NCBI GenBank assembly: GCA_963575745.1 | Contig: CAUYUJ010016283.1 | Coordinates: 130,001 to 194,000, forward strand | Source: Prorocentrum cordatum | Lineage: Eukaryota > Sar > Dinophyceae > Prorocentrales > Prorocentraceae | Length of the DNA stretch: 64,000 nucleotides | Reading direction: 5' to 3' | In this document: positions 1 through 64,000 of the stretch, piece by piece | How positions within the stretch are numbered: position 1 is the stretch's first letter | How the letters are laid out: each line of letters begins with the position of its first letter | Program-made: the position numbers and the translations under genes | Notes under the pieces: generated by a model | Database searches by the model: none | Told to the model about the DNA's origin: nothing | The model's input: only the letters and a program-made list of their open reading frames with translations

Positions 1-424
1 GGCAACTCGCCTGGGCATCATGTCTGGATGGGCTGCTGGGGTTACGCGAAGCGTCTGGAATGATTATGCCGCTGTCTCTCCTTCGAGTTTCGCTCGCTTC
101 CCTGGAAAGCTCCTTGCACGACCCCGGCGGCGCCTGGCCCTCAAAGTTGTCCGTCTCGATGGGTACGCCCTCCGCGGTGTTGGGTGGCAGGTGGAAGGCA
201 CGGGGCTTCCTCGGATCACGGGCGCGGACGGGGATTGGGACTCTTCGACTAAATCACATACTTTCGCGCATCGCGGTCCACGATGCGCGGGTTTCTCCGC
301 GCCCTCCCGCCATGTCGCCACCCCCCTTTGAGAAAGGCTCCCGATCTGGCCCAGACCGCGACGCGCGAAGCGCGGTTATCTTCGCGCCCACGTGGGCGAC
401 CCGGGCAACGACAGGATCAATCAG
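1..424. other. GC-rich stretch, no gene recognised
   Basis: I see no recognisable protein motif, RNA gene or tandem repeat here. Short open frames exist on both strands, but they have low-complexity Arg/Pro/Ser composition of the kind expected by chance in GC-rich DNA. Confidence 0.4.
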
Positions 425-625
425 CATCGACTCAGTAGATCGGATCGAACAGGATTGAACATCGGATTGGGCTGCATGGGCACGGAGTCGTAATCGAGTC
501 GGATCGGCCACGCCAAGAGCCCACAGCAATAACATGTAAAATGTATACATCGAGCCGCATAAGGTCGTGCACAGAATCGGATCGAGCCATCCAGTATCGG
601 CATCTAATCGGATCTGGTCAACATT
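425..625 (+). repeat. Dispersed CGGATCG-rich repeat, copy 1 of 4
   Basis: The stretch is dense in CGGATCG and ATCGGATT words and carries the order GGATTGGGCTGCAT, then CACGGAG, then GTCGGATCGGCCACGCCA. The same order, diverged, recurs at about 23,570, 39,015 and 53,270 on the same strand. No open frame is conserved between copies, so it looks like a non-coding dispersed repeat. Confidence 0.6.
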
Positions 626-639
626 GATTCTCAATGAGG

Positions 640-2040
640 GGTTCTTCATCCTGCTTGATGTCTGCCCGCTCTGAAAGAAGGGACGACATGGAACAGCAAG
701 CTGACGCAAGAGGCGTAGAAGAGCTGGTCACGACAGGCCGATTGACCACCACAGGAAGGAACCGCATGGTACAACGAGCTACAGCAGGCTGACCACGACC
801 GGCCGGTGCTCTCCCGCGACGCGCCAGTAAGCACGGGAATGCTTCTGGTCGGGAACGGCACATTCATTGCCCACTGCTTCTATGAAACGCGCACGGCACG
901 CAAGAAACGCGTTGGGAGACGCTGCAATTCGCGACGCGAGAATAAAAAAGAATACGAATGATGATTATTAGTAGTACTACTATGATTCTTATTGGTAGTA
1001 GTTTGAATATTATCACTATTCCGCGAGATGTTATCGTGTTTCGGCTGTCCCTCCTGGCTTACTGCTCCACAGTTCAAGGGGGGCCTTAGGCTCATGCTTT
1101 GGATGCCAGGGTAACGCTTCAGCGACCGACTGCAAAGCGACCCACATATTTTCAGTCGAAGGCCTGTTGCAGGACGGAGAGGATTTAAATGAACATCCAT
1201 CTTTCAAATAAAAGCATGGTCGCGCGTGGCGGGCTTGGGATCTCGTCGAAAAGATTCGCACGCGCCGGCCGCGACCAAATCCTCCTCTTCCTCCGTTTCT
1301 TCCTCCTCTGCCTCCGCCTCATTCTAAACGTCCCCCAACCAACTGCGTAACCCACAGATCCTGGACCTGCGTTCTGGAAGCCAGGATCCCTCGTACATAC
1401 ACATGCCCGCGCTGCCGGGGCCACGACTCCTTCCAACTCAAATTCTTGCACAAACGCTCTCGAAGACACGACCCCTTGCACAACAAATCACACTCGTTCC
1501 CGAAACCGCCATCTCAACCGGTCTGCCAACAAACCCCAGCCAGCCAACGTGCCAAACAGCCAGCAAGACGACCAGCCAACCAACCGAGCTTCCAACCTGC
1601 GAACAAACTTGCCAAGAAACCAATCAAACCAACCAATCAATTTAAAAGGTTGTCGGCAGCACCCGGGCGAAGCCCTGAATATAACCCTACTACGATGACC
1701 GGCGCAACGGGGAATGTGAGATCGCATGCCAATGCGAGTGCACTGAAGCAAAGCGGATACCTGCAACTATCGATTCAACACCGCCCGCATAAGTCCGCGA
1801 GAGCCTCTCAAAAAATGCCCGTGCCATTCACAATCGCTTTTCGAAGAGAAATGTGAAAAGAGAAACAAACAAAAGAGAAGCAAACAAAAGAACTGTGTAC
1901 CCTCCTCTAGAAAACCCGTCTTCGCCGTCATTACGGAACACTCTGGGCCAATACCGAAGATGAGCACTCCGAAACATCACGGACGAATAACAACGGCACA
2001 GGAAGAGGGGGATGGGATGGGAGGGGGTATGTATGTATGT
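640..2040. other. Unassigned sequence with short simple repeats
   Basis: No gene is recognised. A patch at 955-1,015 is rich in TAGTAGT/ACTACTA, and 1,495-1,640 is rich in CCAACCAG/CCAGCCAA words. The rest is unique at the level I can judge. The region ends at a GTATGTATGT tract leading into a TA microsatellite. Confidence 0.4.
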
Positions 2041-2064
2041 GTGTCTGTATGTATGGCTGTGTAA

Positions 2065-2107
<43 letters not shown>

Positions 2108-2136
2108 TCTACATCTATATATATATATATATATAT
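2024..2136. repeat. GTAT and (TA)n microsatellite
   Basis: GTATGTATGT runs into two TA tracts at about 2,067-2,097 and 2,115-2,136. The last TA abuts the first base of the CGGAGG element, the same arrangement seen for other elements in this window. Confidence 0.85.
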
Positions 2137-2463
2137 CGGAGGCGAGGGGGTGAGATCGAAGTGGAACGGAGAGCCCCCCTACCGGGAAGTCGATTTCGGT
2201 TTCGTGTTCGTGCGTGCAGTGCGTGCGGGCGAGGCGAAGCTGCGTGGGCGGGCGAGAGAAAGTCTCCTGTGGATGAGGCGCGGCCGGACCAAATGATTCC
2301 CTTCAGGGCGGCCGGGGCCCCGCGGTGTCCCGCCGGTGTCCCGCTGGTGTCCCGTGTGGCTGAGGCGCGGCCGGACCAAATGATTCCCTTCCGGGCGGCC
2401 GGGGCCCCGCGGTGTCCCGCCGGTGTCCCGCCGGTGTCCCGTCGGTGTCCCGTCGGTGTCCCG
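2137..2463 (+). repeat. CGGAGG/GGTGTCCCG element, copy 1
   Basis: The element starts with CGGAGG straight after a TA tract, then GTGAGATCGAAGTGGAACGG, then a block ending TCTCCTGTGGATGAGGCGCGG. It finishes in a minisatellite of the 11-mer GGTGTCCCGCC (about 2,325-2,463). An inverted copy with the same block order lies at 18,490-18,836, about 16 kb away. The block GTGGCTGAGGCGCGGCCGGACC occurs twice inside this copy, which suggests internal duplication. No protein is conserved. Confidence 0.75.
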
Positions 2464-3240
2464 ATGATGATGATGATGATGTTGATGATGATTATGATGA
2501 TCATTACGATGATGATGGTGATGATGATGATGGTGATGATGATGATGATGTTGATGATGGCTTTGATGATGATGTTGATGTTGTTCATGATGATGATGAT
2601 GATGGCGTCGATTGTGAGATCGATTATGATATCGAGAGTGAGATCGATAGTGAGATCGATTGTGAGATCGATAATGGGATCGATTATGAGATCGATAGTC
2701 AGATCGATTGTGAGATGATGATGGTGACGGTGATGATGGTGATGATGGTGATGATGATGGTGGTGATGATGATGATGACGTTGATGACGTTGATGATGAT
2801 GGTGTCCCGATGACGATGATGTTGGTGATGTTGATGATGGTGATGATGATGATGTTGATGATGATGGTGTCCCGATGATGATGATGAGGATGACGTTGAT
2901 GATGATGATGTCGATGATGATGATGGTGTCCCGATGGTGATGATGATGATGTTGATGATGATGATGACGATGATGGTGTCCCGATGATGATGATGATTAA
3001 TCTTATTAAGATGATGAAGGCGATGTTGAGGATTATGATGATATGATGATGATGATGGTGTCCCGATGATGATGGTGTTGATGATGATGATGATGATGTT
3101 GATGATGATTATGGTGTCCCGATGATGATGACTATGATGGTGATGATGATGATGATGACTGATGATGGTGATGATGATGGTGTCCCGATGATGATAATGA
3201 TGATGATGATGTTGATGATGACGATGTTGCTCGTCGTCGT
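2464..3240 (+). repeat. GAT-rich array punctuated by GGTGTCCCGATG
   Basis: This is a long GAT/GATGTTGAT microsatellite. Every 40-120 bases it contains GGTGTCCCGATGATG, which is the 11-mer of the preceding minisatellite fused to GAT. The two repeats therefore appear to have expanded together. A block of the 12-mer AGATCGATAGTG interrupts it at about 2,605-2,715. Long open frames across it encode only Met/Asp or Arg-Ser-Ile-Val runs and are not genes. Confidence 0.85.
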
Positions 3241-3452
3241 CGTCGTGAGATCGATTGCGAGATCGACTGTGAGATCGATTGTGAGATCGATAGTGATATC
3301 GACAGTGAGACCGAATGTGAGACCGAATGTGAGATCGATTGTGAGATCGATTGTGAGATCGATAGTGAGATCGATAGCGAGATCGATAGTGATATCGATA
3401 GTGAGATCGAATGTGAGACCGATTGTGAGATCGATAGCGAGATCGATTGAGT
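3240..3452 (+). repeat. 12-bp minisatellite AGATCGATAGTG
   Basis: About 17 units of a 12-mer, AGATCGATAGTG or AGATCGATTGTG, run without a change of register. The same 12-mer occurs at 2,605-2,715 and, on the other strand, at about 18,165-18,470. The period is a multiple of three, so both strands stay open, but the product is a four-residue repeat. Confidence 0.9.
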
Positions 3453-3825
3453 GAGACGTTGGTTCCCCCTCCCCCCTGACCTCCTTATCACCCGCAGGGT
3501 GGTCGTATAGGTATCTATATACATATATATATATGTATATGCATACGTCTGCACATATACACGTCTACATATACAATTTTCGCAACCGGCCGCAATTATC
3601 ATAATGTAAAAACTGGCCGAGCCAAGGTGGACTTCGCGAGGATCCGCCACCAGCTTGGCAGGGCGGGTCTGGAACGGGGGGAAGGAAGCCGCGGCGGACC
3701 TGCGAGCGACAACGCGGGCGTTTGCCGCGGGGCTGACGGGCGCGGTGCTCTTCGCTCTCCTCTGCCTACCCGCAAGACCTGCCATATCCTGGGCCCTTGC
3801 ACGACTCAGCTGTCGCGAGCATGGC
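3453..3825. other. Unassigned, TA-rich then GC-rich
   Basis: An imperfect TATATACATATA tract at 3,510-3,575 is followed by GC-rich sequence with no recognised gene. Confidence 0.4.
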
Positions 3826-4560
3826 TTAGCAAGGTCCCAGAAGTGGCGGGTGTTGCAGGGACACCGAAAACAAAACACCATACTGCGTTGACGTCGGGGT
3901 GAAAGACACCTTGGTGTGAAGAATGAACAAACGCTCTCCTGCTACAAGCCGAGACTGAAAAATTGCCCCCGTCCGCTCCATCCTACGGCACGGAATCTTA
4001 GAAAACTGCCTTGCCTGGTGGGCCGTCGCATTGCAATAGCACGCCGGGCACTGCGCAAAACCATCGCGCAGGACAGGGCGCGAATGCTGGATCCCGCCCG
4101 CCGCCCGAACAAGAATATGCCGCGCAGTCACACAAGAGGCCTGGAATGCAGCAGGCCTGGCTGGACGGGGTTTTGTTTCTCACTTACTTCGAACATGACA
4201 ACCACATGATGCTCCCGACAACGCCAAACCATGGCGTCTGCAAATTCCACAGAGACCGGCGCCCCGTAGGGCACCTTAACTTCCAGGGCCAAGTGACCGG
4301 CGACACGATCTGAGATCGCACTCGCCACAACCAGTGCTGGTACGATATTATGCGCCTGCACCTCCTCCGCACCGATATGCGAAGGGACCTGCGCGAGCAC
4401 CAGGTGTCTTTCCTGAACCACGGCAGCCACTCTCCTCTATACATATCCACGCGAACAACAATCGAGAGTTCACGGCCAGCCTGGATCCTGCCAAAACGTT
4501 TCACAACTTCAAACGGTTCGGCCACAAATCCCCGGGATGAGCCTGGCTGGGAAAACTTCG
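3826..4560 (-). pseudogene. Possible decayed coding segment, unknown family
   Basis: Reading the minus strand from about 4,560, one frame gives a coding-like stretch containing EPFEVVKRFGRIQAGRELS. It then becomes poor, and a second frame at 4,128-4,430 takes over with another coding-like stretch (VQERHLVLAQVPSHIG, then ALEVKVPYGAPVSVEFADA). A third frame continues at 3,826-4,131. Such a relay of normal-looking composition across frames suggests an old coding region broken by frameshifts. I do not recognise the family. It might be part of a retroelement polyprotein, or it might be chance. Confidence 0.3.
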
Positions 4561-5960
4561 GAAACCTGGGGGGGGCCCAGGCCCCCCTGCAATTGACCGA
4601 CTGCGTCCCCGAAATGCCACCACCACCACCACCCCACAACAACAAAAAAAACTGCGCGTCAGAGATGGAGGAGGCGCCGAGACGAGGCGAGAAGAAAAGC
4701 CGCGACGCCCCAAGAAACTATCCAAAGCTTCTTGCCTCGCGAGACATCACCGCCAAAAGCGTCCTCCGCCCCCCAAACACGGAAGCTACCTCTGGATGGG
4801 AAGCCACCTTGCGCGGCAAACAGGGTCGCCGGGGGGGGGCGGCGGAACGCGGTTCCAAAACATGGGGTTGCGGCCGCGGACGCAAAAAAACTGAACTTCC
4901 GGAGCAGCGCTGGCCCCCCTCTTCAAACAAGCATCAGACACCTCCTGGAATTCCGACTTCGCCAGGCAGTGTCAGAAACGATGGGCATTCGCCTCTGGCG
5001 CCTGGCGACACCTGGGGCACTCCTCCGAGCGCCCGCCTGCGACGCTGAGGGTCCAAACGCGCGACCGCGCCCCGCCCCCCCGTGGACGGCGCGAGACGCA
5101 CCTGCCTCGCTGGGGGACATGCGCATACACTTAGACAGACGGCGCGAAGCAACGGCCATGTCCATTCCCCCCTATGCCCCAACACCATTTCTGAACAGGC
5201 ACGCAAAGGACCGCGACTCAAACTCGATTGCGGTAACAGTCTCCTTCATACATTCCGAACGCATAACGCTTCGGGGGCGGACATCGCCAGGCACGTCAAC
5301 AAGATCCACGCGAAGAGTTTCCTAGCGCGAAGAACCGTCGACTTTCCGCCCCAGCGACATACGCGGGAGCTGGGCCCTGGATATTGCGCCACCAACGCAA
5401 TGGCCCCACGGCGGTGTCCTTGGGGCACTCGCGCAGCCCATCAACCTTGCAACCCATCGGGGGCGCAACGATCTGAACCAAGATTGAAGGAGCCAGAAGG
5501 CGGTAGAAAAATACCGCCCTGCTCCTGAACCTCGATGGCCAGCGCAATTGCGAGGCATCGGGCCGTCGTTCCTCGTGCCAGAATCGCAGCCCAGGCCCTC
5601 CTCCAGTTCAATGGCACTTAACGAGCAACTCTGCGCACTTTCCACGCGCGCGACGCCCGCGGGCGCGCGCCCGAACACCCCCCCAACAAAAAAAACGGTG
5701 GGGAAAGAAGAACGGGGCCCGAGCCCCCGAGGGGCAACCCGGGCAAGATGGCGGATGCGAGCGGCGCGGCGGCAAGCCTGACTCAACCGCACGCGGCCGT
5801 CAAGAACCCCCCGGGGTCCTCGACGGCACCGCTCGGCAGCAACATGTCCCCAGGCCCCAGCATAGCAGGGCAGCAGCTGTAGGGCGCGCGGCAAATAAGG
5901 GGAGGGACACGCGAGGCGAAATGAGAGGCGCTGAGGAGGGTTGGGAGGGGAGCAGATGGA
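4560..5960. other. GC-rich stretch, no gene recognised
   Basis: I find no domain motif or tandem repeat. Short homopolymer G and C runs are frequent. Several overlapping open frames on both strands have no family signal. Confidence 0.4.
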
Positions 5961-5964
5961 ATAA

Positions 5965-6210
5965 GCGCGCCCGAGTGCGAACGTGTCTGAATGCGAGCGC
6001 GAGCGCATGTGAAAGCGAATGTCAGAGCGCGCGCGAGTGTGTGTCTGATTACTCATGAGCGCGAGCGCGTCTGACTTCAACTATGGTGGGGTGCCTGAGC
6101 GGGGCCTGAATCCGAGCGCGAGCGCGCCTGAATGCGAATGCGTCTGAGACGGGCAAGCCCGGGCGGAGTGAGTCTGCGCGCGGTTGACTCTGACCAGGAC
6201 TGAATCTGAA
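5965..6210 (+). repeat. Degenerate minisatellite of GCGAGCGCG..TGAATGCGA
   Basis: Units such as GAATGCGAGCGCGAGCGC and CTGAATGCGAATGCGTCTGA recur every 20-30 bases with drift. The block lies in otherwise unassigned GC-rich DNA. Confidence 0.6.
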
Positions 6211-6767
6211 TAGACGGCGGGCGCCGTGATACATTCGGCGAGAACGGCTGATTTCTCAAATTGAGAAGTGAAAACCAAGCGCTGACCTCGCGCGACAGCT
6301 GGGCCCCCCTCTGCGCCCTTGACTCGCGCTGAGGCGGCGAGATCGCTCGAGGCGGAACTGGGCGCGCCGAGCTTGCTGCGATAAGAGTTGACCTGAGGAG
6401 CCAGAGGTAGACTTTGCCCCCCAGCCCCCCCCCGAGGCGCGTCTCCGAACGGCGACGAAGATCTGCGCAGAGAAAACCTGCGCTGCGGACTGGCCGTCGA
6501 CCAAATCCTCGACGTGGCCGGGCGCTGAAACACAGCCCTCCACTGAGGAAGATCTCTGCCCCGGAAATAAGAAAAATCCGGGGTCTGAGAGAACGGGGCC
6601 CAGCCCTGCCCCTAGCTGCCCGCCCCCCCCCCCCCCCCCCCTTACGCTCTGACTCACACCTGCCCCCCCCTGCGCGCCCTGAGGGCGAAGAAATAAATGC
6701 GCTGCTCGACTGGGGGCGGAAGAATTGCGCGGTGACCAGACAAAATAAGCTTGAACAGAAGAGCAGA

Positions 6768-6770
<3 letters not shown>
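6210..6770. other. GC-rich stretch, no gene recognised
   Basis: No motif is recognised. A run of C residues (about 6,624-6,641) and other G/C runs precede the dinucleotide tracts. Confidence 0.4.
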
Positions 6771-6827
<57 letters not shown>

Positions 6828-6850
6828 CAAAAAAAACATGCCATAAAAAG

Positions 6851-6943
<93 letters not shown>

Positions 6944-6945
6944 TG
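6771..6945 (+). repeat. (CA)n, A-run and (GA)n microsatellites
   Basis: A CA tract at about 6,771-6,823 is followed by a short A-run, a GA tract at 6,852-6,888, another A-run and a second GA tract to about 6,942. Open frames here are only His-Thr and Arg-Glu dipeptide repeats. Confidence 0.95.
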
Positions 6946-7318
6946 AGACAGACCAGAAAAAAAAACTGAGCGGGGTCAGGACGGTCAGAATAGCATAGCG
7001 ACCAGTAAATACGTCATAGAAGAGAGAAACATATATTTTGACATAGTGGAATGGAAACGATGAGAAATCCAATGTACTTGAATAACACAGACGAGAGCGA
7101 GCGAGAGAGAAAACGCTGGATACAGAAATTGCTAAACATATCCACCCCATCGCCCCACGCGGTTACTATTGGAGTCCGCAATGAGAAATTCACGCGGGGG
7201 CGGCCCACCCCATGGGCACCGCCCAAGCCCCGCGCCGCGGCGTTATCTTAGCACCCGGCGCCGGCCAACAAAAATCGGGGCCCGCGCGCGGGCGCGGCGA
7301 CTGCGACTGTTGGGAGAG
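6945..7318. other. Unassigned
   Basis: Moderately AT-rich sequence with no recognised gene, followed by a GC-rich patch at 7,190-7,310. Confidence 0.4.
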
Positions 7319-7552
7319 CTAGAATCCAAAAAAAGATATACTTGAACAGAACAGAATGGGATATGATAGAACCAAAAAGACGGAAGAGTTAGAGCAGAAC
7401 AGAAGCACATTAGAACTAACCAGAGTCGACATTGGTTCTCTGCAGAGCTCGCTGAAGGCCGCCACCCTGCACTCCCCGACGCCCGCCCGGAGCCTCGGGC
7501 GCTGGACCTTCTTCGGAAGCACCTCTCTCGGACTTTTTACAGGGGGGGCCAT
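7319..7552 (-). CDS. Short open frame downstream of an SL relict, unknown
   Basis: The ATG at 7,552 opens a frame of 77 codons ending at 7,319. It begins MAPPVKSPREVLPKK and ends in a hydrophobic tail rich in Leu, Phe, Ser and Val, which could be a C-terminal membrane anchor. I chose this start because it is the first ATG in this frame after the SL-like sequence at 7,598-7,618, about 45 nt upstream, as expected for the 5' end of a recycled mRNA. The tail lies in T-rich DNA, so it could instead be read-through into non-coding sequence. No family is recognised. Confidence 0.25.
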   Translation of the reverse strand: MAPPVKSPREVLPKKVQRPRLRAGVGECRVAAFSELCREPMSTLVSSNVLLFCSNSSVFLVLSYPILFCSSISFFGF

Positions 7553-7597
7553 TGCGGAGCGGAAGCCCCCGTTTAAAACTGAGCGCCCCTGCGCCTT

Positions 7598-7618
7598 CTT
7601 GAGCCAAAGCGGCCGCGG
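7598..7618 (-). repeat. Candidate dinoflagellate spliced-leader relict
   Basis: On the minus strand these 21 bases match the SL at 17 of 21 positions, including an exact 3' half TTTGGCTCAAG. All four differences are transitions towards G or C. A match of this quality is unlikely by chance in 64 kb, but it is a single copy and weaker than the array near 48.3 kb. Confidence 0.5.
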
Positions 7619-7619
7619 A

Positions 7620-9040
7620 GGCGGAGGCAGTCGCGGAGCCAACGGGGCAACCCGAGGAGGCCCGAAACGATTCCGAAGAGCCCGGGGGGGGAGATGCGCC
7701 TCGACGGCCGAGAGCCCGAGGCGGGAGCCACCTCGCCCACAGCTCCCCCCCGCCACCTGCCCCCTGGCACTCCGCCCCCCGGGCCCACCCTCAGCCCTCC
7801 AGGCTCGCCCCCAGGGCGCCGGAATAACGCGCCCAACGGGGCCGGGGGCGCCGCCGTATTAACGGAGGGGGAGGGGGGTTCTTAAAGCCCAGATGCGGTC
7901 ATCCCCTTCTAGCGCCTGCGGTTGGTTTGGGCCCCCTGACCCCGCGCCCTCGATCATTGCCCAGGCCGGGCGCCGACGAGGCAACGGCCACTCGGGCCCC
8001 GACGAGACCCAGGCATATCCTCGGCAAGCTTGAGATAAGACGCGATAGCGGAGGACTCGCTGGCGACTATCAGCCGACCCTCTTGCAGCCATATGCACAT
8101 GCGCTTCCGTCAGATAGGCTCGACCATAAAATGTCGCCCCGCGACTTCCAGGCGCCCGTTCGCAACGCGAAAACAGAAGAGCGCCCGGCAATGGCGACCC
8201 TGCAGATCTACAGCATGGAACACCTGGCAAGAAACGGGCACTTCGAGCACCCGCCGTTAAACCCCCGAGAAGGGCGGCGGGCGGGGCATCGCACCCCGCG
8301 CCCTTGTAGGCGACGAGCGACGGAAGTTCAAAATCCAGAGGATGAGCTTAGACATCCAAGGACAGAGCGCGGGTCGCCACTTCCCCCCAGCGACGGAGAG
8401 AGCGCGGCCCTCGCCGAGACCGCGAGGGGTCAAAAGTTAGGTCCAAACAGACGCCCTGGCCTCCATGATGGAAGCCGCGCCCGCGGTAGTCTCTCCCAGG
8501 GCCTCGGGCTCGCTGACACCAGCCTTCCGATGGCGAACAGAAGATGCGTGGAAACGAATCCTCGCGCAATGTGTCGCCCAAAAAAGAACGGCCCTTATTT
8601 CGCTGCCTTTGCCTGGCCACTGATCTCCGGGCTCGACGAAGATTTGTTCTGGGCAGCCTCCGGGAACTCGACCCGAGACTGGGGGGGGGCCCACGAAGGG
8701 TTCGAAGACGCCAGGCCCGGCGACTGCGCCTGCGCAGCCGGGGAGGGCGCGATCTGGGACTGGGGCAGGGCCCCCCCGCCAAGTCAGACAGATCCGCACG
8801 CGAATGCTCGGCCCTCGGAGACTCTCTGGGCCGGCCGCGCAGAGGCGCGCCAGCTCGACGCGAGGAACTGCCGCGGTGGACCCCCGAGCGGCGCTCGGAT
8901 CGTCGACCGCGGCTCAGGGCGTGGCCCCCTCAGCCTTTTCCATAACAAAGGCCCCCCCCCCCGCAGGCGCCGCCTGTCGGCGGGGGAAGGGGCGGCGCGG
9001 GGGCGGGAGGTGGCGCGGGGCATCTCGCCACGTGGCGACA
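7620..9040. other. GC-rich stretch with one long chance-like open frame
   Basis: A plus-strand frame stays open from 7,927 to 9,063 (378 codons), but it has no motif I recognise and is rich in Arg, Pro, Gly and Ala. In such GC-rich DNA long frames arise by chance. Its central part (about 8,560-8,700) looks slightly more protein-like. I do not call a gene. Confidence 0.3.
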
Positions 9041-9325
9041 CTCCAAAATGGCCGCCACACTAGCGAGTGGATCAGCGAGACACGCCGTCTCACTCGAGGC
9101 ACCCGGAAAAGCGAGCGACCGCGAGCAAAGTAGCGGCTCGCAAGCAAAATGGCGGCTCGCGAGCACGAGACACGCCGTCCCACGCGGCGGCCCGCGAGAA
9201 AAAATGGCGGCCCCGCGCGGGAGAGTGCCGCCCCAAAACCTGCCCGTGGCGACCGCGACGCCACCGGCGTCGGCGCAGGTGTCGGAATCGCCCGAACCAC
9301 GGGCGCCCAATGGCGGCTCGGCTTC
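9040..9325 (+). repeat. Interspersed AAAATGGCGGC motif repeat
   Basis: The motif CAAAATGGCGGC or close variants occurs near 9,046, 9,145, 9,202 and 9,309. It is surrounded by GCGAGACACGCCGTC and CTCGCGAGC words that also recur. It looks like a short, irregular tandem repeat. The function is unknown. Confidence 0.5.
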
Positions 9326-9335
9326 ACCCGGGACG

Positions 9336-10690
<1,355 letters not shown>

Positions 10691-10695
10691 ACGGG

Positions 10696-11352
10696 CTAGA
10701 CTTGAAACGCTCGATAACCCCCCGGCGCGTCCCACGCGGCGCTCTGTGACCCGCTGGGAAAGCGAAACCGAGAGAACACTTGTGCATCCCGCTTTGCGAC
10801 AATCATGCAAGAGCTCACGGGGGCCCGATGGGGCAACGCGGGCTTCTGGAACCACCATGGCGTCAGCGACCTGCTCACGGCACAAGGCGCAGCCGTGACC
10901 GGTGGGCTGCAGCACGTTTCGGGCGACATGTCAGCAGTCTGGACGGCGTCGACCCGAAACTTCGCAGCATTGGCCTCGGGACTGCCTGGCTTGGCCTTGA
11001 GAGGAGCTTCCAGATGCACCTGCACGCTCCCCTCTAAGCTCTTACCCTTGCCCTTGCCCTTCGTCGAACCAGGGGCCTCTTCCTTCAACGCCGCCACCTG
11101 GTCACCAAAGGGAGCATTGCACAAACAAGTAGTTGTATCTATGGGCAACTGAAACACCCAAGCCCTCCTCGAACACGCTGAACATGCCACTCTAGAACCA
11201 ACGTCCTTCCCGTGAGCCGAGCAGTTGGAGCGCGTAGCGCCGACGCCCACAAAATCCAAGGCGGCTCGGCCCATGGCGGCGGGGGCGGTAAACTCTACGC
11301 TCCATTCCTTGGCTGCAGACCAGGCTGAACAGGCTGGCCGAGAACAGGTCAA
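10696..11352 (-). pseudogene. Possible retroelement ORF1-like frame with Cys motifs
   Basis: A 218-codon minus-strand frame contains SRVACSACSRRAW, then TTTCLCNAPF, followed by a Gly/Lys-rich linker (KGKGKGKS). A Cys-rich N-terminal motif followed by a GKGKG linker is also present at 37.1-37.4 kb, upstream of reverse-transcriptase motifs. By analogy I read this as the 5' coding part of a similar element. No reverse-transcriptase motif was found downstream (below 10.7 kb), so it may be an isolated 5' piece or an unrelated protein. Confidence 0.3.
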
Positions 11353-12585
11353 GGCTTACCCTCCAAGACGTTGTGCTTCTTCTTCCTCGCGCGGCAATCT
11401 GAACCTTTCCCCACTCGAAAAGAAGGATCCCAGCCGAAATGGCGTAAGATTGCCAAAAAGGCCCCCCCGATGCTCGCGCGCCCTCCCGGCACGCACAACA
11501 AACAGAACCCAAACCGCTGGAGGGAGAGGAGGGGCAGGAGGAGAACAGGGGGGGAAGGGGAATGATGGAATGATCCGGACTAGTGCAGACGAGACAGTCC
11601 CGTCCAGGACCAGTGAGTATTTGTTCAAGGAATTTACAGGCCCACTGTGGACCATTCTTGTTTGTTTCAAATGCCAACCGACCCCTCCAGGACGGCGACA
11701 GAGGCCCCTGCGAGGGGCCCTAATCGGCTCCAAGATAATTCAACAAAACGTAGAAAAACTGGATCAGACGGCATCAGATCCCCAAACCATCTTGTGTTTT
11801 TGCTGTGGGTGTTTTTCTAAGGGGGTGGGAGCTTGAACCCCGTCTGGACCCCTTCTGGGGGCCATTTGAAGGACCGAGGAAGGCCAAGCCCGCCGCGCGA
11901 CTGGTCCTTTAGTGACCAAGTGGGGATCTCTGCGTCCCCGTTGGAGTTTCCTGTGTGCGCACCGCTGGGGCTGTCTGTGACCCGACGGATTTCGTAGAGC
12001 CGAACGAATCCGTACACTTAGCGAGGCGGTGAAAGGCGGACCGTGTGCAGCTTCAGAATTACAATGGTGCTCTTACAGGGAAGAAATTGACGTTTGGCTT
12101 AGTCTGACATCATAGTTTGTTTTTGTTCGTGTGTGTGCATACGTCATCGCGTGTGAACGGTCTCTGCGTAGGTCCCGAACGGCTGACTACAGCAGCGCAC
12201 GCAATACATAGCAACGCAAAGACATACCAAACACTGCGAACCAATGACAACAACAATCGATCACAGCAGACCAACGCATACCGATGTAAGACAATACATG
12301 CAAGCAAAACAATGTATTGCCTATCTTGCCGCAGCGGAGCTACAACTGACGCCGCCAATTTCTACAGCAGCATCGCCTTTATCACCATCACCACCACCAT
12401 CAACATCATCATTGTCGTCATCAACATCGTTATCCTGAGCACAATGGCGACTCCTTGCGGGCAACATGCCTAAGTAATCTCCTGCACAGGCCAGCCCTTC
12501 GAAGGCCTTCGTTTTTTCTGTGGAGACGAATCCGTCGCTAAAGCGACCGCCAGCCTGCAACCGACATAGGTCACAGGAGGGATGG
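11352..12585. other. Unassigned
   Basis: No gene is recognised. A patch of ATCACCATCACCACC/ATCATC at 12,375-12,435 is a degenerate triplet repeat on the opposite strand to the GAT blocks. Confidence 0.4.
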
Positions 12586-12586
12586 G

Positions 12587-12730
12587 AGGGAGAGGAGGAG
12601 GAGGAGGAGGAGGAGGAGGAGGAGGCGGAGGATGAGGAGAACTTCCCGTGGGGGGGGGCAGGAGGAGGAGGATGAGGAGGAGGAGGAGGAGGAGGAGGCG
12701 GAGCCGGAGGTGGAGGTGAGGGGGCGAGGA
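12587..12730 (+). repeat. (GGA)n purine-rich tract
   Basis: GAGGAG repeats occupy two blocks with a short GC-rich break. It is the complement of the (TCC)n tracts that end several repeats elsewhere in the window. Confidence 0.9.
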
Positions 12731-13024
12731 GGACGCTCTGGCGCTGCACACCCTGAGCGCTGCCGGCCTCCCCCCCCCTCTGGACGGCCGAGGGGGGGGT
12801 GACGCGGGCGGCTCCTCGGGGGCGTGGCCGCGGTTGAGCTGCTGGAGGCAGAGGAGCTGGAGGCCGGGGCATCGCTGCACATGTACCTCGGGTGGGGGCC
12901 GGCGTGGTCTGGCCTCGGGTGGGGGTGCGGTGCCCCCCTGCGCCCCCCTGCGCCCCTCCCCAGCCCCCTCACCGGGAGCTCCGCTTGAGGGAGGACGATA
13001 GGGGCGGACCAGCTCAGGCGGGGA

Positions 13025-13190
13025 AGCATCGACCTGGAATCGGCGATACATCGCCGACTGGTCGGCCATGGGCCTCCTTTGGTTATCGGGCACCCATCGG
13101 CGAAGGGCGATCAGCGAGTAGAGGTCGATGCATTCCCCCATGAGACTATCCCCCCCCAACGTGGCCCTGACCCCTGACCCCCTCCCCAAA
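13025..13190 (-). repeat. Hairpin repeat, copy A (minus)
   Basis: Read on the minus strand, the copy runs CCACGTTGGGGGG, then ATGCATCGACC, then TCGGCGATGTATCGCCGA, then CCAGGTCGATGCTTCCCC. The central palindrome can form a stem of about 8 bp. Diverged copies lie at 43,905-44,075 (minus) and 37,900-38,095 (plus). Confidence 0.65.
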
Positions 13191-14535
13191 CGGAGAATAC
13201 CCAGCGGGTGAAGGAATGAGGCAGAGGGCAGAGGCTCCATGGAGGGAAATGGCGGATAGGGGGCAGGCACGCAACCGTCGCCACGCATGTCTGGGCCTGC
13301 CGAAACAAAGCGGCCGCGCATCGCAAGATAGCCGGGCATTATTTCCGACGCAGTGCCGTGGATACTCGACCCGCCCCGCGGGCCCCAGAGTGCAGGCCGC
13401 AGGCGTGACGTGGTTGGTTGCTTGGAGATGTTTGGAGATGCCAGCACCTCTCCCGGGTATTGACTTTATAACGTAGATTCCTCCTTGGCTGGAATCCGCG
13501 GCGGTTCAGCCGCTTCACCCGTTCCCCATCCACCACATGCCCGCTCCCCAATCCAAATCACCCTGAATTCAGTTTTCCACAAGAACACGTTGGAGGAAAG
13601 AGAGGCTCAAATATAAGAACGAAGGTGGCGGGAACTCTGTCCCTGCCATTCGCTGTGCCAGCTTTTCCTTTGGCACGCCCGAAATATGTGGAGACGGAAA
13701 GCATGGGGACGACACCCACAAGGAGGTGTTGTCCGAACCCGACAGCGGCCGCTGTTGGGCAGGCGGCATGTCTCAAAAAGGCGTCGCCCGCGGCGACGAC
13801 GACAGCGGGTGCTAAACACTAATGGTCAGGAGGGTGTTCGTCCCCGTTCTTTACATCCCCACTGATACCTCCAGACCAACGCCTCATCACTCCTCTCGCC
13901 ATCATTTACACCACCCTCCCGCCTCCCTCTCCGACACCACGTCCCAGGCAGCGCTGCGCAAGCCACGCGCATCCAAGCCGACCTCATTCGTTGATGCAAC
14001 AAGAATGCGAATCGATGCAGCTGCGTAATTGGTACGCGTACATTTGTAGATACGAAAATGTACCCCGAACAGTGACCTCTACGAACACCGACATCCATCC
14101 CTTATCCCATCTGATCACGAATTGCGCGCGCACGCCCACACATGGTTCAGGGGACACCTGTAGTCTGAACAAGATTCACCACACATATGTGTATATACCT
14201 CCATAAATATATGAATCAACGTATGTACGACATGTGAAGATGTAAACCAAACAAACAGCTCGAACACTGGCATGTTCGCACGTAAGCGTTGAGCTCGCGG
14301 GTCGCATATGCAATTTGACAAAACAGCCTGAAGACTGGTATGGACACGATCTGAATTCCGGCTACGCTTTCCGAATCGCGAACGGCTGCAACCGTTCACC
14401 AACTCACATGTTTGGCCCTGTTGCTTGACGACGGCGCGCCGGTCTGTCGACTCGCGCCCAGTCGCGGACCTTGACCACAGAGAGCGCCGCAAGGCAGATG
14501 CGGAACAACAGCAGGATGGAGAAAGCATTCCTCCT
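13190..14535. other. Unassigned
   Basis: No recognised gene or clear tandem repeat. Confidence 0.4.
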
Positions 14536-14725
14536 CATGGTCCTCCTTCTCCTTCTCATCCTCCTCCTCCGCTTCCTCGTCGCGTTCCGCTTCCTCCACA
14601 GCGAGATCATCTCGGCGAGATGTCGTTCGTCGCAGCCTGCGCTAGCTGCTGGAGCTGCCCTTCCTCCTCCTCATCCTGCTTCTCCTCCTCCTCCCCTCCT
14701 CCTCCTCCTCCTTTTCATCCTCCTC
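14536..14725 (+). repeat. Interrupted (TCC)n pyrimidine tract
   Basis: CTCCTCCT blocks at 14,536-14,580 and 14,660-14,725 are separated by about 80 bases of mixed sequence. Confidence 0.75.
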
Positions 14726-15640
14726 CCCCTTCCGCGTCCTCCAAACAACTGGGGGCGACCACGAAAAATAAGTTAACTGAATCCGCGCATCGCGAACCGA
14801 GCCGCGCCGTTGCCGTCTCGCCGTCTCAAGCTGTGTCGAGCAAAGCGCGATTATCTTTGTGTCCTTGCGGGGGGCCTTGGAGGAGGATTTCCTGATGTGG
14901 CATGAGCGGCGAGGTGTTTGCAAGGGCGAGGGGGGCGCGAGGCACACGAGCAGGTTCGGGTCAGGGCCTGTCGCGTTCACGTGCCTGACGGTGGGAGGTG
15001 GCAGCAACAGAAGACCGAAGGCTCACACATGGGTCTGGATGAATGGCATGGTATACGAAAGTAACGCCCGTGCAACGATATCTTTGGTTGGACCCCCTTG
15101 AGAAAAGAGGACCAACGGGCAGGCGATACACACATATGTATATATATATAATGTATACATATGTGTGTAAACCCCAGCAGGTCATAGTACGTACATACAA
15201 GTACATGTATGAACAGGGGAGAGAGAGAGAGAGAGAGAAAGAGATGCATTACATTGTGCAGATACACGCATCTGATATACATATACAAATGTAAATATGG
15301 ATACAGTTGTTTCGTTCGGCGTGGTTTAGCAAGGCGGTGGAAACACACAAAGGTAAGCTACAATGAACCGCCTGTCATCGCGACAATTGGCGTCAGGACG
15401 GACGCCTGGAAACCTCCGGGTTGCCAACCAAAATGGGCGAACCCGAAGCGGCACAGGGCGGGAAATGAATTACGTATCGATACGCACCGACAATAGGGCT
15501 AAACCAACCTCGACATTCGCGCGCAACACACAAGCACGCAAGCGTTCTTGGACAATGCGGTGATCAACTCTGATATAGCGTATCGCCCGTCATTGCGAGA
15601 GCTGGGACGACGATGCGCATACCGTTATTTGTGTGTATGT
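14726..15640. other. Unassigned, with a short perfect palindrome
   Basis: No gene is recognised. At 15,127-15,169 two perfect 16-base arms beginning TACACACATATG flank an 11-base AT loop, so the DNA can form a hairpin. A GA tract lies at about 15,220-15,238. Confidence 0.5.
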
Positions 15641-15660
15641 GTGTATATATATATATATAT

Positions 15661-16607
15661 TCCTATATGTTATACGCCCGGGCAGGGGGAAAAACCATCA
15701 CACCCCAAAAAAACATACTCCCAGCATCTGAGGTTTTGGGACACTCTGGACGGGCCTCGAGGCGGCCACCAGGCCTCGCAGGGCGTTTTGCCAAGCCCTC
15801 CCAGCACACCTAGGGCGATCAGGGGGTCATCGGAGACGTTCCAGAGACCCCCAAGGCAGCACAAGAGCGCTCCAAGAGTGACCGACGTGACCTCAAGATG
15901 GCCCAAGGGGCCTCCAGGACGGCCCCAAAGAGGCCTTCAAGAGCACTCCCAAAAAGGCCCCCCGAGGCAAAAATCATTGATTTTCTGATAGGTTTTTGGT
16001 GAATTTGGGGGTTCTCCTCTTTTCGGCTTCCCGACGCTCCCAGACGGCGGTCTTCTGGGCGTGCGAAGCCGCCTGGGAGGCTCCAAAATCGCCCCACAAC
16101 CATCCGAAAGGGCTTCAGGCAATCCAAGAGAGCCCCAAAACGGCCCAACACGGGTCCAAGATGGCCGTCACAGAGCCCCATGGCGGCCCACGATGGCCCA
16201 AAGGCACCCTCCGAAGCATTCCGAATCGTGACCCGGTCGTGCAGGGAGACCGCAGTTGGAGGCAGAGTGGCCCGAGGACCTCCCCGGAGGCCCCCAGAAT
16301 AAGCCCAGGAGGACTCCAGAAGGCTTGAAGAAAGCCTGGAAAAACTTGTGTGAAACCCCTAGAGGCTCTCCAAGGAGGAGCCTCCGCAAAAAAAATGAGG
16401 AGGATGGGGAAAATGCGCAGGGTAAGGCGAAAAAAAAAAAATACGCATGGAGGAAGGATAACAAATAACATTACTATAGCGACGATGCCGGGAAAAGGCA
16501 ACCAAGAGTGATCGTTCAATTGTCGGCTTGGCCTTCCTGCTATTCCGCCTGCATGCCAAATTTCAAGGACCAAGGTGCACGGCGCGTAGCGCCATTGCAT
16601 TCTTGTG
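15661..16607 (+). mobile_element. TA-flanked element, copy A (most complete direct copy)
   Basis: The element is bordered by TA tracts at 15,643-15,660 and from 16,608. Near its left end it has ATACGCCCGGGC and it ends GCGTAGCGCCATTGCATTCTTGTG. The body starts with CTCGCAGGGCG and CCAAGATGG/CCAAGAGG words, then TTCGGCTTCCCGACGCTCC, then a right part with CTCTCCAAGGAGGAGCCTCCGC and TTGTCGGCTTGGCC. No open frame is conserved between copies and I see no transposase, so it is probably non-autonomous. Copies B (16,662) and C (33,158, inverted) share both ends and the body order. Confidence 0.75.
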
Positions 16608-16661
16608 TATATATATATATATACATACATACATACATACATACATACATACACACATATA
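16608..16661 (+). repeat. (TA)n and (CATA)n between element copies
   Basis: A short TA run grades into CATACATACATA before copy B. Both copies are thus separated only by microsatellite. Confidence 0.85.
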
Positions 16662-17415
16662 TTCCTCTTCCTATATTCTTATAAGCCCGGGCGGGGGGGA
16701 AACCCGTCCCCCCCCCATAAACGGATTCCCCGGACCTAGGGTTTTGGGGCCCTCCGGACGGGCCTCGAAGCGGCCACCGGGCCTCGCAAGGCGCTTTGCC
16801 AAGCCTTCCCAACACACTTAGGGCGATCAGGGGGGTCATCGGAGACGTCCCAGAGACCCCCAAGGCAGCACAAGAGCGCTCCAAGAGTGACCGACGTGAC
16901 CTCAAGATGGCCCAAGAGGCCCCCAGGACGGCCCCAAAGAGGCCTCCAAGAGCACTCCCAAAAAGGCCCCCGAAGCAAAAATCATTGATTTTTTATGGGT
17001 TGTTGGTGAATTTGGGGGTTCTCCTCTTTTCGGCTTCCCGACGCTCCAAGACGGCGGTCTTCTGGGCGTCCGAAGCCGCCTGGGAGGCTCCCAAATCGCC
17101 CCACGACCATCCGAAAGGGCTTCCAGGCAGTCCAAGGGAGCCCCAAGACGACACAACACGGGTCCAAGATGGCCCTCAGAGACCCCATGGCGGCCCAAGA
17201 TGGCCCAAAGACACCCTCCGAAATGTTTCCAAATCGTGATTCGGTCGTTCAGGGAGACGGCGGTTGGAGGCAGAGTGGCCCGAGGAAGCCCCCAGAGGCC
17301 TCCAGAATACGCCCAGGAGGCTCAATTGTCGGTTTGGACTTCCTGCTATTCCGCCTGCATACCAAACTTCAAGGACCAAGGTGTACGGCGCGAAGCGCCA
17401 CTGTAGTCTTGCGTG
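16662..17415 (+). mobile_element. TA-flanked element, copy B (internally deleted)
   Basis: The copy begins TTATAAGCCCGGGCGG and ends GCGAAGCGCCACTGTAGTCTTGCGTG. It follows copy A base for base over most of its length but lacks about 200 bases present in A near 16,315-16,520. The deletion joins GCCCAGGAGG to TCAATTGTCGG. Tandem placement next to A suggests either two insertions into the same TA tract or a duplication. Confidence 0.75.
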
Positions 17416-17428
17416 TACATATATATAC

Positions 17429-17467
<39 letters not shown>

Positions 17468-17469
17468 TG
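17416..17469 (+). repeat. (TA)n microsatellite
   Basis: TA/CATA tract forming the right border of copy B. Confidence 0.9.
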
Positions 17470-18160
17470 AAGTCTTGGATGTTTCACCTATACGACCACC
17501 TGGCGGGTGCAAGGAGGTCGGGGGGGGAGGGGCCAGCAATGGGCAACAATGGCGATTGTTGTTCTGACGATGCCAGTGGAGATTGTTGCGTCGCCGCTCG
17601 CTCCTGGGAGCTTTGGTGTCGAGTTGTTTACGTCACCCTTCGCTCTTCGGCGCCTTGGTGCCAGTCCCCCCCCGGGAACTAATGAAATAATGAATTCGTT
17701 CGTTCCTTTTGCAAGGGTTTGGGGGGCCGTTTGGGCGCGTCTTTGGGACCTCTTGGGGGGCTTTGGGGGGCCTCTGGGGGGCTCTTGGGGGCCTCTTGGG
17801 CACCTCTTGGGAGCCCTTCGGGGCTGGCGCACGCTCGCTGCTTTTCCGGCCCCGCGCGGTCGAGCATCCGAACGCACAGGCGGCGGGAGCGGGCCGGCGG
17901 CAAAGTCTGGCGCGGGCGCCCAGCGCAATCACGATTCCCGCGACAGATAAACATAATGCAAATCATTGTTGCCCATGCGAACAACGACGGTGGCGTTCTC
18001 CGGCCCATAAGACGGGATCGCCCACTGCACCAATGCCGCTCGCTCTTGGCACAGCATACAACACGGAATGTCGATGAGCCTGACGATCAGCATTTGCATG
18101 TGCTCATCGATGAGCATCTCAATTTGCTCTTTTGATACGCATGTCGATCTACATGTCGAT
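17470..18160. other. Unassigned, with a small CTTGGG array
   Basis: No gene is recognised. At about 17,700-17,835 the plus strand repeats CCTCTTGGG/CTTTGGGGGG, the reverse complement of the CCAAGAGG word used in the large arrays elsewhere. Confidence 0.5.
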
Positions 18161-18164
18161 TTGC

Positions 18165-18470
18165 ATCTCACTATCGGTCTCACTATCGGTCCCACGATCG
18201 ATCCCCCTATCGAGCTTACTATGGGTCTCACTCGATCGATCTCACTATCGGCCTCACTCCCGATCTCGTTTTCGCTCCCACTATCGATCTCACGATCGGT
18301 ATCACTCCATCGATCCCACTATCGATCTCACTATCGATATCACTCCATCGATCCCCCTATCGACCCCACTATCGTTCTCACTATCGATCCCGCAATCGAT
18401 CTCACCATCGATCGATCGATCTCACTATCGATCTCACTATCGATTTCACTATCTAACAATCGATCTCGCC
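18165..18470 (-). repeat. 12-bp minisatellite, inverted relative to 2.6-3.4 kb
   Basis: The plus strand shows CACTATCGATCT units. This is the complement of the AGATCGATAGTG 12-mer. It adjoins the inverted copy of the CGGAGG element, preserving the element-then-12-mer order seen at 2.1-3.45 kb. Confidence 0.85.
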
Positions 18471-18489
18471 ATCGGCCTCACCACCGGTT

Positions 18490-18836
18490 TCGCACCAGCG
18501 GACGCCGGGACACCGGGACACCAGCGGGACACCGGCGAAACACCGCGCGGCCCCGTTTGCCGGTCGGGAAACATTAGGTCCAGCCGCGCCTCAGCCACAG
18601 GAGACTTACCGGGACACCAGCGGGACACCGGCGGGACACCGGCGGGACACCGCGCGGCCCCGTTTGCCGGGGGGAATCATGTGGTCCAGCCGCGCCTCAA
18701 CCACAGGAGACCTTCCTTTCGTCCGCCCGCGCAAAATCGCCTTGCCCGCGCGCGCGGCACGCGCGAATACGGAACAGAAACCGATTTCCCGGCGGGGGGG
18801 CCCCCATTCCACTTCGATCTCAATCCCCAACCTCCG
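18490..18836 (-). repeat. CGGAGG/GGTGTCCCG element, copy 2 (inverted)
   Basis: Reading the minus strand from 18,836: CGGAGG, then GAGATCGAAGTGGAATGG, then TCTCCTGTGGTTGAGGCGCGG, then the GGTGTCCCGCC minisatellite. As in copy 1, the TCTCCTGTGG..GAGGCGCGG block is present twice. The matched block order shows common descent. Confidence 0.75.
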
Positions 18837-18849
18837 ATATACAACATGC

Positions 18850-20890
18850 CTGGAAGATCGGTCGACAATATGGGAGAGTGCTACAAAGCACTGGCACTGG
18901 CAAAAAGCACCAGGAGAGTTTGAAAGTTCCCCCTGTAATTCGGCGAGCCTCCTGGGGCAGGCGGCGGCGACGGCAGCCCATTCGACTCCTGGAGACGCGA
19001 GCCCCTTCCGCGACGATGTGCTGTTTCATCCAGAACAAAAGCAAAACCCTCTGGCGCCACGACACAGCTTGTTTAGTTCGGCGAGCGCTTTACAACAAAT
19101 CACTAGCTCGGTTCCTTTGAGCCATCCAGCGCCAGACCCACGCAAGTTCAGAAACAAGACCTGACCGCTGAAAACTTACGTGGGACAATCAACAACTCCA
19201 GAGCATGCAACATGCGCGAAGTGATAGGGTGGCCGACCGTCGCGGGCAGGCAGGCCGGCATGCTGAATATGAGGCCACTCGAGAAGACTGGGCAACCAAC
19301 TTCAAACTGTCACGCGGATTGGACGCGAACAGCTCGGACGGGCGACCAGAAGGATCCCGTTTTCACCACCGCCCCCCGTTCCGCCGCCACGCCCAGCGGT
19401 CCGCGAGGCGGACAGATTCTCGCTGCAAGGACTTCGCCTCGTCGCGCATGGCAACTGCTCCTCTTTTCACACTGCGCACTAGCGCAGATCCTCCTCGAAT
19501 CCGCGCGAGTCGCCACGCCCGCGAGCTTTGCCGTCTCGCCCTTGGACCGCCGCGTCGCGGGCAGTGCTCGCCCGAGAAACAACAAGGAAGATGCCCACCA
19601 TTCCAACGTCGACATGCTACTTCCGCGTGACGGGGCGCAGACGCGTTCGCGGAATGTCAGCGAGATGCCACTCGCACAGCTCGCGCGCCATCTGAGGGCG
19701 GGATGGTTGGCCGCCCTCGATCCCCAGTTGCTTCGCGCACTGCTGCGCTGGTAGTGCCCGCATGTAAGCCCGGCGATCGGAACGGATCGCGGGGCCTCTG
19801 AGGTCTCCGTCCGTCAGCGGCGAAAAGCCCCGCCTACGGCTTTTTCCACCTGGTCGCCAGGCGCCAGCAGCATAGTCGGCACCCTGCCGGCCCGCGACGC
19901 ACGCCCCCCTGCTAGCGCGGCCCGGTCAGCTCGTCAGGGCGGCAGCAGGCATTCTACCACCATGGGCCCAAAATGTCGACGCCGCGGACATACGATCCCC
20001 CAGGACGAGCTATCCCGGATCATGCCTCCCTCTGGGAAGTAGCCGAGCGTTCGACGGCCGAGAGAGTCGCTCGAGCCTCCGCAGGGGGGGCGCTTCCATC
20101 GGATATCCGCTTACGCACGCAAACGGTTTGCCGACGACTGGCGGACAGAAAACGGACTGGTACCCCCGCGGAGCCTGCGCCCAGTCCACGCATTCGAACA
20201 TAAGCGCCGCCCTCGACGAGCCAGAAGCCCGCCGCCCCCGGCGCCCACCCGCGGGCGCCGCGGCCGCCCGAGCGCCTGAATCGAGCGGGCCCGATCTGGC
20301 GCCTAACGGCAGCCGCGCACTTCGGGCTCCACGTGGACCTCGCGACGCCCGTGCCCTCGATGCCGCTGCGGTTGGGGACGCGTCTGGCCCAGTGGCTCGA
20401 AGGCACAGAGCTCCCATCTGCGCTCGTCCAACGAAGTGGCCGACGCCCTCGCGGCGCACGTCCGCGCAGGCATATCTATTGCAGCGCTGGGCGCGGGGCC
20501 CCCGCCTCGTCAATATCGGCCACCAGCTGCGGCGGCCCTGTCTCGCGGATGGGGGGCGCAGCCGTGGATGGCCCAATTTGGTCTGTCCCCCGTCGATGCG
20601 CCGCGCGAACCGCCAACTGCAAGCGAGCCTCCTGAGGCAACGCGGCCCACGCTGCCTGAGACGGGACAGGAGACTGGTCAGCCGAGCCAAAGACGTGGGA
20701 CGGCGCCGCGGGGCAGCCGAAGAGGGCGGACAACTCAGGCGGAACTTCAGGTAACGAGAGCAGTCAGCCGCGTCGGGGGTGCCTCGACGCTGCCTCCGCG
20801 GATGACGGGCGGGCCATGGGACCTCGCCGCGGCTGGGGGCCTCCTTTACGCTGGAGCAATGGGGGGAACACAAAAGGGGGGGCGGCAGTA
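18850..20890 (+). pseudogene. Decayed retroelement with RNase H-like motif (plus)
   Basis: The best signal is at about 20,404-20,460, where one plus-strand frame reads SSHLRSSNEVADALAAHV. This resembles the C-terminal RNase H pattern of a His, a gap, then N-x-x-A-D-x-L-A, where the Asp is catalytic. Upstream (19,205-20,400) coding-like segments swap between frames with no long intact reading, and I could not place reverse-transcriptase motifs. RNase H domains occur in LINE and LTR retroelements, so the class is open. The orientation is opposite to the 21-23 kb fossil. Confidence 0.35.
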
Positions 20891-21100
20891 GGTGCAATAC
20901 CTGGTTTGCCTGAACTGTTGCGCGCGAGCTATTGCACCAACTACTGCTTGGGGACGCGAACTATTGCAAACCGCCTGAACGATTGCGCGCGAAACTAGAC
21001 AAAACAATACCCACGCGGAACTATTGCATCCACGCCGCGAACTATTGCATCCAGGCACCAACTATTGCATGAACTATTGCGCCTACTCCCGTCCCCCCAT
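20891..21100 (+). repeat. Irregular repeat of CGAACTATTGC
   Basis: The word AACTATTGC or a close variant (AACTGTTGC, AGCTATTGC, AACTACTGC, AACGATTGC) appears about nine times in 200 bases, with GC-rich spacers such as GCGCGCG. One more copy is seen alone at 25,093. Confidence 0.75.
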
Positions 21101-21229
21101 TTGTGTCCCCCCCATTACTTCAGCTTAGACCTCCGCCGTGGGTAGATCCACACCGGGCATATATGCAAACATCTGGTTGGTTCCCGGAGCGCCCACTACC
21201 AGTCGCGGCTGTTGTCTCCCACCACTCTT

Positions 21230-21765
21230 TCTAACGCATGAGCGGCCAAACTGGAGAATCGGCTGCAACGCCCAAATGGCCATGCCGCTGTAACTTAAAC
21301 CCCAAATGACATTTGCATTCACGGTCCAAAGTTGGCTCGATCGACGGCGGGATCTCTACCTGCCTCAGCACTCCTCCTACTCCACCAACTACTTTGCGCG
21401 CGCCCCGCAGGCCGCCGCCGCCGCCGCTGGACACGCCAGGGTACGGAGCTCTAGAGCTCAGTGCCCTCCACATCCTCGGAAATACCTGACCCGTGCAGTC
21501 GCGGGCGAGGTCCCAGGTGGGCTTGACTAGGTTGGTGCATGCCGCCACGATGCCGGCGATCCTGCGGCAGATCGCCTCGAGATGAACGGTTGCACCAGCG
21601 GCCAGCGTGCAAAGTTCATGAGCAACTCGGCTGGTCGACGAGATGCCCTGCTCTCGCAGCCATTTCCCCGACCAAAGCCCAAGGTTTCCCCCGTTCGGAA
21701 CATCCTTTAAGCCATCGGGAGCTCCACTGGCGGAGCGTCCCCATGCTGGGTCTCGTGGGTCTCAC
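21230..21765 (-). pseudogene. Open coding-like segment, probably retroelement polyprotein
   Basis: On the minus strand a frame runs open from about 21,760 to 21,231. It contains GLWSGKWLREQGIS, STSRVAHELCTLAAGATVHL and LVKPTWDLARDC. The pattern R-V-A-H-E followed some 30 residues later by a P-x-W-x-x-A is one I associate with dinoflagellate retroelement polyproteins, though I cannot confirm it here. It lies directly downstream of the reverse-transcriptase fossil on the same strand but in a better-preserved frame, so it may belong to a different, younger insertion. Confidence 0.35.
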
Positions 21766-23360
21766 TGCTGCTCTGTTGGGCCGCCTGCTTCCATGATTCG
21801 CATCTCTCGCCCTGGCCATGGCAATCGATCTCCATCGTCCTCCGGCCCCCAGGAACCAGGGACCGCCAACACCTTCGCGTCACTGAACAGGAAGGTGCTG
21901 ATCGTATGGTGTTCCGCTGGCTCGGCCAAGACCCCGACGAACCCATCTCAGGGCCCCGCGCTGGACGCCAGCGACAGGGCCCCCGGCGGCCGCTGTCTCG
22001 GCCCGTCTCCGCAACTGCAGCTCCAGGGCCACGAGCCCGCGCAGATGCGGCAGCCTTGAGAGAGACTTCGCGGACCCAGCATCTCGTCAGCAGCACGCCT
22101 GGTGCGAAGTGCTCGATGTGCTTACGCTCACACAACGGCGTCAACAACGTCTTCCTCCTGAGGCGAATCCCAACCTGGCTCAGCTCGCATCCCGCGCGAC
22201 CGACTCGAAACACTTCGCGGGGGATCCATCGTTGGGCTGTTCCTGGAATCGATGCACCTTGAGCGGGAGTTGCCAAGTATTGCTACGAAGTTCAATCGGG
22301 ACCACATCTCTGGCCCCCTGCTCCTTGTCGGGGCGACAAGTTCGATGTATTCTAGTTCCCCGTCTGGCATGAGACTGCACCAATTCAGGAGATCAACCAG
22401 CAACAAGAGCAGCCGCTCATGAGCGACATTGTCATCATCGATAAAAATAGTGACAGCGAACCGTTCAAGACCGAGGTCACGCAACCACGCCTCCGCCACG
22501 CCATGTGGGGGCAGAGCCATTCGGTTCTTGGACGTCGAAGGGCACACCAGACTTCCCACGATGTTCAACACGCGCTGGCCAGCGATAGCCGCAGTCGCGC
22601 CAGTGCCCGCCTTAGGCAGCGCTTCGGTGGGTGCAAGACAAATCCGCACCAAGGGAGCCACGGCCAGCAAGCCACGTCCAGACAGGGCCGTCACATGATG
22701 GTCAGGCACCCCGGGCAGGACTCCTGCTCGTGCCCGTCCTCGAGATCCACGGTCGCGGAAACACAAAACGCTGGGCTGGCACGATGGCGAGACTGCCGCA
22801 GGCTGCTGGACCGCGGGCCACCGCCCTGCGGACACTTTGTCGTTATGTGTCCATGTTTGCTTGGCCCCAAGGTCCGACAGCGGCACACGGAGGCTGAAAC
22901 GTGCGGGAACAATCCGCCCGAAACTAAGGTGCCTCTCCCGGGCTTAGGGACTGTGTCCCAACGCCCCCCGCGCCAAGAAGCCCACGAAGGACGCGCGCGC
23001 GCAGCCATGTGCATGATGCTGCCCCCCAGTCCGCAACGCCAGCATCGGGTTACGAACGCTAGCGCAACGCGCACTCTCCGAACCCACGAACATTCACATG
23101 CATGTGCGTTTGGTTTTCGCTCCTGACGAACGGTAATCGAGGGCGGCGGGCAAAGCGGCACCTGGATAGCGCCCTCGCGCTGCGGGCCGCCTCGGACTCC
23201 TCGACGTCGCCCTCGCGCGTCGCGGCGCTCCCCGGGGCGGCGAAGTTTCGAACATCAACATCCGCTGGATCCGCACGCATATCTACACTGGTGCACGCGA
23301 GCCTTCGCCCGACACCTAATGTTCGCACGTTGTGGGACGTCTCGTGCCAACCTACCACGA
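21765..23360 (-). pseudogene. Decayed retroelement with reverse-transcriptase FIDDD box
   Basis: A minus-strand frame (22,886 to 22,128) carries the reverse-transcriptase catalytic box as AVTIFIDDDNVAHE at about 22,420-22,460, the equivalent of F/Y-x-D-D flanked by hydrophobic residues. About 45 residues upstream is GTGATAAIAGQRVLNIVGS, which aligns in position with the conserved G-x-G-x-x-(S)..N block before the catalytic box. After the box, LLLLLVDLLNWCSLMPDGELEYI fits the following helix. The upstream segment (to about 23,350) and the downstream segment (to 21,770) read only in shifting frames. The reverse-transcriptase call is good; the element class (non-LTR) is inferred. Confidence 0.55.
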
Positions 23361-23569
23361 AGAATGTCCACTATACCTGCGCACAGTGACAGCCATGTTC
23401 CTGACTCCAAATGGTTCTCCTTCAATTCGGCCTCCGGGGGCCGTTTCCTGGCTCCGGGGCAATAAAACAATGATGCTGGGCAAAAAACGCACCCAGGGAA
23501 ATGGTCGTCCCGCGGATTGGACAACAAAAAACATAAAAAACATCGCCAGATGTCTCGGAAGCAGGGCAA

Positions 23570-23760
23570 AACCAATCGAATCGGACGGTGCGTCGGATCT
23601 GGCCGCAACGGCATCGATTCAGATCGGCCAGGCCAAGATTCACCCCAACGCCACGCAAACATCGGGCCGCAACTGTGCGTCGGAGAACCAAGATCAACTC
23701 GGGCGAGCCAGCTGGAATTGATATGTAATCGGATCGGTCGGATCTCAATGGGCCCTGAAC
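23570..23760 (+). repeat. Dispersed CGGATCG-rich repeat, copy 2 of 4
   Basis: AATCGAATCGGACGG, then TCAGATCGGCCAGGCCAAG, then GTAATCGGATCGGTCGGATC follow the order of the copy at 425-625. This copy is the most diverged. Confidence 0.5.
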
Positions 23761-23816
23761 AGGGGTGGCAGCGGTGGGCAAAATTTACAGTCGGGACGTC
23801 GGGACCGGCTCCAGGT

Positions 23817-24190
23817 TTTTGACAGCCCAAGAAAACCGAAGAGATCCCAGATATGGCCCCATGACGGCACGAAAGGGTCCCACGAGCGCCCCATGACAGC
23901 CCAAGAAGGCCTCAAGACGGTAGAGAGGCCTCCAAGTCAGCCCAAGTAGAGGGGTGAAGCAGCATCGTGAGCATCTCCCTGTAAGAGGTCCCCCAAGACT
24001 CCGAACATGCCCCCGAGATCCCCCCCAAGACGCCCCCGAGGGGCCCCAAGATTCCGCCAAGGGACCTCCCAGAGCCCCCAACCGACCTGCAAAGGCCCCC
24101 ACGGCGGTCCAAAGAGGCCCTCAAGAAGCACGCAGTAATCCCCCGACAAGCCCCGGAAAGAAGCACCCACCAAGCCTTCAAGAACAAAAA
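23817..24190 (+). repeat. CCAAGA-type array, copy 1
   Basis: Loose units of CCCAAGACGGCC, CCCAAGAAGGCC and CCCCCGAGG fill about 370 bases, broken near 23,950-23,985 by AT-richer sequence. The same words build the arrays at 44.6, 55.2 and 62.3 kb and parts of the TA-flanked elements. Confidence 0.65.
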
Positions 24191-25075
24191 GGGAGGAGAT
24201 AATACAAAGAGGCGATGGAGGAGCGATGAAGGAGGAAGATGAAAACGAGCCTGTGGTCAAGGATCCGACGTTTAAATCTGATCGTCCTGTCTGTACCGCA
24301 GCGTGACTTGAACTAAGCATCCGTCCTGCTACACTTCTGCGATGGCATGGTAACGAGGCTTGCCGCAGGCAACTAGGTACATACATGCATGTGTATATAT
24401 ATATATATATATATATATCAACATATCTATCCATACATGTGAATATGTGTGGATATACGCGTGGTGAACGTGAAGACAGATCAACGACGAAAGTGATGGT
24501 TACAGAATGGCGCAAGGCGATTAATGTGAGCGCAAGGATCTTGCACGGCAGCAGTAAAGGCAGGGGGGCAATGATGCGGAGAAGGAAGAAGAGACGGCGC
24601 ATAAACCGTCCGCTCCAGCACTATACCGTAGTTGCTGGTTGGCTGCGAATGCATTAACATACGCCTCTCGTGTTGTCAATGCGCCAGGGAACTATGCACA
24701 CGCAACATTGCATGCGAAACGGCGTATTCGATTCTAGGGTGGGCCACGTAACATTGTACACTGCGGCCGATCCGCCACCGTAGCTTGTGCACGTTGAAGC
24801 GTGGGGGATTGTCAAGGTCTGCCTGGTAGGTTTCCTGTATTCAATCGAAGGACCCTCCCCTTACCCTCTACCCGCGTCTCCTAGCGTGCACTGCCCACAT
24901 CCCGAGGCCACGATCCCTCGTAAAAGACACGGGATCCGCATTCATGCCGCCACGATCCCTCTTACCAACATGTGTGTCCGCATCGCCCCCCAGTAATGCG
25001 GACGCTCACCCAATCAGCACGGTCAAACCGATCGAAATCGAGAAATCTTAGGTAGCACTGGTTATACAAGCGTGC
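24190..25075. other. Unassigned, with a short (TA)n
   Basis: A TA tract lies at 24,394-24,419. No gene is recognised. At 24,900-24,965 CCACGATCCCTC occurs twice, 49 bases apart. Confidence 0.4.
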
Positions 25076-25214
25076 AAGGCGCTAGGTACCTGCCTGAACT
25101 ATTGCAGAGCAGCGGAGCAGTGCGGCTGCTGATCACTGCGAGGCCACATGCCCAATATGAACCCCCATTGCACCCACAGAACCGAGCCTCCACCTCTGCC
25201 ACGCCCGCCCACAC

Positions 25215-25610
25215 CACCAACCGAACCGCAGGAGGTGGAGGCAGAAGGAGCAAGGATGAGGAGAGCGGCGAGGACATGAGGAGAGGGGGGAGGTGCGGGG
25301 AGGAGGAGGAGGAACAAGTTGCGCAGGGAGGAGAGGTTCTGATCCTCCTTCGGCCACTCCTCCTCATCTGTTTCTCCCTCAGTCGTCCTCATGCCCCGAG
25401 TTCCCTCCCCCTTCGATCTTGTCTCTTATCTACTCCCTCTGCATTCCTGTACCCTCCTCCGCCTCCACAACCTTCTCCTCCTCCTCCTCCTGCTCCTCCT
25501 CCTCCCCTCCATCCTCCCATTTCCTCCCTCACCTTCCCCCGTCCTTCCGCCTGCTCCCTCCTCATCCGTCCTCCATCATCCCTGCCGCCCTTTCCCTCTC
25601 TCCCCTCGGC
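25215..25610. repeat. Purine-rich block facing a pyrimidine-rich block
   Basis: The plus strand is GGAGG/GAGGAG-rich at about 25,215-25,330 and switches within about 15 bases to CCTCC/CTCCTC-rich sequence to 25,610. The two halves are roughly complementary and could pair as a long imperfect hairpin. Confidence 0.7.
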
Positions 25611-26036
25611 TGTACGCAGTAGTGGCCCAAGGCATGAGTGACCGTGGCGCGCCTCTTTAGAAAGCCGCAAGGAGGGCTAAACCCAAGCGCGCAGGTCAAT
25701 GTTGGGGGACCTCTGCGGGCCCTTCCGAAGGTCACTCCGGCAAGGGTCACTCCCATACGTAGCCGATCCTCCTTCGAGTGCGCCCACGAGGTGGGCCAGT
25801 AGAAGGGGGGGAGGGCGCATCATGGTCCAAGGCGTGTGCGCGGACGAGGGGAGTGCGGGGAGGTATGAAACGTTTTGAAAGAAGACGAGGGCGCCTTGAA
25901 ATCGGACAGGGCATGGTCTGAACCATGATATTCACAGACCCCTGGTCTGTGGTCCTCTGGCCCTTCTGTTGGACGCCAAGATCTGATCAAAAAAATGCGC
26001 CGACGAAAAGACATGGCATGATGGTCTCCCTAGTGC
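25610..26036. other. Unassigned
   Basis: No recognised gene or repeat. Confidence 0.4.
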
Positions 26037-28129
26037 GAATCAGACTCACCCTCACCGACTACTAACGATGGTGATGATGCCAAGATGCGTCGATAACAGG
26101 ATGCACCGTGTGGGACCGTTGCCGCATGTGGGGCCCGTGGAAACTGAGAATATGTGAGGCTTGGTGGACCTGCGTGCCCCATAGGGAGGGGTCTCCCGCT
26201 CGAGACTTCTTCGCGATGCACTCACAAAAGAGGCCTCCGGTCGAGACATCTCACGAATTGCGCCCTTGGGGTGCTCAAGCACGATGCATGCTACAATAGG
26301 TTACTGACCCGCCCGGGATACTAATATGATCTGCGGGGTCCTGTGGAGAAGGGACTCCCGCCTGAGACTTCTTTGCACTTCACTCACAGACCAGGCCCCC
26401 GCTTAAGACATCCTCACGATTTGCCCCCGTTGTGGTACTCATGTCCTTTGCCTGCTAGGCAAATGAACGCGGGAACGGCATGCCGAAAATCCGCGCCCAT
26501 TAACTGCTGATATAATGTCTCCACTTCTTACACGTGCTCCTCGCCGGGTTGAACAGAAAAACAAATTACCGTGTTACTGTCAGCCGGAACAAATCAATTA
26601 CTCCGACGGATGGACTCCCCCGTGAACGTCCCCTTCATGTAAAGTAGACTCACCCTCACCGACTACTAACAATAGTGATGGTTTCAAGATGCGAGGATAC
26701 CGAAATGCACCGTGCGGGACCGTTGAGACATGTGGGGCTCGTGGGAGCTGCGCGATCTGTAGGGTTTGTTGACCTGTGGGCCCGATAGGGAGGGGGCTCC
26801 CGCTCGAGACCTGTTTGCTATGCACTAGCAAACGAAGCCCCCGCTCGAGACATCCTCACAATGTGCGGTCTTGGGGCGCTCAAATGCTACGCCTGCTACA
26901 ATAATACAAACTGGCCCGCTCGGGTTACTGACATGATCTGCGAGCTCCATAGAGCGGGGGCTCCCGCCTGAGACCTCGTCGCAATTCCTTCGCAAACGAG
27001 GCCACCGCCTCACGAGTTGCCCCCTCGGGGTGCTCAAGTGGTACGCCTGCTATAATAAGCAAATGCCCGCTCGGATTGCTAGTACAGGGAGGGGCCTCCC
27101 GCCTGAGACTTCCTTGCCTTACACTTAAAAATTTTGCCGCTTCACAAGCGAGGCCGCAGCTCAAGGCATCCCCACGGTTTCCTTCCCCGGGGTGCTCACG
27201 TGCTATGCCTGATATACCAAGCGAATGGCTCGCTCGGATTACTAACGTGATGCGCAAGCCCCGTAGGGAGGGGTCACCCGCCTGAGGCCTCCTCGCTGTT
27301 CACTTACAAACGATGCTCCTCACAAACGAGGACCCCGCTCGACCCATCCCCACCATTTCCCTCCTTGGGGTGCTATGCCGCCCACAGTAAGCCAGTGACC
27401 CGCTCGGATTACTAACATTATCCGCGGGTTCCATATGGAGGGGCTCCCGCCTGAGACCTCCTCCCGATTCATTCACAGACGAGTCCCCCGCTGGAGGCAT
27501 CCTGGCAAGGTACCCTCTTTGAGTGATGATGTGCCACGCATGCTAAGATAGGCAAATGGCCCGCTCGGGTTACTAAGATTACCTGTGGGCTCTATAGAAC
27601 GGGGGGTCCCGCCTGAGACTTCTTCGCAATTCACTCCCAGCCGAGGCCCCCGCTCGAGACATGATCACAAGTTGCCCCCCCTTGGAGTGTTCAAGTGCTA
27701 CGCATGCTACAAGAGGCGTGCTCAAATGGTACGCCTCCTACAAGAGGCCCACGACCCGCTCGGATGACCAGCAAAGACTGCGGGCTACATAGGGAAGCGG
27801 CTCCCGCCTGGGAGCTCCTTACAATGTACTTACCGGCGCAGCCATCGCTTGAGACATCCGCACGGTTTGCACCCCTGGAATACGGGCTCCGCAGGGACGG
27901 GGCTCCCGCCAGAGACTTTTTCGGAATGCACTCACGAACGAGGCCCCCGCTCGAGACATCCTCATTACTTGCCCCCGTTGGTGTGCTCAAGTGTACGCGT
28001 GCTACAACACGCAAAGGACCCGCTCGAATTCCTGACGTGATCAGCGGGCCTTATAGAGAGGGGCTCCCGTCTGAGACTCCCTCACATTTTACTGACCAAC
28101 GACGCTCCCGCGCAAGACATCCTCAAGAT

Positions 28130-28735
28130 GAGTGTGTGAGATCGTGAATGTGTGAGTGGGAGCGAGTATAAGCAATGCTGATGATGATGAGGATGAGGAT
28201 GCTGATGATGATTATGATGCTGGTGTTGATGATGGTGGTTACGGAGATTGCGGGGAGATGATGACGGTGGTGGTGATGATGATGATGCTGATGCTGATGA
28301 TGATGGTGACGGACGATGGTCAATGATCATGATGGGATGGACACAGTAATGATGACACAATGGTGGTTCATGGTGGTGGGCGACGATAATGATGATGAAT
28401 GTGAGAATAATGCTGCGACTGATAATAATGATGCTGCTAATGATGGCGGTGATGATGATGAAGATGATGACGGAGATGACGGGGATGATGATGATGGTCA
28501 GAATGATGACGGCCGGTAGTCAATGATCGTGATGGGATGGGAGTAGTTCTGATAACGACGATAGTCGTTGATGGTGATAAGCGATGGTGTTGATGATGAA
28601 GATGATCATGTTGCTGAAGACGATGGTGAGGCTACTAATGGAGGAGGTGGTGGTGATGTTGATGATGATGATGATGATGATGATGACGATGATGACCATG
28701 ATGATGATGCTGCTGATGATGCTGCTGATGAGGAG
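28130..28735 (+). repeat. GAT/GATGAT block inside the satellite
   Basis: GATGATGATG-rich sequence begins just after GATGAGTGTGTGAG at the end of a satellite unit and ends at GAGTGGGTTCCCGCCTGAGAC, where the next unit starts. A duplicated inner segment, GTCAATGATCRTGATGGGATGG, is seen at 28,319 and 28,519. Confidence 0.8.
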
Positions 28736-28984
28736 TGGGTTCCCGCCTGAGACGTCCTCGCAATTTAGTCACACACGAGGCTCCGGACGAAATGTCCTTA
28801 CGATTAACCTCCTTGAGGCGCTCAAATGTCATGCCTGCTACAAAACGCCAAAGACCCGCTCGGATTACCAACATGAGCTGCGCGCACCATAGGGAGGGGT
28901 ATCCAGCCTCAGACTGCTTCCTCGCAGTTCACTCACAGACGAGGCGTCCGCTCGAGACTTCCTCAAGTTGAGCGTGTGAGTGTG

Positions 28985-29066
28985 TGATGGAGTGGAAGAT
29001 TGTGTGCAATGGTCATGATGATGATGATCACGATGATGATGGTGATGATGCTGACGGGGGTGATGG

Positions 29067-29116
<50 letters not shown>

Positions 29117-29200
29117 GTAATGATGACGGCCGATGGTCGGTGATTATGATCGGATTATGGTGGTTATGGCGAAGTCGATGGTGATTGATGGTGGTGTGCG
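28985..29200 (+). repeat. GAT block inside the satellite
   Basis: This is a second GAT-rich block, again preceded by GAGCGTGTGAGTGTGTGA. It contains the longest pure GAT run here (about 29,064-29,115). Confidence 0.85.
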
Positions 29201-29248
29201 ATGGTGCATGACGAGTTCATGGTGTGTGTGCTCATATGATGTTGGTTC

Positions 29249-29677
29249 CTACGTGGGGTTCCCAAAGAAGACAGCAACCCCACTTAGGATGTGGTGGACA
29301 TTAATGTCTGCAATATAGGTGATGACGTATCTTAGTCCAACGTGTGGGTGGCCTCCCCTGTCTTCGCAACCCGAACGGGATCCACTGTAGCAGACGACGC
29401 GCCCACGACTGTCCTCGGCATACTCGGTTTTATGCACTTGCGTGTACTTGCGCTCCTTCTGCAAGTCCACCCAACTCTTGATGCCTGCGTGGCCACATGC
29501 CTCTGCTGCCTTGTGGGTGGCCCTGATAACCCACTCCACCCAAAACTCCAGAACCGTCTTCCCGTCGTCGGCCACGATTCCGCAGTGGATTGTCAACATG
29601 AGGTGGAGACCCCATTGGGAATAGGCTCCCGCTGAAGACATCCTCGACATCCACTCACACATGAAGCTGCCGTTCAA
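29249..29677 (-). pseudogene. Coding-like fragment, possibly retroelement 3' region
   Basis: A 142-codon minus-strand frame stands out from the surrounding repeats by normal amino-acid composition. It contains GIVADDGKTVLEFWVEWVIR, then THKAAEACGHAGIKSW, then DLQKERKYTQVHKTEYAED. The spacing of Trp residues, W-x-x-W-x-x-R-x-T-x-x-A followed by a G-I-x-x-W, resembles the conserved tail region of dinoflagellate non-LTR polyproteins as I know them, but this is only a resemblance. It is sandwiched between a GAT block and resumed satellite units. It has no convincing start and is probably a fragment. Confidence 0.35.
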
Positions 29678-30659
29678 GACGTCCTTACGATTTGCCCCCT
29701 TGGGGTGTCAAATATTGACACCTGCTACACTAAGCCGATGTCCCGCTCGGATTACTAACATGAGCGGGGACCCCAGAAGGAGGGGGTTCCAGCCTGAGAC
29801 CTCGTCACAATTCACTCACACACGAGGCTTCCAATCGCGGCATCCAATCTAATTTCCACCTTGTGGGCGCTCAAGTGCCATGCCCGCTACACTACGCGGT
29901 TCAACCAAAGACAAGGTTCCCGCTCGAGACGTCCCAGCGAATTGCCCCTTTGGGGTGCTCAAATTCTATGCCTGCCCCCACTACGCCGATGACCCACTCG
30001 GTGTATCAACATGAGGCGGGGGCCTCATAGGGAGAGTGGTCCCGCTCGAGACTTCCTCGCGATTCGCTGACCAATGAGGCTCCCGCTCGAAACATCCCTA
30101 CGGTTTGCCCCATTGGCCGTGCTCAAGAGCTATGCCTGCCGCACTTCGCCTCGCATTATCAAAATGAGGCGGGAACTTCATAGAGGGCTCCCGCTCGAGA
30201 CTTCCTCGCGATTCAATCAAAGACGGGGCTCCCACTCGAGACATCGCCACGATGTGCCCCCTTGGGGTGCTCAATACTTACGCCTGCTAAAATACGCTCA
30301 GGACTCGCTCGGAACACCAACATGACAAGGAAGCCCAATAGGGAGAAGGCTCCTGCTCGAGACTTCCTCGCGATTCACTCACAAATGAGGCTCCCGCTCG
30401 AGACGTACACTAAGCCGATATTCCGCTCGGAAAAACCAGATGAGGCGGGGAACCCATAGGGAGAGGGCTCTCGCTCGAGACGTCCTCGCGATTCACTCAC
30501 AGACGAGGTCCCCGCTGGAGACGTCCCCACGGTTTGATCCCTTGGGGTGCTCAAATGCTACGTCTGCTACAATACGCCAATGGCCCGCTTGAAGTACCAA
30601 CATGAACCGCGCGCCCCATAGGGAGGGGGCTCCAACCTCAGAATGCCGCGAGATGAATG

Positions 30660-30905
30660 TGTTTGTGTTAAGCTGTTTGAGGGAGTGGATGGATGTCTGC
30701 AAGGATGATGATGTTGTTGCTGCTAATGATGATAATGATGATAGTAACGGGGGTGGTGATGCTGATGAGACTGGTGGTGTTAATGCTGATGATGACGGGG
30801 ATGAGTGGGATGATGATGATGCTGCTGCTGCTGATGATGATGTTGCTGATGCTAATGATGATGATGCTGATGATGGTGGTGATGGTGATGATGTTGTTGC
30901 GGATT
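30660..30905 (+). repeat. GAT/GCT triplet block ending the satellite
   Basis: GATGATGATGCTGCTGCTG-type triplets follow the last satellite unit. Frames through it are Asp- or Met-rich runs only. Confidence 0.85.
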
Positions 30906-31151
30906 GTTGGCATCCGCGGCCAGCGACCCCAGTCGGGGTACAGAGGTCTACACCCATCCAGCGGAAGCAGGATGTGAGAGCGGAAGAGGATGTTGCAATG
31001 GCCTGAGTCTCTCGGAGCCCTGCCAAGCAGGGAGGTCCGAGCCAAAGATCCAGGGCGGCTGGCCCTACGAACAAGCCAGTGGCGTCGCAAGACGCAGCAA
31101 GCAGCTCGGGAGAACACCACCGAACTAGACCGCAGCTAATCCGAGGACTAA

Positions 31152-32150
31152 CTAACCGACCTCAGGGCCAGCAACGAGAGCAGCACAGTCCTTCAACGCC
31201 GAAGACACCGCTCTCAAAACGGATCGGTACGAGAGGTGCTCGCACGCTCCGACCGAGGCTCTCTCCGATGGAGTCGACGGCTCAGCAGGAGGGAGGCCAA
31301 GCGGGCGTCGAGACGTGCAGGACAGAGACGGTGCGACGCGAGAAACTAGGAGCTCCCCGAGCTCCTCGGGGTCGGTGTGTTCCGAGGAGCGAGCCTTCGA
31401 ACCTTCTGCAACCGAGGGAGGGGGAGGAGGCTCGAGGGGAGTAGGGGCCACCTCCTCCATTTCCTCGTGCCGAAAAAATCGCGCTCTTTCATCATCCGCG
31501 TCCGGATAGCAAACACTCGTTTGGCGGAAGCGCAGGCAATCCCGCTTGGGCCTCAGGGCGCCCCAGAGGACCCTGGACCTCATCGTCAGAACTTGAGGCA
31601 ACTGTGCGAAAGAGAGTGCCCACTTCTTCCAGGTCTACACGCACCCCTTGCCGGTTAAGATGGAAGCCTTTGCAGAGTCTGGATCAAACTTCCTTTGCGC
31701 CGGACGTTTCCCGCGGACCAGGACTTCTTGCCACGGTTTGCATCCGACGCCCGAGCGCGACGGCAGGAGATGCATGCACCCGGCGCCCGAGCGCGTAGAA
31801 AAACACAACTGACACAAAAAAATAAAAATAAATTGCCATCGCGACTGTCCGCGACGATGCAACGGGGCCCCGAGCGACAACAATTTCTGAGGGCTGACAT
31901 TCAGGGATTGGACACATCTCCCCGAAGGCGGACAGGTTGAGGCTCGGGAGCTCCTCAAGCACTTGCCGCGCTGCTAGAAGTCGCCGACCCAGCCCCACGC
32001 GTGCCCAGGAACCTTTTCCCGAGGAGGCCCGCCTGGGCCCCGCCGGGGCCCCCTCGACCCCGCTGAGGTCGGTACGCGGCCAGATGCGCAAAATCTTCGC
32101 AGCTCATTTGCTGACGACTGTCGCGGTAAGAAACAACAAATTCTGCCTCT
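31152..32150 (-). pseudogene. Retroelement remnant after the RNase H motif
   Basis: Just downstream of the RNase H motif the minus strand reads LTATVVSK, a stop, then AAKILRIWPRTDLSGVEG. A 149-codon frame at 31,601-31,152 (DADDERARFFRHEEMEEV, then an acidic and Pro-rich stretch) follows in another frame. I read this as the decayed C-terminal and 3' part of the element. An A-rich patch (AAAAAAATAAAAATAAA) on the plus strand at 31,816-31,832 interrupts it. Confidence 0.3.
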
Positions 32151-32173
32151 CGCGAAACTAATCATCCATCTCT

Positions 32174-32235
32174 TGATGCAAACGGGCGCCCTGCTTCGCC
32201 GCCTCGTCCGCAGCGTCATTGCCAGCAACGTGCAC
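32174..32235 (-). pseudogene. RNase H C-terminal motif
   Basis: One minus-strand frame reads VHVAGNDAADEAAKQGARLH, matching the RNase H pattern H-x-x-x-x-N-x-x-A-D-x-x-A-K-x-x-A. A stop codon (TAG) lies three codons upstream in the same frame and another follows after QEMDD, so this is a fossil. Such a domain is expected near the 3' end of a retroelement. Confidence 0.6.
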
Positions 32236-32769
32236 GCGCTAAGCGGCTGGAAGGGATGCGCTGTCCTCGCGATGCGCCGTCGCCTTCTCCAACGGAAGCA
32301 AGAGCTGCTTCGCAAAAGCGCACGCCTGCATCACGAGCCCGCCGTGGGGACGCCAGGGGCCCACTCCCCGCGACACAACCTGAACATATTCACAACAATC
32401 TGGCAATCACTAGAAAAACGCAGAGCACGCTTGCTGCTGACGTCGGGGCAGTGAATTCAACACCGACGCTGACCTTGGGAAAGTCGCCGCCGAGCGCTCC
32501 GCACATGCGAGCAGCAGTCTGTCCAGCCTCGCGGACCATCGCAACTCCCCAGCCCGATCTAGACGAACAGTTAATAGCGCGACGCATGCACGAGCAATCC
32601 AGATCAATAGCCCCTCGAAGCTCCCTCACTCCCTCGGGCGGCGGCCGAAGCCCCTCGGACTCGCAGGCCTCTGGAAAACCTCCAAAACAAATAGAATCGA
32701 GGGCCTCCGAGAGGCCCGAGGTCCCAGGAACCTCAGCGGCAGGACAAGGAAACAACCCTGGAACGAATG

Positions 32770-32809
<40 letters not shown>

Positions 32810-32823
32810 GCACGCACACACAC
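32770..32823 (+). repeat. (CA)n microsatellite
   Basis: ACAC tract with a few G interruptions. Confidence 0.95.
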
Positions 32824-33074
32824 GACGCCTACCAAGAACTTCGATACGTGAATCTTCCAATGCGGGCACTGCCACAAGCGGTGGTGGATGGCGCCTCCCG
32901 CGGGCCGAACCGCCCGTCAGATCAGAGCCGTGATGAAGTATTTTTCTTTGTAGAAAACTCCGGGGGCGCCAAAACGGCGTCGACGATGTCAAAACACAAA
33001 CGGCAACCGTCGAGGCACTTGGACCCAGCCTCGATTTCCAGGCCCATAAGCACCGAACTCTCCAGGGCGCTTTT

Positions 33075-33076
33075 TT

Positions 33077-33157
<81 letters not shown>
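33075..33157 (+). repeat. (TA)n, border of element C
   Basis: About 37 TA units abut the element. They are matched on the far side by TA at 34,126-34,164. Confidence 0.95.
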
Positions 33158-33164
<7 letters not shown>

Positions 33165-34123
33165 CACGAGACTGCAGTGGCGCTTCGCGACATGCACCTT
33201 GGTCCTTGAAGCTTGGTATGCAGGCGGGGTAGCAGGAAGGTCAAGCCGACAATTTAGCGGTAACTCCTGGTTGCCTTTTCTGGCATCGCCGCTATAATAA
33301 TGTTATTCGTTATCCTTCCTCCATGTTTTTCCTTATTTTCGCCATGCCCTGCGCATTCTCCCCATCCTCCTCAGCTCTTTTTTGCGGAGGCCCCTCCTTG
33401 GAGAGCCTCTAGGGGCCTCACAAAAGTTGTTCCAGGCTTTCTTAAGGCCTTCTGGAGACCTCCTGGGCGTATTCTGGGGGCCTCCGGGGGCTTTCTCGGG
33501 CCACCCTGCCTCCAACCACGGTCTCCCTGAACGACCGAATCACGATTTGGAATTCTTCGGAGGGTGCCTTTCGGCCATCTTGGGCCGCCGTGGGGCTCTC
33601 CGAGGGCCATCTCGGACCTGTGTTGTGCCGTTTGGGGGCTCTCTTGGCCTGCCTGGAAACCTTTTCGGATGGTTGTGGGGCGATCGTGGAGCCTCCCAGG
33701 CGGCTTCGGACGCCCAGAAGACCGCCGTCTTGGAGCGTCGGGAAGCCGACAAGAGGAGAACCCCAACATTCACCAAGAACCAAACGAAAATCCGTGATTT
33801 TTGCCTCGGGGGGCCTTTTTGGGAGTGCTTTTGGAGGCCTCTTTGGGGCCGTCCTGGAGGCCTCTTGGGCCATCTTGAGGTCACGTCGGTCACTCTTGGA
33901 GCGCGCTTGTGCTGTCTAAGGGGTCTCTGGGACGTCTCCGATGACCCCCCTGATCGCCCGAGGTGTTCTGGGAAGGCTTGGCAAAGCGCCATGTGAGGCC
34001 GAGGGGCCGCTTCGAGGCCCGTCTGGAGGGTCCCAAAGCCCCAGATCCCGGGACTCCGTTTTTTTTGTTTCGGGGGGGTGATGGGTTTTCCCCCCGCCCG
34101 GGCTTATACAAATATAGGGAGAG

Positions 34124-34125
<2 letters not shown>
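33158..34125 (-). mobile_element. TA-flanked element, copy C (inverted, full length)
   Basis: Read on the minus strand it starts near 34,105 with AAGCCCGGGCGG, passes through the same CCAAGATGG/CCAAGAGG body and TCGGCTTCCCGACGCTCC, and ends with GCGAAGCGCCACTGCAGTC. It retains the right-hand portion, missing from copy B, that contains GAGAGCCTCTAGG on the plus strand. Both sides are TA tracts. It sits inside the minus-strand retroelement fossil and is therefore younger than that element. Confidence 0.8.
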
Positions 34126-34169
<44 letters not shown>

Positions 34170-34200
34170 CAGAAAGAGAGGGAGAGAGAGAGAGAGAACA
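34126..34200 (+). repeat. (TA)n then (GA)n, border of element C
   Basis: TA units to 34,164 are followed by AACAGAAAGAGAGGGAGAGA. Confidence 0.9.
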
Positions 34201-34234
34201 AAACAAAAAAACGAGGGGAGAAGAAGCAAGCTCG

Positions 34235-34646
34235 CCCCACGGTCTTCCAGCATCGCGCAAGGGTCGGTCAAAACCCAATCCAGCCTCCTAAGCGAGAGAC
34301 ACATGGCCCCGATCGGCCCTCCTTGCGCGATCCAAAATCTCGGAGGGTTGCACCACGCGGCCGCCCACGGAAATCCCGCGCCCCCCAGGCTCACATACAA
34401 AGGGGCCCTAGTCTGCAACAGCCGTAGGTTCATGCGATGTCTGATCGCGGATGCGTACCAGGCGGGGTATTTCTGCATCATGGCGAACAGGGCAAGCGAT
34501 TCCCCGCCCGCTGGACGTCCCATGGCGGCGGGCGCCAGTCTACGAATCTGCGGCACCTCGCCGCCAAACGCGTCGCGCACCTCTGAGCCGCACTGGGCGC
34601 CCGCGAGGGGGCCTGCGATAAGAACCTGAGCGGCCCGAGGCTCCAA
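34235..34646 (-). pseudogene. Retroelement polyprotein fragment, post-RT region
   Basis: The minus-strand frame reads SEVRDAFGGEVPQIRRLAPA, then ESLALFAMMQKYPAWYASAI, then a GGPIGAMCLSLRRLDWVLTD segment. The G-P-I-x-A..L..L-x-W pattern resembles the segment between reverse transcriptase and RNase H in dinoflagellate non-LTR elements. This is from memory of the family, not a search. The element C insertion begins about 110 bases downstream. Confidence 0.35.
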
Positions 34647-34649
34647 CTT

Positions 34650-35780
34650 TCCACGCTGGCGGATGGGCGCCTAGCGCGCCTCGAAGCAGCGGGCGTCCGT
34701 TCCTTCGCCTTCGCATTTCTACCCCTGGCAGGCCTTTTCGCCCTGGGAGCGCGGCGCCAACGGGGGCGGGCGCGGTTTCGCGGCGGGCCCCGAGGGGGGC
34801 CCCGACAACTTCCCCAACGCGGTCCAAAATCTTCTTTGGGTTTGAACACGCCCGCGCCTGCAGGCCCAGCGATGAACTCATCTCCGAGGAAAAATGCCTG
34901 CCTCCAGATGACGTCGGTCGCCGCGCGGTTCTCCCCCGCAGCCCGGTCGGGCCCGTCTTCGGCCGCCTCCCAGACCGAAGCGCAGGGCCGACGGACGCGA
35001 GCCCAGATCCTGAACGGGCCGGCGAAAGCCCGAAGGGGCAGAAACCAGGGTCAGCTGTCGGAATCAGAGCCACGATGGGGGCCCTGGATTTTCAGGCGGC
35101 GCGCGAGCCTCCTGGAGGCCCACGCGCCGCCCGAGGGTCCAGGGCCGACAATATCCAGCCGAGCTCGCTAATATCCAGTTCCGCGGCAAACCTTATGGGG
35201 CAGCTCCCTATCGGCCTCCGCCGAGACGGCCGAGGCCCCGCCGGGCCTGCCCCCCGCGACCGTCGGGGAACCACCTCTGGAAAGCAAGAGCATATAAATA
35301 ATTGAAACGTAGCCCAGGGCCACCTCGCACCACGAAGCTCGGGGTAGCGGACCGCCCCGCGGCCCCGCCCCGCAACGGGGCGCCGCCGCGCGACCGCATC
35401 CTCACCGCGAGCCCCATAAAGGGTAGAACCGATGGCATTACGCAGCTCCTTCTCAGCCGCGTCGGCCCACCGCGTGCAGGAGGCGCCTAGGAGAGAGCCG
35501 AGGACGTCCGCGCCCCCCTGTTGGGCCCTAACCGGGCGTCTTATCCAAAGGCGCCGAGACCTCGCTGGCGCGCGGGGGCCCAGGCGGCGGGGGCCGATCG
35601 GGGCATCCGCGGCGACGGGGGGGGGCGGCCCCGCGGAAAGGCAAAGCGCAAGGTCGACAATTCCCGCGCGCACTTGGACCCTCGCGGGCACGGGGGGCGA
35701 AAGGGCCGAGCCCGACTGATTGATCCCAAGTAAGCGAACGGCCTGCGCGAGGCCGCCCGAGAGGGCGAAGTCGTCGAGCA
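34650..35780 (-). other. GC-rich interior of the retroelement fossil
   Basis: Open frames of mixed quality run on both strands. I see no assigned motif. It contains the segment AEKELRNAIGSTLYGARGED at about 35,389-35,448 (minus). Confidence 0.3.
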
Positions 35781-36300
35781 TCTCGGGTTCGCCAGAACCG
35801 AAGCCCGCGAAACCCTCCGCCGCCGGCTGGCCTCTCAGGTCGCGGGTTAACTCGCTCTCGCGCCAGGTCGACGGCTCCATCTTGAAGTCTTCATGAACCT
35901 GGAAATGCCTGCCGCGCGCCGACAGCCAGGCTCCATGGGCGCTTTCAGAATGTCGAGGGTCGTTTCGCTCACTCCCCCCGAAGCTCCGACGTAGAAACAA
36001 GTGGGAAATTAGCTCGGCCCCCTCGGAGGGCGCACAACACCAGCGACAGCATGGCGGGGCCGAACTTAGGGCCCCGGGGGATGCCATATCAACCAGGGAC
36101 GGGCCAGAAGCGCGGTCACTCGACGGGCCGCCGCCTTCAGAAAGAGCCCCAAGAACCACGCGCGACTTCCGGCCCTGTCTGAGGCGCCAAGCAGAGACAA
36201 CGTCCACAGGGTCGCCCGTTTGCACCTCATGTTCCTGGATCAGGAGCGCACGGGAGGAACGCCAGGGCAGCCGATCTCTTGCTGGCGAACGCGCCACCAT
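35780..36300 (-). pseudogene. Reverse-transcriptase fragment with GIPRG motif
   Basis: At 36,085 down to about 36,026 one minus-strand frame reads GIPRGPKFGPAMLSLVLCAL, which fits the reverse-transcriptase block G-I-P-x-G-x-x-x-x-P-x-x-x-x-x-x-L. The catalytic F/Y-x-D-D box expected about 25-40 residues later is not intact; the region reads as SHLFLRRSFGG in a neighbouring frame. The following sequence (KMEPSTWRESELTRDLRG) is in that second frame, so at least one frameshift separates them. Confidence 0.45.
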
Positions 36301-36656
36301 TGATAGTCTCCACGATCAAACGGGAGAGGGCGCGCGGGGCCGCCGGGGTGGTTTGGAGCGCCAGCTCTGGAAGGGCGGGGGGCGGCCGCGCTGCCAGCTT
36401 GGAGCGGAGTGCGGAGCGACTAGAAATTGCGCGGCAGATGCCCCCCCTCCTCACTCCACAGTGCGAGGGGGGCCTTCATTGATAGTACGAGCAGAAGCCA
36501 AGCCGCGCGCGCGAGCGCGCACCTTCTCCAGCGAGTACTCGGGGGCCGCGCCGTCGAACTCTGCCTGCGCGGCCGCGCCGCCAGGAGAATCCACCGCCGC
36601 ATTGTCCGATGAGGGAGATGCCGAACCTTCGGCCGCAGGACCTCCACCTCCACCAT

Positions 36657-47056: not shown

Positions 47057-47790
47057 CTTCTCCCCCACTCTTTCTTGTTTCTGTTTCCTCAATTCATCAA
47101 GAAAGGATGGGTCAAGCAGGCCACACCTCCCCACGGCGCTCAGGAAGTCCACGTTCATGCACCAGCGCGCGAAGAAGCCCAAACGCGTTTCCCACGACGA
47201 TGGTACCAGGAAGCTGCGCACATGCAGCCCGCCAAGCCAGCCACATACAATGCCACATGTTGAGGACACGAAGGGAATCCGCCGCCAGCAAGACCCAAAC
47301 GACCAAAAGCGAAACTCCCCCCCAAGAATTCCAGGAACTTGCGCACGACAGCGCCGAAGTAGACCGGGGACAAGCGAACCCCGCGGACGCCCGCAGACAA
47401 TCGAAAACTAACAAATGTCCTGCAATACTGTATTCGGGGCGACTCGCTGAGGCCGAGGTGCTAGTCCCGCGTGCACGACCGAAACGAACACAGTCAAACA
47501 ACACAACTCACTCGGGAATTGCCGATGGAACTGTTGCTTCGAACTGCAGAAAAAGTGACTGTGACTGCAACGCAAGCACGCAGTAACCCATAGTGCCAAA
47601 TACCTGAAGGCGCCTTGATTGAAAAGACACCCACTACAGGACGAATAAGCAAGCCATGAACGAATGCAAAATGCGCTACGCCACCGCCACGCCCATTCTG
47701 GAAACCAAAAATGCACAGCTCAATGTACGGATGGCTGGCACATCCTTGAGCAGGGACTGCCCGTCCCGGCATTCTTATAGATCTACTACG
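47057..47790. other. Unassigned, weak coding-like frames
   Basis: Frames on both strands are open over 47,110-47,600, but none gives a recognised domain. Confidence 0.35.
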
Positions 47791-47792
47791 AA

Positions 47793-47937
47793 ATGTTCTC
47801 AGAGCCCAACAATGTTCTTAGAAGAAGACAATGTTCTTAGAACATGTGCCCGATGTGTTGAAACAAAACAGTCCCAGCCAGAAATGTTCGAAGAACATTG
47901 CGTGGAAACCACAAAAGGTTCTTAGGACATTGTTTGG
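47793..47937. repeat. Cluster of AATGTTCT..AGAACATT palindromes
   Basis: AATGTTCTCAGAG, AATGTTCTTAGAAG, ATGTTCTTAGAACAT (perfect 7-base arms), AATGTTCGAAGAACATT (perfect 7-base arms) and GGTTCTTAGGACATT lie within 145 bases. The last part of the 139-codon frame overlaps them. Confidence 0.7.
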
Positions 47938-48237
47938 TAGGCCTATAGGCACGCCGGGACGCTTCGTCACTGCTTGACATCCAGTTCGCACCATTTCAGT
48001 TGAAAGAACGATCGCAACATGAAGCACGAAGGGCGCACCCAAGAATTTGAACTTGAGTGACGGCATCCACGAACAAAGGGAACAACAGGTGACCAGTAAT
48101 ACTGCCACCCGACTGTGAGTATCTGGATGTGCGAGATACTCCTGCAGCAAAATTATCCGGCGTTCACCAGCGAAGGCCGCCCCGAATAAGGCGCGCATCG
48201 ACTGGCATTCAAGTCTGCACATGTGTGGTTCAGACAT
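47818..48237 (-). CDS. Hypothetical 139-codon frame just downstream of SL relicts
   Basis: The ATG at 48,237 lies only 12 bases after the last SL relict, the arrangement expected for a processed mRNA copy with a very short leader. The protein begins MSEPHMCRLECQSMRALFGA, contains RRIILLQEYLAHPDTHSR, then a hydrophobic stretch (VAVLLVTCCSLCSW) and a second one (GAPFVLHVAIVLSTEM) that could span membranes. An earlier ATG gives only a six-codon frame. No family is recognised. The C-terminal third crosses the AATGTTCT palindromes, so the true end may differ. Confidence 0.35.
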   Translation of the reverse strand: MSEPHMCRLECQSMRALFGAAFAGERRIILLQEYLAHPDTHSRVAVLLVTCCSLCSWMPSLKFKFLGAPFVLHVAIVLSTEMVRTGCQAVTKRPGVPIGLPNNVLRTFCGFHAMFFEHFWLGLFCFNTSGTCSKNIVFF

Positions 48238-48249
48238 GTCGCTCGCTCA

Positions 48250-48318
48250 TTTGAGCCTGACAGGCTTGGGCCGAGATGGGATTTGAGCCAAAATGGTTTG
48301 AGCCCAAATGGCCACTGT
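48250..48318 (-). repeat. Array of four spliced-leader relicts
   Basis: Read on the minus strand, the array holds four 15-mers: CCATTTGGGCTCAAA (48,311-48,297), CCATTTTGGCTCAAA (48,296-48,282), two bases, CCATCTCGGCCCAAG (48,279-48,265) and CCTGTCAGGCTCAAA (48,264-48,250). The dinoflagellate SL ends CCATTTTGGCTCAAG. The first two match at 27 of 30 bases, the third at 12 and the fourth at 11 of 15. The 15-base period is what arises when the AG inside an old SL is reused as the trans-splice acceptor. Decay increases downstream, as expected if each inner copy is older. Bases 48,312-48,318 weakly extend the first copy towards the SL 5' end. Confidence 0.92.
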
Positions 48319-48366
48319 CCCTCCTCCTCCTCCTCCTCCTCCTCCTCCTCCCCCTCCTCCTCCTCA
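48319..48366 (+). repeat. (TCC)n microsatellite
   Basis: A TCC run beginning right at the outer edge of the SL array. Confidence 0.9.
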
Positions 48367-48442
48367 CTCCTCCCTCCACCTGCTTCCCTCCTGTCTGCTG
48401 CCCTTTCTCCTCCATCTTTGTCCTCATCGCTGACTCCTGCGG

Positions 48443-49315
48443 CCCGGGCGTTTCGTCTGACCCTTTCTCGCCTCCCATGACCATGAAGTCTGCTGCAACG
48501 GTTTCACGGATGGAGGGCCTGCGTTTTCGAAATGTGGCTCTCGCTCCAGCGCCGCGCACAGTCGACGTAACAGGTTGCAACAGCTTCACGGTTGGAGAGC
48601 GGGTGTGTTCAAAGTTTCGGTCTCGCCACAGCGCCACGCACTTTCGCAAATTTGCAACATCTTCAAGGATGGAGGGCGGCTGGTGTTTGAAATGTGTCGC
48701 TCGCCTTAGCGCCGCGCTCATTCGTCTTGAAAGTGTGCAGTAGGTTCAGGGGTGGACGCAAGATCGTTTTCAAAATGTTGTTATCGCCACGCCGCGCACA
48801 GTCGCCGTAAACGTTTGCATCCGAATAAATGACGGAGGGCGGTTCCTTTCCGAAATGTGACTCTTGCCTTAGGACCACACACGCTCAGCCGCTCGTCCGA
48901 ACAAATAGCAACACTTCCGGAGATTTAGTATTGTCGATGTCCCTGGAACAGCGTGCTGGCACGATCTAGGATTTGCCAGGACGCAGCCGTTAAGTTGTTT
49001 CGCGGTGCTGGAGTCCCAGGAACGGCGTTCTGGTACGATTTACGTAGGAGTGCCAGGTCGCAACAGTCACGTTGGTCCGCAGCGTTGATACCCAAGAAAT
49101 GTATTTTTGCACGGTGGAGGATTATCAAACGGTTGTCTCCTAATGGGCCACTTCCGACCTTGAAACACATTCTCGAGACCTGTTCAGAAGGAGCTTAGAG
49201 GCAGGGTTGGTTGCAATCTACTTGACGCACCTCGGGCATACATTGGTCCTCCTCCTCCTCCTCCTCCTCCACCTTCTCCTCCTCAATGTTTTCCTCCGAC
49301 TCCACCACCTCCTCC
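48443..49315 (+). repeat. Modular composite repeat, copy 2
   Basis: CCCGGGCGTTTCGTCTGA; a sub-array of about 84-bp units with AGCGCCGCGCACAGTCG and ATGGAGGGCGGC (48,510-48,890); GGAACGGCGTTCTGGTACGAT; then a (TCC)n tract at 49,245-49,315. The sub-array has about five units, more than copy 1. Confidence 0.75.
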
Positions 49316-49570
49316 CCACCGCGCACACGAGGTTGAGGTCGAGTTCGCAACCCACCCCAATCCAGACAGAGCTGCAGGGGGGCGTGAACTCGACCTCCAC
49401 CCTGCCGCGCGCAGACGAGGTCGAGATCACGACTCCTCCCAGTCGTCGGAATTGCGCTGTTCCTGCAAATCGTACCCTTACTGGTGCGTTGTTGCACAAG
49501 CATAGGGGCGGGTGTTGCTTCGAACAATTCGGTACCTCGTCCCTGTCGTACCCCAAAGCGTGTCAGTAGG
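49316..49570. other. Unassigned
   Basis: GAGGTCGAG appears twice, 82 bases apart (49,334 and 49,416). No gene is recognised. Confidence 0.35.
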
Positions 49571-50333
49571 AGGGGTCGGGCGTTTCGCTTGAGACTGCCT
49601 CACCACTTGCGACCCTGATGCTCAAGCTTGGCAACAGCTGGAATGATTTGAGGGAGATCGAATTCAAAACGGGGCTCTCTCCTCAGCGCCGCCCACCTTC
49701 GCCTTGAACATTTGCAGCGGTGCATTCGCCTTAGCGCAGCGCACATTCGTCGTAAAAGTGGCAAAAAAACGCGTCAGGTATGGAGGGGTGGTGGTTTGGG
49801 AAAATTTGCCCATCGCCGTGGCGCAGCTCGCATTCTTATGTACAATTCGCAACTGCTTCAAACATGGAGGGAAATTCCGTTTCACGCTGGGGCTCTCGCC
49901 TCAGCCCTATTCACATTCGTCCTACAAGTTCGTAGCAGATGCAGAGGTGAAGGACGGCTCCTGTTCAAGACGGGGCTTCAGCTTGAAACTCCTGCGCATT
50001 TAGAAAACATAACTCTGAACACATGCAACAGCTGAAAGGGTGGAGGGCGGATTCTCTTCGACGTGGGGCTTTCGCTTGAGACTGCCTCGAGGCCATGATT
50101 CGATGTTAAAACAATACGGTAATAATACCTTTGCGGCATGATTATCGCTCGCTGGCAAGACGAGATGCAACCAGACACAGGAACGGTCTTACCAAAGGTG
50201 GCTGCTTGCAGTGAAGGATACGGTTCGTAGGAATGTTCGACGAAAGGACTTGGGAAGGGTGGTTTGCAGAACCGTTGATGAATATTTGATTCAGTCTGGC
50301 CCTCCTCCTCCTCCTCCTCCTCATCATGCCCCT
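49571..50333 (+). repeat. Modular composite repeat, copy 3
   Basis: GGGTCGGGCGTTTCGCTTGAGACT; sub-array units with CTCAGCGCCGCCCACCTTCG, CCTTAGCGCAGCGCACATTCG and CATGGAGGGAAATTCCG; a diverged later block; then CCTCCTCCTCCTCCTCCTCATC. The third module is weaker than in copies 1 and 2. Confidence 0.65.
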
Positions 50334-50565
50334 CTGCATCTTCCTCTTCCTCATTGTCTTGTCATCAGCATCTGCATCAGCACCAAACACCACAAGTATC
50401 ATCATCATCATCACCACCATCATCAGTACAAGTACAATAGATGTATGTATGTTCATCATCGTCGCTATCATCATCAGTCGCATGATCATCATCACCATCA
50501 GCATCACCATTATCATCCTCATCATCCTCATCCTCGTCATCATAACCATCACGACATCTGTCTGC
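50334..50565 (+). repeat. (ATC)n-rich block
   Basis: ATCATCATC/CATCACC triplets, complementary to the GAT blocks elsewhere. Confidence 0.9.
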
Positions 50566-51690
50566 CTCATCCTGCAAGTGTCCTCCCTCGCCTCTGTCTT
50601 GCTGCATCTGCTCATGATCGCCCCGGATTTCACTCCCGTTCCACAACCCTCAGCAGCAGGAAATGGATGAGGACGAGGAGGATAGATAAGGGATTAGAAG
50701 AATGAGCAGAATCGACCATGAGCAGAGCAGGCGGAGTAGAAGCAGCACGGGGAAGAGTAGAGCAGGTATTTTGCAGGGAGCGGAGCAGCAGCAGCAGCAG
50801 CAGCAGCAGCCGAATGATGCAGCAGGCAGCCCTGAAACCAGAGCATCCGCAGAGCAAAGCCGAGGAGGAGCGGCCTGGAAGCAAGGGCCGAGCCATCCCT
50901 GCCATCCGCCCGCACCACGCCCGCGGCCCCCTCCCTGCGCCGGACTTGAACGGTCCATCCGTGCAGCGTTTGAGCGTGCTGAGCGTCGGCGGGAGGCGCA
51001 CGGGCTGCTTCGGCAGCTCGCCGCCCTGGGCCCTCGCCTCTGTGAGCTCCGCTGCGGAACGAGGCACCGCGATCCAAAGACTCAGCTCTCCCCCCCTCCC
51101 AAACTTCGTGGCGGCGTCGGCCGTTCGGGGTGCGTCGCCTGGCCGTACCCTCATGTTTAGCTAAACCCGTGGCTCCCTGCAGAGGTGTCCTCAAAGTGAA
51201 GATCACGAGGATGGGCCGACCTTCAGGCACAGGCGCAAACGACTCATCACATGTAGAGGTACATGCGGTGACGCCGAAACGGGCGTCGACCTTGGGTCCA
51301 ATGCTGACCCAAGCAGTCCGCCCGAACCTCCAAAGATATGTTCTGCAGACTCTTATCCCAGCTACATCGGAGTAAAATGTGGTTGCTGCGAGGGAAGGTA
51401 TTCTAGGCAGGCTGCGTCCTTCCCGCCATGGCTGAACTCAGATTCTCGCCACGAAATCAGCGCGGAACACCGTGTATATAAACTTCTCTGCTTCGATGAG
51501 GAGCGGCGAGGAGGGCTGGGGCCTTTCCTTCGAAGAAGACACCTGGAATACACAGAACCCTTCGTTGATCCACGCAGATTTGTTGGATCTGCGGTGGAAT
51601 CCCCTGGCGGCAACTCCGGCGCCGCCCCTGGCGCGCTCCGCGCGCCAGGGAGGGGGCCCAGCGCCGATCTAAGAAACCCGCGCGGAGCTC
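50566..51690. other. Unassigned, with a (GCA)n tract
   Basis: A pure GCA run lies at about 50,786-50,813. The GC-rich segment 50,880-51,150 is open on both strands but has no recognised motif. CCTGGCGCGCTCCGCGCGCCAGG at 51,627-51,649 is a near-perfect short palindrome. Confidence 0.4.
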
Positions 51691-51699
51691 TGAACGTGC

Positions 51700-52240
51700 A
51701 TGTTGATGTAGTTGCCTTGCATTCCTGCTATGATCCGTCAACGGATCATTCCCATTCTCTGCATCTGGCTCTTCAGTCTCGAGGCCCCAGGAGGCCCCAG
51801 GAGGCACAGGAGAGCGCGCACGCGGCGTCTCTCGATGAGAGGCGCGCGAGTGGCGAGGCCCTGGCCGTCGGAGAATGCGGGCGGCGGGCCGTGTTCGTTC
51901 GCTCTCGGACACCAGGTCTCGGAGGCGGAGACTTACCCATCATTATCGTCTGGGGATGGACCTTCAAGGAGCTCGGCAGGCGATGGATAGGAATACATTC
52001 GGGCCCCTGGGGGGGTGGGCAAATATATCCATATCCACCGCCTGCCGAGGACCTCGAAGACCGATGCCCTAGGCGATGGGCATGAGGCATGATGAGTAAG
52101 CCCCCGCTCAACAAGTTCTGCGCTCGAACGCAAGGACGTTTGAGAGGCGGACGCTGAGAACAGCGTCGAGAGCCATGAATCAATGAATCTGCAATGCATC
52201 CGCTTGAATGCGCTTCGGCTGAAAACGTCGAAGGAAAACC
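51700..52240. repeat. Large imperfect palindrome centred near 52,010
   Basis: The inner arms GCTCGGCAGGCGATGGATA (51,971-51,989) and the reverse complement of 52,032-52,050 match at 17 of 19 bases. Outward, ACTTACCCATCAT pairs with the complement of ATGATGAGTAAG, and still further out TCTGCATCTGGCTCTTCAGTCTC pairs imperfectly with the complement of 52,160-52,200. Matching fades outward, giving arms of up to about 250 bases. It is an old inverted duplication or a foldback element. Confidence 0.6.
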
Positions 52241-53269
52241 GAGGTGGTCTTCCATCTCGGAAGTGATCGAGTGATCAGGCGTTACATGGCTGGAGCGTCC
52301 GACGTCCAACCGAGCTGCATTCGAGCGTCCAGGAGGCCCCGCGCAAAAATATCTGGTTGCCTGGATATGGGCCTGCTAGCTACTGCTGTCTTTACGCGGA
52401 AACTCTCTCCCCAACGACTGAATCCGCCATTTGCAACACACCTGTCTACCGTGCTGGTTCGAGCACAGGACATACAACACTGCTCTGTAGATCGTACTGA
52501 ACAGATACAGTGATTTGCACAACGTGTTCATCGTGATGCTCCACATTGCTCACCTGTCCGTCCCTGCGAACTGCTAGGCCTGCGCAATCTTAAAGCACGC
52601 GCCTATTTAGCACAACAGCACCGAGCATCCTGTCCGAGAAAAGCCCGGCGAGTACTCTCAATGAGCGAAACAAGCTGACGTCGACACCTTCGCGCTACGT
52701 ACGTAATAAAGACACCAGTCTCTGCTTCTGCAGCTCGGAGCACGAGGTGCAGAGACAGGAGATGGCGGGTGATCTGATCGACGGTTTGCACGATCTATGA
52801 GGGGGTTACAACATCCTCTCCAATTTGACACAATGCAAGCTTCCCCCTGCCGTGGGCGCGAAGACGAAGCAGTAGACCATGTCGGCCTGTTAGAGATACA
52901 AACATGTTATATAACATTAACAACTATGCAATGAAACCTGCTCCTCGGCTCTCCGTCTGATCCTGGGGCTCTGGCACCAGTACGTCCTTCCTACGGAGCA
53001 CCGAGGATACGGCCATGCACGCAAAGTGACTTGCACACAGAGGGTACAAACAAAATGGAAGAACTTGACCTGCTGGTCGTGGTTTGACTCGTACTGTCTT
53101 CACGTCAGGGTACTCCTGGAACGCATGCTTCTCAAAGGGTGTCCATTGGTATTCAGCTGCTGACGCAGACTGTCCTTCTCAGGGGTACGGACAACTCGAC
53201 CAGAAGTACTCTACTCGCCCTAATTCTGGGCTAAGATTAGCAAGTTCGAATCCGTCGACATTGAAAGGA
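52241..53269. other. Unassigned
   Basis: No recognised gene, tandem repeat or dispersed repeat. Composition is near-balanced. Confidence 0.4.
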
Positions 53270-53480
53270 GAAACCAACTCGGATCGCAACGCGAATCAGA
53301 TTGGGCCGCATCTTCACGGAGCCGGAATCGGATCGGGTCGACCGTGCCAGGATGCACAACACCCCCGTGCAAGCATAGGGTGCCGCATCGGGTCGTGATA
53401 ATTTGGCATTGGGATCGGATCGGGAGGCCGGCACCGACACCGAGTCCGACCCACTGGATCGGCATGGGACCCCGCGAAGG
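53270..53480 (+). repeat. Dispersed CGGATCG-rich repeat, copy 4 of 4
   Basis: CAGATTGGGCCGCATC, TTCACGGAGCCGGAATCGG, GTCGACCGTGCCAGGATGC, GGGATCGGATCGGGAGG. It parallels copies 1 and 3 in order and strand. Confidence 0.6.
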
Positions 53481-53820
53481 CGCGGGCGACCTGGGGGCAC
53501 GCGGGCGGCACCTCCGGCACGGCCTCCTGGAGGCCGAGCCAGGGCTCGGCCATCCGCTGCCCCTGCGCGCCAGCGCAGGCGGGAGCTCGCAGGAAGTCTT
53601 CGCGGGAACGATCCAAGCGCCAAAGAACCAGACAGGGGGGACATCAAATCGGATAAACCCAGAGAAAGGCCCAGTAGGGAAGCCCAGGATATTAGGCAAA
53701 ACCCACCAGCCCTCTGGGCGTGAGTGGTCTAAGGAGTTTGCTGTTCTGTCGTCCCTTCTTCCCCTTCTGAGAAGGTTTAATCACGGTTCCCTTTCTCTAT
53801 TAGTAAACGGCCCCTACCAC
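53481..53820. other. Unassigned
   Basis: GC-rich to 53,630, then more balanced. No gene is recognised. Confidence 0.35.
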
Positions 53821-54039
53821 GGGCAGACAAAAAAGACCACGCAGGCCAACCATCCCTGCTAAAAACAATACAAATTACACTTTGGTTCCAAATCTGGAGC
53901 ATGCGCGGGACCCATTGTTCTCAGAGCTCTCATCTGTTTCATGACTCCACGACTCCGTAACATGCAGCAACTTGTCCATCGGTGCTGGTGCTTTGCGCTC
54001 CCTGGAAGAGCTAGCTGCCCTTCACAGAATGCTCGGCAC

Positions 54040-54300
54040 TTCGCTTCCGGGGGATACGAGATCCTGGACCCCTTGGGGCCAGGGCCCCAGGCACCTGGGG
54101 TCCCCACTGGTTCCTCGTAGCTGGCGCACCTGGCGCGGCTGGGGCACGTTGCACAGCTGGAGCACGTGCCGCACCTGGCACGCTTGGGCCTCCAGGCTGC
54201 CTGGTGCACCTGGAACCCGTGGCGCGCATGGCATGTTTGACGTTCCTAGGCGATACGCTGACACTCGGGAACTACTTATTTGGGAGGGCGGGTGACAGTG
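54040..54300 (+). repeat. GCACCTGGC minisatellite element, copy 1
   Basis: GGGCCCCAGGCACCTGGGGTC leads into irregular GGCGCACCTGGCGCG/CACCTGGCACGC units of about 12 bases and ends with GGCGCGCATGGCATG, then GGGAGGGCGGGTGA. Copies lie at 54,725 and 61,965. Confidence 0.7.
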
Positions 54301-54724
54301 GGCTAGACAGCCTACTATCTACGAAGGTAGCTGGACCACTGTTCCGCAGGCGACGGGCCGCCAACCCGGACCAATGAGACCCCCCCCCACCATCCTTGTC
54401 AAAAAAATGTGGCGTCAACTTGGGGACAACATTATGGGCCACGACCCGGGAGGGCGCGAACACTTCGTATTTTTTTTGGCACGGACGGCGGGGCTGCCCG
54501 CATATTGCCTGCTGCGCGATAAGCCAACATCCCTGTCAAAAACCACACGAAATACCCTTTGAGGCAAAATCTGGACCATGCGAGGGCGCCCCTCGATCAC
54601 TGCGCATCGGCTTTTGAATAGGACGGCAGGTGTGCTGGCATATTGCCTGCTATGTGAGAGCCAATACGGTCACCCCGCTGCGATTGCGCCCTGCTTTTTG
54701 ACAAAAGTGGTGGGGGCCGACACG

Positions 54725-55085
54725 CTTCCCGCGTTGCACCGCCACGTGCGTAGGCGCACCTGGCACGCTCTGCGCGTGCCCCGGACGTTGCGCACCTGGC
54801 GCGGCTGGAACGTGCGGCACACATGGCGCTCGTGGCTCACGTGGCGCCTCTGGCGCACCAGGCGTCCCGGCACGCTTTGGCCACAGCGGTGCCTGGCGCA
54901 CCTGGCGTGCATAGCGCGCCTAGCACGCGTGGCGTTCCTCACCCCCGCGTTGGGCACATGGGGTACGTTCTGGTTCTCATTAGCTGCCGATCCAATGGCT
55001 CCCGCTGAACATGCTGCGGTTCGGGTCTTGCTGCGGGTTGGGAAGGCGGGTGGGAGTGAGCAGGACGGACTGCGGACCACCCGGG
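54725..55085 (+). repeat. GCACCTGGC minisatellite element, copy 2
   Basis: GGCGCACCTGGCACGC, CGCACCTGGCGCGGCTGG and GCACCTGGCGTGCATAGCGC units, then GTTGGGAAGGCGGGTGGGAG as in copies 1 and 3. Confidence 0.7.
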
Positions 55086-55180
55086 GTCACGCCACCCCCC
55101 AGACAATCCCTGTCAACAAAACAATAGCGAATGCACTTTGCCTCCAAATCTGGAACATGCGCGGGCGCCCCGCGACTTAG

Positions 55181-56345
55181 AGGCCTCCTGGACGGCCCAA
55201 GAGGTCCCCACGAGGCCCCAAGAGGCCTCCAAGATGCGCCCCAAGAGGGTCCCGAAACGCAGACAATTGGCCCATTCCCTTCGTAAAACGTACGATTTTT
55301 CACAAGGTCGCCTTCTGGGCTTGCCGATGCTCCCAGACGGCCCAAGAGGCCCCCAATACCGCCCCAAGACGGCCAAAGAAGCCTGCAAGAGGGCCCCAAG
55401 ATAGCCCAAGAGGGCCCCAAGACGGCCCAACAGGCGTCCAAGACGGCCCAAGAGGGCCCCGAAGACGGCCCCGAGAGCGTTCCAGGAGCGCTCCAAGTGG
55501 CCTGCAAGAGAGCTCAATTTGGCCCCACACGGCCCAAGAGCGATCAAAGACACCGCAGATGGCCTCCAGACGGCCCAAGATGCCCCCACGAGGCCCCAAG
55601 AGGCACCCAAGACGCGTCCCAAGAGGGCTTGTGGGCGCACAAAATTGGCCCGTTCCCTTCGTGAAACGTGCATTTCTCACAAATTCGCCTTTTGGGTTGT
55701 CCGATGCTCCCAGACGGCCCAACAGGCCCCCAAGTCCGCCCCAACACGGTCCAAGAAGCCTCCAAGAGGGCCCCACGACAGCCCAAGAGGGCCCCAAGAC
55801 GGCTCAAGGGGCGCCGAAGACGGCCCAAGGGAGCCCCGAAGACGGCCCCAAGAGCGCTCCAGGAGCGCTCCAAGTGTTTCCAAGAGAGCTCAACATGGTC
55901 CCCGACGGTCAAAGAACGATCAAAGACACCCGAGATGGTCCCCAGATGGCCCAAAGACGCTCCCAAGAGGCCTCCAAGATACGTCCCAAGAGGGTCCCTA
56001 GACGCAAAAATTTGTTCATGTCCTTCGTAAAACGTGTACTGTTTCACCAATTCGCCTTGTGGGCTTTCCGACGCTCCCAGACGGCCCAAGAGGCCCCGAA
56101 GACCGCCCAAAAAGCCCCCAAGACGGCCCCACGACGGCCCAAAATGGCCCCAAGACGGCCCAAGAGGTCCCCAAGACGGCCCAAGAAGGCTCCAAGACGG
56201 CACCAAGAGGGGCCCGCCCCCACGAGCCCCAGGGGGCCCCAAGAGTGCCCCAAGAGTGCCCCAAGAGGCCGCCAGAGGCCGCCAAAACGCTCCACGGAGC
56301 CCCCAAGAGGCCCCCAGGAGGCCCCCAAAAGACCCCCAGACGCTT
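55181..56345 (+). repeat. CCAAGA-type array with three higher-order units of about 370 bp
   Basis: Within the CCCAAGAGGCC/CCCAAGACGGCC array a distinct anchor, TTCGTAAAACGT followed by TTTTCAC, GCCTT.TGGG and GATGCTCCCAGACGGCC, recurs with TCGTRAAACG at 55,281, 55,659 and 56,025 (spacing 378 and 366). The array therefore grew by duplication of a unit of about 370 bases, not only by short slippage. Confidence 0.8.
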
Positions 56346-56562
56346 CTGTATTGCGAGCCGCGAAGCCAACTGCAATGCACTCCGCGCATACAGCCTTGCT
56401 CTTCCTCGTGAAGTGCTCACTATCATGCTCGGCGCTAATGTGTTGCTGCCGCGCGAACTGCTTAGTGCGCGCTGCGAACGTCGACGGCCTCTTCACCCGT
56501 TTCGATTCATCTGCCACATCTTTCGCGGTGATGCCTCGCTGATCACAGTTTCCGCACACCAC
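56344..56562 (-). pseudogene. Fragment with tandem VCxxC....G..A zinc motifs
   Basis: A minus-strand frame contains VVCGNCDQRGITAKDV and, 56 residues later, AVCAECIAVGFAARNT. The two align residue for residue as V-C-x2-C-x3-G-x2-A-[KR]-[DN], so this is an internal repeat with two CxxC pairs, and a zinc ribbon is likely. I associate this repeat with dinoflagellate proteins of unknown function, without proof here. Three residues after the second motif the frame runs into the CCAAGA array, which appears to have replaced the rest of the gene. The upstream part to 56,697 is open, but its start is unsure. Confidence 0.45.
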
Positions 56563-57297
56563 TCTTGCTCCTTTCGTCTTCCGGCGGTCCTCCACTTGGT
56601 TGCGGGTCGAAAGGCCGACCTCCCAAAAGGACACCCCGCACCCGGGCGCACAGCACGCAAGGCGCTCGCAAAACACGCCCCAGACCACCGGCATCACGCA
56701 AACATTTGGACCCCTACGTATCTGCCACCACCCGCGCGCGACACCGCACCCTCACACAAGACGCCGCTGGCCACAAACTCCTGGCCTCGCAACACTCACA
56801 GAAGGGGTCGGCGGATGTGGCGTAAGCCTGTAGAATCTGGAGCATGCGCGGGCGCCCCGCGACCACTCCGCATTGGTTTTTGACACGGACGGCGGGAATG
56901 TCGGCGTGCTGTTTGTTACGCACAAATTGGGCGCAAACCGTCCGTCCGTCAAAAATTACCCTGCGACGTACCCAACCCACGCGCATCAAATGGCAAGAGG
57001 AGTACGCCAACATTAGCAGGAACAACGACAATGTAGACGCGGTGATTTGCTGTGCAAGCTACATGGGATGCGCATGCGTTGCACGATTCACAGGACGACG
57101 ATCGAAAGAACGAGGCTTGAGGCCCCAGGATCGAAGAAGAACGGGCACGGGAACGAGGGGTAGGAGAGGGATGGAATGGAGGGCGGGGGGGGCGAAAGGC
57201 CATCGCGGAAGCAGCAGCATGCATGGAGAAGGTGAGGCGGGGAATAGGACGACGATGAAAGTGGCGGGAGGAGACAGAAGACTGCCGCGTTTTTCAA
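56563..57297. other. Unassigned, with one TCTGGAGCATGCGCGGG repeat
   Basis: The repeat unit lies at about 56,830-56,950 and includes GCATTGGTTTTTGACACGGA. The remainder has no recognised gene. Confidence 0.45.
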
Positions 57298-58035
57298 GTG
57301 CGAGCTAAACCCGCAGCGCTGCCTGCGCCATGTCGTCGCAGAGTTCCACATGATAAAACTTGTTTAGAGTGCAAGGAACGAGCGAGGCGTAGCTCGCCCG
57401 CTAGCTTCTCCGCCTCCTTCCCGCACACTTCAGCGCGGGAGCTGAACGCTCGCAGGCGCGCCGCCAGGTCTGCGGGCGGCCCGCGGGAAAGAAACTCAAG
57501 GCCGGGGTCGCGTATCATCAATCGGTTGTCCATCGTCCAAAGTTGCACTGGCGACGTACTGGTTGAACGCGGAGCGAGCAGCATCACGCGCGTGCCTGAA
57601 CGCCACGCAGGTACAGTGCACGCGCGATTGGGACTTCAGGTCGATCACGCGCGTCTCCACCAGGCTTGGCAACACCACGCGACTGAGGATCTCACTGCGG
57701 TCTGCCATGCTGCTGTCCGCGAATGCAATGCGCTGCCTGCAAGTAAGGCGGCGGCGTCCACTTGTCTCAGAAGATGTTCCCGCGGGCCCGAAGGGCGACC
57801 GCCAGCTCGAGCCGCGGCGCCGGCAGGCCAGATAAGGATCATGCAACAGCAAAGACGATGACAGAGCAACGAGGTATCGGCGAGTGCATGACCGGCCTCC
57901 GTTTCCTGCACTTCTTTCCTGTAGTTCCCCTAGCTCATCGAGCTCAGCAGATGTTTCTGCGGGTCCGAAGGACGACCGCCAGCTCGAGTCGCAGCGCCAC
58001 GTGGCACGAACCGCAGAGCAAGGGCACGCGAGCAT
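57298..58035 (-). pseudogene. Possible decayed coding region, unknown
   Basis: On the minus strand one frame gives MADRSEILSRVVLPSLVETR, then VIDLKSQSRVHCTCVAFRHA, then ARDAARSAFNQYVASATLDD. At about 57,530 a second frame continues with LWTMDNRLMIRDPGLEFLSR, then DLAARLRAFSSRAEVCGKEA. Both look protein-like and meet near TLDDGQ/LWTMDN, which suggests one frame broken by a shift. The upstream part contains a duplicated segment of about 55 bases (57,767 and 57,944), read as SSWRSPFGPAGTS and SSWRSSFGPAETS. No domain is recognised. Confidence 0.35.
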
Positions 58036-58044
58036 TGCTCGTGG

Positions 58045-58735
58045 TCAGAATCTGAGTCCCCGCGGTGCCTCACTCCGCTGGCCACCCACCAGCAGCCCTC
58101 GAAAGTGGCGACAGTTTCACAGATCGCAGCCGCCCAGGGGTGGCGAGGTCTAATCTGAGCCCCCGTGGTGCCTCACTCCGCTGGACCCACCAGCAGCCTC
58201 GAAAGTGGCGACAGTTTCACACAGGGATGGCGAGGTCTAATCTGAGTCCCCGTGGTGCCTCACTCCGCTGGACCCACCAGCAACCCTCGAAAGTGGCGAC
58301 AGTTTCACAGATCGCAGCCCCCCAGAGATGGCGAGGTCTAATCTGAGTCCCCGTGGTGCCTCACTCCGCTGGACCCACCAGCAGCCCTCGAAAGTGGCGA
58401 CAGTTTCACAGATCGCAGCCCCCCAGAGATGGCGAGGTCTAATCTGAGTCCCCGTGGTGCCTCACTCCGCTGGACCCACCAGCAGCCCTCGAAAGTGGTG
58501 ACAGTTTCACAGATCGCAGCCCCCCCCCAGAGATGGCGAGGTCTAATCTGAGTCCCCGTGGTGCCTCACTCCGCTGGACCCGCCAGCAGCCCTCGAAAGT
58601 GGCGACAGTTTCACAGATCGCAGCCCCCCCCCCCCAAGGATGGCGAGGTCTAGTCTGAGTCCCCGTGGTGCCTCACTCCGCTGAACCCACCAGCAGCCCT
58701 CGAAAGTTTCGCAGATCGCAGCCCCACCAGGGATG
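58045..58735 (+). repeat. 102-bp minisatellite, seven copies
   Basis: The marker TCTGAGTCCCCGTGGTGCCT or a close variant lies at 58,051, 58,154, 58,241, 58,342, 58,443, 58,547 and 58,654, giving periods of 103, 87, 101, 101, 104 and 107. The second unit lacks about 15 bases. Length differences otherwise come mainly from a C-run before AGAGATGGCGAGG. Copies are very similar, so the array is recent. Confidence 0.95.
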
Positions 58736-58746
58736 GCGGGAGGAGG

Positions 58747-58785
58747 CGGGAAGGAAGGAAGGAAGGAAGGAAGGAAGGAAGGATG
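58747..58785 (+). repeat. (GGAA)n microsatellite
   Basis: GGAAGGAAGG tract directly after the minisatellite. Confidence 0.95.
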
Positions 58786-58844
58786 GTGGAGACCGCAGTG
58801 CTCTATTCAAAACGAGTACCCAACGCAGGAGGTTTGGGGGGGAG

Positions 58845-58846
<2 letters not shown>

Positions 58847-58900
<54 letters not shown>
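58847..58900 (+). repeat. Poly-A tract
   Basis: About 53 A residues following GGGGGGAG. No element body with a matching 3' end is seen upstream. Confidence 0.95.
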
Positions 58901-58904
<4 letters not shown>

Positions 58905-59180
58905 CGATTCGCCTCCATCCGCGACCACCCGGCAGGCGCCCCGCGACCACTTCGCGTTGGTTCGTGACAGAATGGCGGGAGGGGGCCAGCATATTGCGCG
59001 ACGCGCGCAGGCCAATCATCCCTGTCACAAAAACAAAACAGAATGCACATTGCGTTCCACAGTTTGCGTTGGTTTCCGATGGCTGTCGCGCGCAAGTTGC
59101 GCGCAAGCCGACCACCCCTGCCAACAAAAACAACAACATATAATGCATTTTGCCTCCGAATCTGGAGCACGCGCGGGTGA
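58901..59180 (+). repeat. TCTGGARCATGCGCGGG repeat, later copies
   Basis: CGCGACCACTTCGCGTTGG, then GCCAATCATCCCTGTCACA, then GAATGCACATTGCGTTCC, followed by a second partial unit ending GCCTCCGAATCTGGAGCACGC. These are the same modules as at 53.8-55.2 kb. Confidence 0.7.
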
Positions 59181-59333
59181 CTGGGGTGGCTGGGGTGCCG
59201 GCGCATTGCTCAATGCCGAAAGGCTGAGCCCCTGGCTAAGGCTTGTCAGTTCAGGTGGCTGGAAACATATGGATTTCAATCTGTACATACGCAATATGGC
59301 GAGGGTTATGCGGCCGCGCGTGACCGACGGGGT

Positions 59334-59500
59334 CCGAAAATAAAACAGCCTCTTATTGATTGCGCCATAGGTCGCGCCATCCGAAGGCCGAAAATAAAAC
59401 GGCCGGCGACTGATTGCGCCATAGGTTGCGCCCTCGGACGGCCGAACATAAAACGGCCTCCTATCGATTGCGCCATAAATTGCGCCCTACGCCTGCAGAA
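59334..59500 (+). repeat. 54-bp tandem repeat beside the calmodulin copy
   Basis: CCGAAAATAAAAC.GCC starts at 59,334 and 59,388 and CCGAACATAAAACGGCC at 59,442, an exact period of 54. Each unit contains GATTGCGCCATAGGTTGCGC. A matching partial unit, GCAATTGCGCCATAGGTTGC, is found on the far side of the calmodulin copy at 61,791. Confidence 0.9.
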
Positions 59501-60062
59501 CCGGAAACGGCCGCCTAAATTGCAAGCTTTGCGACGCGATCAATCGCCGAAAGGTGCCAGGCGCGCATCGCGAGGGCAGGCGCGCATTGCAAGAGAAGGA
59601 AGATCCCCACTGCAGCTTGACACGCGAACGAAACAAACGTTTCGGCGCGCTGGTTTGATCTACCGGCCACCATTGAGCCACCCTGATATTCGCGATTTCC
59701 TCGAAGTTGATCTGCCCATCGCCATCCACGTCGATTTCGCGAATCATCTGGTCGGCCGCCTGATCAGCGAGCTTCTCACCGAGGTTCGCCATCGCGTGGC
59801 GCAGCTCGGCGGCGCTGACGAATCCGATCCCGTCCAGATCGAACACTTTGAATGATTCGATAACCTCCTGCTCCGCATTGGTGTCCCCATCTTCCGCGGC
59901 ATGAGCGGCACGACCTCGGGGAAATCGATCGTGCCGTTGCCATCCGCGTGAATATCGTTGATCATGTTTCGCGTATCCGCCTCGGTGGGGTTCTGGCCAA
60001 GCGAGCGCATGACTGTGCCAAGCTCGTTCGTGGTGATGGTGTCATCGCCATCGTTATCGAAC

Positions 60063-61614
60063 CAGCATCGCCTTGGTGACGGCGCCGCCCAGCCAGGAAG
60101 CCTGGCGTGACAGCGGCCTGGCGATAACAATTCATGAACAGTCAGACGAACGGGCACCAGTGCGGGCCCCAGACATGGTCCGGGCCAAGGGCGCCGAAGA
60201 AACAGAATCGCGAGTGGCATCCTTGCGGCCAGCCACATGAGGAGATGGCATTGCGCCATCAGGTGTTAAGAAAGGATAGGGAGCTGCGTCGCCTGCACAG
60301 CCCGATCGCCCGCAGCAGCCCTCCATTGCGGCGGGCACGCGAGAACGAGCACAAACACTGCACTGTAAAAGGTCTGTGCCCATACGTATCATGCACGTGC
60401 ATATCCACCATTGCGGCGGCATCAGTCGAAGTGGCCGGATTGCCCACTGCCACACATACTTGTTGAAGAGCCGAACTGCCAGGACCAAGCCCCGCCGGGG
60501 GGGGATCCAGGGAGCGTAGCCAGGCAGCCTGGGCCGCCTCCATATTGGCGAGGCCCTGGTCACTGAACTTCAAAGGGCCTCGGACTTTCAAATTCAAAAG
60601 CGACTCGCTGACGATCACATCGACAACCCAGCGAAAACGGGCGAGCCGGTCCGGGGGCCTGTTGCCAGCATATAGAGAAAGGATGTCCGTGCGCGTCCTG
60701 TACTGCCGGACGGTGCCATTTCCAAGTGGTCCGATAACAGGTTGGCGAAGCCCTCGGTGACGTCAGCGTCCGTAAGGATGTCAAGCTCCATCGTGTTGTC
60801 CAACTCTAGGTCACCAGTGCTGGGCACGACGGCGTCCTCAGCGTCACGCGAATCGCGCGCAAGTTGGCGCTTCACGATATTGGCCGCCTCTGGCGATAGC
60901 ACTGCGCCAGCAGGTGGCCACCTCCGGCGGAGAGCAGCGGCGAAGACATCAGTGGTGCTGGTGGGCCCAGCTGGTGCTGCTCGGCGCACGCTTCCAGGAA
61001 TGGGCACATCAAATCCCAGGCCTCGACAAGGCCATCATCCCACGCGGGCGCTGCTGCAGCTGGGCCGACACCGTCTGGGACAGCAGCAGCCAAGCCGTCG
61101 GACGTAGGCGGAGGCGCGGCAACCGTGGCCAACCCCTAAGGCCGGCACAACACGCGCAGGCACGGGCTCGACCGTGCAGCGGAGGCGCCCGAGACCATGG
61201 CAGTTTGCGGGCCTCCTGCGAGCTTGCGGACCTCCTCACGAGAAAGCTGGCGCAGGCCACTGAGAAGGGCCCGGCCAGTCTCATGAGAAACAATATTTTG
61301 CCATTGGAGACGATCTGAGAGATCCCGAGCGTCGTCACCACAGTCAGAATCACCATCAGAAACGATGCGAAAGTATACGGGTCCGTTGCCATGGATGGCA
61401 TGCATGAGCGAGTTCCAAACCACCACGAGGACGGCCGTGAACCCATCGATGATGGAGCCGATGAGGGAACACACGAATAATTGATAGCGACACGCCGACT
61501 CCAACCAAAGATCCTCTTGCCCGTGGCGGGAAGAAACAGCAGGCATGAACATCAAATCGGTGAGCACCTTCTGCTGAGACCCCTCGACGATCTGGTACGC
61601 GTGCTCGGCGAGGG
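60063..61614. mobile_element. 1,552-bp insertion in calmodulin EF-hand 1
   Basis: The insert is bounded by CGCCATCGTTATCGAAC (60,046-60,062) and CGCCATCATTATCGAAC (61,615-61,631), a 17-base direct repeat with one mismatch that belongs to the calmodulin sequence itself. This fits a target-site duplication. No canonical GT/GC..AG pair falls at the joints, so I do not call it an intron. Inside, minus-strand frames look partly coding: CRYQLFVCSLIGSIIDGFTA (61,480, hydrophobic), and RDSRDAEDAVVPSTGDLELD with MELDILTDADVTEGFANLLS (60,740-60,850). I recognise no transposase. Confidence 0.6.
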
Positions 61615-61751
61615 CGCCATCATTATCGAACAACGAGAATGCCTCCTTGAAATCCGCGATCGGCGCCTCTGTCAGCTGGTTAACCATGGAGCATAGGTGG
61701 CGAGATCCCGTGCTGAACGCATTCAGCGGACGGCTACGCGAGACGAACCGA

Positions 61752-61773
61752 CTTGAGCAACAATGGCTCCGGG
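61752..61773 (-). repeat. Spliced-leader relict at the calmodulin 5' end
   Basis: The 22 bases match the SL at 18 positions; the 3' part reads CCATTGTTGCTCAAG. Thirteen bases further downstream CGTAGCCGTCCGCTGAA resembles a second, older SL (CGTAGCC exact, then degenerate). The outer relict ends three bases from the flanking repeat, so the inserted cDNA appears to have been full length. Confidence 0.8.
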
Positions 61774-61798
61774 CATGGAACGGCCGCCTAGCAATTGC

Positions 61799-61964
61799 GC
61801 CATAGGTTGCGCCCTCCGCTGTGAACTGTTTGCGCCCTACATTGCGAGCGGGCTCGGCCGGCCAAAACTGAAACTGCGGCCTAACGGGCGCGACGTGCCA
61901 GTTGGAGTTGGAGTTGAAGTTGGACTTTACCTCCCGAGAAAAACTTCGGCCTACGCTCGAAAGC
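61799..61964. other. 54-bp repeat remnant and unassigned sequence
   Basis: TTGCGCCCT occurs twice (61,808 and 61,829), continuing the repeat that flanks the calmodulin copy. GTTGGAGTTGGAGTTGAAGT is a short triplet-like tract at 61,900. Confidence 0.5.
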
Positions 61965-62215
61965 ATGAACTCCTTGGGGTCGGGGCCCCAGGCACGTGGG
62001 GTCTGTGTTTCTTCACCGTAACTCTCCACTCAGTGACGGCTGTACAGTGGCGCACCTGGAAGCACATGCCCTACCTGCCGCGCCTCGCACTCTTGGGCTT
62101 CCAGGGTGCCTGGTGCACCTGAACCTCTGGCGCACATGGCATGCGTGGCGTTCCTCGGCGATGTGCTGGAACCCGGGTACGACTTATGTGTTGGGAGGCG
62201 GGTGAGGGTGCGCGA
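61965..62215 (+). repeat. GCACCTGGC minisatellite element, copy 3
   Basis: CTTGGGGTCGGGGCCCCAGGCACGTGGGGTC, shown as parts CTTGGGGTCGGGGCCCCAGG and CACGTGGGGTC, leads into GGCGCACCTGGAAGC and GGTGCACCTGAACCTCTGGC, and ends GTTGGGAGGCGGGTGAGGG. Fewer minisatellite units remain than at 54 kb. Confidence 0.65.
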
Positions 62216-62284
62216 GACGGCGTGCGGTCTTGGCGGGGCTCCGACCCCTCCCCCTCCCCCCTCCCCCTAGACCTGGACGGGGTG

Positions 62285-62740
62285 CCCTGCGACCAAGTGG
62301 AGCGCCCATGATGGCCCATGATGTCTCCAAGAGGGCCTCAGAGAGCCCAAGAGAGCTTCCAAGAGGGCTCAAGATGGCTGAAGATTGCTCAAGATGGCTT
62401 CCAAGATGCTCCTAGAGGCTCCAAGGCCGCCTCAAGACGGCTCAAAGTGGTCCCGCAGCACCTCCAAGATAGCCCACAAGAGGCCAACAATTGTTTTCTG
62501 GTGACCTTCCCAAGCCCAAGATGACTCCAAAGGCCTCCAGGGCTCCCAAGAAAGCCCAAGGAGGTACCCAACAGGCACCCAAAAGGTGCCTAAACGGCCC
62601 CAAGGGGCCTCAAGAGGCAATCCTCAACGGCACCCAAGACGCCCCAAGGGGCCCCCGAGACCGCCAAGAGGCATCCAAGACGGACTAATAGGCCTCCAAG
62701 GAAGCCCTCGGGCATCCAAGAGGCCTCGGGTCCTCTGCTC
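62285..62740 (+). repeat. CCAAGA-type array, copy 4
   Basis: TCCAAGAGGGC, GCCCAAGAGAGC, CCCAAGATGAC and CCCAAGACGCC units end a few bases before a TCC tract, the same array-then-TCC order as at 44.6-45.26 kb. Confidence 0.7.
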
Positions 62741-62744
62741 GCCT

Positions 62745-63028
62745 CCTCCTCCTCCTCCTCCTCCTCCTCCTCCTCCTGCTCGTCCTCCTCCTCCCCCTCC
62801 TTCTCCTCCTCCTCCTCCTCCTCCTGCTCGTCCTCCTCCTCCTCCTCCTCCTCCTCCTCCTCCTCCTCCTCCTCCTCCTCCTCCTCCTCCTCCTCCTCCT
62901 CTCCCTCCTCCTCCTCCTCCTGCTTCTCAACTGCCTATTCCTCCTCTTTGTGTGCGTCCCCCCCCCTCCATTTACTCCACCGTCCTCCTCCTCCTCCTCC
63001 TCCTCCTCCTCCTCCTCCTCCTCCTTCG
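62745..63028 (+). repeat. (TCC)n microsatellite blocks
   Basis: Long TCC runs at 62,745-62,925 and 62,980-63,028, with TGCTCG interruptions every 60-70 bases in the first block. Confidence 0.95.
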
Positions 63029-64000
63029 ACAGATAGCGGCTGCCCCCTATCTTGCTCCTACAATTCCCTGTTCACCCCAACTCTCCTGGGATTCGTTTCT
63101 GGATGGAATGGTGGGGAAACTGTTTGGCACGCGGGCGCGCGAAGCGGGTCCAGCGCCGGGCAAGCAGGGGCAGGAGTGGTGGGGATACGCAAAGCATCAA
63201 CATTTAATTGGTATTAAGCGGGACAGGGCCAGATTAGGCTGGTCGTCGACCGCAGAAATATCAGCGCAGATGCTCTAAATCAAACCTCCAGGGAATTGCA
63301 AGATCTATCCGTGCGCGAGCCGGCCGGAAGTAGGCTCGGGTGCTGGCAGCTCAAATGACGCGTTTTCCAGGAGCAAGGCTGGCGAAGGCAGAGGAGCCGA
63401 GCACCGCCAAAACAGGCCAGCGTCCTCTGCTCGGGAACGAGTCGGATGGCGCAGCTGAGCGACCCCCTCTGCGGAGTCTCGTCGGAATGACCTGTGACTC
63501 TGCCCAGGTGGCTTACGCCTTCCCCAGTTCCAGGTTCCATCCTGAACCCCCTTGGCGGATCCGGCAATGGCGACAAGCAGCCACCAGCAGGCCCAGACGG
63601 CACGAAAAACGCCGAGGATGGCGGCCGTTGTCTCGACGGCGACTGGGCCTCCTCCGGTTCCCTCTCGCCGGTGCTGCAACCCGACGGTGAGGACATCTCC
63701 CCGAACTTCTGACGACGCGTCCGGAAACTCACCGCTCCCTCCCGCCGAGGCGCCTCGGCCCTCTGCGCGTTATAGCTCTGGTTGTTAGAGGCATCGGGGC
63801 GCTTGTACACGTCGCGCTTGTCCCCTGGCGGAGGACGGAAGGGTGTCGCAGCAAGAGAACGAGGCGGGAGAAGGTACAGGAAGATGAGAGAAGAGGAGCG
63901 GGGGGTGGAAGACCGATGAGGAGTACAACCATCTTGCTGCCACGAGGAACGATAAATTAGGGCACGGAGCATATCACTAGCCAAAAGGCGCCATGGGTGC
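63029..64000. other. Unassigned; possible retroelement scrap at 63,215-63,330
   Basis: One plus-strand frame reads IRLVVDRRNISADALNQTSR then ELQDLSV, which resembles the R-x-V-x-D-x-R segment before reverse-transcriptase fingers, but there is no other support. A 234-codon minus-strand frame (63,984-63,280) is open across the region without a recognised motif. Confidence 0.3.

Follow-up and report, generated by a model that had tools for sequence, protein, structure and literature searches.

Four cores of 15 nt each that resemble the dinoflagellate spliced leader (SL) lie at positions 48250-48318 on the minus strand of the 64,000-nt stretch of DNA analyzed here (henceforth the window, to which all coordinates refer). 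Scored against the SL core CCATTTTGGCTCAAG and read 5' to 3' on the minus strand, these are core 1 (CCATTTGGGCTCAAA, 48297-48311; 13/15), core 2 (CCATTTTGGCTCAAA, 48282-48296; 14/15), core 3 (CCATCTCGGCCCAAG, 48265-48279; 12/15), and core 4 (CCTGTCAGGCTCAAA, 48250-48264; 10/15). A preliminary description of this DNA had reported four 15-base minus-strand copies arranged head to tail. The four cores and the match of 27/30 for the outer pair (13/15 plus 14/15) were borne out, but copies 2 and 3 are split by a 2-nt TC (48280-48281), and of the 12 and 11 matches given for the inner copies only the former holds, with the innermost copy reaching 10/15. The cores thus follow each other at two exact steps of 15 nt, including the one from core 3 to core 4, and one step of 17 nt that results from the 2-nt insertion. 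Directly ahead of core 1 on the same strand, the prefix ACAGTGG (48312-48318) matches the SL start ACCGTAG at 5/7 positions, a score with a background rate of 0.9%, while the 7 nt ahead of the other three cores show 2, 1, and 4 matches (counted by hand). Because of this prefix, the outermost unit is better described as a worn full-length 22-nt SL (48297-48318, minus strand; 18/22 to ACCGTAGCCATTTTGGCTCAAG) that would be the last one acquired, and the array as one SL followed by three relicts with identities of 93, 80, and 67%.

It is unlikely that any of the four SL-like units is a chance resemblance, because the controls on the outer pair, on the SL plus relict, and on the inner pair all point the same way. 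None of 3000 permuted 15-mers attained the tandem score of 27/30 when run against the real window, and this score also withstood the comparison with shuffled sequence that the preliminary description had called for (0/300 dinucleotide shuffles, with a maximum of 22). Similarly, the 37-mer composed of SL and first relict scores 32/37 compared to a shuffle maximum of 25, and copies 3 and 4 as a pair with a 15-nt step score 22/30, which was equalled at none of 127,767 background positions (maximum 21). Taken singly, the chance of at least 12 matches within 11 positions is 0.00017 for relict 2, and that of at least 10 matches at one exact position is 0.00085 for relict 3. The best lone core is weaker evidence than the pair, with at least 14/15 found for 12/3000 permuted motifs and in 4/300 shuffles, and a best 22-mer of at least 18/22 was obtained with 6/2000 permuted 22-mers and in 3/300 shuffles. 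One might think of a 15-nt minisatellite that resembles the SL by chance, since a window would by expectation contain 2.2 lone 15-mers with at most 3 mismatches (5 were found, and 5/100 shuffles contained as many) and since TRF gives the array as just two 15-mer copies (score 53; 1 of 101 rows). However, neither permuted motifs nor shuffles ever attained the tandem score, the inner pair provides support of its own, and a second SL-tagged gene copy (calmodulin, see below) is found within the window. We consider this explanation very improbable and set it aside after the permutation, shuffle, and inner-pair controls.

Dinoflagellate SL RNA genes are arranged as tandem arrays, which would speak for a decayed array of such genes, i.e., for a source of SLs rather than a target. 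Yet the units are truncated cores of 15 nt, and the bases directly 3' of cores 1 to 4 are CC, TC, CC, and TG, so that no copy is followed by the GT donor and intron of an SL RNA gene. Rfam returned zero matches at gathering score for the window, a result that counts only if Rfam includes a dinoflagellate SL RNA family; at E<=1 it gave 32 weak matches, none of which reached its gathering score and most of which were to simple repeats of AT or GAT type. Because GT follows no copy, we dismissed SL RNA genes as the origin of the array and give this option next to no credence.

The array has an abrupt outer edge, with SL nucleotide 1 (48318) adjoining the pure run (48319-48351) of an (AGG)n tract on the minus strand (48319-48392) that ends exactly at the start of the full SL. 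The 4 nt after pure AGG runs amount to about 0.1% of positions, in a post hoc test chosen once this fact had been seen. Such a placement is consistent with a complete cDNA having been inserted into an AGG tract. The probable body of the retrocopied RNA occupies 47064-48249 (minus strand), with a 3' limit that we place at the start of an AGG-rich tract on its far side (46639-47063, minus strand), a candidate for the other part of a split target tract. The surrounding DNA (46043-50390, minus strand) contains three diverged direct copies, at uneven spacing, of a compound unit composed of an AGG tract, repeats of roughly 75 nt, repeats of roughly 80 nt, and a common end. The flanking units at 46043-46724, 48439-49333, and 49567-50390 were first taken as evidence of a clean empty site, but we do not claim such a site because the spacers between units do not align (A insert versus B upstream scored 35; best of 30 shuffles, 45).

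Counted against a retrocopy is that the downstream body displays neither a parent gene nor a coding signal in the ORFs and tests that follow. Its 139-aa ORF (47818-48237), the one body ORF compared with a large protein set, had zero protein matches at E<=1 (9 candidates), and the two body ORFs scanned against Pfam, this one included, gave no match. No period-3 signal was detected over the whole body (47070-48249; 51% of shuffles as high), and of seven 300-nt slices one stood out at p = 0.02 (47799-47500); calmodulin as a control scored above all 500 shuffles. The body may still be a badly decayed coding sequence, since only 7 of 393 codons in frame 0 are stops, against 12 and 9 stops in the other frames. 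Near 47066-47090 there may be a decayed poly(A) tail, which we do not claim as it sits in purine-rich sequence. The body also contains a 226-bp inverted-repeat element (47749-47974) with 58-nt arms of 71% complementarity and several AATGTTCT(T/A)AGAACATT-like palindromes, possibly a MITE- or introner-like insertion.

The only gene recognized among the ORFs scanned is a broken copy of calmodulin (59676-61687, minus strand), with residues 1-24 at 61687-61613 and residues 19-148 in two frames at about 60064-59676. Between these parts lies a 1.57-kb insertion that begins in codons 19-24, and the 16-nt repeat on its two sides (15/16, judged by eye) resembles a target-site duplication. Pfam matches, exclusively to EF-hands, were obtained for 1 of 71 chosen ORFs (149 ORFs of at least 150 aa were listed) and again for 1 of ten proteins in another scan. 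A second SL-like 22-mer (61752-61773, minus strand; 18/22) lies 64 nt upstream of the calmodulin ATG and thus inside the usual 5'-UTR length of 50-100 nt that has been described as the place of better kept DinoSL relicts (PMC6050394). This SL-tagged calmodulin copy supports a dinoflagellate host. A third SL-like 22-mer at 7598-7619 (minus strand) is weaker, with 17/22 matches (62/2000 permuted 22-mers reach at least this score) and no gene identified behind it. The three best separate SL-like sites of the window are all on the minus strand, as unidirectional gene orientation would give.

The G+C content of the window (58.7% by base counts; 0.49-0.66 in 2-kb bins) fits a dinoflagellate host by published figures, which are 59.7% for Prorocentrum cordatum and 60% for genomic reads of Alexandrium ostenfeldii. 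ARAGORN found no tRNA in the window. Two repeat-derived ORFs (15819-16992, minus strand, and 33446-33919, plus strand) have EukProt proteins labelled Pyramimonas sp. AAC as their only named relatives. In a search with window-repeat proteins (query including P0001 and P0002), hits among the best 8000 candidates scored were split evenly between EukProt Pyramimonas sp. AAC (6/12) and unnamed ENA records (6/12). Pyramimonas is a green alga, and these hits, which conflict with a dinoflagellate host, may reflect either contamination of that dataset or true affinity. Taking all of this together, we consider a dinoflagellate host very likely though not certain. In IMG/VR, a scan of which may omit entries close to the window's own genome, the relict-relict 30-mer was found in 0 contigs and the 21-nt SL in one. 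This AT-rich contig (L001:1936-2913, minus strand) has two exact 21-nt DinoSL sequences at a distance of 147 nt, the second of which heads a 254-aa ORF that looks richer in G+C by eye; this may represent a dinoflagellate mRNA that a virus captured, or else a chimeric assembly. A scan of IMG/VR with the window repeats gave one weak match, to a tyrosine/methionine/cysteine run at residues 103-131.

We judge it highly probable that the array marks the 5' end of a retrocopy made by serial SL re-tagging in the nuclear genome of a dinoflagellate. According to the published model, a new SL is added in every round while a relict of 15 nt stays behind (PMC12014239, PMC3229502). The unit length at our locus equals the relict length given in these sources, and only the outermost copy is preceded by the 5/7 prefix, as expected under this model, although the 2-nt offset breaks the 15-nt step and counts against it. 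The earlier suggestion that the step of 15 bases arises from the AG inside the old SL agrees with this model, as described in both sources, and with our statistics. What we see directly are four SL-like units that match beyond chance, the prefix of a full SL, and an abrupt edge; from these we infer reverse transcription, the number of rounds, and the following order of events. A trans-spliced RNA with the 22-nt SL would have been reverse-transcribed and inserted; upon transcription of this copy, the AG at SL nucleotides 6-7 would have served as the acceptor for a new SL, with the old one staying behind as a 15-nt relict. The outer copies would come from at least one further round, by our estimate probably two or three, and the last product would have been inserted at the (AGG)n run, all 22 nt of its SL lying right at the edge, and have been decaying since.

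At least two rounds are needed for a simple account of a relict that was cut precisely at the AG, and one full SL with three relicts would under the published model amount to up to four insertions. On the best reading, the retroposed trans-spliced RNA was recycled at least twice, and probably three or four times. We hold back from a round count because of two observations. The cores carry 2, 1, 3, and 5 mismatches from 5' to 3', with copy 1 more worn than copy 2, and neither the comparison of outer and inner mismatches (3/30 versus 8/30; Fisher one-sided p = 0.09) nor the share of orderings as well ordered (4/24) makes this decay gradient significant; it is suggestive only. Furthermore, a G>A change at position 15 is common to copies 1, 2, and 4, and the same change in at least three copies arises in 3-9% of simulations, depending on the transition rate assumed. 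Unit number and gradient are therefore not secure as a record of rounds, and from the proposal that one locus had passed several times through mRNA and back into the genome while decaying, the reading as SL and relicts stands, whereas four passes and the gradient are less supported.

These same observations speak for a course in which one or two rounds of retroposition produced an SL with a single relict and DNA slippage or unequal crossing-over then expanded the 15-nt unit to four, and so does the wealth of tandem repeats in the window (101 TRF rows). We regard such an expansion as the less probable course, yet one to be taken seriously. Against it, published relict series decay alike and are ascribed to recycling by their authors (PMC3229502). 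Zero substitutions other than that at position 15 are common to any copies, and the changes in copies 3 and 4 are unrelated, as separate histories would give. If expansion did occur, the array would count duplications and not RNA passages.

DinoSL-DinoRL retrogenes of dinoflagellates were reportedly described by Slamovits and Keeling in 2008. As in the published sets, a 22-nt SL at our locus precedes relicts of 15 nt whose cut lies at the AG after nucleotide 7; unlike those sets, which largely consist of transcripts, we find a worn genomic copy without a recognizable gene (PMC6050394, PMC12014239). The preliminary description had called four copies notable. Multiple relicts are indeed a small minority, with Haro et al. 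reporting two or more in 5% of 6544 retrogenes (PMC12014239), but three or four have already been published. Of the 238 unique SL-bearing Alexandrium ESTs examined by Jaeckisch et al., five have a third truncated SL and one has a fourth, and the similarity of the truncated SLs falls downstream (PMC3229502). Our array shares both the number of up to four truncated repeats and this trend, yet the ESTs are expressed while our relicts are worn (93, 80, and 67%) and lie in a copy without a recognizable gene. Similarly, Stephens et al. described 30 near-identical Polarella glacialis transcripts with four relics (PMC7245778). Several rounds were likewise inferred there from the relics on one transcript family, though those are full-length transcripts retrieved by BLASTN with an SL-plus-relic query and ours is a worn genomic copy. 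The locus is thus a further decayed genomic member of the published SL-plus-relict kind, and a good but ordinary example of it.

We see only a slim chance that the recycled RNA was non-coding, i.e., that a trans-spliced RNA with no protein-coding signal completed about four turns of the DNA-RNA-DNA cycle. If so, SL tagging alone could sustain recycling, which would then not depend on how useful an encoded protein is. The change at position 15 in three copies means that the count of SL units need not equal the number of retroposition rounds. Worn genomic arrays like this one complement transcript-based surveys by adding seemingly dead retrocopies that have kept a sharp insertion edge.
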